The translations under genes and the position numbers were made by a program. Below are positions 1-64,000 of a stretch of 64,000 bases of DNA, piece by piece (positions within the stretch are counted from its first letter, which is position 1; each line of letters opens with the position of its first letter). A model generated the notes under the pieces. That model ran no database searches. It was not told the origin of the DNA and saw nothing but the letters and a program-made list of their open reading frames with translations. The stretch lies in the IMG/VR virus record IMGVR_UViG_3300021356_000012, positions 1 through 64,000 of that record; one strand, 5' to 3'. The stretch is from a virus.

Positions 1-525
1 CAAGGTCTACAGGGACAAACCGGTAATGCCGGACCTCAAGGACCTCAAGGGTCTCAGGGACAAAGAGGTAACCAAGGTCAGATTGGTAACGCTGGACCAC
101 AGGGTCCTCAAGGTGCTCAGGGTGTCCAAGGTCTTCAAGGTCAGATAGGTAATGCCGGTCCACAGGGTGCACAAGGTGCACAGGGTGTCCAAGGTCTTCA
201 AGGTCAGATTGGTAATGCAGGTCCGCAGGGTCCACAAGGTTCTCAGGGACAACGTGGTCTGCAGGGTCAGATTGGTAACGCTGGACCACAGGGTCCTCAA
301 GGTGCTCAGGGTGTCCAAGGTCTTCAAGGTCAGATAGGTAACGCTGGACCACAGGGCCCTCAAGGTTCTCAAGGACAACGTGGTCTGCAGGGTCAGATTG
401 GTAATGCAGGTCCGCAGGGTCCTCAAGGTTCTCAAGGTGTCCAAGGTCTACAGGGACAAATAGGTAATGCCGGACCTCAAGGTGCACAGGGTTCTCAGGG
501 TCAAAGAGGTCTTCAAGGTCAGACT
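1..525 (+). repeat. 63-bp tandem repeat encoding seven Gly-X-Y triplets
   Basis: The unit is 63 bases (21 codons). The same GGTAAY word recurs at 22, 85, 148, 211, 274, 337, 400 and 463, exactly 63 bases apart. The array extends to the left window edge and decays after about 525 into less regular Gly-X-Y codons. Each unit reads roughly GNAGPQGPQG, then SQGQRG or AQGVQG, then LQGQI. The perfect spacing with scattered synonymous changes indicates unit duplication followed by drift. Confidence 0.9.
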
Positions 526-1116
526 GGTCCGGCGGGCGCACAGGGCGCGACAGGTTCAACTGGTGCTCAGGGTCAACAAGGTGCATCGGGTGCGCGGGGT
601 CAACAAGGTGCAACTGGACCAGACGGTGCAACTGGACCAAGAGGTAATACTGGTGCGGCGGGTGCACAAGGTGCAACGGGTCCAGCTGGTGCTCAGGGTA
701 TCCAAGGTGCAACTGGTGTTGCAGGTATTCAGGGTTCTCAGGGTCCGGTTGGTGGATTCGGTAACGCAGTTATATTTGATACAGGTACTACCCTACCGTC
801 TAATATCAGCTCAACGGCGTCGTCACAGATACGAAGTTTCCGTACGCAAAACACTGTTTATGAAGGTGATATATATTGGCATATCGGTACGGGACGAATC
901 TATCGTTCAACTCAAAACCGTATCAACACTACGACGCCTGCGACATTTACTGAGATAACAGACGGCGACCGTGTTACTGCATCAAGTGTTGCGGGATTAA
1001 TCGACCTAAGTGCGATTCTAAATACTGCTGATACTGGTGACCGAATCGAGTTCCAACGCACTCGAATCGATATCTTCGAAGGTTCTTCACGTCGTGTAAG
1101 ATTAGGAGAACTATAA
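1..1116 (+). CDS. Collagen-like tail fibre protein, 5' end outside the window
   Basis: The open frame runs from base 1 to a TAA at 1114-1116 and has no start inside the window. About the first 250 codons are Gly-X-Y triplets, so the protein should form a collagen-like triple helix. The remaining ~120 residues are a non-repetitive head that ends in RIDIFEGSSRRVRLGEL. The protein encoded at 10470-12233 ends with almost the same motif. Collagen-like stalks capped by a globular tip are common in phage fibres, so a virion fibre or receptor-binding role is likely. Prolines are in the X position of the triplets; I saw no Gly-X-Pro triplet. An oxygenase and a glycosyltransferase follow directly and may modify it. 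The upstream part is unknown. Confidence 0.85.
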   Translation, partial: QGLQGQTGNAGPQGPQGSQGQRGNQGQIGNAGPQGPQGAQGVQGLQGQIGNAGPQGAQGAQGVQGLQGQIGNAGPQGPQGSQGQRGLQGQIGNAGPQGPQGAQGVQGLQGQIGNAGPQGPQGSQGQRGLQGQIGNAGPQGPQGSQGVQGLQGQIGNAGPQGAQGSQGQRGLQGQTGPAGAQGATGSTGAQGQQGASGARGQQGATGPDGATGPRGNTGAAGAQGATGPAGAQGIQGATGVAGIQGSQGPVGGFGNAVIFDTGTTLPSNISSTASSQIRSFRTQNTVYEGDIYWHIGTGRIYRSTQNRINTTTPATFTEITDGDRVTASSVAGLIDLSAILNTADTGDRIEFQRTRIDIFEGSSRRVRLGEL

Positions 1117-1131
1117 CCAACAGGATATATT

Positions 1132-1686
1132 ATGTTTGCAATTGTTGATGACTTCTACGCTGATCCCGATTCAGTTCGGGATTATGCGTTGAGTCAAGAG
1201 TTTACTATAACAGGTAACTACCCCGGCCTACGCACGACACCGTGCAATAATGAGGGTGGATACATCGACGGTCTAATAGAAAGTTTTCAAAACATCATAG
1301 GGAAGACTATCACACATTTCCCGTTAGACCAGTACAATACGTCCTTTCAATATACAACTGCAGAGTCCAAGACGTGGATACATCATGATGCCATGTCTTA
1401 CGCTGCAGTTTTATATCTCACACCGAACGCACCTCTCGATGCAGGTACCGCAATTTATCGACATAAGTTGACAGGAATCATGCGTCACAGTAGTGCGTGT
1501 CCGGTAGACTTTAATGAGTTTCAGTTGATTGAAGATGATTGGGATATTGTGGCAGAGGCAAAAAATGTTTATAATAGACTTGTAATTTACGACGCAATGT
1601 ATTATCATAGAAGCGTCGTACCTGGCTTCGGCACCAATCAATACGACGGACGACTGTTTCAAACATTCTTCTTCGAGGCAGAATAA
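1132..1686 (+). CDS. 2OG-Fe(II) oxygenase-like protein (DUF6445-like)
   Basis: This 184-residue protein looks like a small 2-oxoglutarate/Fe(II)-dependent oxygenase. H84 and D86 (in WIHHD) would be the HxD iron ligands, H159 (YYHRS) the distal His, and R174 (GRLFQTFFF) would bind 2-oxoglutarate. The order and spacing fit the double-stranded beta-helix fold of prolyl-hydroxylase-like enzymes. It starts 15 bases after the collagen-like fibre gene and its stop overlaps the next start (TAATG). The context suggests that it hydroxylates a virion fibre residue, but no substrate can be read from sequence. The family name is from memory of the motif pattern. Confidence 0.7.
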   Translation: MFAIVDDFYADPDSVRDYALSQEFTITGNYPGLRTTPCNNEGGYIDGLIESFQNIIGKTITHFPLDQYNTSFQYTTAESKTWIHHDAMSYAAVLYLTPNAPLDAGTAIYRHKLTGIMRHSSACPVDFNEFQLIEDDWDIVAEAKNVYNRLVIYDAMYYHRSVVPGFGTNQYDGRLFQTFFFEAE

Positions 1687-2567
1687 TGAAACTAATGACA
1701 ACGCTGTTGACATCGAACGATGTCCCGAAGTTGCACCGTCTCATTAAATCCGTTGAGAGTGTAATACGAATCGAACCTATTGAGTGGGAAGTTGTTATTG
1801 TGGTCAACAGCATCCACGAAGGGTACTACGAACAAGTCCTTGAACTCGACCAACCATTTCGTGTCGTCAATACAGAGAGTAACGGTAAACCAGGCCGAGG
1901 GAAGAATGCATGTCTTGATGTATTCCTAGAGAGCGATGCAGACTTTGTTTCCCAGATTGACGGTGATGACTTCCTCTATCCATCATATCTACAGTCTCTA
2001 TACAATCACATCAAACATTATCCCAATATAGATGTTCTAGGTGTTGTCCCATGTGACTGTATATGCAACTTTGCGTTGGAGTCTGGACACTATTGGTGGG
2101 TTAACGATAAATATCACGCGAGTGTGTGGGGTACGTCTATGTGTCCCCCTAGTCCCAATATGGGACCTCAGAAGAGTCACCTATTCATTGACGAACGTCC
2201 AGTGTCGGTAGACTTCATCATGTTGCAGAGCAGAAAGTCTGCACAGTTGAAAATGAATGAAAACATAGGTAATGGTGAAGACCACGCATACACTTATAAA
2301 TTATTAGGTGAACACCAACAAGGTAACTTGCAATACTTTTTGTCTATGTCAAGTGATATGTACTGTATCGATAGAACAACCGAAGGGAGTGCACAGAAAG
2401 TCCATTCGTACGATGATTACCTTGAACCAATGCGACAAGAAGCCCTACGTCATGTACCAGAATGGCGCAGCAGTCCCTATGAGTTGCCAGTCATATACAA
2501 GAAACTATTGATGAACCAATTCCAAAAAGAAAATTGGTTAAACGATTTTGTAAATCGGTTCGATTAA
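1686..2567 (+). CDS. GT-A type glycosyltransferase-like protein (copy 1)
   Basis: This 293-residue protein has an N-terminal Rossmann-like GT-A pattern and a QIDGDDFLYP motif. D92, D94 and D95 resemble the metal- and sugar-nucleotide-binding DxD of family 2 glycosyltransferases. It is a paralogue of the protein at 12237-13136: both carry TES-x-G then GKNxxLDxF then (Q/L)IDGDD at similar spacing. Each copy lies downstream of a fibre gene with the same C-terminal motif, so a role in glycosylating fibres or another virion protein is plausible. The start overlaps the upstream stop as TAATG. The sugar and acceptor are unknown. Confidence 0.65.
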   Translation: MKLMTTLLTSNDVPKLHRLIKSVESVIRIEPIEWEVVIVVNSIHEGYYEQVLELDQPFRVVNTESNGKPGRGKNACLDVFLESDADFVSQIDGDDFLYPSYLQSLYNHIKHYPNIDVLGVVPCDCICNFALESGHYWWVNDKYHASVWGTSMCPPSPNMGPQKSHLFIDERPVSVDFIMLQSRKSAQLKMNENIGNGEDHAYTYKLLGEHQQGNLQYFLSMSSDMYCIDRTTEGSAQKVHSYDDYLEPMRQEALRHVPEWRSSPYELPVIYKKLLMNQFQKENWLNDFVNRFD

Positions 2568-2571
2568 AACG

Positions 2572-2579
2572 TATAAATA
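2572..2579 (+). promoter_or_regulatory. T4-type late promoter TATAAATA
   Basis: An exact T4 late-promoter box lies 31 bases before the gp8-like gene. The box is partly in the left arm of a 7-bp inverted repeat (AAATAAT 2575-2581 and ATTATTT 2586-2592). It would be read by the host polymerase with gp55, which is encoded at 48434-49015, and the clamp gp45. Confidence 0.8.
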
Positions 2580-2610
2580 ATCAATATTATTTCTAACAGG
2601 AACAGATATA

Positions 2611-4053
2611 ATGCCAGCAATAGTAAGACAACCAATGAGTAGGAGTCTTGCGAATGACCTATTGACTGATTTGAAATCATTATCAAGTCACTATTACATA
2701 GGCATCGCGAAGTCAGACGTATTCAACCCATTGGACACAGTAGTTGACCCAATCGATTCACCACGTGAAGAGCGAGAGTTTAGAAATAACTTGCAGTCGA
2801 TTAAGAGAATCGAAGATGCGAGTATGGTAGCAAAGAGAGTAGATTGGTCATATGGAACTCGATACTCTGGTTGGGACGACTCAATATCGTCTGACATTGT
2901 AGAGCCATGGACTCCGTGGTATGTGATGAATGACGCTAAGGAAGTTTACATCTGTCTCGTTAACCCATTAGATGAAACTGGAGCGCCACGTGCATCAACC
3001 ATTGAACCTAACTATGGTCTACATGCACCGATGAGTCCGGAGACAGACCCAGATGCACCGATGTTCGGTATGAGGGAGTGGTGGAAGCCATTCACTCTTG
3101 CAGACGGTTATACTTGGCAGTTCCTTTACTCACTAACTCCAGAGCGCATTTTTCAGTTCCTATCATCTAACCACATCCCAGTTCAAGAAGCGGAGCCATC
3201 TCTTCCTGTTGGTGACTCTATCGAAGACTTACAGTGGCATGTAAAGAATGAGGCAATCGGTGGTCAGATTCTATCTATCAAGGTAACTAAGAACGGGTCT
3301 GGTTTTTCTCAGGATGCAGTGCCACCAGTATACATCTATGGTGATGGTACGGGCGCATCTGCGACTGCACACGTTAGCACCAATGGGCAAGTTGTTAAGA
3401 TAACAATGGACGACTTCGGTTCAGGTTACTCTTATGCAAATGTTGTTGTGGGTGATGACACATCAAATTGTTCTGCACGTCCAGTAATCACATCCAAGAA
3501 CGGTATTGGTTATAACCCTATAGATGATTTGAAAACAAGTTCGGTCATGTGCAACATTAAACCAGACGGTACCGTTGACGACACATTTATTGTACGCAAC
3601 ACTTTCCGTCAGATTGGTTTAATCAAGGGACCAGATACAACACTAACTGAGTCAGACGGTACTCCGATACCATTCACTGGTCTTTCAGCGAAGGTACTTA
3701 ATCAGATGACTTTGTTGAATAGTGCGCCATTTGAGAAGGGTGAGTTAATCACTGGTTCATTGTCAGGTGCACAGGCGTGGGTAGATGATGTGGATGGTCT
3801 AGTTGTATATTACCATCAAAACGAGTCTACCGGATTTAAACCGTTTATTGAATACCAAAACCCGAATGACCCAACATCTCAAGGTGAGCCTGTCGTACAG
3901 GATGGTCTGATTCTAACGGGTCAAATTGATACTCTTGCTCCATCCGTTGACATGGACCGTTTTTCTGGTGAAGTTCTATATATTGAGAACCGTGCACGAA
4001 TTCGCAGAGACGAAGAGCAGCAGGAAGATATTAAGATTGTAATCACTGTTTAG
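2611..4053 (+). CDS. gp8: Baseplate wedge subunit, gp8-like
   Basis: This 480-residue protein is larger than T4 gp8 (334 residues). The N-terminal half has the pattern I associate with gp8 of marine T4-like phages: SHYYIGIAKSD near residue 30, then EFRNNLQSIKRI, a VDWSYGTRYSGWDD stretch near residue 85, YVMND-x-K-x-VYIC, and DGYTWQFLYSLTPERI near residue 170. gp8 sits in the inner wedge of the baseplate. The region between about residues 200 and 300 is Gly/Val-rich and may be an inserted beta domain. It is read from the late promoter just upstream and followed by another structural gene after 8 bases. Confidence 0.65.
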   Translation: MPAIVRQPMSRSLANDLLTDLKSLSSHYYIGIAKSDVFNPLDTVVDPIDSPREEREFRNNLQSIKRIEDASMVAKRVDWSYGTRYSGWDDSISSDIVEPWTPWYVMNDAKEVYICLVNPLDETGAPRASTIEPNYGLHAPMSPETDPDAPMFGMREWWKPFTLADGYTWQFLYSLTPERIFQFLSSNHIPVQEAEPSLPVGDSIEDLQWHVKNEAIGGQILSIKVTKNGSGFSQDAVPPVYIYGDGTGASATAHVSTNGQVVKITMDDFGSGYSYANVVVGDDTSNCSARPVITSKNGIGYNPIDDLKTSSVMCNIKPDGTVDDTFIVRNTFRQIGLIKGPDTTLTESDGTPIPFTGLSAKVLNQMTLLNSAPFEKGELITGSLSGAQAWVDDVDGLVVYYHQNESTGFKPFIEYQNPNDPTSQGEPVVQDGLILTGQIDTLAPSVDMDRFSGEVLYIENRARIRRDEEQQEDIKIVITV

Positions 4054-4061
4054 GATTGATC

Positions 4062-7000
4062 ATGTCAGACACATTTAACAATAAAACGTTTCGAGAGACT
4101 TACCGCGACTACTACAATCCTGAAGACGGTTATCATCGTGTTCTTTATAAATCAGGTCGTGCACTACAGGCTCGCGAATTAATCGAAGGGCAGACAATCA
4201 TCCAAGAGGAGATTGCGCGTTTCGGTCGTAACATATTCAAGGAAGGCGCATTAGTTAACTCTGGTGGCGCTACCGTCAATAATAAATTAGAGTACATCAC
4301 TCTTGCACCGCAGAGTGTATTTGACACTATCATTTCTGGTAAAGAACTGACGAACGGTACGGTCAAGTTTAAGGTCATTGAGATGTATGATGTTGCGGGA
4401 GAAGACCCAGCAACACTGTACGTGCAATACACAGACACAAGTGCAGTTACCGACAACTCTGTCCCACCACGTGTCTCCGCAGGAGACCAACTATCATACG
4501 CAGACGGCACTGCAGGTGTTGCGATGGTTGTTGGTGATGTGTTCACCAAAGATGGAAAAAGTATTCAACCAGTAGGTCGTGGTACTAAGGCACACTTCGC
4601 CGCAGGTGACTTCTTTGTACAGGGTCACTTCGTATATATGAAGGGTGGCAGTGCATTCATCGACAAGTACAGCGACAAACCAACCCTTGACTTTGGTTTT
4701 AAGATTGAACAGTCAATCGTCACTGCAAGTGAAGATTTCCAACTGTATGATAATCAGGGTGAGGTCCCAGACCGTACAGCCCCAGGCGCAGACCGATACA
4801 AGATTGAGTTGACTCCAAGTTCACGTGATGAGGCTGGAGTAGATAACTTTGTGTTTGTTGTTCGCATTGTAGAGGGTATTGTTACTCGTGAAGTCGGTTC
4901 ATTCGATGCATACAACGAAATCAATAACCTACTTGCACAACGAACCAAAGAGGAATCGGGTGATTACGTCGTTGAAGGTTTCACTGCAATCACCGAAAAT
5001 AAAGACGAAAACTTTATCACACTGAACGTCACTGAAGGTATCGCCTATGTTGACGGTTACCGCTTGGAAATTGGTTCCACACCTATTGATGTACCTAAAG
5101 CGAACACTGCAGTTGTTAAGACTTCAGAACCAGTACCGGCTGTGTATGGTAACTGGTGTTATGCAGACCTAACTGCATCAACATCTCAGGGACTAGGTCG
5201 TCCACATGTTGGTGGATACCTTTCATTAAAGAATTCAAGTGGTGCGACAATTGGTTTCGCAAACATTCGTGGTGTACAACCTGAAGGTGCGCGTTATCGC
5301 GTATACCTATTCAACATTCGAATGAACACGGGTCGTGCATTCAATGACGTTACATCTATGATTGACCCACTGCAGACTGAAACAAGCACCATACCATTAT
5401 TACTTGATAGTAATACAGGTAAGAACCTTGGGTTATATGGTACTGCGGACAACAACTTATTATTCCCTTTACCACAGAAGAGTCCATCTGCCGACAGTAT
5501 TCAAACCGCATCGTTCACTATTCAGAAGTACCACGACATTCCAAGTGATGGTTCGGGCACATTTACTCGTGCGGGCGTTGAGTATTCACAATGGATTGTG
5601 GCGCAGAAAGACGGTCCGGTTGTTTATCCAACAGCGCCAGAGACTGCAGACGCACCATTGGCGGTTAACTCTAACGGTATTATCAGTAATCTAAATCCAA
5701 CTAAAGACCACGTACTATTAAGCTACGAAGAGGTCACTGGTGGATTCAAGACTAAGACATTAAAGAACGGTACTCACACACAAAACATTACTTCGGTTGA
5801 CCAACAGGCACGTCCAATCGCATTGGGTGAAGTAGATGGTGTGAAGATTAATTCAGTCAAGTTATTAGACACTTCACAATCTAGTAACATTGCGGATGCA
5901 GAAGACATCACTCACCAGTTTACACTAGACGGTGGACAGCGTGATAACTTCTATGATGTTGCGAAGGCATACCTAAAAGACGGATACTTACTACCACACG
6001 GTACAATACAGGTCATCGTTGATTTCGATTACTTCGAACACTCGGCCGCAGGTCGTTTCTATTGTGCAACATCATACACTAATGTTGAATACGACGAAAT
6101 TCCAAATTACACTTTCTCAGGTGGTTCGTCAGTATCTTTGCGTGATGTACTAGACTTCCGTCCAGTACGTAAACCAGACGCATTGAACGAATTCACCATG
6201 AGTGAACTACCACAGAATGCATCTGCGGTTAGTATTACTGAGGTGTCCTACTACCTACCACGTATCGACATGTTAGTCGCAAACTCCGTGGACAGTCGAG
6301 GTGACATCGGTTTCGGTGAGTTACAGGTCATTCAGGGGCAACCAGCAGAATACCCACGTGAGCCAGAGATTCCAAGTGGCGCACTTTCTCTGTACAAGAT
6401 ACGACTAAACCCATACACGTTTGGTACTGAAGATGTCATCACGACAAACATCAGCAACAAGCGATACACTATGAAAGACATCGGTAAGATGTCCACTCGT
6501 ATCAATAACCTATTTGAGTTGACCACGTTGAGTTTCCTAGAACTTAACACCAACACTTTAACTGTGTTGGATGCGGACGGTCTTGCGCGTACAAAGGCAG
6601 GATTTATCGCGGACAACTTTACCGACTTCTCATTCTCTGATATCCAGAATGATAACTATCGTGCATCCCTAGACGCGGGTAACAACCTAAGAGCGTCATT
6701 CCGTATGCAGTCGGTACGTTTACAGTACGCAAACACCAACCCAACTTCTGTTAAAAACGCAGATGTTGCAACACTAAAGTACACTAACGTACCTATGGTT
6801 GAACAGTTACTTGCAACAGATGCAATGAACGTCAACCCATTCGCAGTTATCACCCAACAGGGTCACATCACACTATCACCGGCAAGTGATGAGTGGGTGG
6901 AGACTCGTACCCTACCGGCTCCAGTACAACAATTCATCCGTCCTTGGGAGGACCTATGGATTGCAGAAGACCGCCGCGAAAGTGAATGGTTCGGTCAGGG

Positions 7001-10000
7001 TGAACTAACATGGATGACGGTCAACTGGAACCTAAACTTTAACGAGGCATGGTTACCAGTACAAAACATGATGGGCGGACGAATCGCAGACATCGAGATT
7101 ATACCGTTCATGCGTTCACGCCGTATAGCCTTTGCCGCTCGTGGACTGCGTCCAAATGCAAACATCTTCGCGTTCTTCGACGGTGTTGATGTGAGTGATT
7201 GGGTACGTCAAGAGTCCGCAGAGATTAGTTTCTCTAATGACCCAGCAGAGATTGGTTCACAGTTTGCGAACGCAACTGAATACCCAGCTGCACTTGGTGG
7301 TAAGAGCGAACTAATGACTGACTCAAAGGGTGAGCTACTTGGTTCATTCTTCTTACCTAACACAGATGCGATTCAGTTCAGAACAGGTTCACAAGAATTT
7401 ACTTTGATGGATGTAGACAGTGGTATACAGGACGATGCGTTGACTTTCGCATCTACTATGTATACGTCAAGCGGTTCATTAGTGACTCGCTTCGAACCAC
7501 CATTCCGTCAGTTTGACCCATTGGCACAATCTTTCTTCATTGACCAAATCGAGAATCCATACGGTGTATTCATTACAGGCGCGAACATATTCATGGCGTC
7601 AAAGGATTCACAGATTCCTCTACAGGTACAGATTCGTCCAGTAGAGAACGGCGTACCACAGGAACGTGCAATTGTAGGGTCAACTAAGTTTATCAACCCA
7701 GAGGACGTTGTTGTCACTCCGTTCACTGAAGACACAGATATCGTAACTGTACAGGCTGCACCAACACGAGTAGATTTCAATCAACCAATCTACCTAGAGC
7801 CATCTAAGTCTTACGCGATTGTTCTACTTGCAGACAGTACAGAGTACACTGCATACACTGCGCAAACTTATCAGTATGTTCTAGGACCAAGTCGTGATAC
7901 TTTGGTATCAAAGCAACCAACTCTAGGTTCTCTATTCCTATCGCAGAACGGTTCGACTTGGACTCCAGACCAAACACGTGACCTTATGTTCACACTGGAC
8001 CGTGCAGAGTTTGAAGAGACTGGTACTGTTCTACTTGAGAACACTGTACTACCTAATGTCATGCTCAACGCAGACCCATTCGAAACATTCGCGAATGACA
8101 CTCTAATCTTTGTAAATCACGAAGGCCACGGTTTTGTATCGGGTGACGAAGTAGTTATCCAAGGTGTGACTGGCGGTGTAAGTGGTAACGAAGCTGAAGA
8201 CTTGAACGGCACATTCCAAGTGGTAGAACCACGTTGGAACGGTTATAAGATTAATACACAGAATGCACCTACTGGCGCATCCGTTGGTGGTGGTTCCGGT
8301 GTGGTTGTATCGCAACAGGTCATGTACGACCAATTCGTACCACAGATTCAGAATACTATCCCACGCGGAACTGGTATCACTACAGTCGCACGATTGACTG
8401 AAGGTTCATCATACGGTTCAGGTCGAACTTTGTCAAGTAACGCATACGTCACCAAGACGACAACTGCATTCTTGAATGACTTAAACATCAACGATTCACC
8501 AAAGGTTGTTGCATCAAGTGAGCAGGTCAATGGAGCGAAGACTCTGGCGATGGAACTAAACTTGAATGCGAGTGATGACCGAAAGGTATCTCCAATCATC
8601 GACCTACAACGTTCATCTGTTCTTGCACTAGAAAACGTTATCGATGATGCGAACGCCGCGCAACATATCACTATCCCGATTGCGATATCAGAGTCGTCGG
8701 TAGGATTGAAGATTATCTTCGCAGCTAACAAACCGTCAGTTGCAGACTTCGAGGTATACACCAAGACTGCAGTTGATGAAGACGCATTGTCTGCAACAGA
8801 TGACAATGGTGACCCATTGGTCGATTGGGTACAGGCAGATATAGACTTTGCAGTACCAAGTGACGATAACCCAACAATCTTCCGTGACCATGAATATACG
8901 ATTGAGGCAGACCCTTTCTCTGTATTCCAGATTAAGATTGTTATGAAAACAAGTAACACGTCTAAGACTCCAGTCGTACGCGACCTACGTGCAATCGCGT
9001 TGGTAACTCCGTATGGCGGTGGTGGCGGTTCAAGCAGTAGTACCACTAACACAGGTAGCGGTACCGGAAATGACACTGGTGATGGCAACGGAAGTGATAC
9101 TGGTAGCGGTACCGGAGATGACACTGGCGATGGTACCGGAGGAGACGACCCATCACCATCTGCGACTGCATTCACAGATATAACATCGTTACCAGCGACG
9201 TTAAATATTACAGGCTCTCCACGAACGTTTGAGGGATATAATCCAGAACAGGACACTAATCAATACGGAGAGTCTTGGAGATATTGGCACGATGAAGGTC
9301 GTTTGTTGAGATTGGCGATTCGGTTCCAACCATCTGGTGATTTCCAACTTGTTACCAATACTAACAGGACAGCCGAAACGGTCGTTGGTGCAGATTACAT
9401 AGACCAATTCACCGTTCTTGCAACGGGTAAGTGGTTAGACCGCCCTGTCGTTGATGGAGAAACCTTTGAATGTGGCATGGAAATTGTCGAGGTTGATGGT
9501 CAGTCGGTTTCGTTCCGTCCAAATAATACGGTAGATAACCCACACCCAGAATTAAGAAATGTTGGAACGGGTGCGGACCTTGGTCATGACCCTGTGGTTT
9601 CAAAAACTGTTGACCATGACACTAACTGGGGCGCACACGGGTTTTTCATCACTGAACACAGCACTTGGATTGAAGACGGAAAACCGTCTTCGTGGGATTC
9701 ACTTCACCTAAACCCTGCGCAAGATATCACAGGTTCATTCAAGATGAATTTGTTTGTCAGGGGAGACAACGTCACCGACGTTACTACAGCGCCTATCGAG
9801 GTAAATTATACTCTACAGGGTGAGGCGCAAGTGGACGACTCTCAAGGGTCGCCGTTAGTAATAGTAGGAGTAAGTGATAGAACGGGAGAAGACCCAGACC
9901 CAATCATTGCATCCTATGCATTAAGTGTATGGAAGCCTAGAACATTCCATGACGGCGCTACAGTATCAGACCAGACACTTGAAGTAGCGAGCGGTGCAAC

Positions 10001-10241
10001 TGTCGATTTCCACATGACTTGGGGGTCTACTGACGGACAAACCGTAACGGTCGTACCAAATGAAACATGGGACGAGACGGGTCAATCAATAACTGTTAAC
10101 CGTGGTGATTTCGTACAACTAAATGTATCGGATACTGCACAGATAGGAGATGATGCAAGCGTAACAGTGAGCGCCACTATATCAGGAGTACAGTATACTA
10201 AAGAAGTACCAATTCTGGTTATCTCCGGTGGTATGGGTTAA
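4062..10241 (+). CDS. Very large virion structural protein, DUF4815-like N-terminus
   Basis: I place the start at the ATG 4062, six bases after AGGA. A TTG at 4056 is also in frame. The product is about 2,060 residues. The N-terminus (YYNPEDGYHRVLYKSG, then LQARELIEGQTIIQEEIARFG) matches the DUF4815 type of T4-like phage structural protein, probably baseplate or fibre-associated. A Gly/Ser/Thr/Asp linker at about residues 1651-1705 separates a C-terminal part of about 350 residues. The last ~90 residues look like an Ig-like beta sandwich. The linker plus tail looks like a later addition with an adhesion role. The next gene overlaps as TAATG. Confidence 0.75.
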   Translation: MSDTFNNKTFRETYRDYYNPEDGYHRVLYKSGRALQARELIEGQTIIQEEIARFGRNIFKEGALVNSGGATVNNKLEYITLAPQSVFDTIISGKELTNGTVKFKVIEMYDVAGEDPATLYVQYTDTSAVTDNSVPPRVSAGDQLSYADGTAGVAMVVGDVFTKDGKSIQPVGRGTKAHFAAGDFFVQGHFVYMKGGSAFIDKYSDKPTLDFGFKIEQSIVTASEDFQLYDNQGEVPDRTAPGADRYKIELTPSSRDEAGVDNFVFVVRIVEGIVTREVGSFDAYNEINNLLAQRTKEESGDYVVEGFTAITENKDENFITLNVTEGIAYVDGYRLEIGSTPIDVPKANTAVVKTSEPVPAVYGNWCYADLTASTSQGLGRPHVGGYLSLKNSSGATIGFANIRGVQPEGARYRVYLFNIRMNTGRAFNDVTSMIDPLQTETSTIPLLLDSNTGKNLGLYGTADNNLLFPLPQKSPSADSIQTASFTIQKYHDIPSDGSGTFTRAGVEYSQWIVAQKDGPVVYPTAPETADAPLAVNSNGIISNLNPTKDHVLLSYEEVTGGFKTKTLKNGTHTQNITSVDQQARPIALGEVDGVKINSVKLLDTSQSSNIADAEDITHQFTLDGGQRDNFYDVAKAYLKDGYLLPHGTIQVIVDFDYFEHSAAGRFYCATSYTNVEYDEIPNYTFSGGSSVSLRDVLDFRPVRKPDALNEFTMSELPQNASAVSITEVSYYLPRIDMLVANSVDSRGDIGFGELQVIQGQPAEYPREPEIPSGALSLYKIRLNPYTFGTEDVITTNISNKRYTMKDIGKMSTRINNLFELTTLSFLELNTNTLTVLDADGLARTKAGFIADNFTDFSFSDIQNDNYRASLDAGNNLRASFRMQSVRLQYANTNPTSVKNADVATLKYTNVPMVEQLLATDAMNVNPFAVITQQGHITLSPASDEWVETRTLPAPVQQFIRPWEDLWIAEDRRESEWFGQGELTWMTVNWNLNFNEAWLPVQNMMGGRIADIEIIPFMRSRRIAFAARGLRPNANIFAFFDGVDVSDWVRQESAEISFSNDPAEIGSQFANATEYPAALGGKSELMTDSKGELLGSFFLPNTDAIQFRTGSQEFTLMDVDSGIQDDALTFASTMYTSSGSLVTRFEPPFRQFDPLAQSFFIDQIENPYGVFITGANIFMASKDSQIPLQVQIRPVENGVPQERAIVGSTKFINPEDVVVTPFTEDTDIVTVQAAPTRVDFNQPIYLEPSKSYAIVLLADSTEYTAYTAQTYQYVLGPSRDTLVSKQPTLGSLFLSQNGSTWTPDQTRDLMFTLDRAEFEETGTVLLENTVLPNVMLNADPFETFANDTLIFVNHEGHGFVSGDEVVIQGVTGGVSGNEAEDLNGTFQVVEPRWNGYKINTQNAPTGASVGGGSGVVVSQQVMYDQFVPQIQNTIPRGTGITTVARLTEGSSYGSGRTLSSNAYVTKTTTAFLNDLNINDSPKVVASSEQVNGAKTLAMELNLNASDDRKVSPIIDLQRSSVLALENVIDDANAAQHITIPIAISESSVGLKIIFAANKPSVADFEVYTKTAVDEDALSATDDNGDPLVDWVQADIDFAVPSDDNPTIFRDHEYTIEADPFSVFQIKIVMKTSNTSKTPVVRDLRAIALVTPYGGGGGSSSSTTNTGSGTGNDTGDGNGSDTGSGTGDDTGDGTGGDDPSPSATAFTDITSLPATLNITGSPRTFEGYNPEQDTNQYGESWRYWHDEGRLLRLAIRFQPSGDFQLVTNTNRTAETVVGADYIDQFTVLATGKWLDRPVVDGETFECGMEIVEVDGQSVSFRPNNTVDNPHPELRNVGTGADLGHDPVVSKTVDHDTNWGAHGFFITEHSTWIEDGKPSSWDSLHLNPAQDITGSFKMNLFVRGDNVTDVTTAPIEVNYTLQGEAQVDDSQGSPLVIVGVSDRTGEDPDPIIASYALSVWKPRTFHDGATVSDQTLEVASGATVDFHMTWGSTDGQTVTVVPNETWDETGQSITVNRGDFVQLNVSDTAQIGDDASVTVSATISGVQYTKEVPILVISGGMG

Positions 10242-10477
10242 TGCAAAAGAGATACTTGAAAGTAGAAGGTCATAATAATTTAGTGAGGGATAGTCGTACC
10301 GGCGCTATCCTAAATACGAACAAGGCAGAGATTGAAAGGGCAAAAAAACAAAAACAAGAAGCGCTCAAAAAGAATGCACATATCGACAAGCTGTCTAGTG
10401 ATGTTGAATCACTTAAACAAGATATGTCACAGATAAAAGATTTGCTTTTTCGTTTAGTAGAGGGTAAAGATGAGTAA
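10241..10477 (+). CDS. Small conserved phage protein with coiled coil
   Basis: This 78-residue product begins with KRYLKVEGHNNLVRD and TGAILNTN, a signature I recall from small proteins of marine T4-like phages with no known function. The C-terminal half (about residues 25-75) is charged and heptad-like and predicted to be a coiled coil. The start overlaps the upstream stop (TAATG) and its end overlaps the next gene by 8 bases, so it is translationally coupled to structural genes on both sides. A structural or assembly role is inferred from position only. Confidence 0.6.
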   Translation: MQKRYLKVEGHNNLVRDSRTGAILNTNKAEIERAKKQKQEALKKNAHIDKLSSDVESLKQDMSQIKDLLFRLVEGKDE

Positions 10478-12233
10478 TCCTATTTTACAAGAAATACATC
10501 TTGCGGATAATATAAACGCAGCGATACTAAAAATTAACCAGAACTTTGAGGGACTGGATTCTGCAGTTAGTAATATCACTATTAATATCGACTCTGCAGA
10601 TATCACCAATATCATTAATAATGTATTAGACTCAGATTATTTCTTAACTGTAATCGACTCTGACTATATTCAGCAGTTGTTATTGGATATGGAGTTGAAC
10701 TTTGATGACTCTCAGGTTCAAGCCAATGCGACAAATATATTAGAGTTATACAACCGCATCGATATTACTGACTCGGGTGTTCTTGTACTTGCAAGTCAAA
10801 TACAACAGGTAGAAGCGGACCTTGCAAACTTAACACTTGACGGTATCGATTCTGCATTTTTAGAATCTGCAGTTGCGGGTGCGATGTCATCATTGACTGC
10901 TAGAATAAATGTTAATAGCGATGGACTAACAATACTTGGTGAGGCTGTAGATTCAGTCAGTGCGTCATTAGTTCTTATCGATAGTGAATTAGGCGGTTTA
11001 GATGGTCGCATTACTGGAAACGCGAATGCGATCAGCACACTAACCTCTCGTATCAATATCAACTCAGACCAGATTGATATACTGGGTCAGTCAGTAGATT
11101 CTATTCGCACAGACCTAAACAATATCGTATTGGATGCAATCGACTCTGACTTAATTATAGATGCAGTTGCAGAAGCCCAGAGCGCATTAAGTGCACGAAT
11201 CACTGTAAATAGTGATGGCATCACTTCCTTGGGTTCACAGATAACTACCCTTAATGCAAACCTTAGTGCGATTAACTCTGATACTAACGAGAGAATTGAC
11301 CTAAACGCAAGTGCAATATCTTCAGTAATCGCACGAGTCAATATAAACTCAGATGAAATATCAGCGATAGCTGAGGCGACAGACTCTTTGAGTGTTAGTC
11401 TTGACCAAATCTTAGATGAAAACGGTAACGTAATCATTTCACCTACCGATGTTGAGGCTGCGGCTGCGGATGCATTCAGTCAAGTGTATGCACGAATAGA
11501 AGCAGACAGCGCACGTTTAACGGTAATGAGTGGTCGAGTCGATAGTTTTCAAACCGAATTACTTGCTACTCAGGGTGATTTAGACGCAGAGATACTAGCG
11601 ACTGGTCTTGCACGTCAACAACTTGAGAATCGAATTTCAATCAACAGTGATACAATCACTAACGTTAGTTCTTTGGTCACTGAACTAGATAGTACTCTTT
11701 TGGTTCGTGACGCAGAAGGTAATGTGACAAGCACTGCACACGCAGGTGCGGTAGAAGACCTAAGAACTGAGGTGGTTGCAGAAGACGGACTTATCCAGAG
11801 TGCACTATCGAGTTTTGAAACTACAATCGAAGCGATGATTGATAGTTCTAGGGCTGCGATTACTACAGACTATCAAACTTATGTAGATAATGCAACTGGT
11901 AATACTACCGCATCATGGCGTTTAAACGTAGAGGCGGGTGACACAACTGACCCTTACGTTGCGGGTATCGAGTTGTCGAACAACTCTCAGGTTGCAGATT
12001 TAGTCATCACTGCAGATACGTTTAAGTTGGTAACCCCGACTGCGACAGATGGTTCTGGTGGTATCAACCCGTTCACTGTAGATGCAACTGGAGTGAAACT
12101 ATCTAACGCAACAGTTACAGGTTCTATAAGTATTGGTACTGGCCTAAGTGGTACAGACCACATGGAAATCACCAATGATAGGATTGATATCTTTGAGGGT
12201 AACGCAAGAAGAGTTCGATTAGGAATGTTATAA
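10470..12233 (+). CDS. Tail fibre / host-specificity protein with J-like (DUF1983-like) C-terminus
   Basis: This 587-residue protein has a central region (residues about 100-450) of repeating INSDxI and LDSxL units, typical of fibre stalks. The C-terminal part (SWRLNVEAG, then LVITADTFKLV, then NPFTVDATGVKLSNATVTGSI) resembles the end of lambda J-type proteins. The final RIDIFEGNARRVRLGML matches the end of the collagen-like fibre at 1-1116. The two proteins therefore share a terminal module on different stalks. The glycosyltransferase copy 2 follows after 3 bases. Confidence 0.7.
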   Translation: MSNPILQEIHLADNINAAILKINQNFEGLDSAVSNITINIDSADITNIINNVLDSDYFLTVIDSDYIQQLLLDMELNFDDSQVQANATNILELYNRIDITDSGVLVLASQIQQVEADLANLTLDGIDSAFLESAVAGAMSSLTARINVNSDGLTILGEAVDSVSASLVLIDSELGGLDGRITGNANAISTLTSRININSDQIDILGQSVDSIRTDLNNIVLDAIDSDLIIDAVAEAQSALSARITVNSDGITSLGSQITTLNANLSAINSDTNERIDLNASAISSVIARVNINSDEISAIAEATDSLSVSLDQILDENGNVIISPTDVEAAAADAFSQVYARIEADSARLTVMSGRVDSFQTELLATQGDLDAEILATGLARQQLENRISINSDTITNVSSLVTELDSTLLVRDAEGNVTSTAHAGAVEDLRTEVVAEDGLIQSALSSFETTIEAMIDSSRAAITTDYQTYVDNATGNTTASWRLNVEAGDTTDPYVAGIELSNNSQVADLVITADTFKLVTPTATDGSGGINPFTVDATGVKLSNATVTGSISIGTGLSGTDHMEITNDRIDIFEGNARRVRLGML

Positions 12234-12236
12234 TTT

Positions 12237-13136
12237 ATGTTTTATGTTTTATCTAGCCACAATATTTTTGCACTCAAGCGACAGTTTAAAACACTACCAA
12301 TAGATAAGACGACAGTAATAATAAATACGACTCACGCTGAGTTTCGTGAACATGCGATAGCTTATTGTGAGGAAAATAAAGTTCGTTATTTTGTAACAGA
12401 GAGTGATGGCACTGCTGCCACGGGAAAGAATAGTTTTCTTGACCGATTTGATGAAGATGGTGTACCATATGCAGTGCTGATAGATGGTGATGATTACCTC
12501 ACTAAGCGTGGAGTGGTCATGTATCAACGTCTAGTAGAACGAGAAGATGTACCAGACGCTTTAGTGTTGTTTAATCAGGTCAATATAACTGAAACGAGAC
12601 ATGACCGTGTAGAAAGAAGTCAAGACCCGATTAGACCACACGAAGACCCTACTAAGTTGACCTCTCGATACATACAGTCATCGGCAGTCGCAGACTGGAA
12701 CGAGTTGGCTAAAGGTTTTTTGGTTGCAGATAATGTGCCAGATATTACAGCTGAAGAAGTAGAGATGTTTAAAAAATATATCTCAACTCTTCAACACTCG
12801 ATGGGTATAGATGAGTTAAGCACACGACTTGTGTTTATGTCAAGAAAGGTTTTACCCTACAGATTCAATAAAGGTTTGACGGTAGGAGAGGATACTCTTC
12901 AATATCTTGAACTAAAAGATGCACATGAACGTGGTGAACTAAAATTGGCTGCGCATAATGAAAAGTTCCCGACATACATGTACGATGTACGTATATCGGG
13001 CATTGCATTAAAAGAAAGTCAAAAGGACCAAGGTAAAGGGTTCATTAACTGGATGAAAGTTCTTTTGGCAGAAATGGATTGTCTAAAAGATAATAATAAG
13101 TTACACAAAACACGTGTACCAATATTGGAGTTTTAA
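12237..13136 (+). CDS. GT-A type glycosyltransferase-like protein (copy 2)
   Basis: This 299-residue protein is a paralogue of 1686-2567. The shared motifs are VTES-x-G, GKNSFLDRF and LIDGDD, with D83, D85 and D86 as the presumed metal-binding acidic cluster. Outside these motifs the two copies have diverged strongly. It follows a fibre gene whose C-terminus matches the fibre upstream of copy 1, so the fibre-plus-glycosyltransferase arrangement is duplicated. A role in decorating the fibre is inference. The start codon lies right behind the fibre stop. Confidence 0.6.
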   Translation: MFYVLSSHNIFALKRQFKTLPIDKTTVIINTTHAEFREHAIAYCEENKVRYFVTESDGTAATGKNSFLDRFDEDGVPYAVLIDGDDYLTKRGVVMYQRLVEREDVPDALVLFNQVNITETRHDRVERSQDPIRPHEDPTKLTSRYIQSSAVADWNELAKGFLVADNVPDITAEEVEMFKKYISTLQHSMGIDELSTRLVFMSRKVLPYRFNKGLTVGEDTLQYLELKDAHERGELKLAAHNEKFPTYMYDVRISGIALKESQKDQGKGFINWMKVLLAEMDCLKDNNKLHKTRVPILEF

Positions 13137-13439
13137 ATGGCCGATTATGGTTTAAAAATATGGACCGCAGCTGGATATGTATCGTTTGATTCCAGATATA
13201 TGCCATCCTATGTAAAAGTGGTTACGTCCGGAACGACTACTGTTAGCGGTAACGGCACTAAAACCATATCCGTTCCAGAAGGATACACTTATCTTTATGT
13301 TAATGGTCCATCCGGTCCATATGAGTATCCCTTTGAATACACCAGAAAGAATTTCTCTGGAGGTAAGGCGTACGCATTTGAGCTAGAAAATAATCTTCCA
13401 ACCACTGAATCGTTCGGTTACGTTTGTATTGTGCTATAG
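13137..13439 (+). CDS. Small virion protein, DUF6453-like
   Basis: This 100-residue protein starts with DYGLKIWTAAGYVSFDSR. The pattern DYGL, then G-x-V-x-FDSR, recurs twice in the next gene and is typical of small DUF6453-type proteins next to phage tail fibres. The rest is beta-rich with many Tyr, Gly and Ser residues. It is packed directly behind the glycosyltransferase stop. The function is unknown; a fibre-tip or adhesin accessory role is inferred from neighbours. Confidence 0.6.
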   Translation: MADYGLKIWTAAGYVSFDSRYMPSYVKVVTSGTTTVSGNGTKTISVPEGYTYLYVNGPSGPYEYPFEYTRKNFSGGKAYAFELENNLPTTESFGYVCIVL

Positions 13440-13448
13440 GAGAATATC

Positions 13449-14324
13449 ATGTCGGATTATGGATTACAGGTAACAAATCAATCAGGTCGCGTTTTGTTCG
13501 ATAGTCGTGAAGCGGGCCGTGGTACTTTTCAATACTCAAAGGGAACTATCTCGCCTGGCCAATCGCTAACTACCCTTATATCAGATTTGGTATTAATTAA
13601 TATTGATAAGCCAAGTTCGGGAAGTCATAGATTTAGACTGGCAGGAACGCGTGTCGCCTCAGGTAATACTCTTACTTGGACTTTTAATTACACTTTCGCC
13701 ACAGTTAATAACCACCCTATTAACTATGTTATTCTGAGAGACGCGGCGCAGGCTACAACTTTTGGTGACTATGGTTTACAATGTAATGACCGTGAAGGAA
13801 CATATACTGGTCCAGTTACTTTTGATAGTCGCATGTTCACATCAACTGAAGGGGAAATTTCACTCGACCCAAATGATGTTTACATAGGAAGATTCGGACA
13901 TGGTCAGAGTATATCCAGTTTCAGACAAATCAATGGCGTGACCATGACTGGATGGAACGGTCCAGATGGATTGGATTACTATAACGCAGGTATGTTAGAA
14001 TACACTTCAGTATCGAGCTATGTAAGAGAATTTAGTATTGTTTGGGACAGTGGGACAAATATAGGTAATACTTATCAAGAAATATATAGTCGGCAAACAG
14101 GGTATTATGGTAATCCACCCTTTTCAACGATTTATGCATCTATTATAACAGTATCAACTTATGCAAACTCAGCTGCACCAAGCCCAGGCGGAGTATATTC
14201 CTTTTCCGAGGTTCACTCGGCAGGACAGGGATTTGAAACTACATATTACCCGTCGGCACTACAACCACTGTATATTGGTAGACCCAACCCTAACTTAGGT
14301 TTATATGAACCAACAAATACTTAA
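13449..14324 (+). CDS. Virion protein with two DUF6453-like units
   Basis: This 291-residue protein carries two copies of the unit found once in 13137-13439. The first is at its N-terminus (DYGLQVTNQSGRVLFDSRE). The second starts near residue 109 (DYGLQCNDREG, then VTFDSRMF). The C-terminal ~170 residues are beta-rich, with many Tyr, Ser and Gly residues, and not recognised. An AGGAG-like site (aggaga) precedes the ATG. The three units in two adjacent genes indicate local duplication. A role at the fibre tip or baseplate is likely but unproven. Confidence 0.6.
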   Translation: MSDYGLQVTNQSGRVLFDSREAGRGTFQYSKGTISPGQSLTTLISDLVLINIDKPSSGSHRFRLAGTRVASGNTLTWTFNYTFATVNNHPINYVILRDAAQATTFGDYGLQCNDREGTYTGPVTFDSRMFTSTEGEISLDPNDVYIGRFGHGQSISSFRQINGVTMTGWNGPDGLDYYNAGMLEYTSVSSYVREFSIVWDSGTNIGNTYQEIYSRQTGYYGNPPFSTIYASIITVSTYANSAAPSPGGVYSFSEVHSAGQGFETTYYPSALQPLYIGRPNPNLGLYEPTNT

Positions 14325-14326
14325 TG

Positions 14327-14334
14327 TATAAATA
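14327..14334 (+). promoter_or_regulatory. T4-type late promoter TATAAATA
   Basis: An exact late box lies 23 bases before the tail-assembly chaperone-like gene. It overlaps a short AT-rich inverted repeat (AAATAA 14330-14335 and TTATTT 14340-14345). The ribosome site GGAG follows at 14346. Confidence 0.75.
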
Positions 14335-14357
14335 AATTTTTATTTGGAGATTACAAA

Positions 14358-14831
14358 ATGCACCCTAAAATCGCCTTAACTAATCAGAATGGCGTAATTG
14401 ACAGAACTGATATGGATAGCGGTCGCTGGCCAGAAGATGGAGAATGGCTTGATGGTTGGCGCATTCAAAGAATCTATGACCTAGAAGGTCTTGAAGTTAG
14501 CGAATACATCTCAACTCGCGTATGGTCAGACGACGCATATGCGTTTGTCCCTGTCCCTCGCAGACCAAATCCAATCGCAGATTGGGACTGGTCCACTGAA
14601 CAGTGGGTATGGGATTCTGAGGTTATTCTCAACGAGATTAGAACTGAACGTAACCGTATTCTTATGCAAAGTGACTGGGCATTAATGCCAGACTCACCTT
14701 TGTCAGATGAGCAGAAAGAAGAGATGAGGGCCTATCGTAAGGCTCTTAGAGACTTCCCTTCAACCCTTGATATGACTCAAGTAATGAGTCTACAGGATGT
14801 AGAGGATTGGCCAGTACACCCTGCTCTATAA
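14358..14831 (+). CDS. Tail fibre assembly / tail-assembly chaperone-like protein
   Basis: This 157-residue protein has a C-terminal half with the pattern RTERNRIL, SDWALMPDSPLSDEQ, YRKALRDFP and a final WP-x-HPAL. That fits the phage tail-assembly chaperone family (Phage_tail_APC), usually encoded right after a fibre gene. The N-terminal part (WRIQRIYDL, then a Trp-rich WDWSTEQWVWD) is also seen in such proteins. It has its own late promoter. The probable role is to help fold or attach a fibre, perhaps one of the giant neighbours. Confidence 0.65.
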   Translation: MHPKIALTNQNGVIDRTDMDSGRWPEDGEWLDGWRIQRIYDLEGLEVSEYISTRVWSDDAYAFVPVPRRPNPIADWDWSTEQWVWDSEVILNEIRTERNRILMQSDWALMPDSPLSDEQKEEMRAYRKALRDFPSTLDMTQVMSLQDVEDWPVHPAL

Positions 14832-14833
14832 AA

Positions 14834-14841
14834 TATAAATA
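14834..14841 (+). promoter_or_regulatory. T4-type late promoter TATAAATA
   Basis: An exact late box sits three bases after the chaperone-like gene. A transcript from here would run into the hairpin at 14859-14883 before reaching the next gene, which has a second late box at 14893. Confidence 0.65.
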
Positions 14842-14858
14842 GGAGTATTGATTGGAGA

Positions 14859-14883
14859 TGCGCAGATAGTGGTTTTCTGCGCA
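14859..14883 (+). terminator. Hairpin, possible weak terminator
   Basis: TGCGCAGA (14859-14866) pairs perfectly with TCTGCGCA (14876-14883) around a 9-base loop. The tract after it is AT-rich without a clean T run, so termination would be weak. It lies between two late promoters. Confidence 0.45.
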
Positions 14884-14892
14884 CTAATTTAT

Positions 14893-14900
14893 TATAAATA
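14893..14900 (+). promoter_or_regulatory. T4-type late promoter TATAAATA
   Basis: An exact late box lies 45 bases upstream of the giant tetrapeptide-repeat gene and is its likely late promoter. It is part of an AT-rich imperfect palindrome (TTTATT at 14888-14893, AATAAA at 14897-14902). Confidence 0.75.
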
Positions 14901-14945
14901 AAACCATCGTAAACCCTTTTTCATTCACTATAGAGAGCGATAATT

Positions 14946-17900
14946 GTGTCAGCATCGAGCATTCCACTAAAAATCAAAAATTCGAATGGTGACCTACAGG
15001 AATTCACTCCGGCGGAAGAGAACTATCTTGCGTTCGCAGTGGGACAAGCATTGGCGTCTGCAGCGTCCAATGATGTCGGTAATATAAGTTTAACTGGTAA
15101 CGTGAACATTGGTTCTTTCGTTGACACCTTCTATAATGAGGTCACCGGAACTCACCCAGCTTCACAAATAACTTCATCTACTACAACTACTACACTAACT
15201 CAGGTGGGTGGTCCAGCAGATGAATCCGGTGCAAACTTTGTACGCCCTGTAGGATACTACGACGGAACTAACCCTGGCTTCTACGAAATGGTAGACCCAG
15301 ACGTAACCGCGTTAGCCAATCGTGTTCTGAGTAATCTTGCACAGAATGATTACGTAGGAACTTTTAAACTAGCATCTTCCAGCCCAGGCGCTGATTACAC
15401 ATTGTTCATAGGAAATGTGTTTCAGGATACCCGTGGGGATGGAACATCAACTTCTTACAACATTTATCTACGTAACAATATGTCTGCGATTGCGGCAGTT
15501 CGTCCAGTTGCGACTCGTTACGACGTTAATGGAGACTTCGACGGTTTCCAAGAGATGAGTGATGCACAAATCCAATACACTATTGGTCAGCGCATCAAGA
15601 CTCTACGTGCGACTTCAGGTAACATTGGTTCATACCAGTTGCGTTCTTCAACGCAAGGTGTACCTACTGCCCCAGGCACTTGGAAGTCCGTAGGCTCTGC
15701 AATCAACACTACTCGTGAAATTGCAGACCAGTCATATGCTCGTACTCGTAACTCTGCATATGTACGTACTCGTGTTTCTTCATACACTCGTGACCGTACC
15801 TCTACATACGCCCGAGTTTCTACTCGTACCAGTACTCGCGACTTTGCAGGTAACTACGTAGGTAACTATACTCGCGATTTCACAGGTAACTACTCACGCA
15901 ACTTTGCGGGTGAGTACACAGGTGACTTCGTAGGTAACTATTCTCGCACTCGTAACAGTGCATATTCACGTGACCGTGTGACTAACTTCTCACGTACTTT
16001 TACTGGCGAATACATCCTAAACCGTCAGTCAACGTATACTCGTGTACGTCTACAGGCGTTCACTGGTGGATTTACTGGTTACTATTCTCGTGCACGTGTC
16101 TCTGTCTATACTCGTAACAGAATAACAGATTTCGCAGGATACTACACTCGTAACCGTGTATCCACATATGCCCGTGGCCGTGTTTCTTCTTACGCAGGTA
16201 CTTACTCACGCAACCGCGTTAGTGCCTATGCAGGAACTTACACACGTACTCGTGTATCATCTTACTCAGGAACATACGCTCGTACTCGTAACTCTGCATA
16301 TGCAGGGACTTACACGCGTACACGCGTTTCTGCGTACTCAGGTACTTACTCACGCACACGCGTTTCTGCATATGCTGCAGATTATACTCGCGTTCGTGCG
16401 ACTAACTACACTCGCGACCGTGTAACTAACTTTGCAGGTGTTTACTCACGCGCACGTGTATCGACATATGTTCGCAACCGTGTTACAAACTTTGCGGGTA
16501 ACTTTATTGGTAACTATGCTCGTAACTTCGTAGGAAACTATGCTCGCAACTTCGTAGGAAACTACGCACGTGCGTTCGCTGGTGACTACGTAGGTAATTA
16601 CGCTCGTACTTCTACTCGCACATCAACTCGTACTCGTTACTCGGCTTATGCACGTACTTCAACACGTACTCGTGTATCTGCTTACACTCGCGACCGTGTT
16701 ACAAACTTTGCGGGTAACTTTATTGGTAACTATGCACGTGATTTCGTTGGAAACTTTGTAGGTAACTACGCACGTAACTTTGCTGGGGACTTTGCAGGTA
16801 ACTATGTTGGTAACTATGCAAGAGACTTCGTAGGCGATTTCGTAGGTAACTATGCACGTAACTTTGTTGGTAACTACGGCGGTAACTTCGTCGGTAACTA
16901 TGCAACTACATTTACTGGTGACTTCGTAGGTAACTACGCTCGCGGTTTCGTTGGAAACTATGCACGTAACTTTGTCGGTAACTACACTAGAAACTTTGCC
17001 GGTAACTTCGTAGGTAACTACTCTCGTGGCTTCGCAGGAAACTATGGCGGTAACTTCGTTGGTGATTATGCACGTACTCGTGCGACCAACTATTCGCGTA
17101 ACCGTGTTTCTGCGTACAGCCGTACTCGTGCAACCAATTACACCCGTACTCGTAACTCTGCGTACACTCGTACGTCTACTCGTACTCGTTACAGTGCATA
17201 TGCACGTACTTCGACTCGTACGTCAACTCGTACTCTAAGTTACACTCGTACATTGTACTACACTGGTAACTACGCTCGTGCGTTTACTCGTGATCGTACT
17301 CAGACATTTACTGCAACTGGTACCTACACTCGTACTTTATACTACGCGGGTGACTTTACTGGAAACTACACCCGTAATGTTACTTACACTGGTAACTATA
17401 CCCGTACATTGACTTACACTGGTGACTTCGTAGGTAACTACACTCGTGGTGTCACTTATACTGGTAACTACACTCGTGGTGGCCCAGTAACATATACTGG
17501 CGACTATATTCGTTACCAGAACCCATATGACACCGTAAACTATTATATCGGTAACTATATCGGCGGTGGTGCTACCTACACTGGTAACTTTGTTGGTAAC
17601 TACACCAGCGCATATGCAGGCGCAGGTGGTGGTCGAGTATCTTCATATACTCGATATGTTTATCCAACTGGTCTACAGTATTATACTCGTTCGTTCGGTA
17701 CAACCACCTATTATACGCGTACATCGACTCGTACGTCAACTCGTAACTCAACTGGTGCAGGCACGGATTATACTGGTGCATACACTCGTTCGGCAGCGTT
17801 GTACTACACTGGTAACTATATCGGTACTGTTACTGAGACTTACACTCGTAACCGCGCTGCGACACTAGACTACACTCGTACTCGTGTCACTAACTACACT

Positions 17901-19646
17901 GCAACAGGTACGTATACTCGTGGCCGTGGGGCGACACTAGACTACACTCGTAACAGTACTCGTACTTCAACCAATACTGGTTACTACACACGTACATTGT
18001 ACTATGTCGGCAACTTCGTAGGTAACTATGCGCGTAACTACGCCGCAGACTACACCCGTACTGGTTACTACACACGTACTGGATACTACGCAGGTGACTT
18101 CGTAGGAAACTATGCGCGTGGATTTGCAGGAAACTTCGTAGGAAACTATGGTCGTTCATTCGTTGGCGATTACGTAGGTAACTTTGTTGGTAACTATGCG
18201 CGTACATTCGTTGGTGATTACGTAGGTAACTTTGTTGGTAACTACGCACGTACTTCAACACGCACATCGACTCGCACACGTTACTCAGCATATGCCCGTA
18301 CACGCGTAACTAACTACGCTGGCGCATACTCACGTACTCGTACATCAGCCTACGCTCGTACTCGTAACTCGGCTTACTCGCGTACTCGTGTAACTAACTA
18401 CGTTGGTGATTTCACCCGTACGTCAACTCGTACTTCGACTCGTAACCGTTACTCTGCATACGCAAGAACTCGTGTAACTAACTACGTTGGTGATTTCACT
18501 CGAACATCTACTCGTACGTCAACTCGTACACGTGGTTCTGCTTACGCACGTACTCGTGCAACCAATTATGTTGGTGATTTCACCAGAGACCGCGTAACTA
18601 ACTTCGCAGGTAACTTCGTAGGTAACTACAGCCGTAACTTCGCAGGTGACTTTGTAGGAAACTACGCTCGCGCATTTGCAGGTGACTTCGCTGGTAACTT
18701 CGTTGGTGAGTACACTCGTACGTCTACTCGTACTCGTTACAGTGCATACGCAAGAACTCGTGTATCTGCATACAGCCGTACTCGTGGTTCCGCATATACT
18801 CGTGACCGTGTAACTAACTTTGCAGGTGACTTCGCAGGAAACTATGCACGTACATTCACTGGAAACTACTCACGCAACTTTGCGGGTAACTTCATCGGTG
18901 ATTATGTCGGTGACTTCACTGGTAACTACGTAGGCAACTACAACCGTGGTTTCGTCGGTGAGTACACTGGCGCATATACTCGTCAATTCGGTGGTAACTA
19001 TGTGGGTAACTACAGCCGCGGATTTGTTGGTGAGTACACTGGTGCATATTCTCGTAACTTCGGTGGAAACTACGTAGGTAACTACACTCGTGGATTCGTT
19101 GGAGAATACGCAGGTACTTACAACCGTACATTCGCAGGTGAGTACACTCGTGGGTTCACTGGTAACTATGCAAGACAGTTTGCAGGCGACTTCGCTGGTA
19201 ACTACTCTCGCACGTTCGCTGGAGAATACGCAGGAACTTATAACCGTGACTTCGTAGGTGACTTTACTGGTAACTATGCACGTACGTTTGCAGGTAATTA
19301 CATCCGCAACCGTGTCTCTGCATACGCTGGCAACTTCATCGGAAACTACACTCGTGACTTCATCGGTAACTACTCACGTAACTCAACCGATGTATTCTCA
19401 CGTACTCGCGTCTCTGCATACGCAAGACTACGTACCTCTGCTTACTCTGCAGATTATGGTAGAACTCGCGTATCAACTTACGCAGGTAACTATACTGGCG
19501 ACTACGCCCGAGACTTCACTGGTAACTACTCACGTGATTTCACTGGTAACTACAGTCGCGCATTTGTCGGTAACTATGTTGGTGCAACTCTCCAGCCTAC
19601 TTACCAGACGGTTGAAGGTTATACTCTATACGTAAGGATTGCATAA
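14946..19646 (+). CDS. Giant tetrapeptide-repeat virion protein
   Basis: This 1,566-residue protein starts at a GTG. The first ~260 residues are non-repetitive. They begin SIPLKIKNSNGDLQEFTPAEENYL, split here as SIPLKIKNSNG and EFTPAEENYL; I recall such N-termini in virion proteins of marine T4-like phages. From S263 to G1546 the chain is a continuous 4-residue repeat: x-(F/Y)-x-(G/R), such as NFVG or NYAR, interspersed with R-centred units such as TRVS. The C-terminal ~20 residues are unique. Arg and aromatics are abundant and acidic residues scarce. A late promoter lies upstream and a terminator downstream. A fibre or other elongated structural role is likely; nothing in the sequence suggests catalysis. 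Confidence 0.75.
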   Translation: MSASSIPLKIKNSNGDLQEFTPAEENYLAFAVGQALASAASNDVGNISLTGNVNIGSFVDTFYNEVTGTHPASQITSSTTTTTLTQVGGPADESGANFVRPVGYYDGTNPGFYEMVDPDVTALANRVLSNLAQNDYVGTFKLASSSPGADYTLFIGNVFQDTRGDGTSTSYNIYLRNNMSAIAAVRPVATRYDVNGDFDGFQEMSDAQIQYTIGQRIKTLRATSGNIGSYQLRSSTQGVPTAPGTWKSVGSAINTTREIADQSYARTRNSAYVRTRVSSYTRDRTSTYARVSTRTSTRDFAGNYVGNYTRDFTGNYSRNFAGEYTGDFVGNYSRTRNSAYSRDRVTNFSRTFTGEYILNRQSTYTRVRLQAFTGGFTGYYSRARVSVYTRNRITDFAGYYTRNRVSTYARGRVSSYAGTYSRNRVSAYAGTYTRTRVSSYSGTYARTRNSAYAGTYTRTRVSAYSGTYSRTRVSAYAADYTRVRATNYTRDRVTNFAGVYSRARVSTYVRNRVTNFAGNFIGNYARNFVGNYARNFVGNYARAFAGDYVGNYARTSTRTSTRTRYSAYARTSTRTRVSAYTRDRVTNFAGNFIGNYARDFVGNFVGNYARNFAGDFAGNYVGNYARDFVGDFVGNYARNFVGNYGGNFVGNYATTFTGDFVGNYARGFVGNYARNFVGNYTRNFAGNFVGNYSRGFAGNYGGNFVGDYARTRATNYSRNRVSAYSRTRATNYTRTRNSAYTRTSTRTRYSAYARTSTRTSTRTLSYTRTLYYTGNYARAFTRDRTQTFTATGTYTRTLYYAGDFTGNYTRNVTYTGNYTRTLTYTGDFVGNYTRGVTYTGNYTRGGPVTYTGDYIRYQNPYDTVNYYIGNYIGGGATYTGNFVGNYTSAYAGAGGGRVSSYTRYVYPTGLQYYTRSFGTTTYYTRTSTRTSTRNSTGAGTDYTGAYTRSAALYYTGNYIGTVTETYTRNRAATLDYTRTRVTNYTATGTYTRGRGATLDYTRNSTRTSTNTGYYTRTLYYVGNFVGNYARNYAADYTRTGYYTRTGYYAGDFVGNYARGFAGNFVGNYGRSFVGDYVGNFVGNYARTFVGDYVGNFVGNYARTSTRTSTRTRYSAYARTRVTNYAGAYSRTRTSAYARTRNSAYSRTRVTNYVGDFTRTSTRTSTRNRYSAYARTRVTNYVGDFTRTSTRTSTRTRGSAYARTRATNYVGDFTRDRVTNFAGNFVGNYSRNFAGDFVGNYARAFAGDFAGNFVGEYTRTSTRTRYSAYARTRVSAYSRTRGSAYTRDRVTNFAGDFAGNYARTFTGNYSRNFAGNFIGDYVGDFTGNYVGNYNRGFVGEYTGAYTRQFGGNYVGNYSRGFVGEYTGAYSRNFGGNYVGNYTRGFVGEYAGTYNRTFAGEYTRGFTGNYARQFAGDFAGNYSRTFAGEYAGTYNRDFVGDFTGNYARTFAGNYIRNRVSAYAGNFIGNYTRDFIGNYSRNSTDVFSRTRVSAYARLRTSAYSADYGRTRVSTYAGNYTGDYARDFTGNYSRDFTGNYSRAFVGNYVGATLQPTYQTVEGYTLYVRIA
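15732..19583 (+). repeat. 12-bp-register tetrapeptide repeat array (321 units)
   Basis: The array spans codons 263-1546, which is 1,284 residues or exactly 321 tetrads. Class A units read (N/D/E)-(F/Y)-(A/V/T/S)-(G/R). Class B units read (T/D/N)-R-(V/N/A/Y)-(S/T) and are nearly always followed by a class A unit beginning A, N, S or T. Around residues 845-975 the phase slips (units such as TGNY and TRTL), then returns to the original register. Synonymous variation between units is extensive, so the protein pattern is conserved more than the DNA. Confidence 0.85.
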
Positions 19647-19675
19647 TCCTCACAAATAGTGTATAATAGATACTA

Positions 19676-19705
19676 AAGTGGGTCAGTAATGGCCCACTTA
19701 TTTTT
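19676..19705 (+). terminator. Intrinsic terminator after the repeat protein
   Basis: AAGTGGG (19676-19682) pairs with CCCACTT (19693-19699) around a 10-base loop, followed by A and TTTTT. It separates the tetrapeptide-repeat gene from the next operon. Confidence 0.75.
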
Positions 19706-19751
19706 ATACTATATACGATTGACTTGAATTGATTTTTTGGAGAATGACTTA

Positions 19752-20213
19752 ATGAGTTACAGAAGATGGATGGATAACGCGTTCTGGGAGACAGATGCAA
19801 AAGAACAACTAAACTGCATCCTAGAAATGGAAGACGATGTTGGTCGAGTTACCCGTCAGGTAATGTTATTAAACAGGTTCGATAAGGACGGTAATCCTAA
19901 CGAACTTTTTGATGAGGTGGTATCATCACTAGGTGAAGAAACCATTGACAAAGAAACAACGGACCGTGTTGCTCGAAAAGAAGCCGAGGCCGAAGAAGAA
20001 AAACAACGTGACCTTGAACATCGAAAGGCGCGTAAATTAGAGAAGTTGTTCAACTACAAATTAGAGGCGTTCGAAGTCGATGAGATTAAGAACTCCAAAA
20101 ACCGTAAGTTGAAGGCAAAACTACGTCGTGCGAAGTCACGTATCGAAGTAGACTTATACTCTATTATGATTCTTCAAGAAGTCTTAGAGGCAGAGGCAAA
20201 TGGCGCAGAGTAA
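19752..20213 (+). CDS. Conserved phage protein, charged and helical, unknown function
   Basis: I choose the ATG at 19752, nine bases after GGAG; a TTG at 19737 is in frame but overlaps that ribosome site. The ~153-residue product begins MSYRRWMDNAFW and contains LNRFDKDGNPNELFDEVVSSLG. The C-terminal half (about residues 65-150) is a highly charged helix rich in Glu, Lys and Arg. I do not recognise a family with a known role. The last 14 bases overlap the glycosyltransferase gene, so the two are coupled. Confidence 0.55.
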   Translation: MSYRRWMDNAFWETDAKEQLNCILEMEDDVGRVTRQVMLLNRFDKDGNPNELFDEVVSSLGEETIDKETTDRVARKEAEAEEEKQRDLEHRKARKLEKLFNYKLEAFEVDEIKNSKNRKLKAKLRRAKSRIEVDLYSIMILQEVLEAEANGAE

Positions 20214-20937
20214 AGGTTTCGTTATTGTCGCATCACAGAAACATAACTTTTATCTGTATGCGGTTAACTTGGCAGAATCAATTCGAGACTTCTATGAACC
20301 AGAAGACGAATGTAAAATCTGTCTAGTAACAGAAGAAAGATTTTTAGACGACCGTGGTCGTGAAGTTGCAGATGATATTATCTTTTGTGACGACCACTAT
20401 CGTGCAAAATTATGGGGCATGGCTAAGTCACCTTATGACCTAACCATGTACATTGACGCTGACATGGAGTGTGAACACGAAGACATCGTTAAAGTGTGGG
20501 ATGAGATGAAAGACCACGATGTGGTATTCTCCGCACTAACCGATGACCGTGATTACATCTATGCAGAACGTGACTTCGATACACCGGAAGGTAAGGCGAA
20601 GTTTACATTATGTGGAGGTGTCTGTCTATATGATATGTCCAAACCAATTGTACGTGAATTCATGCAAGACTGGTGGGACTTAACGTATAAACAGATGAAT
20701 GACACTTGGTGGCCCAATGGGTATGCGGACAGTCTCAAGTCTTGGGACCAGTTCTCACTCTGGTGGTTGACTGAGAAAGAAGAAAAGTATAAGGATCTCA
20801 AAGTCGGTATCTTTGATGACGACTTGAGATGGAACTATTACAACGCCCTTAACTGGGCAATAACAAAACCTGAATCAGGGCCAGTGATTTTAAGACACTT
20901 CTCTGCAGGTTTGAATAAGGACACACCAATCGTATGA
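20200..20937 (+). CDS. GT-A type glycosyltransferase-like protein (GT8-like)
   Basis: This 245-residue protein begins with GFVIVASQKHNFYLYAVNLA, a start typical of nucleotide-sugar transferases that scan for an existing acceptor. The DxD motif is D86-A-D88 in LTMYIDADMECE. A C-terminal RHFSAGLNKD carries the His expected in GT8-like enzymes. It overlaps both neighbours (14 bases upstream, 4 downstream) and is coupled to a 2OG-oxygenase-like gene. The donor and acceptor are unknown. It belongs to the set of five GT-A-like genes in this window. Confidence 0.65.
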   Translation: MAQSKGFVIVASQKHNFYLYAVNLAESIRDFYEPEDECKICLVTEERFLDDRGREVADDIIFCDDHYRAKLWGMAKSPYDLTMYIDADMECEHEDIVKVWDEMKDHDVVFSALTDDRDYIYAERDFDTPEGKAKFTLCGGVCLYDMSKPIVREFMQDWWDLTYKQMNDTWWPNGYADSLKSWDQFSLWWLTEKEEKYKDLKVGIFDDDLRWNYYNALNWAITKPESGPVILRHFSAGLNKDTPIV

Positions 20938-21644
20938 CACAGGTAAATGACCAATATCTGAAGCATGTCGAAGTCAATAATCCAGAACTTCTGGCAATTC
21001 TTGATGAGTATGCTCAATTGCACAAGTGGAGAGGTTTCCAAGATAACGTCTACTGTACTGCAATGGAACACGCACGTCAACGTCCTTATTACGTTGGCGA
21101 AAACTACATGAATGAGGTTGTATCTCAGGGTGCGGGACATGACGGTTTTCCTGAGCACCTACTAGGTTACAATCTAAAGTTGGCAGACAAGTCACACGCA
21201 ATCTTTGAAAAAGATGCGGACCCAGTATTTAAACGTGACTTTACTCATCACCTTGCGGACCTAAATGACCGCATGATGAATTTCTTGTCAACCAAGCATA
21301 ATGCGTTGACTGCAGTATATCCACCAGAAGGTTTCATCTCGTGGCACAATAATCAGAACGCTCCTGGCTTTAACTTAATTTTCTCTTACTCAGAAGACGG
21401 CCAGGGTTACTTCGATTATATCCATCCAGTGACCAAAGAAGTTGTTCGTTGTCAAGATGAGCCAGGAAAGTGGACATGTAAGGCAGCATACTTCGGTTCA
21501 TTTGATGAGCCAGAGAAGAGACTATATCACGCAGCCTCTGCGAATGATGGATGGAGAACTACTGTTTCTTATATCTTTGACTGGACCGAAGAAGGTGAAG
21601 CCTTCCGTGAAATGGTCCTAGAAGACATCTCTTCACACGTTTAA
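20934..21644 (+). CDS. 2OG-Fe(II) oxygenase-like protein with H-x-N motif (copy 1)
   Basis: This 236-residue protein has YPPEGFISWHNN, then NLIFSYSEDGQGYF, KAAYFG, a distal H199 (LYHA) and R208 in a TTVSYIF strand. That is the layout of a phage prolyl-hydroxylase-like domain. The first metal motif is H138-N-N140, so Asn sits where Asp is usual. The paralogue at 44845-45492 has the same H-N-N. The substitution either weakens iron binding or reflects another ligand scheme. It overlaps the glycosyltransferase by 4 bases. The substrate is unknown. Confidence 0.6.
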   Translation: MTQVNDQYLKHVEVNNPELLAILDEYAQLHKWRGFQDNVYCTAMEHARQRPYYVGENYMNEVVSQGAGHDGFPEHLLGYNLKLADKSHAIFEKDADPVFKRDFTHHLADLNDRMMNFLSTKHNALTAVYPPEGFISWHNNQNAPGFNLIFSYSEDGQGYFDYIHPVTKEVVRCQDEPGKWTCKAAYFGSFDEPEKRLYHAASANDGWRTTVSYIFDWTEEGEAFREMVLEDISSHV

Positions 21645-21650
21645 AATAAT

Positions 21651-21702
21651 AAGACCCTAAGTCGTATAAATAGAGGAAAACGTTTATACACTTAGGGTTC
21701 TT
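21651..21702 (+). promoter_or_regulatory. T4-type late promoter inside a ~20-bp hairpin that covers the downstream ribosome site
   Basis: The late box TATAAATA is at 21665-21672. GTATAAA (21664-21670) pairs with TTTATAC (21683-21689). After a bulged C at 21663, the arm continues as CCCTAAGT (21655-21662) against ACTTAGGG (21690-21697), with a few more pairs outside. The AGGG of the right arm is the only ribosome-site candidate before ATG 21709. A transcript started at the late box lacks the left arm; a read-through transcript contains both. This parallels the known late-gene control of T4 gene e. Confidence 0.7.
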
Positions 21703-21708
21703 ACCACA

Positions 21709-22065
21709 ATGGCGCATTACGAAGATTTTACAATTGACCAAGGTTCTGACCTAGCTCTAAAATTAGAACTGGTAAACACCGATGGGTCAACTAAAGATCT
21801 TTCCGGTTACTCGGCTGCAGCGAAGATGAAGAAAAACTTCAACAGTTCTGCAGACGATACCGTGGAGTTCAATGCTGTCATAAGTGCACCACCTGAAAGT
21901 GGCGTACTCTCATTATCTCTTACCAATCTCCAGACCGATGAACTATCTACACGCGGTCGATACGTATATGATGTTGAAATAAGCTATACCGATAGTGACG
22001 GTAACAACATAATAGAACGCGTATTAGAAGGTAAAATAAAAGTTAACCCTTCAGTAACGAGGTAA
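21709..22065 (+). CDS. Small virion protein, BppU-N-like beta domain
   Basis: This 118-residue protein begins with DFTIDQGSDLALKLEL, then DGSTKDLSGYSAAAKMK. A middle segment reads SGVLSLSLTN and a C-terminal one GRYVYDVEISY. The pattern of a bipolar beta sandwich resembles the N-terminal domain of baseplate upper (BppU-type) proteins and similar small cyanophage structural proteins. It heads a cluster of fibre-type genes and has its own late promoter in a hairpin. A role in joining fibres to the baseplate is plausible. Confidence 0.5.
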   Translation: MAHYEDFTIDQGSDLALKLELVNTDGSTKDLSGYSAAAKMKKNFNSSADDTVEFNAVISAPPESGVLSLSLTNLQTDELSTRGRYVYDVEISYTDSDGNNIIERVLEGKIKVNPSVTR

Positions 22066-22070
22066 TACCA

Positions 22071-22931
22071 ATGCCTATACATAGGGTCCCAACAATCAGC
22101 GGTATTCGCACCGATACAACTAGAGTACGACGAATAACAGTCGGCACTCCAATTAATCTTGCGGTGCAGAATTTATCATCTGGTCTTAAAACGTTCGACG
22201 GTATAGGTGATAAGCCAGGTATTGATGAATTAAAACTAGGTGAGATTGGTATTAATACCCAAGATGGTAAACTTTACATCAAACGAGCATATGATGGTGT
22301 AGAGACGATTGTCGAAATAGGTGCAGGTGGCGGTGGTGATTTAAATGCAACCACTACATTCAATGCATACATCTATACGTCAGACGGAACGTTACAAACA
22401 ATCGAGGGTCCAGACGATGCAACTAACGTATTGCAGTACGACCCAGACCCAAATACTCCGTCACGAATTCAAGTATATTTGAACGGTGTCTTACTCCATC
22501 AAGGAATAGACTACGTTGCAAACGACGGGACAAGTATTGTCCTAACTCATATTGTAGGTGAAGAGCAAGTTGTCCAAGTTGCAGCCTATAATTCTACTGG
22601 TGTATCCCTAAATAATGACCTAATCATCGATGACCATTTTTCATTGACATTGGGCACGAACGAGGAAACTCGCTTCTATCATAATGGGGTTGACACCATC
22701 ATTAAACATCTAGGGTTTAACGACGGTCAATTCAAAATACAGTATCTTAATGACGAAAGATTTGTTATGGATAGTGGTGGGGTTCAACTATTGGGTCAAT
22801 ACAGACTCAATGGCGTAGAACTTGCAACCAAGACTGACTTTGAGCAACTGAACGCTAGACTTGACGCACTGGATAGTGACATTCAAAGTATTAAGAATTT
22901 AGAGTTAATTCAGAACTTGTTGTCAGAATAG
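22071..22931 (+). CDS. Virion fibre-type structural protein
   Basis: This 286-residue protein contains LGEIGINTQDGKLYIKR near residue 57, a motif common at the N-terminal part of phage fibre proteins. It is followed by a Gly-rich joint and a small beta domain (RIQVYLNGVLLHQGIDY, near residue 137). The C-terminal part has a SLTLGTNEETRFYHNG segment and ends in a short coiled coil (LNARLDALDSDIQ). The small beta domain resembles ones in the next two genes. It begins 5 bases after the previous stop. A fibre or fibre-connector role is likely. Confidence 0.6.
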   Translation: MPIHRVPTISGIRTDTTRVRRITVGTPINLAVQNLSSGLKTFDGIGDKPGIDELKLGEIGINTQDGKLYIKRAYDGVETIVEIGAGGGGDLNATTTFNAYIYTSDGTLQTIEGPDDATNVLQYDPDPNTPSRIQVYLNGVLLHQGIDYVANDGTSIVLTHIVGEEQVVQVAAYNSTGVSLNNDLIIDDHFSLTLGTNEETRFYHNGVDTIIKHLGFNDGQFKIQYLNDERFVMDSGGVQLLGQYRLNGVELATKTDFEQLNARLDALDSDIQSIKNLELIQNLLSE

Positions 22932-22963
22932 CGCGTATAATGTCCGCTCAAACTCGTTTTTAA

Positions 22964-22971
22964 TATAAATA
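22964..22971 (+). promoter_or_regulatory. T4-type late promoter TATAAATA in an inverted repeat
   Basis: An exact late box lies 36 bases upstream of ATG 23008. The box starts inside the left arm of TTAATATA (22960-22967), which pairs with TATATTAA (22979-22986) over an 11-base loop. It is another late promoter embedded in a palindrome. Confidence 0.75.
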
Positions 22972-23007
22972 AAATCAGTATATTAACTGACCCTAGTATT
23001 CGAAGGT

Positions 23008-23367
23008 ATGATCAATAATAAGTCCTTTAACAGGGTACTTGCAGAGAGCCTATTCAACCTTGCAAAACAAAAGCAGGATGAAGTCTCTGCAACGCCCGGC
23101 CAAGAAACCGCGTTATTCGATTATATCGAAGGTACCTCTTCATCGACGAACGACCGCACAGTAATACCTGAGGCCCAAGCTATCATAGCCCCAGGCGATA
23201 CAGCAGTCTTCGAGTTGAACGGTACTCCAACTCGTGATGATTTGATTGATGTGTGGGTGAATGATGTACTACAACACCCTGAAGAGGTGTATGAAACTAT
23301 TGGTAATACTATTCATTTTTTCGTGGTTCCGCCGCAAGGTACGGACATCTATATTAAATTTCGTTAG
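23008..23367 (+). CDS. Small virion-associated protein, unknown
   Basis: This 119-residue protein has a helical N-terminal third (NRVLAESLFNLAKQKQDE), a Ser/Thr-rich joint, and a C-terminal beta domain (VWVNDVLQHPEEVYETIGN, then HFFVVPPQGTDIYIKFR). That C-terminal pattern is also visible in 22071-22931 and near the C-terminus of 23415-28883. It sits between fibre genes with its own late promoter. The function is not known; a small fibre-attachment or trimerisation protein is a reasonable guess. Confidence 0.5.
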   Translation: MINNKSFNRVLAESLFNLAKQKQDEVSATPGQETALFDYIEGTSSSTNDRTVIPEAQAIIAPGDTAVFELNGTPTRDDLIDVWVNDVLQHPEEVYETIGNTIHFFVVPPQGTDIYIKFR

Positions 23368-23414
23368 TATATTATTAAACGTTTAATTTCAACCTAACTC
23401 TAGGAGATTCACAG

Positions 23415-26400
23415 ATGTCATTTAGACAGATTAAATCACCTGCTCTAGCCGATAAGGCGGTCATCAATACCAAACTTGACGAAAGTGCGGTACAAGGACA
23501 GAGCACCCTAACGGGAATGACCTCACCGGACCAGTGTTTTACGCTGTTGTACGATGTAGGTACAGACTCGTTGAAGAAGATCGCGTCAGACGACTTCTTC
23601 GGATCGTTCTCAACTGACGATCTAGTGGAAGGGTCTAACCTATACTTCACCGATGCACGTGCAAAAACTGCAGTTGCACAAGACATCGCTGATGCGGTAG
23701 CGGTAGAAGAAGCTCGCGCACTAGCGGCAGAAGGCGTACTACAATCTGCAATCGATGCAGAAGTAGTTCGTGCAACTGCAGCTGAGCAAGCAAACGCTAC
23801 AGCAATCTCGAATGAGGTTACCCGAGCAACTACTCGTGAAAATGCAATCGAAACTGCGTACCAATCTGCAGACGCTGCATTGTCACTACGTATTGACAAC
23901 ATCCTTTCAAATACAGATGAAGTTGCACTAAATTCACTTGCAGAAATCGTTACTGCGTTCGAAGACGCGGATGACGTACTAACTGCATCAACTATCGCAA
24001 ACTCAAACGCAATTCAGGCAGAGGTTACTCGTGCGACTGCGGCGGAAGCTGCAAACGCAACTGCAATCGCGAATGAGACTACTCGCGCAACTACCGCAGA
24101 AGCAGACCTACAGTCACAAATCAATACTGAAGTAGCTGCTCGTATCGCAGGCGACAACGCACTAGATACACGTTTGACTACAGAAGAAGGTAATGTAGAC
24201 AACCTACAATCAGACCTTGCTGATGAGATTTCACGTGCAACAGCGGCAGAAGCGGTTCTAACTCAGGACCTTGCAGACGAAGTAACTCGTGCAACAGCGG
24301 CAGAAGCTGCGAACGCTCAGTCTATCCAAGATGAAATCACTGCACGTGCAGTAGCGGATACTCAAGTCCGTACTGACATGACTGCATTGATTAACTCTGG
24401 TGATGCTGCAACTCTTGCAGCTGCAAAGGCAAACGACGACCTACTAATCGGTGACGCAACTGTTGATGGTACTGCTAGCAACACGGTAACCGACCGCATC
24501 GCAACTGCTAAGGCAGAGGCAATTGCAGACGCAGACGCATCTGTAGCGACAGAGCAGGCAGCTCGTGAGGCGGCTGACTCAGACCTACAAGCAGGTCTTG
24601 ATGCAGAAATTGCACGTGCAACTGCAGCAGAAGGTGTACTAACTACTGACCTAGCAGCCGAGGTAACTCGTGCAACTGGTGAAGAGTCGCGCATCGAAGC
24701 GAAAGTTGACAACATCATCTCTAATACTGACCCAGCTGCGTTGGATTCATTGACAGAAATTGTCGATGCATTCCAGAGCGTTGATAGTGACATTCAGGCA
24801 CTTGTCAACTCTAACACAGTTGCAATCAGTAACGAAGCAACAACTCGCGCATCTGCAGATACAGTTCTACAGGGTAACATCGACGCAGAGGCCGCAACTC
24901 GTGCAGCTGCAGATACTACTCTACAACAGAACATCGACGCAGAAGAAACTGCACGTATTGCAGGCGATGCGGCAACTCTTGCATCTGCCAAGGCGTACAC
25001 TGACCAAGAAGCAGATTCTCATCTAGCAGCTGCAATCGCACACGCAGACGCACAAGACGCGGCACTAATCGGTGACGCATCTGTTGACGGTACTGCAGGC
25101 AACACTGTTACTGCACGTATCGCAACTGCAAAGAGCGAAGCAAACGCATACACTGACGCAGAAATTGCAGCGGAAGCGGCAACTCGTCAGGCAGATGATG
25201 ACGCACTATCTCTACGCACCACTTCACTAGAAGGTCGTATGGATACTGCAGAAGCAGACATCACTGCAGTAGAAGGTGACTTGGCAACTGAAGTTGCAGC
25301 TCGTACTTCGGGTGACGCAACACTTCAGGCAAATATCGATGCAGAAGAAACTGCACGTATTGCAGCTGACAACACTCTACAACAAAACATTGACGCCGAA
25401 GAGGCACGTGCAGTAGCTGCAGAGGCAGACCTACAAGGTCAAATCACTGCAGAAGTTACTCGTGCAACTGGCGTTGAAGCAGGACTACGTACTGATACAG
25501 ATGCAAACACTGTAGGTGTTGCGACTAACGCAACTAACCTTGCAAACGAAATCACTCGTGCGCAATCAGCAGAGTCTACTCTACAATCTAACATTGATGC
25601 AGAAGCAGTAACTCGTGGAAACGCGGATACTACTCTACAAGCTAACATCGATGCAGAAGTTACTCGTGCAACAGGTGTCGAGGCAGGTCTACGTACCGAT
25701 ATCGACGCAAATACTGCTGCAATTGTTGGTAACGACTCAGACATCGCGGCTGAAACTGCGGCTCGTATCGCAGGTGATGCATCACTACAGTCTCAGTTGA
25801 ATGCAGAGATTACTCGCGCCACTGGCGAAGAGTCACGTATCGAAGGACGTTTGGACACTGAGATTGCACGTGCAACTGGTATCGAAGCAGGTCTACGTAC
25901 TGACGTAGATGCAAACGCAGTAGAAATCGCAGCAGTAGATTCAGACCTATCTGATGAAATCGCTCGTGCAACTGCGGCAGAACTTGTACTAACTCAAGAC
26001 CTAGCGGCAGAGGTAACTCGCGCAACTGGTGTTGAGGCAGGTTTACGCACTGACGTTGACTCAGTAACTACTCGTGTTGATGCAATTGTCGGTACTTCAC
26101 CAGAGACTTTAGACACTCTACAAGAAATCGTTGCTGCATTCGAAGACGCAGACAGTGACCTACAAGCAGTTATCTCTGCAAACTCAGGTCGTTTGACTAC
26201 TAACGAATCAGACATCGACGCACTAGAAGTTCGCGCAACTGACCTTGAGTCACGTGCAACTCTAGTAGAAGGTCGTGCAACTGCACTAGAAACTGAGCAG
26301 TCTGCTCAAGCAGGTCGCTTGACTGTCAACGAAGGTGACATCGATGACCTAGAAACTAAGGTTGGTACTGCAACTCTACAAACTGTTGCAACTGACCTAT

Positions 26401-28883
26401 CAGCTGCAATCAACGAGATTCACGCAGAACTAGACACTGAAGCAGGTCACGTCGATACTCTACAATCAGAGATGGACGCTGTTGAAGGTCGCGCTACTGT
26501 CCTAGAAGGACGTGCAGACGGTCATGATTCAGACATCGCAGCTCACAACGTTCGTTTGAACGGTGCAGAGCAGGATATCGATGACCTAGAATCAATCGTC
26601 GGTACTGCAACTCTAGCAACTGTTGCAATCACTACTACTGAAGCTATCAACGAACTACACAGTGAAGTTGATATCAACACTGGTAAGGTTGCTACTCTTG
26701 AGTCGGAGATGGACGCAGTTGAACTACGTGCAACTTCACTAGAGAACCGCATGGCGGGTGTTGACAGTGACCAAGTTGTACAGGACGGTCGTCTAACTGT
26801 TAACGAAAGTGACATCGATTCGCTAGAAGCGAAGATGGGTACTGGTGCATTCGCAACTGTTTCACAAACTACTGTAGGCGCAATTAACGAACTACACGGT
26901 GAAGTAGACGCGGCTGTCGCACGTATCGATGGTCACGATTCTGACGTAGGTGATCTGCAAGCGCAAATCACTGCGGAAGTTAACCGTGCAACTACTCAAG
27001 AAGGTCTAATCCGTAGCGAGTTCGCTACAGAAGACACTGCGGTCCGTGCAGAATTCGCGGCGGCAGATGCAGTAGTATTGGCGTCAGCAGCGGCAGACGC
27101 AACTTCTAAGGCGGATACTGCGGAAGCGAATGCGAAAGTATACGCAGACGGTATCGTTGCTGCTGAAGAAACTGCACGTGAGAACGCGGACACGGTACTA
27201 CAGTCTGCAATCGATGCAGAAGTTACTCGTGCACAGTCTGCTGAGGCGACATTGTCATCTCGTGCAACTGCACTAGAAACTGAAATGACTGCAACTCAAG
27301 CAGGTGCTGGTCTTTCAACTGCAGGTAACTACATCACTCCAACTGGTACTTCATACCTAGACGCATCTGTCTCTCTAGCAGACGCAGACGCGAAGCTAGA
27401 CGCTGCTATCGCGGCAGAAGTATCACGTGCATCGGGTGTTGAGGCAGGTCTACAAACTCAAATCACTAACGAAATCGCAGCTCGCATCGCGGGTGACAGT
27501 GATCTTCAGTCACAGATTGATGCAGAAATCGGTCGTGCAAGTGGTGTTGAGAGTGACCAGGCGGCACTTATCCAAGCGAATGCTGACGCAATCGCGGCGG
27601 AAGAAAGTGCACGTCAGGCTGCAGATTCAAATCTACAGTCACAAATCGACTTCATTACGTCAAACACTGATTCTGCGGCACTAGACTCGTTGACAGAAAT
27701 CGTTGCGGCATTCCAGTCTGCAGACGGTACTCTAACTGGTCTAATCTCTCAGAACCAGACAGACATCGCAACTAACACTGCGGGTCTTGCACAAGAAATC
27801 ACCGACCGTATTGCAGGCGATAACGCAGTACGTGGTGAGTTCGCTGCGGCAGATGCGGGTCTACAGACTCAAATCGATGGTAAGGTAAGCAAGTCAGGCG
27901 ATTCAATGACCGGCGATCTTGCAATGGGTGGAAACAAGGTTTCTGGTCTTGCAGTCGGTACTGATTCTGCTGACGCAGTTAACGTAGGTCAATTGACTTC
28001 AGGTTTGGCTGCACAGCACATTTCACAGTTCAGTACAACTGACCTTGCTGAAGGTGACAACCTATACTACACTGACGCACGTTCACGCGCTGCATTCTCT
28101 GTAACCGACGTAGACGGTGAAGGTAACGTTTCATACGATAGCTCAACTGGTGTTCTATCAGTATCAACTGGTAAGGCATTCCTAGAGTTAGAAGATGTAA
28201 GCGAGTCTTCATTCACTGGACACGAAGGTTTCGTTGCACGTGTTAAGACTGACGGTTCGGCGATTGAATTCATCGACCCAACTCAGTTGGCATTTAACAA
28301 CGCACAACGTCAAACTATGAATGGTGACGGTGCACAGACTACATTCGCATTGAACTTCTACACGCAAGACCAAAACGCGATTGTATTCGTAGGTGGTGTT
28401 ATTCAGGATCCGTCCACTCACTACTCTATCGATGCTGCAAACCAAACTATCACGTTTAACAGTGCAATCCCTGTAGGTACTCAGGCGGTTGTTATTGCAC
28501 AGTCAACTAACTCAGTCGGCGTACTAGACCCAGGCTCAGTTGGCGTTGAAACATTCGCTGACAACATCAAGCCTGCAATACAGGGTGTAGACATTGTAGT
28601 TGGTACTTCACCAGCTGTAGTATCTTCATTCAACGCTACTGTTTCTCGTGCAGCCAAGTTCATCGTAACTGTTGACCTAAACGGCGAACACGAAGTACGC
28701 GAGTGTATGGTTATCCATGATGGCACTACTGCATACATAAATGAGTACGGTATTGTATTTACTGGTTCATCTCTACTAGGTGATACAGACGTACAAATGA
28801 GCGGAGACACTGTCGAGTTAACTTATGAGGCAGTTTCGGCTGGCGCAGTTGTTAAGGTTGTCAAGACTACTGTAGACGTATAA
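23415..28883 (+). CDS. Giant coiled-coil tail fibre protein
   Basis: This 1,822-residue protein has an N-terminal domain with DDLVEGSNLYFTDAR near residue 72. A long stalk follows (about residues 90-1490) of repeated TRATAAEA, LQSQIDAE and AARIAGD heptad-like units, a strong trimeric coiled-coil signature. The module SNTDxxALDSLTEIVxAF occurs four times in the stalk, and VGTATLxTV with AINExHxE three times. Near residue 1494 it has SGDSMTGDLAMGG, a common fibre motif, then TTDLAEGDNLYYTDAR. A C-terminal beta-rich domain of ~200 residues (about 1625-1822) completes it. It is probably a long tail fibre subunit. A terminator follows. Confidence 0.75.
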   Translation: MSFRQIKSPALADKAVINTKLDESAVQGQSTLTGMTSPDQCFTLLYDVGTDSLKKIASDDFFGSFSTDDLVEGSNLYFTDARAKTAVAQDIADAVAVEEARALAAEGVLQSAIDAEVVRATAAEQANATAISNEVTRATTRENAIETAYQSADAALSLRIDNILSNTDEVALNSLAEIVTAFEDADDVLTASTIANSNAIQAEVTRATAAEAANATAIANETTRATTAEADLQSQINTEVAARIAGDNALDTRLTTEEGNVDNLQSDLADEISRATAAEAVLTQDLADEVTRATAAEAANAQSIQDEITARAVADTQVRTDMTALINSGDAATLAAAKANDDLLIGDATVDGTASNTVTDRIATAKAEAIADADASVATEQAAREAADSDLQAGLDAEIARATAAEGVLTTDLAAEVTRATGEESRIEAKVDNIISNTDPAALDSLTEIVDAFQSVDSDIQALVNSNTVAISNEATTRASADTVLQGNIDAEAATRAAADTTLQQNIDAEETARIAGDAATLASAKAYTDQEADSHLAAAIAHADAQDAALIGDASVDGTAGNTVTARIATAKSEANAYTDAEIAAEAATRQADDDALSLRTTSLEGRMDTAEADITAVEGDLATEVAARTSGDATLQANIDAEETARIAADNTLQQNIDAEEARAVAAEADLQGQITAEVTRATGVEAGLRTDTDANTVGVATNATNLANEITRAQSAESTLQSNIDAEAVTRGNADTTLQANIDAEVTRATGVEAGLRTDIDANTAAIVGNDSDIAAETAARIAGDASLQSQLNAEITRATGEESRIEGRLDTEIARATGIEAGLRTDVDANAVEIAAVDSDLSDEIARATAAELVLTQDLAAEVTRATGVEAGLRTDVDSVTTRVDAIVGTSPETLDTLQEIVAAFEDADSDLQAVISANSGRLTTNESDIDALEVRATDLESRATLVEGRATALETEQSAQAGRLTVNEGDIDDLETKVGTATLQTVATDLSAAINEIHAELDTEAGHVDTLQSEMDAVEGRATVLEGRADGHDSDIAAHNVRLNGAEQDIDDLESIVGTATLATVAITTTEAINELHSEVDINTGKVATLESEMDAVELRATSLENRMAGVDSDQVVQDGRLTVNESDIDSLEAKMGTGAFATVSQTTVGAINELHGEVDAAVARIDGHDSDVGDLQAQITAEVNRATTQEGLIRSEFATEDTAVRAEFAAADAVVLASAAADATSKADTAEANAKVYADGIVAAEETARENADTVLQSAIDAEVTRAQSAEATLSSRATALETEMTATQAGAGLSTAGNYITPTGTSYLDASVSLADADAKLDAAIAAEVSRASGVEAGLQTQITNEIAARIAGDSDLQSQIDAEIGRASGVESDQAALIQANADAIAAEESARQAADSNLQSQIDFITSNTDSAALDSLTEIVAAFQSADGTLTGLISQNQTDIATNTAGLAQEITDRIAGDNAVRGEFAAADAGLQTQIDGKVSKSGDSMTGDLAMGGNKVSGLAVGTDSADAVNVGQLTSGLAAQHISQFSTTDLAEGDNLYYTDARSRAAFSVTDVDGEGNVSYDSSTGVLSVSTGKAFLELEDVSESSFTGHEGFVARVKTDGSAIEFIDPTQLAFNNAQRQTMNGDGAQTTFALNFYTQDQNAIVFVGGVIQDPSTHYSIDAANQTITFNSAIPVGTQAVVIAQSTNSVGVLDPGSVGVETFADNIKPAIQGVDIVVGTSPAVVSSFNATVSRAAKFIVTVDLNGEHEVRECMVIHDGTTAYINEYGIVFTGSSLLGDTDVQMSGDTVELTYEAVSAGAVVKVVKTTVDV

Positions 28884-28896
28884 TGGAACACTGATG

Positions 28897-28920
28897 AGGT
28901 GGGGGTTTCCCCACCTTTAT
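28897..28920 (+). terminator. Intrinsic terminator
   Basis: AGGTGGGG (28897-28904) pairs with CCCCACCT (28909-28916) around a GTTT loop, followed by TTAT. It lies 14 bases after the giant fibre stop. Confidence 0.8.
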
Positions 28921-28966
28921 TATCGAAAACAAACATTAGTGTAACTCAACTCAAAGGTAAAGAAAA

Positions 28967-31900
28967 ATGAGTACAAACAAAAAGTTCAGAGTACAGAACG
29001 GTATCGATGTCACTGGTGAAGTGGTTGTCGGTGGTGTAACTGTAATTGATGCTGACGGTACCGTTGTTTCCGATTTAAGTGACCAGTTGGTCCCTCTTCA
29101 AAATGAAGTCGCTGCACTAGAGGTCTCAATCGAAAACATCCTTGGTACGTCACCAGAAACTCTTGATACCCTTCAAGAAATTGTTGCTTCTTTCCAAGGG
29201 GCAGACGGTGATTTACAAACTCTAATCACCACTAACGCAACCGGCATTGCAACTAATGCCACTGCAATAACTGACGAAGAAACTGCTCGTGTTGCGGCTG
29301 ACGCTGCACTTCAAACAGCAGTGGATGCGACAAACGCACGTACATCTGGTATCAGTACATCTTCAGGTTCGTCTAACATCCAGATGACCGCTGAAGTTGA
29401 CATGGACAGTAACGCAGTTACTAACATGGCTGACCCAAGTTCTGCACAAGATGCAGCAACTAAGGCATACGTTGATGCGGCAGATACTACTCTACAAGGT
29501 AACATCACTACAGAGGCATCATCTCGTGCATCTGGAGACGCGAACCTACAGAGTCAGGTTGACGCACTAAGCGGTAACGTTGGCGGTTTGTCAACTACAG
29601 ATATTCCAGAAGGTTCTAACCAGTATTACACTGACGCACGTGTTCGTGCAGCAGTTCAGGCTGGTACTGGAATGTCATACGAACAAAGCACTGGTGAGTT
29701 CTCAGTCAGTCTATCTGGCGGAGACGGTATCTCTGTATCGGGTGGAACTATATCCATTGATGGTACTGCAATTGCGCAGGACCTAATTCCATCTGCAGAC
29801 GATACTTACAGTCTAGGTTCACCAGATAAGGTCTGGAAAGATGTTTACATCGGCCCAGGGTCTTTATACCTAAACGGTACTAAGATTCTTGAAGACAATT
29901 CTGGTACAATCACTATGTACGCAGACGCAGGTCAGAATCTATCGTTCGGTGCAACCGGCGGTGGTACTATCGACTTGAACGCTGGTGACGAAAGTATCCA
30001 GATCAAGTCAGACCTAGTATTGTCAGCAGGAGAGACTATTTCTACTGTCGGTGGGGTTGCAACTCCATTCGGTGGTCAAATCGACATGCAGACTCACAAG
30101 GTCGTTAATGTTGGTACCCCGACTGCAGACGCAGATGCCGCAACTAAGGCATATGTTGATGGTCGTGTAGATGCAGGCTCAATCTCCGGAGATAAGACTT
30201 TCTCTAATAACGTTGTCGTTTCAGGTAACTTAACTGTTCAGGGTACTACTACCACTGTAAACAGCGAGACTATCTCTCTGGCAGATAACATCATCGACGT
30301 TAACTCAAACGTTACTTCAGGTAACCCAACTGAAAACGCTGGTCTACGTGTTATGCGTGGTGACTCTCCAGCATCACAGTTGCGTTGGAACGAAGCGAAC
30401 GACTATTGGGAAACTTTCGATGGTAGTGATTGGACTAAGGTCGCACTATCTACGACTGACCTTGCAGAAGGTTCTAACCAATACTTCACTGACGCACGTG
30501 CTCAGTCAGCGGTTGCAGGAGATATTTCTTCGGCAGTTGCAGCTGAGGCAGTTCTACGTGCGGACGCGGACACTGCAGAAGCAAGTGCTCGTGCATCAGC
30601 TGATGCATCACTACAATCTGATATCGACGGTGAAATCGCTCGTGCACAGGGTGTAGAGGCAGGTTTGGATTCAGACATCTCAGTTAACGCTGCAGGTGTT
30701 GCATCTAACGCGGCTGCAATCGCACAGGAAGTGACTGACCGTACTGGTGCAGTTGCAACTGTACAGTCTAACGTTGACGCAGAAGAAGCGGCGCGTATCG
30801 CAGCAGATGGTGGTCTACAGACTCAAATCACTGCACTAGACGCGAAGCATGATAGTGACCACGCTGCAATGATTTCATCATTGGCGGGTGAGACTACTGC
30901 ACGTATCTCAGGTGATGGTAACCTACAGACGCAAATCGACGCGGTCGAGGCTGCAGTAGAAGCAATCACTAACGGCTCAGTTGCATCACTAGACACTCTA
31001 GTAGAAGTTGTTAATGCATTCGAGAATGCGGACAGCGACCTACAGGCAGTTATCACTGGTAACACTTCAACTATCTCTGGTGTCAACACTCGTGTTGGTA
31101 CTTTAGAAGGTGAGATGGATGCGGTTCAGGCATTGGCCTCAACTAACTCTTCTCTATTGGCTAACCACGGTCCACGCATCTCTACTAACGAGACTGACAT
31201 TTCTTCACTACAGACTTTCTCTGGTGAAGGAACTGTACTAGGTACTGCTGCAGTATCACTTGCTGCCGCAATCAACGAGATTCACTCTGAGTTGAACTCT
31301 GTTGTTGCAGACCTAGGCGTTGAAGTAGGTCGTGCGACTGGTGTCGAGGCAGGTTTAGATTCAGACATCTCTGCTGAAGCTGTCGCTCGTGCAAACGCAG
31401 ACACAAGTCTACAGTCTCAGATTTCTTCTGAGATTGCACGTGCAACTAGCGCGGAATCAGGTCTTTCAGGTGATATCTCAGCTGAGACTACTGCACGTGT
31501 TCAGGGTGACGCGAACCTACAATCACAAATCGACTCACTATCTACGTCTATAACTGACGAAGGTAATGGTCGTGACAGTGATGTATCAGACCTACAGGCA
31601 CAAATCAATAGCATCTTGTCTAACACAGACCAGGCTGCAATTGACTCGTTGACTGAGGTTGTCGCTGCATTCCAGAGCGCAGACAACTCACTAGGTACCC
31701 TAATCACTCAAAACCAGACTACTCTAGGCCTACACGGCGGACGTTTGGATGCGATTGAGGCATGGGATACAGATAACGTCTCAGAAGGTTCATCGAACCT
31801 ATACTTCACTGAGGCTCGTGCACGTGGATGTGTATCTGCAGACGCAGGTTCATGCATCGACTACAATGAGTCAACTGGTAAGTTCTCACTAGACGTATCT

Positions 31901-32017
31901 GAAGTTGAGAGTGCGGTAACTCCAGACAACGCGACAAACGCGGATAAGTTAGACGGACAACACGGTTCACACTACCGTATTGACATCTACGATATCAACG
32001 GTACTGTTGTTAACTAA
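28967..32017 (+). CDS. Second coiled-coil tail fibre protein
   Basis: This 1,016-residue protein is related to its 1,822-residue neighbour. It has three LDxLxExVxxF modules, three TTD-type (E)GSNxYxTDAR motifs, and stretches of LQSQI and TRATGVEAG coiled coil. Two copies of a fibre motif ending in DAATKAYVD lie near residues 150-170 and 375-395. The segment around residue 400-490 (TFSNNVVVSGNLTVQGT, then LADNIIDVNSNV) is a classic T4-like long-fibre element. The C-terminus is a short acidic region. It and the previous gene are likely partner subunits of a long fibre. No late box is visible directly before it. Confidence 0.75.
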   Translation: MSTNKKFRVQNGIDVTGEVVVGGVTVIDADGTVVSDLSDQLVPLQNEVAALEVSIENILGTSPETLDTLQEIVASFQGADGDLQTLITTNATGIATNATAITDEETARVAADAALQTAVDATNARTSGISTSSGSSNIQMTAEVDMDSNAVTNMADPSSAQDAATKAYVDAADTTLQGNITTEASSRASGDANLQSQVDALSGNVGGLSTTDIPEGSNQYYTDARVRAAVQAGTGMSYEQSTGEFSVSLSGGDGISVSGGTISIDGTAIAQDLIPSADDTYSLGSPDKVWKDVYIGPGSLYLNGTKILEDNSGTITMYADAGQNLSFGATGGGTIDLNAGDESIQIKSDLVLSAGETISTVGGVATPFGGQIDMQTHKVVNVGTPTADADAATKAYVDGRVDAGSISGDKTFSNNVVVSGNLTVQGTTTTVNSETISLADNIIDVNSNVTSGNPTENAGLRVMRGDSPASQLRWNEANDYWETFDGSDWTKVALSTTDLAEGSNQYFTDARAQSAVAGDISSAVAAEAVLRADADTAEASARASADASLQSDIDGEIARAQGVEAGLDSDISVNAAGVASNAAAIAQEVTDRTGAVATVQSNVDAEEAARIAADGGLQTQITALDAKHDSDHAAMISSLAGETTARISGDGNLQTQIDAVEAAVEAITNGSVASLDTLVEVVNAFENADSDLQAVITGNTSTISGVNTRVGTLEGEMDAVQALASTNSSLLANHGPRISTNETDISSLQTFSGEGTVLGTAAVSLAAAINEIHSELNSVVADLGVEVGRATGVEAGLDSDISAEAVARANADTSLQSQISSEIARATSAESGLSGDISAETTARVQGDANLQSQIDSLSTSITDEGNGRDSDVSDLQAQINSILSNTDQAAIDSLTEVVAAFQSADNSLGTLITQNQTTLGLHGGRLDAIEAWDTDNVSEGSSNLYFTEARARGCVSADAGSCIDYNESTGKFSLDVSEVESAVTPDNATNADKLDGQHGSHYRIDIYDINGTVVN

Positions 32018-32035
32018 TACATTTTATATGTGTAG

Positions 32036-32060
32036 AAAGGGGACTTCGGTCCCCTTTTTT
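32036..32060 (+). terminator. Intrinsic terminator with UUCG tetraloop
   Basis: AAAGGGGAC (32036-32044) pairs with GTCCCCTTT (32049-32057) around TTCG, and the T run extends to 32060. It ends the fibre transcription unit before the head/neck genes. Confidence 0.9.
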
Positions 32061-32068
32061 ATTGCTGA

Positions 32069-32088
32069 TATAAATAAACGTATAAATA
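32069..32088 (+). promoter_or_regulatory. Two tandem T4-type late promoters
   Basis: Exact TATAAATA boxes are at 32069-32076 and 32081-32088, 12 bases apart. They follow the terminator and precede gp13, so they likely start the neck, terminase and tail block. Confidence 0.85.
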
Positions 32089-32114
32089 GTATTATTCAAC
32101 CATGAGACCATCCA

Positions 32115-32885
32115 ATGTACGCAACAAGTAAAGAGGAATTGATAGACTATTGCCTACGCTCTCTAGGGCATCCGGTGGTGGATATCAACATTGATGAAGA
32201 ACAACTAGACGACCGTGTTGACGAAGCCGTCCAGTGGTTCCGTGAGTTTCATCCAGATGGCTCAAAAAGGTTTTATCTGCAACATCAACTGACTGAACAA
32301 GATATCGCCAATAAGTATATTGATTTCCCAGACGACATGGACCTACTGAGTGTTGTTCGTATGTTGCCTGTATCTTACACAGGGGCACAGACAGGGTGGT
32401 TCAGTGACGCATGGCAGTTCATGAAATTTACTGTTAGTGACTTCGTCAACGGCCGTGGTATTCTTGGTGACCTTGCATATTACGAACAAATGCAACAACA
32501 CTTGTCTTTGATTGACATGAAGTTGAGCGGGTTACCAGTCATAACGTTTGACAGACAATACAACCGAATTAATTTGCATATCAGTACATCAAAACTTGAG
32601 GTAGGGGACTACGTTGTGTTTGAGGTGTACGGTGTGCGCAACCCAGACGATACTGTAAACGAATACAACAACCTTTGGAATCATCGTTTTTTGAAGGCAT
32701 ATGCAACTGCACTAATTAAGAAGCAGTGGGGTCAAAACCTTATCAAGTTTGACGGTATGACACTCCCAGGCGGAGTCACCGTTAACGCTCGTCAAATCTA
32801 TGAAGATGCACTTCAGGATATTGACAAGGTCATGGAGAAATTCCGTGAAGAAGATGAGGAAGGCCCAATGTTCTTTATGGGGTAA
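32115..32885 (+). CDS. gp13: Neck protein gp13
   Basis: This 256-residue protein has the gp13 pattern EELIDYCLRSLGHPVVDINIDEEQ, split as EELIDYCLRSLG and VVDINIDEEQ, then DDRVDEAVQWFREFH-x-DGSKRFY. gp13 completes the head after packaging and, with gp14, forms the neck to which the tail joins. It opens the classic T4 order 13-14-15-16-17 and lies downstream of the tandem late promoters. The length is somewhat below T4 gp13 (309 residues). The C-terminus ends in an acidic EEDEEGPMFF tract. Confidence 0.85.
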   Translation: MYATSKEELIDYCLRSLGHPVVDINIDEEQLDDRVDEAVQWFREFHPDGSKRFYLQHQLTEQDIANKYIDFPDDMDLLSVVRMLPVSYTGAQTGWFSDAWQFMKFTVSDFVNGRGILGDLAYYEQMQQHLSLIDMKLSGLPVITFDRQYNRINLHISTSKLEVGDYVVFEVYGVRNPDDTVNEYNNLWNHRFLKAYATALIKKQWGQNLIKFDGMTLPGGVTVNARQIYEDALQDIDKVMEKFREEDEEGPMFFMG

Positions 32886-32888
32886 ACC

Positions 32889-33776
32889 ATGGCGACGAAT
32901 CCATATATTAGTCAAGGACATAGACCGGAGCAAAGTCTATACGAAGACTTGATAATCGAATCTATCAAGTTTTACGGTCAGGACATTTATTATCTACCGA
33001 GAGAAGTGGTAGAACGTGAAGACATTTTCCTTGATAGTATTCAGTCACAATTTTCAGACGCATACAAAATCGAAGTGTTTATCGAGAACACTGAAGGTTT
33101 TGATGGTGAGACTAATATCTTCACTAAGTTTGGTATCGAGTTACGTGACCAAGCCACTTTTGTCATCGCACGTCGTCGATGGAGAGAGTTGGTGGGTGAC
33201 AGATTATCTGAGCAGTATCAGTTCCGTCCACGTGAGGGGGACTTGATATTCTTACCACTATCCCAATCTCTGTTTGAGGTTAAACTGGTGGAAACAGAAA
33301 CACCATTCTATCAGTTGAACCAACTACCTTTATTCCGCGTACAGTGCGAACTATTCGAATTCTCAGACGAAGATTTCGATACTGGTATTCCAGACATCGA
33401 TATCGTGGAGAGAGAACACGCATTCCAGTACCACGTTCAGATGGCTGCACCAGAATCAGGCCAAGGTGGATTTTACGAGATAGGTGAGACGGTGGTTCAA
33501 ACCTACGATGACTTCGAGATGAAGGGCGAGGTTGCATCATGGAATAGTGAGACCCGAATTCTTTCTATCGCACACTCAGGTGCAACCGATGGTAAGTACC
33601 ACGAGTGGTCTACTGATAGGGTGATTGAGAGTGATTCGGGTGCAACGTTTATGCCTGTTACTGTGAGCGAAGACGTTAATGAAATACAACCATTTAGTCA
33701 GAATCAAATCTTTGATGACTTTGAAAATGATTTCTTAGACTTCACTGAGGGTAATCCATTTGGAGATGTGTCGTAA
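32889..33776 (+). CDS. gp14: Neck protein gp14
   Basis: This 295-residue protein carries the gp14 signature: an N-terminal EQSLYEDLIIESIKFYGQDI, YYLPREVVEREDI, and FTKFGIELRDQATFVIARRRW near residue 80. gp14 forms the neck ring together with gp13. It starts three bases after gp13 and its stop overlaps the next start (TAATG). The size is near the T4 protein (256 residues). The C-terminus is acidic and Phe-rich (DDFENDFLDF). Confidence 0.85.
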   Translation: MATNPYISQGHRPEQSLYEDLIIESIKFYGQDIYYLPREVVEREDIFLDSIQSQFSDAYKIEVFIENTEGFDGETNIFTKFGIELRDQATFVIARRRWRELVGDRLSEQYQFRPREGDLIFLPLSQSLFEVKLVETETPFYQLNQLPLFRVQCELFEFSDEDFDTGIPDIDIVEREHAFQYHVQMAAPESGQGGFYEIGETVVQTYDDFEMKGEVASWNSETRILSIAHSGATDGKYHEWSTDRVIESDSGATFMPVTVSEDVNEIQPFSQNQIFDDFENDFLDFTEGNPFGDVS

Positions 33777-34549
33777 TGTTTGGGACTTATTTTTATAACA
33801 AAAGGGTCCGTACAAGTGTTTCTGTGTTTGGGTCTCTGTTCAATAACATACATGTTTTAAGAACAAAACAAGACGGTACCGTGATGTCTCAGGTCAAGGT
33901 CCCGTTGTCGTATGCACCTAAACGTAACTTCATGGAGCGTCTCGAAGAGATGTCACAGGGAGAGGAAGCAGAACGTAGAGTTGCGATTAAACTCCCTCGT
34001 ATGTCTTTCGAGATTACGTCGATGACGTACGATGCGCAGAGACAGTTACCTAAAATTAATAGCTTCACATCGTCGATGGAAGATGCGGACGGTGCTAAAC
34101 GACGCAGAGTCTACACAGGCGTTCCTTATAATATTAGTTTCCAGTTGAGTGTATATGCAAAGAGTCAAGATGATGCGCTACAGATTGTAGAACAAATCTT
34201 ACCATACTTTGCTCCGCAGTATACTTTATCGGTAAAACCATTTTCCGATCTACCGGATGTTACAGAAGATGTCCCAATCACTTTAACGGGCGTCGATTTT
34301 CAGGATGACTTTGAAGGTCCATTAGAGCAACGTAGGACTATCATATATAATTTAAACTTTGACATGAAGATGAACTTCTACGGTCCAATACAAGATGACA
34401 AGATTATTCGTGAGGTTAACATGAACTTGCATCTAATGGACCCAGATGAGTTTGTTTACAACATCGAGATCACACCAGTTCCGGCTGACGTAAGTCCGGA
34501 CGATGACTATGGTTTCGGGATAGAGTATAATGACGAGAGATACACGTAA
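33776..34549 (+). CDS. gp15: Tail sheath stabiliser and completion protein gp15
   Basis: This 257-residue protein starts MFGTYFYNKRVRTSVSVFGSLF and continues with VPLSYAPKRNFMERL and VAIKLPRMSFEITSMTYDA. This is the established gp15 pattern of T4-like phages (T4 gp15 has 272 residues). It forms the ring that caps the tail end and binds the neck. The start overlaps the gp14 stop, and the last 20 bases overlap the small terminase gene. Confidence 0.9.
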   Translation: MFGTYFYNKRVRTSVSVFGSLFNNIHVLRTKQDGTVMSQVKVPLSYAPKRNFMERLEEMSQGEEAERRVAIKLPRMSFEITSMTYDAQRQLPKINSFTSSMEDADGAKRRRVYTGVPYNISFQLSVYAKSQDDALQIVEQILPYFAPQYTLSVKPFSDLPDVTEDVPITLTGVDFQDDFEGPLEQRRTIIYNLNFDMKMNFYGPIQDDKIIREVNMNLHLMDPDEFVYNIEITPVPADVSPDDDYGFGIEYNDERYT

Positions 34550-34922
34550 ACCACCAGCGTTATTTGACGAAGAACAGAAGAAGAACTTCGTCCACGAACA
34601 AGACTACGAATACTCTAGGGACACTTACTATGACCTCATAGAGAAAGGTCGTGAGTCACTAGAACTTATGATTGAGGTCGCACGTGAAAGCGAACACCCT
34701 CGTGCGTTCGAAGTGTTGTCGAATATGATTAAAGGCATCGCAGATGTCAATGATAAATTGATGGACTTGAATAAGAAGCAGAAGGAATTACAGAAAGACG
34801 ATTCCTCTGTTGAAAAAACCACAACAAACAACAATCTGTTTGTTGGGTCTACAACGGAACTGCAGCGTATGTTGCAGGGTCAGGATGAGAAAGTCATCGA
34901 CCACGATGACAGTGATGAATGA
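34530..34922 (+). CDS. gp16: Terminase small subunit gp16
   Basis: This 130-residue protein lies in the gp16 position directly before the large terminase. It has an acidic N-terminus with DYEYSRDTYYDLIEKGRE, then a long helical hairpin (ESLELMIEVARESEHPRAFE, IADVNDKLMDLNKKQKEL), typical of the ring-forming central domain. A Thr/Asn-rich joint and a C-terminal TTELQRML element follow. gp16 regulates packaging and contacts DNA. It overlaps gp15 by 20 bases and gp17 by 4 bases (ATGA). Confidence 0.8.
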   Translation: MTRDTRKPPALFDEEQKKNFVHEQDYEYSRDTYYDLIEKGRESLELMIEVARESEHPRAFEVLSNMIKGIADVNDKLMDLNKKQKELQKDDSSVEKTTTNNNLFVGSTTELQRMLQGQDEKVIDHDDSDE

Positions 34923-36544
34923 GTACGTACACTAAGAATTCCTACTTAGGTAATCCAAACGTAAAACGAGATGGTGTCGCAGAAGAGTGGGACGCCAAGA
35001 AACTGCGCGAGTATAAGAAATGCATGAAAGACCCCGCATACTTCTGTCGCAAGTATGTGAAAGTCGTGCATCTTGATAAGGGTCTGGTGCCGTTCAAACT
35101 CTATCCGTATCAGGAGGAGATGTTTAAACACTTCAACGACCACCGATTCAACATCGTGTTGGCCTGTCGTCAGTCGGGTAAGTCGATTAGTTCGGTCGGG
35201 TATCTGTTGTGGTATGCACTATTCCACCCAGAGAAGACTATCGCAATCCTTGCGAACAAGGGGATGACTGCACGTGAGATGTTGGCACGGGTCACACTCA
35301 TGTTGGAGAATCTTCCGTTCTTCCTACAGCCTGGCTGTAAGGCGCTGAACAAGGGTTCACTGGAGTTCTCTAACAACTCTCGTATTATCGCTGCGGCGAC
35401 ATCTGGTTCATCTATTCGTGGTATGTCGGTCAACTTACTGTTCCTAGATGAGTTTGCGTTTGTCGAAAACGCGGCCGAGTTTTATACGTCAACCTATCCG
35501 GTAATCTCATCGGGTAAGGATACTAAAGTCATCATCACGTCAACCGCAAACGGTATCGGTAACACCTACCACAAGATATGGGAAGGTGCAGTGCAAGGTG
35601 TGAACGAATACAAACCTTTTCGTGTGGATTGGTGGGATGTCCCTGGCCGTGATGAGAAATGGAAAGAACAAACAATTGCAAACACATCTGGTTTGCAGTT
35701 TGACCAAGAATTCGGTAATACATTCTTTGGTACAGGCAACACATTGATTGAGGGTCAGGTTCTTTTGGACCTACGTGCGCGTGAACCAATACAACGTCTG
35801 GAGGGTGGGGACCTTCTAGTATATCAAGAACCCGTTGCAGGACATCAATATATCATGACCGTTGACGTTTGTCAAGGGCGTGGTCAAGATTATTCTACGT
35901 TCAACATTATCGACGTAAGCCAGACACCGTTCAAACAGGTATGCGTATATCGTAATAATATGATATCACCCATCCTGTACCCTAATATCATTTATAAGTA
36001 CGCGACACTGTATAACGAAGCGTACACAGTCATCGAGAACAATGACCAAGGAATGGTCGTGTGCGTGGGTCTATATCAGGACTTAGAGTACGAGAACATT
36101 CACCTTGAGTCTGCAATCAAATCTGACGCAATCGGTATTCGGATGGACCGAAAGGTGAAACGTATCGGATGTTCTCAGATAAAAGATATCATCGAGAACA
36201 ACAAACTAGAGGTCGTCGATGAGAACACCATCCTAGAAATATCAACGTTTGTGTCTAAGGGACAGTCGTTCGAGGCGAGTGATGGTAACCACGACGACTT
36301 GATGATGAATCTTGTAATGTTCGGTTACTTCGTGGGTACACAGGCTTGGGGTGACCTTACGGACGTTGATATCAAGCGCATGTTGTTCGACCATCGCATG
36401 AAAGAAATCGAGGATGATGTGCCCCCATTTGGTATTATAGATGACGGTAGCGATTATATACCACAACAAGACTTGACAGACCCGTTTAATCAGGGATGGC
36501 ATTCAGTAGAAGGAATAGACTTTTCACCGGCCGATGATTGGTGA
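34919..36544 (+). CDS. gp17: Terminase large subunit gp17
   Basis: This 541-residue packaging motor has a P-loop at 83-89 (CRQSGKS), the Walker B LLFLDE with D177-E178, and a coupling motif near residues 207-211 (TSTAN). The RNase-H-like nuclease domain shows D316 (TVDVCQG), E373 and D376 (VIENNDQG), and D459-D460 (NHDDLMMN). All expected catalytic elements are present. It cuts the concatemeric genome and drives it into the prohead through gp20. It overlaps gp16 by 4 bases. A late promoter follows before gp18. Confidence 0.95.
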   Translation: MSTYTKNSYLGNPNVKRDGVAEEWDAKKLREYKKCMKDPAYFCRKYVKVVHLDKGLVPFKLYPYQEEMFKHFNDHRFNIVLACRQSGKSISSVGYLLWYALFHPEKTIAILANKGMTAREMLARVTLMLENLPFFLQPGCKALNKGSLEFSNNSRIIAAATSGSSIRGMSVNLLFLDEFAFVENAAEFYTSTYPVISSGKDTKVIITSTANGIGNTYHKIWEGAVQGVNEYKPFRVDWWDVPGRDEKWKEQTIANTSGLQFDQEFGNTFFGTGNTLIEGQVLLDLRAREPIQRLEGGDLLVYQEPVAGHQYIMTVDVCQGRGQDYSTFNIIDVSQTPFKQVCVYRNNMISPILYPNIIYKYATLYNEAYTVIENNDQGMVVCVGLYQDLEYENIHLESAIKSDAIGIRMDRKVKRIGCSQIKDIIENNKLEVVDENTILEISTFVSKGQSFEASDGNHDDLMMNLVMFGYFVGTQAWGDLTDVDIKRMLFDHRMKEIEDDVPPFGIIDDGSDYIPQQDLTDPFNQGWHSVEGIDFSPADDW

Positions 36545-36556
36545 AAATCACTAATT

Positions 36557-36564
36557 TATAAATA
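36557..36564 (+). promoter_or_regulatory. T4-type late promoter TATAAATA
   Basis: An exact late box lies in the 86-base gap between gp17 and gp18, 66 bases before the gp18 ATG. It gives the highly expressed sheath gene its own late start. Confidence 0.85.
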
Positions 36565-36630
36565 GAAGTATTGAAAAAAAATCCGTATTATGTTTAACTT
36601 ATTATTCGCTACCGATTAAAGGAAAAGGTT

Positions 36631-38454
36631 ATGGCATTATCAAATCCATCTGCTTCGCCTGCCGTAACTGTAAGAGAAATTGATCTGTCTGGCGTTGCGC
36701 CAAACGTTCAAACTACTACAGGTGCATTTGTAGGCAATTTTCGATGGGGTCCAGTTGACAAAAAGGTTCTTCTATCCGGAGAAGGTGACCTAGCGTCAAC
36801 GTTCCACACGCCATCGAAAACAAACGCTGTGGACTTTATGTCTGCGGCATACTTTTTAAAATATTCTAGTTCACTTTTTGTCGTACGTCAAGTAACGTCT
36901 GACGCACTGAACGCGGCCACTTCTATAGACGAGGCTGTCTTACTGTCCCCTGCACAACCGGAAGTCCCTGCAACATATGTTGTTGACTCAGACGGTAATC
37001 CAGTTGTTGACTCAGACGGTAATCCAGTTGTTGATACTCCGGCGGTACCTGCTGTAGATGCGGTTTATTCTAACCCAGACCAAGCGGTTGTCGTTAAGAA
37101 CGCAGACGCTTGGGAGTCAATGGTATGGGATACTTCACTAGGTTCATTCGTTGCAAAGTACCCTGGCCTTCTAGGTAACTCACTGTCCGTACATGTATAT
37201 ACTGCAGAGATGACTTCTGCAAATTTCTCTGGATGGGCGTACTCTAACTGGTTTACTGGTGCACCAGAGACATCTCCATTCGCAGAAGACCGTGGTTGTC
37301 ACCATGATGAGGTCCACGTAGTTGTAACAGATAGACTAGGTCACATCACAGGTACTCCTGGCTCAGTATTAGAGACATTCCCATTCGTATCAGTCGCCGC
37401 CGATGCAAAGGCACCGGACGGTTCACCTAACTACATCAAGGACGTAATTGATACACAATCTGCATACGTATGGTTCGGTGGTTTTGGTGATGAACTATCA
37501 TGGGGTGCAAATTCTGGTTCAGAGGCTATAGTAGGTTCTGACACACACTTCGGTGGTTCTGGTGCAGCAAGCGCAGACTTCGACGGCGGTGCAGACTCAG
37601 GTCAATTAGGGACATTCGACTACAGTCCGTTTGCAGATGTAGACGACGTACAGGTAGACTTCCTAATTTGTCCAGCCGAAGGTGACATCTCCGCATTAAA
37701 CGCTATCGCAGTTAAACGTAAAGATTGCGTTGCAGTCGCATCACCACCAAGGGCTATGGTATCTAACCCAGTCCAAGTAGAGTCGTGGGCAAAGAGTCTA
37801 ACATTTAGTTCATCATACGTTGTCATCGACAACAACTGGTTAAAAGTGTACGACAAGTACAATGACCAATATGTTACTATCCCAGCGGCATCGTCTACTG
37901 CGGGTGTTATGGCGGCAACTGACGCAAGTGCAGCGCCATGGTTCTCACCAGCAGGTCAGCGTCGTGGTCAGTACCTAGGCGTAACTGACATCGTCGCCCA
38001 TCCAGACAAGGGTGACCGAGACATGCTATATAAAGTAGGCGTTAACCCTATCGCAAACATCCCAGGCCAAGGTGTCATCCTATTTGGTGACAAGACGTTC
38101 CTAAACCGTCCGTCTGCATTCGACCGCATCAATGTCCGTCGTATGTTCTTAGCGATTGAGCGTTCAATCTCAATTGCCGGTCGTAACGTAATGTTTGAGT
38201 TCAACGATGAGTTCACTCGTGCAGAGTTTGTAAACATCGTAGAACCACTACTACGTGAGATTCAGGGTCGTCGAGGTATCACTGACTTTAGAGTAGTCTG
38301 TGATGAAACTAACAATACTCCTGCTGTCGTTGACCGCAACGAGTTCGTCGCATCTATCTTCATCAAGCCTGCACGTTCTATCAACTTCGTGACACTAAAC
38401 TTTGTCGCAGTTCGTAGTGGTGTGGATTTTGAAGAAGTTGTTGGCGTAGTATAA
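36631..38454 (+). CDS. gp18: Tail sheath protein gp18
   Basis: This 607-residue protein begins with SNPSASPAVTVREIDLSG, then TTGAFVGNFRWGPVD. Late in the chain it has FLNRPSAFDRINVRRMFL and IEPLLREIQ-type segments, which is the usual contractile sheath fold. The C-terminal domain (AFDRINVRRMF to GVDFEEVVGV) is the conserved handshake region. Residues about 117-134 hold a direct repeat of VDSDGNPV, encoded by a 24-bp tandem duplication, which marks a surface insertion. It is followed after 10 bases by the tube gene. Confidence 0.95.
   Translation: MALSNPSASPAVTVREIDLSGVAPNVQTTTGAFVGNFRWGPVDKKVLLSGEGDLASTFHTPSKTNAVDFMSAAYFLKYSSSLFVVRQVTSDALNAATSIDEAVLLSPAQPEVPATYVVDSDGNPVVDSDGNPVVDTPAVPAVDAVYSNPDQAVVVKNADAWESMVWDTSLGSFVAKYPGLLGNSLSVHVYTAEMTSANFSGWAYSNWFTGAPETSPFAEDRGCHHDEVHVVVTDRLGHITGTPGSVLETFPFVSVAADAKAPDGSPNYIKDVIDTQSAYVWFGGFGDELSWGANSGSEAIVGSDTHFGGSGAASADFDGGADSGQLGTFDYSPFADVDDVQVDFLICPAEGDISALNAIAVKRKDCVAVASPPRAMVSNPVQVESWAKSLTFSSSYVVIDNNWLKVYDKYNDQYVTIPAASSTAGVMAATDASAAPWFSPAGQRRGQYLGVTDIVAHPDKGDRDMLYKVGVNPIANIPGQGVILFGDKTFLNRPSAFDRINVRRMFLAIERSISIAGRNVMFEFNDEFTRAEFVNIVEPLLREIQGRRGITDFRVVCDETNNTPAVVDRNEFVASIFIKPARSINFVTLNFVAVRSGVDFEEVVGVV
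36979..37034 (+). repeat. 24-bp tandem duplication inside the tail sheath gene
   Basis: The 24-base unit occupies 36979-37002 and 37003-37026 without a mismatch, followed by 8 bases of a third copy (37027-37034). It encodes two VDSDGNPV units in frame. Identical copies suggest a recent slippage event. Confidence 0.9.
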
Positions 38455-38464
38455 GGAGATAGTC

Positions 38465-38986
38465 ATGTCACTTAGAGTCGATGATTTTAAAGCAAAACTA
38501 AAGGGCGGCGGTGCACGCTCCAATCTATTCAAAGCGACCGTTAACTTCCCTGCATACGCAGGTGGTGACGCGGAACTAACTTCATTCATGTGTAAGGCTG
38601 CACAGTTGCCTGCATCTGTAATGAACGTTATTGAAGTTCCATTCCGTGGTCGTCAGTTGAAGATTGCAGGTGACCGTACATTCGAACCTTGGAACGTAAC
38701 CGTATTGAACGATACAGGTTTTGAGGTACGTAACGCTATGGAACGTTGGATGAACGGTATCAATGCACACAGTGCAAACACTGGTCTAACCAACCCTGTT
38801 ACATATCAAGCAGATTTGATTGTAGAACAACTTGACAAAGACGGTTCAGTCATCAAAACTTATAACTTCCGTGGTTGTTTCCCAACCAACATGTCTTCGA
38901 TAGACGTGAGTTATGAGAACGAAGCGATTGAAGAGTTCACTGTCGAATTCCAAGTGCAATACTGGGAAGCGAATACAACAAGTTAA
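38465..38986 (+). CDS. gp19: Tail tube protein gp19
   Basis: This 173-residue protein shows the gp19 pattern: an N-terminal VDDFKAKLKGGGARSNLFKA, then FMCKAAQLPAS, VPFRGRQLKIAGDRTF, and WNVTVLNDTGFEVRNAMERW near residue 80. T4 gp19 has 163 residues. It stacks as hexamers to form the inner tube inside the gp18 sheath. It starts 10 bases after gp18 with AAGGAGA before the ATG. The related fold appears again in the gene at 44378. Confidence 0.95.
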   Translation: MSLRVDDFKAKLKGGGARSNLFKATVNFPAYAGGDAELTSFMCKAAQLPASVMNVIEVPFRGRQLKIAGDRTFEPWNVTVLNDTGFEVRNAMERWMNGINAHSANTGLTNPVTYQADLIVEQLDKDGSVIKTYNFRGCFPTNMSSIDVSYENEAIEEFTVEFQVQYWEANTTS

Positions 38987-39007
38987 ATATGATATACATA
39001 TAGAATC

Positions 39008-39027
39008 GGTGGGGGTAAAACCCCACC
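39008..39027 (+). terminator. Hairpin after gp19, possible terminator
   Basis: GGTGGGG (39008-39014) pairs with CCCCACC (39021-39027) around a 6-base loop. The downstream sequence is CATTCAT without a T run, so it may attenuate or stabilise the gp19 mRNA rather than terminate fully. Confidence 0.55.
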
Positions 39028-39047
39028 CATTCATAATGTGAGGCATC

Positions 39048-40562
39048 ATGGCAGAGAACAACAACATTTTTCAGGCGTTCGGATTCGAGTTAAAACGAAT
39101 CGCAAAACAACGAGAGGAAGATAAGAAGGCACCATCCATCGTACCAAAAATCGATGAGGATGGGGCTGGTTATGTCACTGCATCTGGTTCCTATTTCGGT
39201 CAGTACATCGACCTTGACGGTACTGGCGCAAAGGACAATCAAGAGCTCATTCGCAAATATCGCGTAATTGCAGAACATCCAGAAGTTGATGCTGCGATTG
39301 AAGATATCGTGAACGAGGCGATTGTCGCGGGTGAGTTGGAATCCACAATCACCATCAATCTGGACAAAGTAGAAGCTCCAGACCGAATTAAAAAGACTGT
39401 CACCGAGGAGTTCAACAACATTGTCTCAATGTTTAACTTCGAAGAATACGGGCACGATATATTTCGTTCGTGGTACGTAGACGGTCGTCTATACCATCAC
39501 CTTGTGGTCAACGAGTTAAACTTAAAGGCGGGCATCCAAGAAATCCGTCCTATTGATTCAACTAAGATTCGCAAGGTAAAAGAAATCCAACATAAGAAAG
39601 ACCCTAAGACAGGTGCAAAACTTGTAGATAAAGTCAATGACTTTTACATCTACCAAGAACGCGCAGGCGCTAACAATGGTATCAAGTTGACCAGCGACTC
39701 CGTATCTTATGTTACTTCAGGATTGTTAGACACGTCGAAGAAGCGTGTACTATCATATATGCACAAGGCAATCAAGCCGGTCAATCAGTTGCGTATGATG
39801 GAAGACTCTCTAGTCATCTATCGTATGGCACGTGCACCAGAACGTCGTATCTTCTACATCGACGTGGGTAACCTACCGAAGGGTAAGGCAGAACAACACA
39901 TCAAGGACATCATGTCGCGTTACCGCAACAAGGTGGTCTATGATGCGAACTCTGGTGAAATTAAAGATGACCGCAAACACATGTCGATGCTAGAAGACTT
40001 CTGGTTACCACGTCGTGAAGGTGGACGTGGTACTGAGATAAGTACACTGCCTGGGGGCGAGAACTTAGGTCAGATCGACGATATCCTTTATTTCCAAAAG
40101 AAGCTGTACCGTTCATTGAACGTACCATTGAATCGTCTGGAGCAAGAGGCTCAGTTCTCACTGGGTAGGTCAACGGAAATCAACCGTGACGAAGTTAAGT
40201 TCCAGAAATTTATTGACCGTCTCCGTAAGAAATTCTCAGGACTCTTCATCGGTGTTCTAAAAAAACAGTTAATCATGAAGGGTGTCTGCACCGAGCAGGA
40301 TTGGGAAGAATGGAGAACGGAAATACAGGTTGACTACAACCGTGATAACCATTTTGCAGAGATGAAGGACGCAGAGATTCTGCGTGAGCGTCTACAGACA
40401 ATGGACCAGATATCACAATATGTAGGTGAATATTTCTCACGTGAGTGGGTAATGAAAAACGTCATGATGTTTAATGACGAAGACATTGAAAATATGCGTA
40501 AGGAAGTTGAGGGAGAAAATTCCCGAGGCGAAGACAACGCGGATGAAGAACCGGAGATGTAA
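39048..40562 (+). CDS. gp20: Portal protein gp20
   Basis: This 504-residue protein has the gp20 landmarks: EVDAAIEDIVNEAIVA near residue 77, FRSWYVDGRLYHHLV near residue 140, IRPIDSTKIRKV, then RMARAPERRIFYIDVGNLP near residue 265 and LGRSTEINRDEVKFQKFI near residue 370. It forms the 12-subunit ring at the head vertex through which gp17 packages DNA, and it nucleates prohead assembly. The C-terminus is acidic. It is followed after 3 bases by the core protein gene. Confidence 0.95.
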   Translation: MAENNNIFQAFGFELKRIAKQREEDKKAPSIVPKIDEDGAGYVTASGSYFGQYIDLDGTGAKDNQELIRKYRVIAEHPEVDAAIEDIVNEAIVAGELESTITINLDKVEAPDRIKKTVTEEFNNIVSMFNFEEYGHDIFRSWYVDGRLYHHLVVNELNLKAGIQEIRPIDSTKIRKVKEIQHKKDPKTGAKLVDKVNDFYIYQERAGANNGIKLTSDSVSYVTSGLLDTSKKRVLSYMHKAIKPVNQLRMMEDSLVIYRMARAPERRIFYIDVGNLPKGKAEQHIKDIMSRYRNKVVYDANSGEIKDDRKHMSMLEDFWLPRREGGRGTEISTLPGGENLGQIDDILYFQKKLYRSLNVPLNRLEQEAQFSLGRSTEINRDEVKFQKFIDRLRKKFSGLFIGVLKKQLIMKGVCTEQDWEEWRTEIQVDYNRDNHFAEMKDAEILRERLQTMDQISQYVGEYFSREWVMKNVMMFNDEDIENMRKEVEGENSRGEDNADEEPEM

Positions 40563-40565
40563 ATA

Positions 40566-40919
40566 ATGAGCGATGAACAATCACAAGATGTTGAAACACT
40601 TGAGTTGGACAACGACGTAGAGACTACTGAAGAAGAGGTCGCCGTTGACCCTACTATGAGCTTTGTCGATGCACTTGCATCGGGAAACTTTAATGATGCA
40701 GAAACACTATTTAATGATATTCTAGGTGACAAGTTGCAAGACACACTTGACGCAGAGAAAATCGCTGTCGCTGGACAGATATTTAATGGTGAACCAGATT
40801 ATGAGGAAGACTTTACCGAAGATGATGTTGAGTATGGTGAAGAGGCCTCGGAGTTTGGTTCTGCTGAAGAAGTTGAGGTCGAAGAGACCGACGAAGAAGT
40901 CGTAGAAACTGAAGAGTGA
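40566..40919 (+). CDS. gp67: Prohead core protein, gp67-like
   Basis: This 117-residue, very acidic protein lies between gp20 and gp21, the position of gp67/gp68 in T4. The middle (SFVDALASGNFNDAETLFNDILGDKL, split as SFVDALASGNFND and AETLFNDILGDKL) resembles the conserved core of gp67 proteins in marine T4-like phages. Both ends are Glu/Asp-rich. Core proteins form the scaffold inside the prohead and are cleaved by gp21. The assignment rests on position, acidity and that short motif. Confidence 0.65.
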   Translation: MSDEQSQDVETLELDNDVETTEEEVAVDPTMSFVDALASGNFNDAETLFNDILGDKLQDTLDAEKIAVAGQIFNGEPDYEEDFTEDDVEYGEEASEFGSAEEVEVEETDEEVVETEE

Positions 40920-40972
40920 TAAACATCGGGCAGCTGTCCGTTTAGTAAATTATTCCTTGTTAGAACCGTATC

Positions 40973-40995
40973 ACGCCTCTCTGTAGGGGCGTTTT
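40973..40995 (+). terminator. Intrinsic terminator after the gp67-like gene
   Basis: ACGCCTC (40973-40979) pairs with GGGGCGT (40986-40992), with one G-T wobble, around a 6-base loop. A short T run follows to 40995. Confidence 0.7.
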
Positions 40996-41031
40996 GCATT
41001 ACGTTATAACAAAATGTTACGTTAAAAATTT

Positions 41032-41054
41032 TTTTTGTATAAATAATACAAAAA
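41032..41054 (+). promoter_or_regulatory. T4-type late promoter in a 9-bp hairpin
   Basis: The box TATAAATA (41038-41045) spans the left arm and loop of TTTTTGTAT (41032-41040) pairing with ATACAAAAA (41046-41054). The ribosome site GAGGG (41055-41059) abuts the right arm. It starts the small gene and gp21. Confidence 0.75.
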
Positions 41055-41063
41055 GAGGGTGTT

Positions 41064-41261
41064 ATGAAAACATTTCGACAACTAAGAGAAAATAAGGCTG
41101 TCTTTAATAAAAAGATGGGCGGTTATCCGGTTGTCATCACCAAGATGCCGAAAGGCTTCGAATTGAAGATTGACGGTGATAATGTAGATGTTTTCAAAAC
41201 ACAACGTGAGGCGGAGAAAACCGCGAAACAGGTCCTCAAGGACTTAGGAAAAATAAAATGA
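41064..41261 (+). CDS. Small conserved protein in the gp68 position
   Basis: This 65-residue basic protein begins MKTFRQLRE. It contains VVITKMPKGFELKIDGDNVD and a C-terminal helix with TQREAEKTAKQVLKDL. The same pattern (a short beta hairpin then an A-E-K helix) is known from small genes before gp21 in marine T4-like phages. The position matches T4 gp68, a prohead core protein, but the sequence does not prove that. It overlaps gp21 by 4 bases (ATGA). Confidence 0.6.
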   Translation: MKTFRQLRENKAVFNKKMGGYPVVITKMPKGFELKIDGDNVDVFKTQREAEKTAKQVLKDLGKIK

Positions 41262-41917
41262 AACTGATTAGCGAATACGTAGAAGACGACATCGAATGCA
41301 TCGTTGAAGCCAAAGAGAACGGCGAGAAGAACTATGTCATTGAAGGTGTGTTCGCGCAAGCAGATCAAAAGAATCGTAACGGCCGTGTTTACCCTAAGGC
41401 AATTATGGAAAGGGCGGTAGGCACGTACGTTGAAAATCAGGTTAGCAAGAAAAGGGCCGTCGGTGAACTGAATCACCCAGAGGGCCCGACTGTTAACTTG
41501 GATAAAGTTTCCCACTTAATTACTGACTTGAAATTGGAAGGTAATAATGTGATTGGAAAGGCACAAATATTGGATACTCCAATGGGTCAGATTGTAAAAG
41601 GTCTCCTAGAGGGCGGTGTTCAATTAGGCGTGTCAACTCGTGGAATGGGAAGTCTTGAGAGTAGAAACGGCGTCATGTACGTCAAAGAGGATTTCATCCT
41701 TAGTACGGTAGATATCGTACAGGACCCCTCTGCACCAGATGCATTTGTTAATGGTATAATGGAAGGTGTAGATTGGGTTTGGAATAACGGAATCCTAGAG
41801 CCTCAAGCGATTGAAGAGATAGAGACTGAAATCAAAACAGCACCGGCTGCAGTTCGACCTGAAGTGCAAATACGTGAGTTTAAGAATTTCCTCTCGTTAA
41901 TCAAATCTAAACTATAA
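41258..41917 (+). CDS. gp21: Prohead core protease gp21
   Basis: This 219-residue serine protease shows the T4 gp21 family pattern. GVFAQADQKNRNGRVYP lies near residue 30, GELNHPEG carries the presumed catalytic H73, and GVSTRG carries the presumed nucleophile S126. The family processes the core, scaffold and capsid proteins during maturation. T4 gp21 is about the same size (212 residues). It overlaps the gp68-position gene by 4 bases and precedes the scaffold after 10 bases. Confidence 0.9.
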   Translation: MKLISEYVEDDIECIVEAKENGEKNYVIEGVFAQADQKNRNGRVYPKAIMERAVGTYVENQVSKKRAVGELNHPEGPTVNLDKVSHLITDLKLEGNNVIGKAQILDTPMGQIVKGLLEGGVQLGVSTRGMGSLESRNGVMYVKEDFILSTVDIVQDPSAPDAFVNGIMEGVDWVWNNGILEPQAIEEIETEIKTAPAAVRPEVQIREFKNFLSLIKSKL

Positions 41918-41927
41918 GGAGTCATCT

Positions 41928-42983
41928 ATGACTGATCTTAATCAAGAAGTCGAAGTTGAAATCCGCGATACAGATGTTGAAACTAACGATGTAGCGGAGG
42001 AGACTCTTGACGAAGCGAAAGAGCCAGGTACTAACGGCGATGCAAAATCTGTGAAGGGACAACCTGTCTCTGAGCCAGAGTCAATCGCATCTGTCGATAA
42101 AGCTGCAAAAGGCGCTACGACAAAACAATCACCACCAAAGACTAAGGCAGGTATGTTGAACGCAATGTATCAGACTGCTTCAAAAATGAAGAAGACTGAC
42201 CTAATGGCGGCGTACAAATCTGTATGTGAAGCGGCAGGTGTTGAGCTAGAAGATGTAGCGGAACTTGACACATCTGCAGAACTATCTGCAATCGTTGAAG
42301 GTGAAGCGACTCTATCTGAAGAATTCAAGGAAAAGACTGCGGTAATCTTCGAAGCAGCGGTAAAGACTAAGCTGTCTGAAGAAGTCACACGTCTTGAAGA
42401 ACAGTATGCTGAAGAACTAGCCGAAGAGGTATCTTCTATCAAGGAAGACCTAGTCGGTAAAGTAGATTCATACCTAAACTATGTAGTTGAATCTTGGATG
42501 GAAGAAAACAAGTTGGCGGTACAGAACGGACTACGTACTGAAATCGCTGAAAACTTCATGAACTCAATGAAGGACCTATTCGTAGAGTCTTACGTTGAAG
42601 TTCCTGAGTCTAAGGTAGACCTAGTTGATGAACTAGCAGAGCAAGTATCTGAGTTGGAAGAGAAACTAAACTCAACTACTGGTGACGCTATTTCACTTGC
42701 AGAGGAACTAGAGACTTACAAGCGTAACACTATTATCGCTGAAGCCTCTCGTGACCTTGCAGACACTCAAGCAGAAAAGTTACGTGAACTTGCAGAGAGC
42801 GTAGACTTCGAGAGCGAAGACCAATTCGTCAAGAAAGTTGCGACTATCAAAGAATCATACTTTTCAAAAGAAATCCCAGAGCAAATTGAAGAATCAGTTT
42901 CAGAAGAAGCTGAAGAAGAAGTGGAAGTATCCGGCCTAATGGAGAACTACTTGACTGCTCTACGTAAAACCTCTAAAAAATAA
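41928..42983 (+). CDS. gp22: Prohead scaffold protein gp22
   Basis: This 351-residue protein is highly acidic and almost entirely helical (LEEQYAEELAEEVSSIKEDL, LAEQVSELEEKLNS). This is the usual gp22 composition, and it lies between gp21 and gp23. It forms the inner scaffold that shapes the capsid and is degraded by gp21. An AAGGAGT site precedes the ATG. T4 gp22 has 269 residues; the extra length lies mostly in the acidic N-terminal ~70 residues. Confidence 0.85.
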   Translation: MTDLNQEVEVEIRDTDVETNDVAEETLDEAKEPGTNGDAKSVKGQPVSEPESIASVDKAAKGATTKQSPPKTKAGMLNAMYQTASKMKKTDLMAAYKSVCEAAGVELEDVAELDTSAELSAIVEGEATLSEEFKEKTAVIFEAAVKTKLSEEVTRLEEQYAEELAEEVSSIKEDLVGKVDSYLNYVVESWMEENKLAVQNGLRTEIAENFMNSMKDLFVESYVEVPESKVDLVDELAEQVSELEEKLNSTTGDAISLAEELETYKRNTIIAEASRDLADTQAEKLRELAESVDFESEDQFVKKVATIKESYFSKEIPEQIEESVSEEAEEEVEVSGLMENYLTALRKTSKK

Positions 42984-42994
42984 GGAAGACTGAA

Positions 42995-44272
42995 ATGAAT
43001 CAATCATTCGACAAATTGATCGAAAAGTGGTCTCCAGTTCTTAATGAAGAATCTGCGGGCACTATCACGGATCATCACAAGAAGGCTGTAACTGCAGCTA
43101 TCCTAGAAAACCAAGAACGCGCAATGATCGAAGAGCGCACTGCAATGTCTGGCTTCATCACTGAAGATGTAGCAGGTGGTGCGAACACTGGTTCTGCAGC
43201 GAACTGGGACCCAGTCCTAATCTCGCTAGTACGTCGTGCAATGCCAAACCTAATGGCGTATGACATCTGTGGTGTTCAGCCAATGTCTGGTCCAACTGGC
43301 CTAATCTTCGCGATGAAGTCACGTTACGGTTCAGGTAAGACTACTTCACCAGAAGCCCTATTCCAAGAAGCTGATACTGGTTTCTCTGGTCAAGGTGCTC
43401 ACCCTGCAGGCGAAGCGATGCCAACTGCATCTGCTGAGTCTCTAGGCGCAGGCGGTGTTGACGTTAACGGCAACCCATCCGGCGATTTCTCAGAGATGGG
43501 TTTCACTATCGAGAAGGCGACTGTAACTGCTAAGTCACGTGCATTGAAGGCGGAATACTCGCTAGAACTTGCACAAGACTTGAAAGCGATTCACGGCCTA
43601 GACGCTGAAACTGAGTTGGCGAACATCTTGTCAACTGAGATTCTAGCGGAAATCAACCGTGAAGTTGTTCACGCTATCAACTCTACTGCAATCCAAGGTG
43701 CAACTACTGGTAACATCAATGTCCCAGGCACTTTCGACCTAGACCTAGACGCTGATGGCCGTTGGTCTGCAGAGAAGTTCAAGGGTCTAGTTGTACAACT
43801 TGACCGTGAAGCAAACCAAATCGCGAAAGAAACTCGTCGCGGTAAGGGTAACGTCGTAGTATGTTCTTCTGACGTTGCAACTGCACTAGCAGCTTCTGGT
43901 ATGTTGGACTACACTCCAGCGATGTCTACTTCATTGTCAATCGACGATACTGGTAACACTTTCGCAGGTACTCTAAACGGTCGCATCAAGGTCTACATCG
44001 ACCCATATGCATCAGCTGACTACATCACTGTAGGCTACAAGGGTACTAACGCATACGACGCAGGTATCTTCTACTGCCCATACGTACCACTACAGATGGT
44101 CAAGGCAGTTGGCGAGAATGACTTCCAGCCACGTATCGGGTTCAAGACTCGTTACGGCATGGTGTCAAACCCATTCGTAGGTGCAACCCCACCAAGCGGT
44201 ATCGCACCAAACAACATCTACTACCGTTCATTCGCGGTAGCGAACATCATGGGTACTTCTGGTACTGTATAA
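42995..44272 (+). CDS. gp23: Major capsid protein gp23
   Basis: This 425-residue protein has the gp23 landmarks: NWDPVLISLVRRAMPNLMAYDI near residue 70 (split as NWDPVLISLV and RRAMPNLMAYDI), GVQPMSGPTGLIFAM-x-SRY near residue 92, and TVTAKSRALKAEYSLELAQDLKA near residue 175. The C-terminal part ends with RIGFKTRYGMVSNPF. It forms the hexamers of the head. T4 gp23 has 521 residues; marine versions are often shorter, as here. A UUCG terminator follows. Confidence 0.97.
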   Translation: MNQSFDKLIEKWSPVLNEESAGTITDHHKKAVTAAILENQERAMIEERTAMSGFITEDVAGGANTGSAANWDPVLISLVRRAMPNLMAYDICGVQPMSGPTGLIFAMKSRYGSGKTTSPEALFQEADTGFSGQGAHPAGEAMPTASAESLGAGGVDVNGNPSGDFSEMGFTIEKATVTAKSRALKAEYSLELAQDLKAIHGLDAETELANILSTEILAEINREVVHAINSTAIQGATTGNINVPGTFDLDLDADGRWSAEKFKGLVVQLDREANQIAKETRRGKGNVVVCSSDVATALAASGMLDYTPAMSTSLSIDDTGNTFAGTLNGRIKVYIDPYASADYITVGYKGTNAYDAGIFYCPYVPLQMVKAVGENDFQPRIGFKTRYGMVSNPFVGATPPSGIAPNNIYYRSFAVANIMGTSGTV

Positions 44273-44318
44273 GTCCCATTAGTTCAATAAAAAGAACTGG
44301 CTTCAAGCTAGTCATTTT

Positions 44319-44346
44319 AGGGGAGTCTTCGGACTCCCTTTTTTTT
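44319..44346 (+). terminator. Strong intrinsic terminator after gp23
   Basis: GGGAGTC (44321-44327) pairs with GACTCCC (44332-44338) around TTCG, with two more pairs outside. It is followed by eight T's. It closes the capsid transcription unit. Confidence 0.92.
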
Positions 44347-44349
44347 GTG

Positions 44350-44357
44350 TATAAATA
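44350..44357 (+). promoter_or_regulatory. T4-type late promoter TATAAATA
   Basis: An exact late box sits four bases after the gp23 terminator and 20 bases before ATG 44378, so the tail-type gene has its own late start. Confidence 0.85.
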
Positions 44358-44377
44358 TGGACTACTGAGGACATATT

Positions 44378-44848
44378 ATGAGTCTAACAACTAACAAAAA
44401 CTTTTTGCAACCTACGGGATTCCGTGTCATCATCGACCGCGAGAAGTACGCGAACCTAGAATTCTTTGCACAGTCAGTGCAACACCCTGGCTCGTCTGTT
44501 GATGCGCGTGATATACCTATCCCTAAGTTTGCTGCAATACCTATCGCAGGTGACAAGATTACTTACAGTGAGTTGAACATCAACTTGATTGTGGATGAAG
44601 ACATGTCCGCATACAAGGAGATGCAGTCGTGGTTAGAAAGACTCATAGATACGCCAGATACCCCAGACCTATATAATGATGTGACTGTCATTATACTTAC
44701 CAGTCACAATAACACGAACAGACAGATACGTTATAAGAATTGTATCCCAGTAATGATTGGGTCGATTGAGTTTACCTCAACAGTCGGAGACACGACGTTT
44801 GTTACCTTTGACGCATCGTTTAGGTTTAGTTCATTTGAGATATTATGA
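44378..44848 (+). CDS. Tail tube-fold protein (gp19/gp54-type; gp3 position)
   Basis: This 156-residue protein has NFLQPTGFRVIIDREKYANLE, split as NFLQPTGFRVIID and REKYANLE, then FFAQSVQHPGSSV and ITYSELNINLIVDEDMSAYKEM. The strand order and the VQHPG turn resemble gp19 and gp54 tube-fold proteins. In marine T4-like phages the gene after gp23 is usually called the tail completion protein gp3. I cannot decide between gp3, gp54 or another tube-fold member by eye. It has its own late promoter and overlaps the next gene by 4 bases. Confidence 0.6.
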   Translation: MSLTTNKNFLQPTGFRVIIDREKYANLEFFAQSVQHPGSSVDARDIPIPKFAAIPIAGDKITYSELNINLIVDEDMSAYKEMQSWLERLIDTPDTPDLYNDVTVIILTSHNNTNRQIRYKNCIPVMIGSIEFTSTVGDTTFVTFDASFRFSSFEIL

Positions 44849-45492
44849 GTTTAAAGAAATATGAGATTAGGAACGTTAACGTTCTTAATATCCTTGAAGA
44901 TTTTCGCTTCACGTACCGTGAGCTCTATCAACCGGAAAAGACGAACGAATGTTTGTTCGAACGTATGGCTGGTGAGGCTGATAAGTGGTGTGGTGATGAA
45001 CACCTACAAACCCTATACAACATGGGTGAGGCGCATGATGGTGCGGCTGATACCTCTGTCTGTTATCCTATCAAACCAAAACACTACAACGGGACTCACC
45101 CCGAAGAATACCGTAAGACGTGGGAGGCTCTCGACCAACAACTCAAAGAAGAGTTGGGGGTTCGATGCAGCGCACTATCTACACTTTACCCACCCGATGG
45201 TTTTATTGGGTGGCATAACAACGCGAACGCATCTGAACACAATCTTATTTTCACATGGTCCGAAAGAGGAGATGGGTGGTTCAAGTTTATCGAACCATCT
45301 ACTGGTGAAGAAGTCGTCATTCAGGATGAGCTAGGATGGAATTTGAAGGCGGGATATTTTGGTGCCTATGGGTCAGATGACGTTGTCTACCATTGCGCAC
45401 ACACGAAATGTTTTCGCATGACGCTGAGTTACACCTTGGGTCATGACTTTGATTTTTGGCAAGATTGTATTGACTACATCACTAATCCGTGA
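44845..45492 (+). CDS. 2OG-Fe(II) oxygenase-like protein with H-x-N motif (copy 2)
   Basis: This 215-residue protein is a paralogue of 20934-21644. It shows LYPPDGFIGWHNNAN, NLIFTWSERGDGWFKF, LKAGYFG, H183 (VYHC) and R191 in a FRMTLSY strand. The first metal motif is H124-N-N126, so Asn replaces the usual Asp just as in copy 1. The N-terminal ~100 residues differ from copy 1. It overlaps the tail gene by 4 bases, so it is transcribed late. The substrate is unknown; a virion protein is a reasonable guess. Confidence 0.6.
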   Translation: MSLKKYEIRNVNVLNILEDFRFTYRELYQPEKTNECLFERMAGEADKWCGDEHLQTLYNMGEAHDGAADTSVCYPIKPKHYNGTHPEEYRKTWEALDQQLKEELGVRCSALSTLYPPDGFIGWHNNANASEHNLIFTWSERGDGWFKFIEPSTGEEVVIQDELGWNLKAGYFGAYGSDDVVYHCAHTKCFRMTLSYTLGHDFDFWQDCIDYITNP

Positions 45493-45498
45493 TATACT
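45470..45498 (+). promoter_or_regulatory. Host sigma70-type promoter before uvsY
   Basis: The -35 TTGACT (45470-45475) and -10 TATACT (45493-45498) are separated by 17 bases. The -35 lies in the end of the oxygenase gene. The start of uvsY is 28 bases downstream. Confidence 0.7.
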
Positions 45499-45525
45499 AT
45501 ACCTTTTGCACCGTAGGTTTACACG

Positions 45526-45969
45526 ATGGATTTAGATTCTATACAGAAGGAATGGGCCGAGGACTGTGAGATTCCTCAGCACCAACTTGATGAAGTATCA
45601 CGACAGACCCCTAGTCTACACGCCAAATATCTACAGTATCTATCATTAGCGAAACTGCAACTCAAACGCGCAGAGAACTCACAAAAGACTCTGTTGTTGC
45701 AGAAGTGGAAATATTACAACGGTAAGATGGACCAAGAAGAGTTGGTTGCAACTGGCTGGGAGTTAGACCCGTTCAATGGACTGAAGATATTGAAGGGTGA
45801 CATGGACCTCTACTATGATGCGGACCCTGAGATACAGAAGTCCGAAGAGAGAATTGCGTACCTTAAAGTTGTTATAGATACACTAAAGGATATTGTTGAC
45901 ACTCTAAAGTGGAGACACCAAACCGTAAAGAATATGATTGAGTGGCGAAAGTTTGAGGCCGGTGGATAA
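45526..45969 (+). CDS. uvsY: Recombination mediator UvsY
   Basis: This 147-residue helical protein fits UvsY in length (T4: 137) and in its landmarks: the acidic N-terminus, SLHAKYLQYLSLAKLQLKRAE, KWKYYNGKM near residue 65, and the C-terminal LKDIVDTLKWRHQTVKNMIEWRKF, split as LKDIVDTLKWRHQ and VKNMIEWRKF. UvsY loads the UvsX recombinase onto gp32-coated DNA. It precedes uvsW with a small overlap. Confidence 0.85.
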   Translation: MDLDSIQKEWAEDCEIPQHQLDEVSRQTPSLHAKYLQYLSLAKLQLKRAENSQKTLLLQKWKYYNGKMDQEELVATGWELDPFNGLKILKGDMDLYYDADPEIQKSEERIAYLKVVIDTLKDIVDTLKWRHQTVKNMIEWRKFEAGG

Positions 45970-47500
45970 CAAGATACGAATAAGGATGGTCAACCACAGT
46001 TACTTTTCTGTGGAGGCACATCCCGCACAGGAGAATGAATTACGAGAGTATTTCTCGTTCTTCGTCCCTGGCTATAAGTTCATGCCTGCGTATAAACGTA
46101 AGGTTTGGGACGGCCGCGTAAAACTGTACAACACTGTAACTAAACAGATGAACGTGGGTCTCTACACACATTTGCGTCGATTCTGCGCAGACCGATTCTA
46201 CCAACTAGAAATTTTAGAACACGAACGGTTCGGTATCCCATCATACAAAGACGATATTGACCACCCAACTCTAGTAAAATACCTCGCAAACCTTGGTTCC
46301 CCGTTTGAACCAAGAGACTACCAGTACAAGGCCATCACTCACGGAATAGAACGATTGAGGTCAATACTACTGTCCCCAACAGGTAGTGGTAAGTCATTTA
46401 TCATTTATAACCTAATGCGTTATTGTCATGACGTTACCGAAGGAAAAATCCTCGTAGTCGTTCCCACTACATCACTCGTAGAGCAGATGTACAAAGACTT
46501 CGAAGACTATGGGTATGACGTGAATGAACATTGCCACAGGATATACTCTGGTAAAGAAAAGGTGACCGATAAACGTATCATAATCTCTACTTGGCAGTCT
46601 ATCTATAAATTTGGACGCGAGTGGTTTGAACAGTTCGAAACCGTATTCGGTGATGAGGTACATCTGTTCAAGGCCAAGTCACTTGCAACCATGATGGACA
46701 AGTGTATTAATGCACGTTACAGATTTGGTTTGACTGGTACGCTCGACGGTACCGAAACCAATAAACTGGTATTGGAAGGATTGTTCGGACCTACCTTTAC
46801 CGTCACACGCACAGTCGAACTCCAAAAAGACAAAACTCTGGCAGACCTTGACATCTCTGTTCTACTCATGCGATACCACAATGATGTGTGTCATTTCATG
46901 AAGGACAAAAAGTATCAAGACGAACTCGATTACATTGTACAGTACGAACCCCGTAATCGGTTCATTAGCAAACTCGCGATTGACCAGACGGGTAATACAC
47001 TCGTGATGTTTCAGTTCGTGGAGAAACACGGTAAGGTATTGTACGATATGATTCGTGACCTCGCTGGACCAGACCGTAAGGTCTTCTACGTATCCGGTGA
47101 AGTTGCCGCATCTGACAGAGAACAAATAAGAGGAATCGTAGAGAAACAAAATGACGCTATTATCGTCGCTTCTCTTGGTACTTTTAGCACTGGCATCAAC
47201 ATCCGCAACCTGCATAATATTGTATTTGCGACTCCGTCAAAATCTCAAGTTAAAGTTCTCCAATCAATTGGTCGTGGCCTTCGTCAGTCTGATGACGGTC
47301 GCACTACTAAGCTCTTTGATATTGCTGATGATCTTCATATCAAATCTCACAAGAACTTTACTCTGAAACATAGTGCCGAAAGAATCAAGATATATACTAA
47401 AGAAGGGTTCAGATACAAAATCTATCCCATTGACCTAAAACCAATGAAAGGCAGTACCAATGAAATCGAAGTATTCGATAAAGCAACTCAAACTAACTAA
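45962..47500 (+). CDS. uvsW: Recombination helicase UvsW
   Basis: I choose the GTG at 45962, six bases after a GAGG site and overlapping the uvsY stop; a TTG at 45938 is also in frame. The 512-residue product is an SF2 helicase. The N-terminal domain carries FFVPGYKFMPAYKRKVWDG. The Walker A is SPTGSGKS (residues 138-145) and the DEVH box (GDEVHLF) is near 223. A C-terminal QSIGRGLRQSDDG is motif VI. T4 UvsW unwinds branched DNA and R-loops and supports the switch to recombination-dependent replication. It overlaps the next gene by 41 bases. Confidence 0.92.
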   Translation: MDNKIRIRMVNHSYFSVEAHPAQENELREYFSFFVPGYKFMPAYKRKVWDGRVKLYNTVTKQMNVGLYTHLRRFCADRFYQLEILEHERFGIPSYKDDIDHPTLVKYLANLGSPFEPRDYQYKAITHGIERLRSILLSPTGSGKSFIIYNLMRYCHDVTEGKILVVVPTTSLVEQMYKDFEDYGYDVNEHCHRIYSGKEKVTDKRIIISTWQSIYKFGREWFEQFETVFGDEVHLFKAKSLATMMDKCINARYRFGLTGTLDGTETNKLVLEGLFGPTFTVTRTVELQKDKTLADLDISVLLMRYHNDVCHFMKDKKYQDELDYIVQYEPRNRFISKLAIDQTGNTLVMFQFVEKHGKVLYDMIRDLAGPDRKVFYVSGEVAASDREQIRGIVEKQNDAIIVASLGTFSTGINIRNLHNIVFATPSKSQVKVLQSIGRGLRQSDDGRTTKLFDIADDLHIKSHKNFTLKHSAERIKIYTKEGFRYKIYPIDLKPMKGSTNEIEVFDKATQTN

Positions 47501-47885
47501 TGGTGAAGAAATACTCTGTGAGGTTCTCGATGAGGCCCAAGAGTCTATTTGCATAAACAACGCTCTTATGTTGGCGTCGAATACCGCTAAAGATGGTTCT
47601 AAGTTTTTTACTTTTCGCAATTTTATGACGTACCAAGATACACCAATGAATGTAATCATGTTGATGACCGATAAGATTATGTCTATCGCTCTACCATCTA
47701 ACGATATGATAGAACAGTATGAAATTGCATTAGAACAGTTGGCTGACCAAATTGAGAAGGACCGCGAATATGGAACTATGTTCTTAACCGAAGATGAGGA
47801 CAACCAGACTTTCGAAGAGTTTCTACGTGAGGTTAATGATTATCGGTTGATGGATTCTGATACCGATGGGTTCACTCCACACTAG
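47460..47885 (+). CDS. Conserved phage protein, possible Sm-like fold
   Basis: This 141-residue protein begins KSKYSIKQLKLTNGEEILCEVLDE and continues INNALML, FTFRNFMTYQDTPM and SIALPSNDM. The beta-rich N-terminus (LTNGEEILCEV) looks like an Sm/LSm-type barrel, as recalled for a small conserved protein next to uvsW in cyanophages. The acidic C-terminus (FLTEDEDNQTFEEF) follows. No function is known. It overlaps the end of uvsW by 41 bases and is followed by a hairpin-poor 74-base gap. Confidence 0.55.
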   Translation: MKSKYSIKQLKLTNGEEILCEVLDEAQESICINNALMLASNTAKDGSKFFTFRNFMTYQDTPMNVIMLMTDKIMSIALPSNDMIEQYEIALEQLADQIEKDREYGTMFLTEDEDNQTFEEFLREVNDYRLMDSDTDGFTPH

Positions 47886-47959
47886 CTATTATTCTCCCCT
47901 TTGGTTAAAGGAGATTATACACTAATTTAAACGACCTGTCAACACTTTTTTAAAATATT

Positions 47960-48400
47960 ATGAAAATAGGTTTTACCTGCTCTACTTTTGACCTTTTACA
48001 TTCCGGACACGTGCAGATGTTACGCAACGCAAAGGACCAGTGCGACTACTTAATTGTGGGTTTGCAGACTGACCCTACGATAGATAGACCGGATACGAAA
48101 AACAAACCAATACAGTCCTTGGTTGAGAGATACACTCAACTGAGTGCGATTCGTTATGTCGATGAAATTATTCCTTATGAGTCTGAGAGAGATCTCGAAG
48201 ATATCTTGTCACTATATAAGCTCGATATACAGATCCTTGGTGATGAGTACCGTGATAAAGACTTCACGGGGAAAGACATTGGACGCAAACGCGGTATTGA
48301 GTATTACTTTAATGATAGGTCGCATAGATTTTCGTCGAGTGAGTTGCGACAACGGGTTGCCTATAGAACGGGTGTTGGATTGACACCTCGCATAAAATAG
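47960..48400 (+). CDS. Glycerol-3-phosphate cytidylyltransferase-like nucleotidyltransferase
   Basis: This 146-residue enzyme has the nucleotidyltransferase signature TFDLLHSGHVQML with H14-x-x-H17, the HxGH core. A second motif, RSHRFSSSEL near residues 117-126, resembles the ISTS-type loop. This is the TagD/RfaE-type cytidylyltransferase family, which joins CTP to a sugar or polyol phosphate. T4-like marine phages often carry one. A role in making an activated sugar for the glycosyltransferases in this window is possible but inferred. The gp55 promoter lies within its 3' end. Confidence 0.75.
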   Translation: MKIGFTCSTFDLLHSGHVQMLRNAKDQCDYLIVGLQTDPTIDRPDTKNKPIQSLVERYTQLSAIRYVDEIIPYESERDLEDILSLYKLDIQILGDEYRDKDFTGKDIGRKRGIEYYFNDRSHRFSSSELRQRVAYRTGVGLTPRIK

Positions 48401-48408
48401 GGTATAAT
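48380..48408 (+). promoter_or_regulatory. Host sigma70-type promoter before gp55
   Basis: TTGACA (48380-48385) and TATAAT (48403-48408) are separated by 17 bases, a perfect consensus. The -35 lies in the end of the cytidylyltransferase gene; the gp55 ATG follows at 48434. Confidence 0.85.
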
Positions 48409-48433
48409 AGCCTGTATTAAATGGGAGTTGTAT

Positions 48434-49015
48434 ATGAAACCTAAAGAGAAACCACATTACGTAAATAACCGTGAATTTTCCGAATCGGTCGTTGCGTATT
48501 GCACACGGGTGCGGAAAGCAAAAGAAGAAGATACCCCCGTACCGATAGTGCCTGATTATATCGCACAATGTTTCCTGCGCATTGCAGAAGGTCTCTCGCA
48601 CAAGGCGAACTTCGTCCGTTACACATATCGTGAAGAGATGGTTATGGATGCAGTGGAAAATTGTCTAAAGGCGATTGAGAATTATGATATCGAGGCTGCG
48701 ACACGTTCGGGTAAACCAAATGCATTCGCATATTTCACACAGATTTCTTGGTACGCATTCCTGCGTCGTATCCAGAAAGAAAAGAAGCAGCAGGACATCA
48801 AACTGAAGTTTATCTCAGAGGCGGATGTGTCTGAGTTCTTGTTTGACAATGACGACACTGCACCTGTTGCGGGCTCACTGGTTGATACGTTGAGGTTTCG
48901 TATTGACACAGTCAAAGCTGCGGACGACGAGTTCAAGGAATACGTTAAAGAAGAGAAGAAGCGCAAGAGACGTGCAGTGCATGTCGATTCAGACCTATCT
49001 GAGTTCCTTGAATAA
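48434..49015 (+). CDS. gp55: Late sigma factor gp55
   Basis: I choose ATG 48434, six bases after GGGAG; a TTG at 48428 is in frame. The ~193-residue protein has a gp55-type layout. A region-2-like segment (VMDAVENCLKAIENYDIEAA) near residue 75 is followed by NAFAYFTQISWYAFLRRIQKE, split as NAFAYFTQISWY and AFLRRIQKE. That is the residue set used to read TATAAATA late boxes, which are abundant in this window. The C-terminus ends in SDLSEFLE, which could be the hydrophobic hook that binds the sliding clamp gp45. Confidence 0.85.
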   Translation: MKPKEKPHYVNNREFSESVVAYCTRVRKAKEEDTPVPIVPDYIAQCFLRIAEGLSHKANFVRYTYREEMVMDAVENCLKAIENYDIEAATRSGKPNAFAYFTQISWYAFLRRIQKEKKQQDIKLKFISEADVSEFLFDNDDTAPVAGSLVDTLRFRIDTVKAADDEFKEYVKEEKKRKRRAVHVDSDLSEFLE

Positions 49016-49020
49016 AATAC

Positions 49021-49049
49021 TTTACAAACGCCCTAGACTATAGTATAAT
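49021..49049 (+). promoter_or_regulatory. Host sigma70-type promoter before gp47
   Basis: TTTACA (49021-49026) and TATAAT (49044-49049) are separated by 17 bases. The gp47 ATG is at 49086. Confidence 0.8.
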
Positions 49050-49085
49050 TGCCTAGTATTTTGTACAGTTTTACCTGAGAGTTTT

Positions 49086-50144
49086 ATGAGAGTTGCTATA
49101 CTGAACGATACCCATTGCGGTATCCGTAACTCTTCTGATATTTTTATGCAGTATCAGGAGAGGTTTTATACAGAAATTTTTTTCCCGTATCTACTAGAAA
49201 ACAACATTACGCAGATTCTTCACCTTGGTGATTACTACGATAACCGTAAGACAATCAACCTCAAGGCCCTGAATCACAACCGTCGTATTTTCCTAGACAA
49301 GTTGCGCGAGTATGGTATCACTATGGATATTATACCAGGCAATCATGATACCTATTTTAAAAACACGAACAACCTTAACTCGTTGAAGGAGTTGATGGGT
49401 CACTACATGAACGAAGTGAACATCATCGAAGAACCAACGGACATGAAGTATGGTGATACCACTGTCGCGTTAGTACCTTGGATAAACCCTGAGAACGAAA
49501 AAGACATTCTTAATTTTCTATCTAAGACGAAGTCACCTGTATGTGCGGGTCACTTCGAGTTGGCTGGATTTGAAATGGACAAAGGTCTTATTTGTAAAGA
49601 GGGGATGGACCCAAAACCACTAGAACACTTTGACCTTGTGTTGTCCGGACACTTTCATACGAAGTCGCACAGTAAAAACATTCATTACTTGGGTGCCCAG
49701 ATGGAGTTCTTCTGGAACGATGCGCATGACCCTAAGTATTTCCATATCTTTGACACAGAGACCTACACGCTGGAGCCTGTGCAAAACCCATTGACAATCT
49801 ACCACAAGATTTACTATAATGAAAATGAGGTGAGTCATTTCGAAAACTTGTCTTACCTTGATGATAAGTTTGTCAAAGTTATAGTGACTAATCGTTCAGA
49901 TGTAAAAAAATTCGAACGGTATATTGAACGCATCAACAACCAGAGAATACACGAACTCAAGATTGCGGAGGACTTCCGCGAGTTCCGTGGAGAGAACGTC
50001 GATGATGTAAACATTAGTGTTGACGACACGCAGACATTAGTGTATAATTATATCGATGAGGTTGATACTGACCTAGACAAAGACCGTATTAAGGGTCTAG
50101 TATCTGAGTTGATGGTTGAGGCGCAAAGCGTAGAGATTGCATGA
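49086..50144 (+). CDS. gp47: Recombination nuclease subunit gp47
   Basis: This 352-residue protein is a calcineurin-like metallophosphatase of the SbcD/Mre11 family. D8 and H10 (LNDTHCG), D49 (HLGDYYDNR), N86-H87-D88 (PGNHDTYF) and a later SGHFHTKS motif are the metal ligands. It pairs with gp46, encoded next with a 4-base overlap, to process DNA ends and support recombination-dependent replication. The length is close to T4 gp47 (339 residues). It is transcribed from a sigma70-type promoter. Confidence 0.93.
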   Translation: MRVAILNDTHCGIRNSSDIFMQYQERFYTEIFFPYLLENNITQILHLGDYYDNRKTINLKALNHNRRIFLDKLREYGITMDIIPGNHDTYFKNTNNLNSLKELMGHYMNEVNIIEEPTDMKYGDTTVALVPWINPENEKDILNFLSKTKSPVCAGHFELAGFEMDKGLICKEGMDPKPLEHFDLVLSGHFHTKSHSKNIHYLGAQMEFFWNDAHDPKYFHIFDTETYTLEPVQNPLTIYHKIYYNENEVSHFENLSYLDDKFVKVIVTNRSDVKKFERYIERINNQRIHELKIAEDFREFRGENVDDVNISVDDTQTLVYNYIDEVDTDLDKDRIKGLVSELMVEAQSVEIA

Positions 50145-51865
50145 TTAAATTTCAGAAACTCCGTTGGAAGAATTTTCTTTCGACGGGGAACTACTTTAAC
50201 GAAATTGATTTCTTAACAGAGCCAACTAATCTTATTGTTGGTGACAATGGTGCAGGTAAATCCACGATGTTGGACGCACTGTCATTTGCACTGTTTGGGA
50301 AGCCACACCGTAAGATTACCAAAGCACAGTTGATAAACACTATCAACAACAAAGACTGCCGTTGTGAAGTAGAGTTCACCGTCAACGGTATGCAGTATCG
50401 TGTTGTCCGTGGTATCAAACCGAACAAGTTTGAAATCTGGAAAGACGGTACTATGATTAATCAGAACTCACACGCGAAAGAGTACCAAGAAGTTCTTGAG
50501 AAAAACGTCTTACAGATGTCCCACAAGAGCTTCCACCAAATTGTTGTTCTCGGCTCCTCTTCGTTCATCCCGTTTATGCAACTCAACTCAACCTCTCGAC
50601 GGGATGTAATCGAAGACTTGTTGGATATCAACATCTTCTCGAAGATGAACACTATCCTCAAGGAAAAAACCTCTCAACTCAAAACGGAGCTTGAGAACAA
50701 CAACCATTCCATTGAGGTGGTTAAAACTAAGATAAATGCACAGAAGAAATATATCCGTGATTTAACCGCCATCAATACTGCGCATCGCAAAGAGAAAGAG
50801 AATGAGATTGCGGAGTTGCAGAAAGAGATTACAGAGATTCAGGAAACCAATGCAGGTCTGTCATCCACGGTCAATGTGTTGTTACCTGAACTGACAGAGA
50901 ATCTCTCCAAGGTTCGTGGACTGAAACAACAACTTGACAAATACTATGCGACGTTTCAATCTCAAGTCAAGCAGGTCGTCAAGGAAGCCAAGTTCTTCGA
51001 AGAGAACGAACACTGTCCCACATGTGACCAAGAGATTGCAGAAGACCTTCGCGAAGATAAGAAGGACGCTGCAACTAAACGTGCGCGTGAACTAAAACAC
51101 GCAATGAACAAGGCGGACGAAGAATTGTCTGCATATACTTCCGAGATTGAGGACCTTGAACTCCGTATGTCTCAGTGCATGAGCGACCAAAATACTCTGA
51201 ACAATAACAACCAGACTATTTCGCGTCTGCAGAGAACCATTGACAAAATTAATGGTGACCTCACTGAAATGGCTGATAGCTCAGGTGACATGGGTCAGGC
51301 AAATAAGGACCTGAACGTTCTGGACGAAGAACTATTAGACTTAACCGATGAGAAGTTTACCCTTAACGAACGGTCTGCATACAATCGTATCGCGGGAGAG
51401 TTGTTGAGAGACACTGGTATCAAGACGAAGATTATTAAACAGTACGTTCCTGTGATTAATCAGTTGACCAACCAGTATTTGCAGATACTAGATTTCTTTG
51501 TTCACTTTGAACTCGATGAGAGTTTTAACGAGACTATCCGTTCACGGTTCCGTGACAAGTTCTCTTATGATTCATTCTCTGAGGGTGAGAAACAACGTAT
51601 CGACCTATCTCTATTATTTACTTGGCGACAGATTGCCAAGATGAAGAATTCTGTATCTACTAACCTATTGATACTGGATGAAACGTTCGACTCTTCGTTG
51701 GACGGTGAAGGTGTTGATAATCTCATGAAGATTATTGAAACATTGAAGGAAGACACGAACGTCTTCGTTATTTCTCACAAGACTGAGCTGGAGGACGCGC
51801 ACTTTGAACGTAAGTTGTCGTTCTACAAAGAGAAGAACTTCAGTCGCATGAAAGAAATAACTTGA
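50141..51865 (+). CDS. gp46: Recombination nuclease ATPase subunit gp46
   Basis: This 574-residue SMC-like ATPase is related to SbcC/Rad50. The Walker A GDNGAGKST is at residues 34-42. A long coiled coil is broken by a zinc-hook CPTC at residues 292-295. The signature SEGEKQRIDLSLL lies near residue 480 and Walker B LILDETFDSS near 510. It works with gp47 in end resection. T4 gp46 is 560 residues. It overlaps gp47 by 4 bases and is followed by the gp45 promoter. Confidence 0.95.
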   Translation: MIKFQKLRWKNFLSTGNYFNEIDFLTEPTNLIVGDNGAGKSTMLDALSFALFGKPHRKITKAQLINTINNKDCRCEVEFTVNGMQYRVVRGIKPNKFEIWKDGTMINQNSHAKEYQEVLEKNVLQMSHKSFHQIVVLGSSSFIPFMQLNSTSRRDVIEDLLDINIFSKMNTILKEKTSQLKTELENNNHSIEVVKTKINAQKKYIRDLTAINTAHRKEKENEIAELQKEITEIQETNAGLSSTVNVLLPELTENLSKVRGLKQQLDKYYATFQSQVKQVVKEAKFFEENEHCPTCDQEIAEDLREDKKDAATKRARELKHAMNKADEELSAYTSEIEDLELRMSQCMSDQNTLNNNNQTISRLQRTIDKINGDLTEMADSSGDMGQANKDLNVLDEELLDLTDEKFTLNERSAYNRIAGELLRDTGIKTKIIKQYVPVINQLTNQYLQILDFFVHFELDESFNETIRSRFRDKFSYDSFSEGEKQRIDLSLLFTWRQIAKMKNSVSTNLLILDETFDSSLDGEGVDNLMKIIETLKEDTNVFVISHKTELEDAHFERKLSFYKEKNFSRMKEIT

Positions 51866-51890
51866 CAACCCTTGTGTCTTATTATATAAT
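51862..51890 (+). promoter_or_regulatory. Host sigma70-type promoter before gp45
   Basis: TTGACA (51862-51867) and TATAAT (51885-51890) are separated by 17 bases, a perfect consensus. The gp45 ATG is at 51920 with GAGGA upstream. The -35 overlaps the gp46 stop region. Confidence 0.88.
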
Positions 51891-51919
51891 GGCTACCATG
51901 TTTAATCGAGGAATCACTA

Positions 51920-52597
51920 ATGGAACTATCTAGTCGCACAGTTGATATCTTGCGTAACTTTGCGAGTATCAACCCAAACATTGTTGTCTCTGAGGGCAAC
52001 ACCCTGAAGACCATGTCTATTGCAAAGAACCTTGTTGCAAAGGCAGTCATCGAAGAATCGTTTCCTACCACTTTCGGTATTTACGATTTGTCTGAGTTTC
52101 TCTCAGTAATTAATCTGGTTGATAACCCAACTATCGAGTTTGGTGAGAACAATTGTTCTGTCCGTGATGGTAGTGGTCTTTCGTCTGTCCGGTACTTCTA
52201 CTCTGACCCAGAGATGTTGACCGCACCTAAGAAAGATATCGTTATGCCTGCTGCGGATGTCCAGTTTCTACTCACTAACGAAACACTAAGTAAGATAAAA
52301 CGCGCATCGGCTGCACTTGGTCACGATGAGATTAACATCCGACCTAGTAGTGGTGCAATCGAAATTGCAGTAGTTGATGGTGCGGATTCTACTTCTAACT
52401 CATTCTCTATCACTGTTGACGGTGAGTACCCCGAAGGTGCCGACTTCAACTATGTTATGAGTGTGGGTAACTTAAAATTGATTGGTGAGGACTATGAGGT
52501 CTCAGTGAGTAACAAGCTCATCTCAAACCTACGGTCTACCGAATCAGAAACCGAATACTTTATCGCATTAGAAAAATCTTCAACATACGGAGTATAA
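51920..52597 (+). CDS. gp45: Sliding clamp gp45
   Basis: This 225-residue protein is the size of T4 gp45 (228). The two-domain clamp fold is suggested by LSSRTVDILRNFASINPNIVV at the N-terminus, YDLSEFLSVINLV near residue 55, and FSITVDGEYPEGADFNYVMSVGNLKL near residue 157, split as FSITVDGEYPEG and NYVMSVGNLKL. It encircles DNA, tethers the polymerase gp43, and activates late transcription with gp55. It has a strong sigma70-type promoter. Confidence 0.9.
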   Translation: MELSSRTVDILRNFASINPNIVVSEGNTLKTMSIAKNLVAKAVIEESFPTTFGIYDLSEFLSVINLVDNPTIEFGENNCSVRDGSGLSSVRYFYSDPEMLTAPKKDIVMPAADVQFLLTNETLSKIKRASAALGHDEINIRPSSGAIEIAVVDGADSTSNSFSITVDGEYPEGADFNYVMSVGNLKLIGEDYEVSVSNKLISNLRSTESETEYFIALEKSSTYGV

Positions 52598-52598
52598 C

Positions 52599-52814
52599 AT
52601 GTCACCTGAACAATCACAACTAAATGATCTCTCTAACCGTGTTGCGCGTTCTTGCGTTGCGGTCATTGACACCATTGTTGCGCGAGGCGCATTCAAAGGT
52701 GAAGAACTGACTACGATTGGTCAGTTACGTGATCAGGCAGTCCAAGTCGTCGCACTTTATGAAAACCTCGCGAAGGCTGCACTAGCCGCGCAGGAAGAAG
52801 CAGCAGAAGAGTAA
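52599..52814 (+). CDS. Small helical protein, unknown
   Basis: This 71-residue protein lies one base after the gp45 stop. It is helical with a Glu/Ala-rich C-terminus (LAKAALAAQEEAAEE). I recall a similar short gene after gp45 in marine T4-like phages; in T4 the corresponding spot holds rpbA, but I see no similarity to it. No function can be given. A long-loop terminator follows. Confidence 0.55.
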   Translation: MSPEQSQLNDLSNRVARSCVAVIDTIVARGAFKGEELTTIGQLRDQAVQVVALYENLAKAALAAQEEAAEE

Positions 52815-52822
52815 TCCAGTTT

Positions 52823-52898
52823 GGACGGCGCAGGTTTCTTTACCTTCGATTGAATACACATTATTATGTCTATATCGCCTGTGTCGTCCCTTTTTTTT
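52823..52898 (+). terminator. Long-loop intrinsic terminator
   Basis: GGACGGCGCAGG (52823-52834) pairs with CCTGTGTCGTCC (52878-52889) using two G-T wobbles, over a loop of about 43 bases. Eight T's follow. The large loop is unusual and may hold internal structure. Confidence 0.7.
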
Positions 52899-52910
52899 AT
52901 ACGTTAGAAT

Positions 52911-53165
52911 GTGAAACTAGATAAAGGTATTGCGAAAGAAACCTCAATACATGTGTTGATGGGGACAGTGATTAACTATCCCCTGAACATAGTTTTCCTA
53001 TATGTGATTATCGACATGTGGAATATCACCGACCCATTCTGGATATCAAATATTGTCACGCTTGGGTTTTCTATAGTCGCCTTCACTCGAATATACATAG
53101 TAAGGTCTATTGTAGAAAAAAGGAAATTACGCTCGAGTAGCTCAGCTGGCAGAGCATCGCATTAG
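52911..53165 (+). CDS. Small membrane protein whose 3' end overlaps the tRNA gene
   Basis: This 84-residue protein starts at a GTG. Two hydrophobic segments (about residues 15-37 and 43-64) should span the membrane, and TRIYIVRSIVEKRK follows. I recall a small two-helix protein of this type in cyanophages. From codon 74 to the stop the frame reads into the tRNA-Thr gene (RSSSSAGRASH), and the TAG stop at 53163-53165 is made of tRNA positions 33-35. The natural C-terminus was probably near RKL. No function is known. Confidence 0.6.
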   Translation: MKLDKGIAKETSIHVLMGTVINYPLNIVFLYVIIDMWNITDPFWISNIVTLGFSIVAFTRIYIVRSIVEKRKLRSSSSAGRASH

Positions 53166-53206
53166 TAATGCGAAGGTCGTCGGTTCGACCCCGACCTCGA
53201 GCTCCA
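53131..53206 (+). tRNA. tRNA-Thr, anticodon AGT
   Basis: The 76-base gene folds cleanly. The acceptor GCTCGAG/CTCGAGC has 7 pairs, the D stem is GCTC/GAGC, the anticodon stem TCGCA/TGCGA surrounds loop TTAGTAA, and the T stem is GTCGG/CCGAC with loop TTCGACC. CCA is encoded at 53204-53206. The anticodon is A34-G35-T36, so the codon is ACU. A34 in a threonine tRNA is unusual in bacteria, where G, U or C is normal. Thr codons in the fibre genes here are dominated by ACT. The gene overlaps the small membrane gene, and the AOX gene starts 7 bases behind it. Confidence 0.93.
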
Positions 53207-53213
53207 TTCACGC

Positions 53214-53795
53214 ATGACTAATAAACTATCAGATTGGTTCGCAAAGTCGATGACCGCGTTCTTTCGATTTTTCGCAGATACTTTTTTTCGTAAACGCTAC
53301 GGTCACCGTGCACTTGTTTTAGAAACAGTTGCAGGGGTCCCAGGCATGATTGGTGGGATGTTGACCCACCTAAAGAGCTTGCGTCGGTTACAACGTGGTA
53401 ACGGACACAAGATACACGAGTTACTTGCGGAGGCGGAGAACGAGCGTAAACACTTGATGTTCTTTATGGAGGTGGTACACCCATCGGTCCTAGAGAGATT
53501 CATCATCATTGTTGCGCAGGCTGTTTTCTGGCACTACTATCTCGTTCTCTACGTTCTCTTTCCGAAGACTGCACACCGTATGGTGGGTTACTTTGAAGAG
53601 GAAGCAGTACGAAGTTATGACGCGTACTTGGTGGAGATTGAGGAGGGTCGTATCGAAGACGTTCCCGCACCCGAGATTGCAATAGAATATTATGGATTAC
53701 TTGAGGACGCTAAACTGTCCGACATGATTAGATACGTTCGACGTGACGAAGAACACCACGCAAAGGTCAATCACGCCTACGCGGACGAAAATTAA
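53214..53795 (+). CDS. aox: Alternative oxidase (ubiquinol oxidase, AOX)
   Basis: This 193-residue protein has the full set of AOX di-iron ligands. These are E37 (VLETVAGVPGM), E77 and H80 (EAENERKHL), E129 (FEEEA), and E179 and H182 (RRDEEHH). The segments PAPEIAIEYY and KVNHAYAD also match ubiquinol AOX rather than the plastid PTOX type. AOX oxidises ubiquinol and reduces oxygen to water without pumping protons, at the inner membrane face. The short N-terminus and missing targeting sequence fit a bacterial or phage form. It lies just behind the tRNA with no clear ribosome site, so it may be expressed from a processed transcript. It is likely an auxiliary metabolic gene. Confidence 0.92.
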   Translation: MTNKLSDWFAKSMTAFFRFFADTFFRKRYGHRALVLETVAGVPGMIGGMLTHLKSLRRLQRGNGHKIHELLAEAENERKHLMFFMEVVHPSVLERFIIIVAQAVFWHYYLVLYVLFPKTAHRMVGYFEEEAVRSYDAYLVEIEEGRIEDVPAPEIAIEYYGLLEDAKLSDMIRYVRRDEEHHAKVNHAYADEN

Positions 53796-53837
53796 TCACT
53801 GCCAGTGTTGCCCCCCGCACGGGGGGTCATCGTTTCG

Positions 53838-53859
53838 ACCGATACTGTTTATCGGTTTT
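53838..53859 (+). terminator. Intrinsic terminator after AOX
   Basis: ACCGATA (53838-53844) pairs with TATCGGT (53850-53856) around 5 bases, followed by TTT. A separate CCCCCC/GGGGGG hairpin with loop GCAC lies just upstream at 53811-53826 and may add to it. Confidence 0.75.
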
Positions 53860-53897
53860 AACGATTGATTTTTCAATACCAATCGCCATAAATACTC

Positions 53898-53927
53898 TTT
53901 ACAAATCATATGTACCTCGTGTATAAT
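53898..53927 (+). promoter_or_regulatory. Host sigma70-type promoter before gp44
   Basis: TTTACA (53898-53903) and TATAAT (53922-53927) are separated by 18 bases. The gp44 ATG is at 53954 with TTGGAGG just upstream. Confidence 0.8.
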
Positions 53928-53953
53928 ACGTACATTATATTATTGGAGGTTGT

Positions 53954-54898
53954 ATGAGTAAAGAGTTTTTGTGGGTTGAGAAGTATCGTCCTAAGACCGT
54001 CGCGGAGACTATCCTACCGGACGAACTAAAGAATACATTTCAGACCATTGTAAACGGTGGTGAAATTCCCAACATGATGTTTACGGGTACTGCAGGTACA
54101 GGTAAGACCACTGTGGCCCGTGCGATTTGTGAAGAGTTGGAACTTGACTACATCGTTATCAACGGTTCTGAAGAGGGTAACATTGATACCCTAAGAGGTA
54201 AGATAAAACAGTTTGCGTCGTCTGTCTCACTGTCCGGTGGGTATAAGGTGGTTATATTAGACGAGGCCGATTACCTCAACCCACAATCTACACAGCCGGC
54301 GTTGCGAGGATTTATTGAAGAGTTCTCTAAGAACTGTCGATTCATCATGACATGCAACTTCGAGAACCGCATCATTGACCCGTTGCACTCTCGATGTTCG
54401 AAGTACCAATTCAACTTTGACAAGAAAACTATGGCCGCACTGTGTGGTCAATTCATGGGTCGGTTGCGTATAATACTAGACACTGAGGGTGTCGCGTACG
54501 AGAACGATACTGTGGCTCAGATCATTATGCGTCATGCGCCAGACTGGCGACGTGTACTGAACGAGTGTCAGAAGGGTTCTATCTCAGGTACTCTGAATAA
54601 TCCAGTAGGATTAGATAGTGACGTATCCGACCCGTATACGGTATTATTTAACGCAATTCGCGAGAAGAACTTCAAACGAATGCGCACTTGGGTTGTAAAT
54701 AATATAGATATAGAACCTGTTGCGATCTTTCGTGGTATCTATGACAGAATGTACGAGTTTGTCTCACCGTCTAGCATCCCGCAGTTAGTATTAATACTAG
54801 GTGACTACCAGTATAAAAATGCGTTCGTGCAAGATCACGAACTAAACTTGGTTGCCTGTCTCACGGAAGTGATGGCAAACGTTGAGATCAAAGAATGA
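53954..54898 (+). CDS. gp44: Clamp loader large subunit gp44
   Basis: This 314-residue AAA+ ATPase has Walker A GTAGTGKT at residues 45-52, a DEAD Walker B at 103-106 and the SRC trans-arginine motif at 146-148 (HSRCSKYQF). It matches T4 gp44 (319 residues). With gp62 it opens and loads the gp45 clamp at primer ends. In T4 the gp62 gene follows directly; here a sulfotransferase gene lies between the two, starting 4 bases inside the gp44 end (ATGA). Confidence 0.95.
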   Translation: MSKEFLWVEKYRPKTVAETILPDELKNTFQTIVNGGEIPNMMFTGTAGTGKTTVARAICEELELDYIVINGSEEGNIDTLRGKIKQFASSVSLSGGYKVVILDEADYLNPQSTQPALRGFIEEFSKNCRFIMTCNFENRIIDPLHSRCSKYQFNFDKKTMAALCGQFMGRLRIILDTEGVAYENDTVAQIIMRHAPDWRRVLNECQKGSISGTLNNPVGLDSDVSDPYTVLFNAIREKNFKRMRTWVVNNIDIEPVAIFRGIYDRMYEFVSPSSIPQLVLILGDYQYKNAFVQDHELNLVACLTEVMANVEIKE

Positions 54899-55548
54899 GC
54901 ACAAAAGCCTATGAGATGACTCCGGCCGACAATGTATTATACTTCCCTAACAACATCGACGTTAGGATGTGTCCAAAGAACGGAATGTCAACTCTTAAAG
55001 AACTCCATAGGCTACAACGCGGAGTTGGAGAATACATCGGTCGTATTGACCGATTAAATAAAGTAAGAAAGGAAGGTGACCAGTTTGATATTCCCTTCCG
55101 TAAAGGTAGCTACAGGATTGCAGTAAGACGTGACCCCGTAGACCGTTTTAAATCCGCGTGTGAGTACATTGTTGCGAACCACGCAAGTTATATCAGAGAA
55201 GGTCGTGCCGAGGAACTACCGTCATTAGACGCGGAGCTAGACATGGTTCTGGACAAGATAGAAGACGGCACCACAAAAAACAATCACTTTTATACTCAGT
55301 CGTGGTATCTGGGTAAACCAAGTGATTATGATATGGTTGTTCATATTGACGAACTGACCCAACTTATGGTATTCTTAAACGAAGCTGCAGAACTTAACTT
55401 GTCTCCAGACCAGTTAAATATATGGGACAACAAGACCACATTGAAAATGTACGGTGATTCGGTGACTATCATGCAGAGACGCCGCATCAAGAAACTGTAC
55501 CGACGTGACTATGAAAATGGGTGGTGTAAAATTGAAGACCGAATCTAA
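54895..55548 (+). CDS. Sulfotransferase-like protein inserted between gp44 and gp62
   Basis: This 217-residue protein has a sulfotransferase pattern. A 5' phosphosulfate loop CPKNGMSTLK starts at residue 26, and a 3' phosphate-binding segment VRRDPVDRFKSACEY lies near residue 77. Further on come QSWYLGKPSDYDMVVHIDE, split as QSWYLGKPSDYD and MVVHIDE, and RIKKLYRRDYENGW near the C-terminus. It would move sulfate from PAPS to an unknown acceptor, perhaps a glycan. The gene overlaps gp44 by 4 bases and gp62 by 44. The classic T4 pair is thus interrupted. Sulfotransferases are known from cyanophages. Confidence 0.7.
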   Translation: MSTKAYEMTPADNVLYFPNNIDVRMCPKNGMSTLKELHRLQRGVGEYIGRIDRLNKVRKEGDQFDIPFRKGSYRIAVRRDPVDRFKSACEYIVANHASYIREGRAEELPSLDAELDMVLDKIEDGTTKNNHFYTQSWYLGKPSDYDMVVHIDELTQLMVFLNEAAELNLSPDQLNIWDNKTTLKMYGDSVTIMQRRRIKKLYRRDYENGWCKIEDRI

Positions 55549-55930
55549 AGTAAGTCCCTTTGACTTTCTTAAAAGTATCAACGATACTAAAGTAAATTTA
55601 ATAGACCAAGATGAGACGAACACTAAGTACTATAATAGCTACATCGTGAATCGTTCCTTATCTTATTTTCCGGACACTGTGGCCATTGCAAATGAAATGA
55701 ACAGGTTGCATCATCTGGATGAGAAACTTCAGAACGATTTTCTTATAAATATCATTAGAAAGAGAAAACGATTTTCGAAATGGGATAAGTCTACTGATTC
55801 AGAGTCTCTTGGCGCAATTAAAGAATATTATGGCTATAGTAACGACAAGGCGCGTCATGCACTTGCAATCTTGACCCAAGACGAAATAACAACTATAAAA
55901 AAGAAGGTATCAAAGGGTGGAAGAGAATAA
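55505..55930 (+). CDS. gp62: Clamp loader small subunit gp62
   Basis: The assigned start GTG 55505 overlaps the sulfotransferase end; ATGs at 55511 and 55517 are alternatives. The ~140-residue protein has FDFLKSINDTKVNLIDQDE, SYIVNRSLSYFPDTVAIANEMNR (split as SYIVNRSLSYF and DTVAIANEMNR) and FLINIIRKRKRFSKWDKS. This is the gp62 pattern; T4 gp62 is longer (187 residues). It joins the gp44 tetramer. It overlaps regA, so the block is coupled. Confidence 0.82.
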   Translation: MTMKMGGVKLKTESKVSPFDFLKSINDTKVNLIDQDETNTKYYNSYIVNRSLSYFPDTVAIANEMNRLHHLDEKLQNDFLINIIRKRKRFSKWDKSTDSESLGAIKEYYGYSNDKARHALAILTQDEITTIKKKVSKGGRE

Positions 55931-56327
55931 TCTAGTCCAATGGAATCCGGAAATGATGTTGGAGATATCATTAGCGGAACCGGACGATTTTTTAAAGGTA
56001 AGAGAAACTCTTACTCGAATAGGTGTGGCCTCCCGACGCGATAACACCCTATTTCAATCATGCCATATCTTGCACAAGCAGGGTAGGTATTTTATCGTCC
56101 ACTTTAAAGAACTATTCCTACTTGATGGGAAGAAGTCTAACTTAGAAGTGAGCGATGTCGAGCGTCGTAATACAATCGCAACCCTACTTCAGGATTGGGG
56201 GTTGGTTACTATTCTTAACAAAGAGGTTGCAAAAAACTGCGCACCTATGCGTCAAATCAAAATTATCGCATATCGTGACAAACCAAACTGGACATTGCAG
56301 CCTAAGTACAACATCGGTAACAGTTAA
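55917..56327 (+). CDS. regA: Translational repressor RegA
   Basis: The C-terminal ~120 residues match T4 RegA closely. MLEISLAEPDDFLKVRETLTRIG matches the T4 N-terminus when read as MLEISLAEPDDF and LKVRETLTRIG, and is followed by QSCHILHKQGRYFIVHFKELF and a WTLQPKYNIGN end. The given GTG start adds ~12 residues; the ATG at 55953 or 55956 would give the T4 length. RegA binds early mRNAs at their start sites and blocks translation, including its own in T4. It overlaps gp62 by 14 bases. Confidence 0.93.
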   Translation: MEENNLVQWNPEMMLEISLAEPDDFLKVRETLTRIGVASRRDNTLFQSCHILHKQGRYFIVHFKELFLLDGKKSNLEVSDVERRNTIATLLQDWGLVTILNKEVAKNCAPMRQIKIIAYRDKPNWTLQPKYNIGNS

Positions 56328-56330
56328 TTT

Positions 56331-56870
56331 ATGACAGATTATTATGGTATCTTTGAAGACCGTGATGACTACATCAAAGACAAGGTTCCATTCGTAGGTC
56401 GTCTACCTTTCAACATGCAAGAGACCTATGGATGGAACGAGTTCATGGAAATGATGGACTCTCATCCAGATGAGTTGTATGACCGCAACTCAGACAAAAT
56501 GCGCATCGGCCTCAACTCTTTCCACTCTCGCGGTAGTGCGCCGGAGTTTGCAAAGAACATCTACGAGGAGATGCAAGACGTATTCGCTCTTCACGCCAAC
56601 AAGATCACTAACATTGCGTTTAGTGGGTTCGGTCGTGAGAGCGGATCTTACCCGTGGCACAAGGATTCGATGGACGTATTCTTGGTTCAAGTTATTTCAA
56701 CTGTCGGTCTCAAGGTAGAGGGCATCAATAACGAGGAACCATTCGACTTCGAGCCTGGGATGTACGTATACTTGCCACGTGGGACACACCACCAAGTATT
56801 TCCAAAAATCTCAAGGGTCTCATTCTCTTTCGGTGTGGAGGGCGGCCCTGACCCATCGCAGTACTACTAA
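56331..56870 (+). CDS. JmjC/cupin-like Fe(II) oxygenase
   Basis: This 179-residue protein ends in a cupin-like part. PWHKD carries H110 and D112, and GTHHQV carries H153/H154, followed by ISRVSFSFG. The intervening EPGMYVYLPRG is a typical cupin turn. These are the HxD...H iron ligands of JmjC-type or related 2-oxoglutarate oxygenases. The N-terminal ~95 residues (VPFVGRLPFNMQETYG, LNSFHSRG) are not recognised. The substrate is unknown. It lies three bases after regA in the same direction, inside the replication block. Confidence 0.65.
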   Translation: MTDYYGIFEDRDDYIKDKVPFVGRLPFNMQETYGWNEFMEMMDSHPDELYDRNSDKMRIGLNSFHSRGSAPEFAKNIYEEMQDVFALHANKITNIAFSGFGRESGSYPWHKDSMDVFLVQVISTVGLKVEGINNEEPFDFEPGMYVYLPRGTHHQVFPKISRVSFSFGVEGGPDPSQYY

Positions 56871-56879
56871 GGACGAATC

Positions 56880-57143
56880 ATGACTGATAAAGAGAATAAG
56901 GTAGTTTCATTATCGAAAGTCTTGAAGAATAAGAAAGATAAAGAACGCGAACTTAGCATGTATAAAAACCATCTCGCAATGATATATGACCGCATGGCTT
57001 TTTTAGAGATGGACAGGAAGGTGACAGAAGAAATCATCGAGATGATTGAGAACGACAGTATAGTCGTTATTGATGATTCAGTACCATTAGTCGGCGTTCA
57101 TGACGACGACTATCCAGACTTTGATGGCGATGATTCTGCATAA
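56880..57143 (+). CDS. Small charged protein, unknown
   Basis: This 87-residue protein has a Lys/Glu-rich N-terminal half (LSKVLKNKKDKERELSMYK, split as LSKVLKNKKDKE and ELSMYK), a helix ending in EEIIEMIEND, and an acidic tail (DDDYPDFDGDD). Short genes of this type next to regA and hsp20 are known from marine T4-like phages. No function can be assigned. An AAGGACGA site lies in front of the ATG. Confidence 0.5.
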   Translation: MTDKENKVVSLSKVLKNKKDKERELSMYKNHLAMIYDRMAFLEMDRKVTEEIIEMIENDSIVVIDDSVPLVGVHDDDYPDFDGDDSA

Positions 57144-57269
57144 CCCATAGAGGGTATGTAACTTTTTCGCACAAAGTGTTACTGAACTACACGTTCGGTA
57201 TATATAGTATCGACATGCCAAATAGTTGGGTGTCGAATCATAACTTGCTTAAATTTAAGGAGTCAAAAC

Positions 57270-57725
57270 ATGACATTAACAGCAAAACAACTGTTCCCAC
57301 GTTCAGCATTCGTCGGATTCGATAGTATGATCGACGAATTGGATAGAGTCGCTAGACACTCGGGTGATACGTTCCCCCCGCATAATATTTTAAAGACGGG
57401 AGAGGATCAATACCTAATCGAGTTAGCAGTCGCAGGTTTCTCTGAAGACGAGCTCGAGATCGAAGTAAAGAACCGTACACTTACCATTCGAGGGTCTGTC
57501 AACGACACGAGAGAGTATATCCATAAAGGCATTTCGACGAAGAGATTTGAACGCCAGTTCCGTCTGTCGGAGTATGTTGAAGTAATGGGAGCTGATTTCA
57601 GGAACGGATTACTAGCCATTTCATTGGAAGTAATAATCCCTGAAAGTCAGAAGCCTCGTAAAATAACGATCAATCGATTATACGAGGAGAGCAATAATGG
57701 AGAGGAGAAGGTATCCCAAGAGTAA
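57270..57725 (+). CDS. Small heat shock protein Hsp20
   Basis: This 151-residue protein has an alpha-crystallin domain at about residues 38-138: LKTGEDQYLIELAVAGFSEDELEIEV (split as LKTGEDQYLIELAV and FSEDELEIEV), NRTLTIRG, and FERQFRLSEYVE followed by a NGLLAISL strand. It would prevent aggregation of unfolded proteins during infection, perhaps of gp23 or fibre subunits. Hsp20 genes are common in marine T4-like phages. AAGGAG precedes the ATG. The 3' end overlaps a 35-codon membrane peptide gene. Confidence 0.9.
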   Translation: MTLTAKQLFPRSAFVGFDSMIDELDRVARHSGDTFPPHNILKTGEDQYLIELAVAGFSEDELEIEVKNRTLTIRGSVNDTREYIHKGISTKRFERQFRLSEYVEVMGADFRNGLLAISLEVIIPESQKPRKITINRLYEESNNGEEKVSQE

Positions 57726-57804
57726 ACTTGAAGATATGGGATTCTTCGTCGCAGCGTTTGTCAGTATGACTACCGTTGCGTACTGTCTAGCCCAGCTAGT
57801 CTAA
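57697..57804 (+). CDS. 35-residue single-span membrane peptide
   Basis: The ATG at 57697 has a GAGGAG-type site 8 bases upstream. The frame runs to a TAA at 57802-57804 and overlaps the Hsp20 end by 29 bases. The first ~13 residues are basic (MERRRYPKSK) and the rest is a single hydrophobic segment (FFVAAFVSMTTVAYCLAQLV). Tiny peptides of this kind after hsp20 are known from marine T4-like phages. The role is unknown. A terminator follows at 57811. Confidence 0.55.
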   Translation: MERRRYPKSKLEDMGFFVAAFVSMTTVAYCLAQLV

Positions 57805-57810
57805 ATAAAG

Positions 57811-57832
57811 AGGGGACGTAAGTCCCCTTTTT
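57811..57832 (+). terminator. Intrinsic terminator
   Basis: AGGGGAC (57811-57817) pairs with GTCCCCT (57822-57828) around GTAA, followed by TTTT to 57832. It ends the Hsp20 unit. Confidence 0.85.
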
Positions 57833-57845
57833 CATTGGTGTTGAA

Positions 57846-58571
57846 ATGAATCTAATCTATCAGTATTGGGACGGAGATATTACTCCTGAAGTTTCTGCAG
57901 GGATTGATGCAATGGCCGCGTATGCCCGACGCATTGGTGTAGAGTACAGATTCGAACAAAACACAAATTATCTCGAAACGAGGAATTATACTACCAAAGG
58001 TCATGACCATTTCTTTGGTGCACTCAAACCGTTACTTGAGTACGAGTTCGACGATTATGATACGATTATGTTCGCGGATGTTGATATTTTCCCTATCACC
58101 GATGACAACATATTCGATACCTTCGCAGGAGAGGTTGGGATGGTTCCCGAGCTGTTCTTAGATGCGATGCGTCCCATCACTCGTGAGCGATTCGAACACT
58201 GGAGAACCTTCCACCAATATATTCGCGAGAACCTTAACGCAGGCGTTTGTTTGTATTCAAAAGAACTAAGACGCAAGGCGCGTGATTGGTATAACCTTCC
58301 TGAGTATATTAACCACATGCGAACCATAAAGGTCAATGAATACTTCTTGACTGACCAACCGTTCCTACAACAACTTTTTTATGGGAACAATGCGAACATA
58401 CAACTATTGAGTCAAGAATGGAACTCACATGTATTCGATGAATACTGGGAGGAGTATGGGTCGTGGCGAGTAAAGAGACATGACTATAGAACACCAGATA
58501 CTAAGTTTATACACTGCCGTTTAGAACACGGTGCACTTAAAGAGTTTATCAATGAATTACGATATCAATAA
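57846..58571 (+). CDS. GT8-like glycosyltransferase
   Basis: This 241-residue protein has a GT-A pattern: an N-terminal LIYQYWDGD, then TIMFADVDIFPI with D78-V-D80 as the DxD motif, NLNAGVCLYSKELRRK near residue 132, TDQPFLQQLFYG, and a C-terminal FIHCRL with a His. These are features of GT8-type retaining transferases. It overlaps the PhyH gene by 20 bases, so the two are coupled and may act on the same product. The sugar and acceptor are unknown. Confidence 0.65.
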   Translation: MNLIYQYWDGDITPEVSAGIDAMAAYARRIGVEYRFEQNTNYLETRNYTTKGHDHFFGALKPLLEYEFDDYDTIMFADVDIFPITDDNIFDTFAGEVGMVPELFLDAMRPITRERFEHWRTFHQYIRENLNAGVCLYSKELRRKARDWYNLPEYINHMRTIKVNEYFLTDQPFLQQLFYGNNANIQLLSQEWNSHVFDEYWEEYGSWRVKRHDYRTPDTKFIHCRLEHGALKEFINELRYQ

Positions 58572-59253
58572 ATTTGATGAACTTGGTTATGTTATAGTGA
58601 AAGATTTTATGGGTGTCGAAGAACACCAAGAAATTCACATGGAGTGTCTACGACTGACCGAAGTGGGTATGGGACGAACACAGAACGGAGATAGTTGGGT
58701 CATGACTGCACCCAATAATCCGTGCAAGTTAGATGGTGCCATGATGCGTTCTGGAGTATTCCGTAGACTTGGTCGTCATAGAAACCTAGTGCCTATCGCA
58801 AAGACGTTATTAAAACATGATAGGATAGATACCTACATATCTAAGTTCTTTCCTATGCCACCTAAAGATGGCTTCTCTGTAGACTTTCACCAAGACAACC
58901 ATTACATTAATGGAGACCCCAACTGTATAGTCAGTTGCGATTTCTTTGTACACGGAGCAACCAAGGAGAGGGGGTGTCTTCGACTTATCCCTGGCTCGCA
59001 CCATGAGATGAGGTCTCATACAAAGTCGTCGCACGGGGTGTTTAATTGGATGTATGTAGGCGAATCACCAGACATAATAGATATTGACATCAACGAACCT
59101 TTTGTGATATTCTTTCATCCAAATCTAGTTCATGGGTGTTATCGCAATACAAGTATATCGTATCGTCCAAGTATCGCGTGGGAATATATACACAGGGACC
59201 ATATTCCACCAACGCACAACGGGCATCAATCACAAGATAGAATAATGGTATGA
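58552..59253 (+). CDS. Phytanoyl-CoA dioxygenase (PhyH)-like oxygenase
   Basis: I use ATG 58552; a GTG at 58531 is in frame. In the 233-residue product the metal ligands are H113 and D115 (VDFHQDNHY), and H194 (NLVHGCYRN). R205 (SYRPS) would bind 2-oxoglutarate. GCLRLIPGSHHEM is the usual PhyH strand. The family hydroxylates a range of small molecules and sugars, so the name does not give the substrate. The gene overlaps the glycosyltransferase by 20 bases and the next gene by 4, which suggests one pathway for a modified sugar or glycan. Confidence 0.75.
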   Translation: MNYDINKFDELGYVIVKDFMGVEEHQEIHMECLRLTEVGMGRTQNGDSWVMTAPNNPCKLDGAMMRSGVFRRLGRHRNLVPIAKTLLKHDRIDTYISKFFPMPPKDGFSVDFHQDNHYINGDPNCIVSCDFFVHGATKERGCLRLIPGSHHEMRSHTKSSHGVFNWMYVGESPDIIDIDINEPFVIFFHPNLVHGCYRNTSISYRPSIAWEYIHRDHIPPTHNGHQSQDRIMV

Positions 59254-60044
59254 AGGTAAAACAAATTGTAATGAAAGGTGACGCGAGGTCGGAAGAATAT
59301 GCCGCAATCTCTCGTGAGTCTTTTGCTCCCGCAATACGTGATGGTTACATCGAATCGATTGAGACCTTCGACGCCATAACTCCGGACAGTCCAGACTTTG
59401 CCGAACATTGTGCGAAGTATAACTGGGCACCTAGTCTCATGTCATTAGACACTTCGTCTGGTAAGAACAAGGACGACCATTCACCAACAGAGAAAGCTGG
59501 GATGTGTTCTCATTGGGAGTTGATGCGTCAACAGGGTGAACAGGATGAGATGTTCTGGATTATTGAACATGACACGTTCTTACTACCAGAACGTTACGGT
59601 GTCTTTAAGGCACTTGTCTCTATGGCACCAAATATGTTATACTCCAATATTGGTCTATTCATGGGCATGTACTCTATGGACCAACGCGCGGCGCACTGGA
59701 TGTACCATATACTAACCAACAAACGCTTCCCTATCAACTGTGGGCCATACTGCACACTACAGAGACTGTATCGTACTTTCACGACCGACTATCTTCACCA
59801 TAATGATTACTTTGGTTTGAACAACACTGCGATTTTCCCGTGGCACAACTGTGACACTTTAACGGTCTGTCGTCACATCGGGACTCCGTTTAACGGAATG
59901 GACCAGTTGAAGCGAGGTATCCCAACACCGACGACTCAGGTGATTTCAAAACGTCTATGTGTTACTCAGGACCATCACGGGTATAATGACAGGCATATTG
60001 AAGAGCCGTGGACTCGTCATCACTTTTTTCACGTAATCGACTAA
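59250..60044 (+). CDS. GT25-like glycosyltransferase or related protein
   Basis: This 264-residue protein shows HWELMRQ near residue 88 and FWIIEHDTFLL with E106-H107-D108, the pattern of the LPS-type GT25 family. A Trp/His-rich end (WTRHHFFHVID) closes it. I recall similar proteins of unknown role in cyanophages. It overlaps the PhyH gene by 4 bases, so it is third in a GT-PhyH-GT cassette. The assignment to a family is tentative. Confidence 0.5.
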   Translation: MKVKQIVMKGDARSEEYAAISRESFAPAIRDGYIESIETFDAITPDSPDFAEHCAKYNWAPSLMSLDTSSGKNKDDHSPTEKAGMCSHWELMRQQGEQDEMFWIIEHDTFLLPERYGVFKALVSMAPNMLYSNIGLFMGMYSMDQRAAHWMYHILTNKRFPINCGPYCTLQRLYRTFTTDYLHHNDYFGLNNTAIFPWHNCDTLTVCRHIGTPFNGMDQLKRGIPTPTTQVISKRLCVTQDHHGYNDRHIEEPWTRHHFFHVID

Positions 60045-60051
60045 AAAACAT

Positions 60052-60080
60052 TTGACAACCTTAGCCCAGTGCTATATAAT
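60052..60080 (+). promoter_or_regulatory. Host sigma70-type promoter before the DNA methyltransferase
   Basis: TTGACA (60052-60057) and TATAAT (60075-60080) are separated by 17 bases, a perfect consensus. The methyltransferase ATG is at 60108. Confidence 0.85.
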
Positions 60081-60107
60081 ATGCACTGTAACTATTAAAG
60101 GTATCAA

Positions 60108-61256
60108 ATGTACAGACCATATACACTACAAGATGTTTATGATGCCGCTGCACAGAAAAAGTTCAGCGTCATCTCTACGTTTGCGGGAGGTGGTGGCTCG
60201 TCTACGGGTTACCGTCTTGCGGGTGGTGACATTCTCGCTATCAATGAGTTTGTTGAAGAGGCGCGAAACACCTATCGTGACAACTACCCTACCACTCCCA
60301 TCGTTCCGGATGATATCAAACAACTTACGGGACAATCCTTTCTCGACCTTACAGGTCTGCAGAAGGGTGAATTGGACATCCTAGACGGGTCACCCCCTTG
60401 TTCTGCATTCTCTGTTGCTGGTAAATTGTCTCACTCCAAGGGCGGTAACCACTCTGACGGGTGGGGACAGACTAAGACTTACTCTGACGGTATGGTCGTT
60501 GAGAACATCGAAGACCTGTTCTTTGAGTTCTTGCGAGTCGCGAACGAGATTCAGCCTAAGGTCATCATCGCAGAGAATGTAAAGGGTCTCACTATCGGTG
60601 AGGCAAAAGAATATTACAATCGCATCCTGAATGAGTTCGAGAATATCGGGTATGAGGTTGTGTCTGAGGTTATGGACGCACGTTACTATGGTGTGTCACA
60701 GACGCGAAGTCGCGTTATCTTCATCGCAGTGCGCAATGATGTTGCAGAAGAAGTGGGTCTTAATTTCCTAACGATGAACCATTTATTCCCAACTCCGTCG
60801 CGTAATGTCATCCCGCTCAAGGACGCTCTGGTCGATTTAGAGTACGACCAAGAAGAGGTAGACTATCTACGCGAGAAGTTCGAACGCACCGCGTACTGGC
60901 GCGACACGGGGTCTAAAATGGAGGCCTACCCTAGTAAGGTATTGACGGGTATGGACTATCACCCGAAGGGTCACCACTTCAATCTTAAACGCGTATCACT
61001 TGAAGTACCCGCACCAACACTGACTGCGATGGGTAATGGTGATACGACTGCGGGTGCATTCCATTGGGCTGAACCAAGGAAGTTGACACTCGGCGAATTA
61101 AAGCGTATAATGTCCCTACCAGATGATTTCAAACTTACGGGTAAGTGGAATCAGAAGGCAGAACGAATCGGACGGATGGTACCGCCATTGATGATGAAGT
61201 CAATCGCGGAGTCTGTTTATGATAACGTATTGAGGGTATACAATGAAAGACCGTGA
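60108..61256 (+). CDS. DNA cytosine-C5 methyltransferase with Arg in motif X
   Basis: This 382-residue enzyme has the full C5-MTase order. Motif I is FAGGGGSSTGY (residues 25-35), motif IV GSPPCSAFS with the nucleophile C98, motif VI AENVKG (E156), and motif VIII QTRSR (198-202). Motif IX follows near residue 325 (KLTLGELKRIMSLPDDF). Motif X reads ERIGRMVPPLMM, so R356 is where most C5-MTases have Asn (GN). In the engineered M.MpeI enzyme a change at this Asn allows carboxy-SAM use. The gene overlaps a CmoA-like gene by 14 bases. An Arg here also occurs in some relatives as I recall, so it is suggestive only. The target sequence is unknown. Confidence 0.92.
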   Translation: MYRPYTLQDVYDAAAQKKFSVISTFAGGGGSSTGYRLAGGDILAINEFVEEARNTYRDNYPTTPIVPDDIKQLTGQSFLDLTGLQKGELDILDGSPPCSAFSVAGKLSHSKGGNHSDGWGQTKTYSDGMVVENIEDLFFEFLRVANEIQPKVIIAENVKGLTIGEAKEYYNRILNEFENIGYEVVSEVMDARYYGVSQTRSRVIFIAVRNDVAEEVGLNFLTMNHLFPTPSRNVIPLKDALVDLEYDQEEVDYLREKFERTAYWRDTGSKMEAYPSKVLTGMDYHPKGHHFNLKRVSLEVPAPTLTAMGNGDTTAGAFHWAEPRKLTLGELKRIMSLPDDFKLTGKWNQKAERIGRMVPPLMMKSIAESVYDNVLRVYNERP

Positions 61257-61971
61257 GGCTTATATGAGTAGAGAACCAGACTTTTCCTTCGCACACCGTG
61301 ACGAAGGTTTCGATAATCATATTGACCAATCAATTCGCGGGTATGATAATCTCCATGCGGATATAGTCTCTATGTCACAATACTTTGTTGAAGACGACAA
61401 GCAGGTTGTGGATATCGGGTGCTCTACAGGTAAGACCATTTATGAGATGATGAAACAGAATCACAACTTTGCACCCAACGCAATGTACACGGGTGTCGAG
61501 TACGCATCTGGTTTCAAGGATGCCATGGACCATCGAACCGAACAGATTGTTGATGAGGAGTTGGGTATCGCACGATTCATGAATATGGACGTGCGTGACT
61601 ATACCTTTGACAACTGCACACTGATTACGTCGTTGTTCACGTTACAGTTCATGCCACCGCATTGTCGTCGAGACGTTCTTAAACAGATATACGCAGGTTT
61701 GGATTGGGGCGGTGCGTTCATCTTCGCAGAGAAGACTGTAAGTGAGTGTGCACGAATTCAGGAGATTATGACGTTCCGGTTCTATGACCACAAACGTCAA
61801 CACTTCTCTGGTGACGACATCTTATCAAAAGAAGTTGAACTGCGTCACATGTTGAAACCAAACACGTGGAGAGAAATACATAGCCTATTGATGACTGCAG
61901 GGTTTGACGCCAAGAAAATCCAGCCGTTCTGGCAGAACCATTTATTCGTTGGGGCGATTGCAATCAAATGA
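61243..61971 (+). CDS. CmoA-like carboxy-S-adenosylmethionine synthase family protein
   Basis: This 242-residue class I SAM enzyme aligns by eye along most of E. coli CmoA. It has QSIRGYDN (Y34, CmoA Y39), VVDIGCSTG (57-63), MDVRD (115-119), SLFTLQFMPP, and DHKR...SGDDILSKEVELRHML, split here for length, then TAGF. CmoA makes carboxy-SAM from SAM and prephenate, normally for tRNA wobble uridine. Two differences matter: CmoA N132 is Leu (L131), and the Arg corresponding to CmoA R199 is not clearly present; an ungapped reading puts Lys there. The protein could also be an ordinary methyltransferase. It overlaps the DNA methyltransferase by 14 bases with GAGGG before its ATG. Confidence 0.75.
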   Translation: MKDREAYMSREPDFSFAHRDEGFDNHIDQSIRGYDNLHADIVSMSQYFVEDDKQVVDIGCSTGKTIYEMMKQNHNFAPNAMYTGVEYASGFKDAMDHRTEQIVDEELGIARFMNMDVRDYTFDNCTLITSLFTLQFMPPHCRRDVLKQIYAGLDWGGAFIFAEKTVSECARIQEIMTFRFYDHKRQHFSGDDILSKEVELRHMLKPNTWREIHSLLMTAGFDAKKIQPFWQNHLFVGAIAIK

Positions 61972-62771
61972 TGTTACATATCACCAACAATCCTAACCCT
62001 AGAGACTTTCAGGGTTCTGCGAACGATACTAACCTAGATATCTTCGCGGCGTACTCCATCCAGAATCCGTTTCTGAAAGAGTACCAGAAACACCTAGATG
62101 ATGTCATGGGTTGGTTTACTGTCGGTGATCTCAAGATGCTCGATTGGGTCAGTCAGAGAGAGATTAATACCGAAGGTGGTATACTGGAGCTGGGTGTGCA
62201 TCTAGGTAAGATGTTCATCCCGCTCAACATGACTGTCAACGAAGGTACGTCTTACGCAGTCGATATCTTCGGGAAGTTGCAGGACTACAACGTGAGTCAC
62301 TCTGGTGGCGACTGTCTTAATCAGGCAATGGGATTTAGAAATAACGTCGAGAAGTATGACAAGCGTTGGAGTGGATTCAACGTGCAGATCATAAACGAAG
62401 ACACGATGATGTTGGACCCGTCACACTTTGAGGGTAACAAGTTCAAGATCATCTCCATCGACGCAGGTCACCATCGACCACACGTACTAAACGATCTGTA
62501 TCTTGCGGAGAAGTTAGTAACGCGGGACGGTGTGGTTATCGTCGATGATTGGTTCTGTAACGGATGGCCTGGGGTCACCGAAGGGACCATAGAGTACTTG
62601 TCTCGTGGCGAGGGACTTGTACCGTTTGCATCTTATCAAAACAAGTTGTATCTGTGTAGATACGGTGCGCACTATAAGTGGATGTATGAAATGAAGCATT
62701 TCAAGTACAAACGCTTACCCACCAAGTTATGTGGCACAGAGATGTACGATATATGTGAACATACACATTAA
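61968..62771 (+). CDS. Class I methyltransferase-like protein
   Basis: This 267-residue protein overlaps the CmoA-like gene by 4 bases (ATGA). GGILELGVHLGK (70-81) is a SAM-binding motif I. Later it has FKIISIDAGHHRPHVLND and DGVVIVDDWFCNGW, as in the Methyltransf_24-type family. I recall such genes next to glycan-related ones in marine phages. The acceptor is not known: a protein, sugar or DNA product of the same cassette are all possible. Confidence 0.6.
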   Translation: MMLHITNNPNPRDFQGSANDTNLDIFAAYSIQNPFLKEYQKHLDDVMGWFTVGDLKMLDWVSQREINTEGGILELGVHLGKMFIPLNMTVNEGTSYAVDIFGKLQDYNVSHSGGDCLNQAMGFRNNVEKYDKRWSGFNVQIINEDTMMLDPSHFEGNKFKIISIDAGHHRPHVLNDLYLAEKLVTRDGVVIVDDWFCNGWPGVTEGTIEYLSRGEGLVPFASYQNKLYLCRYGAHYKWMYEMKHFKYKRLPTKLCGTEMYDICEHTH

Positions 62772-62797
62772 CCGTCATAGACTAGAGGATACGAAAT

Positions 62798-63706
62798 ATG
62801 GCATACGATGAACTGCTGGGGTTTGACCCAGCGACTGAGAAACGTGACGCATTCCATTACGTCATGACTCCGGAAAAGGCTGCATATATACTCGACGAGT
62901 GTAATAATGACAACAGACCTTTTTCAGCTGCCCAAGCGCGCAGAATTAGACATTCTGTTAATGACGTTGGGTACATATGGGATGGAGACCCAATTCGTTT
63001 CAACACTAATGGGCATCTAACTGAGGGTCAACATAGACTGACAATCATACGCGAGCAAAAGATAACAGCAGAACTCCCTGTCGTAACTGGTGTACTACCT
63101 GACCACTTCACTGAAGGTGCAGAGGCAAAGAAGAGGACAGCCGGATGTGAGATTGGTAGGAAATACCCTGAAGCATTGTCTTCTCAGATTGCGGTTCTAG
63201 GTGATATTGTAAAACGTCGTCACTTAGAAAAGTTGACTCTGCAAAATGCAATTTCTTACTGGGAACTTTATTCCGATAATGTAGTTGCAGGTTGCAGGGC
63301 GATTGATGACTTCATGACCAATGTCAGTGAGTATAGTCATTTCGCTCGGAATTTTGGGTCATGGGCCGCACTCATGAATCTAACAAACCAAGATGATATT
63401 GCGACAGAGTTTTTAGATTATCTCAAAGAAGAAATTGTCGGTAGGGAATCGTACGCCCTCACTAAAAACTTCACCGAGTTTTTTAAACAACATTCAGATA
63501 CGATGGCGAATGCGACCCGCTCGACTTTCATGTTTCAACTTTTGTGTCATGCGACTGATATGTTGATAAAGTCTAAGCATAACGCTAGAAACCACAATGG
63601 TCGTCCTGCGGAGATTCTATTAGAGAGGTCAATCGCATCGTACAACCATAAATCATTGAGACAGAATGGTACATATAGGAAGTTTCTTGCGGACCCAAGA
63701 AAATAA
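62798..63706 (+). CDS. ParB/sulfiredoxin-fold-like protein
   Basis: This 302-residue protein has an N-terminal ParB-like core: SAAQARRIRHSVNDVGYIWDGDPI (split as SAAQARRIRHSV and YIWDGDPI), FNTNGHLTEGQHRLTII with the E76-G-Q-H-R80 signature, and then PVVTGV. The rest is helical. Such proteins are widespread in phages but their role is not settled. It sits just before the gp43 promoter. An AGAGGA site precedes the ATG. Confidence 0.6.
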   Translation: MAYDELLGFDPATEKRDAFHYVMTPEKAAYILDECNNDNRPFSAAQARRIRHSVNDVGYIWDGDPIRFNTNGHLTEGQHRLTIIREQKITAELPVVTGVLPDHFTEGAEAKKRTAGCEIGRKYPEALSSQIAVLGDIVKRRHLEKLTLQNAISYWELYSDNVVAGCRAIDDFMTNVSEYSHFARNFGSWAALMNLTNQDDIATEFLDYLKEEIVGRESYALTKNFTEFFKQHSDTMANATRSTFMFQLLCHATDMLIKSKHNARNHNGRPAEILLERSIASYNHKSLRQNGTYRKFLADPRK

Positions 63707-63718
63707 TTCTATCACACG

Positions 63719-63742
63719 GGGGGTTGACAACAACCCCCTTTT
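63719..63742 (+). terminator. Terminator hairpin overlapping the gp43 promoter
   Basis: GGGGGTTG (63719-63726) pairs with CAACCCCC (63731-63738) around ACAA, followed by TTTT. The -35 box TTGACA (63724-63729) lies in this hairpin, so one element could end the upstream transcript and start the next. Confidence 0.8.
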
Positions 63743-63752
63743 CATTTATAAT
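63724..63752 (+). promoter_or_regulatory. Host sigma70-type promoter for gp43, directly at the start codon
   Basis: TTGACA (63724-63729) and TATAAT (63747-63752) are separated by 17 bases, a perfect consensus. The expected transcription start is about 63759, one base before ATG 63760. If so, the gp43 mRNA would be leaderless or nearly so. Confidence 0.8.
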
Positions 63753-63759
63753 GGTGCCC

Positions 63760-64000
63760 ATGACTGAATTTTATACATCCGTGCTTCGTAGAGGCAACCA
63801 AATCTACTATCGGGGTGTTCGCAACGGCGAACGCGTTAAGAAAAAAATTCCTTTCCAACCACATCTTTATGTGACGGGTGACAGTGCGAGTAAGTGGAAA
63901 ACACTTGAGGGTCAGTCCGTCATCGAAATGCAGTTTGACGACATGTCGGCTGCGACTGAATATATCCAAACGTATCGTGATGTCGCAAACGTCGATGTTT
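63760..64000 (+). CDS. gp43: DNA polymerase gp43, N-terminal part (cut by the window)
   Basis: The frame starts MTEFYTSVLRRGNQIYYRGV and continues FQPHLYVTGDSAS and MSAATEYIQTYRD. The start and spacing match T4-type gp43 (MKEFYISIE..., then a PTMF-like and a DARDWMKRM-like stretch). Only 80 codons are inside the window. It is a family B replicative polymerase in T4, held by gp45. An in-frame ATG at 63751 is within the -10 box and unlikely to be used. The regA-43 order is as in other marine T4-like phages, with a large accessory block between them here. Confidence 0.85.
   Translation, partial: MTEFYTSVLRRGNQIYYRGVRNGERVKKKIPFQPHLYVTGDSASKWKTLEGQSVIEMQFDDMSAATEYIQTYRDVANVDV

Follow-up and report, generated by a model that had tools for sequence, protein, structure and literature searches.

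The window, by which we mean the whole 64,000-nucleotide stretch analysed, belongs to a T4-like phage, and among named relatives Phage C48C1 (OQ984149, Kyanoviridae) comes closest, with a nucleotide identity of 77% across 28% of the query. At the place considered here a gp45-like sliding clamp gene (51920..52597, + strand; phrog_223) is followed by a tRNA-Thr gene with the anticodon AGU (53131..53206, +), an alternative oxidase (AOX) gene (53214..53795, +) and a gene for a gp44-like clamp loader subunit (53954..54898, +). The clamp gene fixes the orthologous place from the upstream side and gp44 marks it downstream, while the oxidase gene is a downstream neighbour kept in many relatives.

The AOX gene product matches PF01786 with 238 bits against a cut-off of 22.7, and carries the ExxH motifs ERKH and EEHH. 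A pattern search found relatives encoded in 105 IMG/VR stretches, and in the named phage collection the only match was in C48C1, where the gene is annotated as hypothetical. A family of T4-like phages in which a respiratory terminal oxidase has become fixed is worth a study of its own. A small ORF at 52911-53165 (84 aa, membrane-like, with a weak match to phrog_4276) enters the tRNA gene by 35 bases, and its stop codon falls inside that gene.

The only tRNA found by ARAGORN in the 64 kb window is tRNA-Thr(agt) at 53131-53206 (+), and the 70,140-base virus record holds no tRNA besides it. The Rfam tRNA model RF00005 matches 53131-53203 with 66.5 bits (gathering score 29), and the folding energy is below that of all 200 shuffled sequences (z -3.28). 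The acceptor (GCUCGAG/CUCGAGC), D (GCUC/GAGC), anticodon (UCGCA/UGCGA) and T (GUCGG/CCGAC) stems are fully paired, the anticodon loop reads U32 U33 A34 G35 U36 A37 A38 (UUAGUAA), and the molecule is complete, with CCA encoded in the gene. Scans for promoters and terminators around the gene gave nothing above chance. The base pairs G1-C72 and C2-G71 are identity determinants of tRNA-Thr in E. coli. Both are present in the window tRNA together with G35 and U36, and position 73, which, some species apart, has little weight in Thr identity (PMC9976931), is U. The locus is thus a genuine tRNA gene, as the first-pass annotation had proposed from the AGT anticodon; the tRNA scan that it had suggested as a check for a pseudogene returned a real tRNA, and a pseudogene or false call is ruled out by the ARAGORN call, the Rfam score and the intact paired stems.

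C48C1 also has a tRNA-Thr between gp45 and gp44, but with the anticodon UGU. IMG/VR was scanned with the two neighbouring proteins, giving 80 loci for each, and complete gp45-to-gp44 stretches were found to hold a tRNA-Thr nearly always, with UGU in dozens of relatives. Among the scanned loci AGU occurs at this place only in the window and in five IMG/VR contigs (L002, L003, L004, L005 and L016) from five datasets other than that of the window, which rules out a sequencing or assembly error. All 21 stem pairs are formed in the tRNA-Thr of the window, of L002-L005 and of C48C1. In a UGU sister lineage (L018, L019, L021) a tRNA-Asp(GTC) directly follows the tRNA-Thr, and an oxidase gene was not found at the gp45-gp44 place.

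In a 65-row tree of gp45 and gp44 combined, all A34 rows group together as one clade with support 88/47, nested within UGU rows and with the UGU contigs L019, L021 and L032-L035 as sister. This single clade is not firmly shown, and a tree of gp45 only is compatible with one or two anticodon changes. From its place and its closest sequences, the window tRNA is the positional orthologue of the UGU tRNA-Thr of the relatives, the closest non-A34 tRNA at the place being that of L047 (14/76 differences). Since relatives carry UGU at the same place and only this lineage carries AGU, U34 became A34 in the window lineage, probably once. This could not be seen in the first-pass annotation, made from the window alone, to which the UGU anticodon of the orthologous tRNAs was not visible. 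Capture of a host AGU tRNA is disfavoured, as both the place and the nearest sequences are those of the family's own UGU tRNAs.

The most divergent A34 member, L016, differs from the window tRNA at 11/76 positions, including three compensated pairs (6-67, 7-66 and 29-41), and retains UAGUAA. Because the stems have changed in compensated pairs and the anticodon has not, the gene has remained under structural constraint with A34 kept. These changes also bear on the proposal that the gene is decaying, or encodes a non-decoding RNA, with A34 as a mark of lost function. That one lineage has lost its original U34 would fit such decay, but the covariance score, the complete pairing of the stems, the encoded CCA, the kept Thr identity pairs and the compensated pairs by which L016 differs from the window all speak against it, and we regard it as extremely improbable.

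A34 had been described in the first-pass annotation as typical only of tRNA-Arg(ACG) in bacteria, a view that does not hold. Among the matches listed for the AGU pattern in GTDB species genomes, most were from Lactobacillaceae, where tRNA-Thr(AGU) is common, and some from Mesoplasma, and ARAGORN confirmed 79 of 80 of these loci. In IMG/VR the pattern occurs in at least 120 stretches, and all 80 of the loci listed were confirmed. When position 34 was left open in a sample of 82 viral tRNA-Thr, U was found in 68, C in 8, G in 4 and A in 2 (about 2% A). A34 tRNA-Thr is accordingly uncommon in viruses, not new, and the idea that it is unknown in bacteria or phages is ruled out by the Lactobacillaceae and the IMG/VR stretches. 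One contig from a Maritimibacter MAG (L308, NZVC01000054) carries 24 tRNA genes, and A34 is present in five (Arg ACG, Ser AGA, Val AAC, Ala AGC and Thr AGU); the contig is probably viral and was placed in the bacterial MAG by binning.

Over the whole window, ACT makes up 53% and ACA 22% of the threonine codons. The share of ACT varies between genes, from below 20% in several genes of replication and packaging to 31/33 in the gene for the major capsid protein gp23 (42995..44272, +; PF07068), which contains 31 ACT, 1 ACC, no ACA and 1 ACG. Codon counts per gene also bore out the claim that the giant fibre genes, with tetrapeptide repeats or coiled coils, use mostly ACT. The three giant Thr-rich tail proteins have 66-79% ACT: 161/203 in a coiled-coil tail or fibre-like protein of 1822 aa (23415..28883, +), 76/101 in an adhesin-like tail protein of 1016 aa (28967..32017, +) and 152/232 in a TYTGNYTR-repeat protein of 1566 aa (14946..19646, +), the last of which had no PHROGs or Pfam match. 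In the capsid gene and the three giants, the share of U-ending codons in other boxes is only 0.36-0.49.

ACT enrichment alone is not diagnostic, because relatives with the UGU tRNA likewise favour ACT in the capsid and giant genes. The feature peculiar to the window is that ACA has been lost at aligned threonine sites: the capsid genes of C48C1, G008 and G010 have ACT/ACA counts of 16/15, 11/17 and 13/16, and that of the window has no ACA. Discordant aligned sites were therefore counted as window ACT with relative ACA against the reverse. For the capsid gene and the three giants, a set chosen after the codon usage of the window had been seen, the ratio was 470:160 over 10 relatives, in one direction in every relative, and the same comparison gave 208:627 for Ala, 206:198 for Val, 144:223 for Ser, 31:35 for Pro and 95:117 for Leu. 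All other genes were near balance for threonine (395:371). Against the UGU sister contig G007 the ratio was 50:17 in the capsid and giant genes and 34:49 elsewhere (p 3.7e-5), with 70:211 for the other boxes, and the general U3 of G007 is above that of the window.

Since the four genes had been picked with the usage of the window in view, the test was also run on all shared genes with no choice of genes. Threonine exceeded the other boxes in 12/12 relatives, which are mutually dependent, with odds ratios of 1.5-2.7 and p from 0.03 to 4e-7, a weaker result than that of the four-gene test. The shift per gene grows with the number of threonines (Spearman 0.49, p 0.004). Among 96 distinct capsid genes that of the window is the top outlier in ACT:ACA given the other boxes (z 3.46). 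Among the A34 contigs only the window includes gp23, and none of the other five was among the matches listed in a scan with the capsid protein. Discordances between T- and C-ending threonine codons were near balance, that is, ACC is unchanged. The loss of ACA is specific to the threonine box and concentrated in Thr-rich virion genes.

The genes for sheath, tube and portal, which are also virion genes, show little shift, and those for the large terminase and SbcD are shifted in the reverse direction. The shift therefore seems to track threonine demand, as in the capsid and the giants, better than membership of the virion as such: the decoded codon ACU is enriched beyond relatives with a UGU anticodon in the high-demand Thr-rich virion genes, sheath, tube and portal excepted. 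The earlier suggestion that the tRNA matches the ACT bias of the phage and supplies late fibre synthesis is in part sustained by the ACT shift in Thr-rich virion genes, but the shift is strongest in the capsid gene and is not confined to fibres.

It may be asked if the anticodon changed neutrally or under some other pressure, with drift of the lineage, the codon preference of the host or local composition behind the difference between ACA and ACT. A single lineage is involved, and the ACT:ACA of the relatives' capsid genes spans 0.24 to 1.0 although no A34 tRNA is known in them. Capsid genes that lack ACA are also seen where U3 is higher, again in phages from which no A34 tRNA is known, and other boxes of the window have moved too, Gly and Arg towards U in places. 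The Ala codons are strongly shifted towards GCA (54%) where relatives use GCT, a direction opposite to that of the threonine shift, perhaps through a further phage tRNA encoded in the half of the genome that the record lacks, or through a host effect. On the other hand, the general U3 of the window is lower than that of the relatives, not higher, the shift is specific to threonine and concentrated in Thr-rich genes, and A34 was retained while the stems changed. The same association of A34 with ACT is found in unrelated IMG/VR contigs, where ACT:ACA relative to other boxes has a median of 0.02 with A34 only and of -0.27 with U34 only (p 4e-4; 46 and 56 contigs, with short stretches and statistics that ignore kinship). 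On balance such an indirect origin is unlikely.

Another cause of the anticodon change could be escape from a host nuclease that cuts the anticodon of UGU tRNAs, with codon use following. We know of no UGU-tRNA-cutting nuclease here, and ACA, which would not be tolerated if the UGU tRNA were missing, still accounts for more than a fifth of the threonine codons and is not reduced in low-demand genes. Change of the anticodon loop as an escape from nucleases is a proposed reason for phage tRNAs, and was considered and excluded for phage Sf14 (PMC12482277). For the window we consider it very unlikely.

How A34 is read depends on its modification, and the first-pass annotation had allowed for either editing to inosine by host TadA or direct pairing with U. 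When AGU was placed on another tRNA body in E. coli, TadA did not deaminate it, and only the anticodons ACG, AUG and AAG were modified at A34 (PMC11066159). TadA editing is therefore unlikely for the window tRNA as well, although the phage host may differ from E. coli, and direct pairing of A with U is the more plausible reading. The E. coli AGU tRNA decoded ACU at 10.7% and ACC at 1.4%, that is ACU about eight times as much as ACC, and decoding of ACA and ACG was undetected (PMC11066159). An unmodified A34 predicts a gain of ACU, a loss of ACA and no change in ACC, as seen in the window.

Deamination of A34 by host TadA, or by a relaxed relative of it, would instead give a general threonine supplement that reads ACU, ACC and ACA. 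Most genome-encoded A34 tRNAs are indeed converted to inosine (PMC11066159), and the A34 tRNA-Leu of Lactobacillales is I34 (PMC13249217). However, inosine would keep ACA readable and raise ACC, in conflict with the 0/33 ACA of the capsid gene and the unchanged ACC, and E. coli left AGU unmodified. No match to the TadA-like deaminase families PF14437 and PF00383 was found in the 70 kb record, a fragment, though a host enzyme would suffice. We judge this explanation improbable.

Taken together, the data point to a working phage tRNA-Thr descended from the family's UGU tRNA-Thr at the same place. The change from U34 to A34 would have moved its reading from ACA (and ACG) to ACU, with A34 presumably kept unmodified, and the intact G1-C72, C2-G71, G35 and U36 suggest that charging is most likely by host ThrRS. 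If expressed, the tRNA would provide extra capacity for decoding ACU while the capsid protein gp23 and the Thr-rich giants of the tail, the top consumers of threonine, are made, and ACA would have been replaced by ACU in their genes in step, with decoding demand as the putative driver of both changes. We think it fairly probable that the gene is such an ACU-dedicated tRNA with unmodified A34, derived from the family's UGU tRNA and supporting virion protein synthesis, with ACA recoded in step. The stricter claim, that a general threonine tRNA was turned into an ACU-only decoder with a genuinely unmodified A34 and that the capsid and giant tail genes were recoded from ACA to ACU as a result, is given about an even chance. 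The switch was probably single and one lineage cannot show cause, so the change in the tRNA and that in the codons could coincide by chance.

The reason why phages keep tRNAs is still debated, and most of the evidence consists of correlations over whole tRNA sets and many phages. A role in late supply has been argued for another phage (PMC12482277). Here close relatives differ in the wobble base of one and the same gene at one place, and a single codon box responds, mostly in the genes that need most threonine, which makes the decoding-supply idea testable by one base. If the proposed reading is true, nature has here run an experiment with one base and one codon box, and its outcome shows that selection on phage tRNAs acts through the decoding that virion proteins demand. 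Unmodified-A34 tRNAs have been called very rare (PMC11066159), and the window tRNA is a natural candidate for one.

The closest known counterparts are the tRNA-Thr(UGU) genes of C48C1 and the IMG/VR relatives, which like the window gene have gp45 and gp44 as neighbours, lie on the same strand and comprise 76 bases. Their loops are equal to those of the window tRNA except for U34 in place of A34, their stems differ by compensated changes and, unlike the window, the phages that carry them keep ACA in their capsid genes. The other IMG/VR phage-like contigs with tRNA-Thr(AGU) also encode the tRNA in a virus and show the same direction of ACT bias, but their genomes are only distantly related, and they mostly hold multi-tRNA arrays, many of them with tRNA-Thr(UGU) as well. 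The tRNA-Thr(AGU) of Lactobacillaceae and Mollicutes are chromosomal cellular tRNAs whose likeness to the window tRNA lies in the anticodon; a passage of PMC11066159 cites unmodified A34 in Mycoplasma. tRNA genes are known to evolve by anticodon switching (PMC3868979), and a wobble-base change in tRNA-Leu(IAG) accompanies genome-wide synonymous recoding in Lactobacillales (PMC13249217), whereas a limited search of the open-access literature found no published switch of this kind at an orthologous phage tRNA. Both of these systems couple an anticodon or wobble-base change to adaptation or synonymous recoding, as in the window, but they concern cellular genomes, and the window case involves a single tRNA of a phage, with one codon box affected, mainly in virion genes of high demand.
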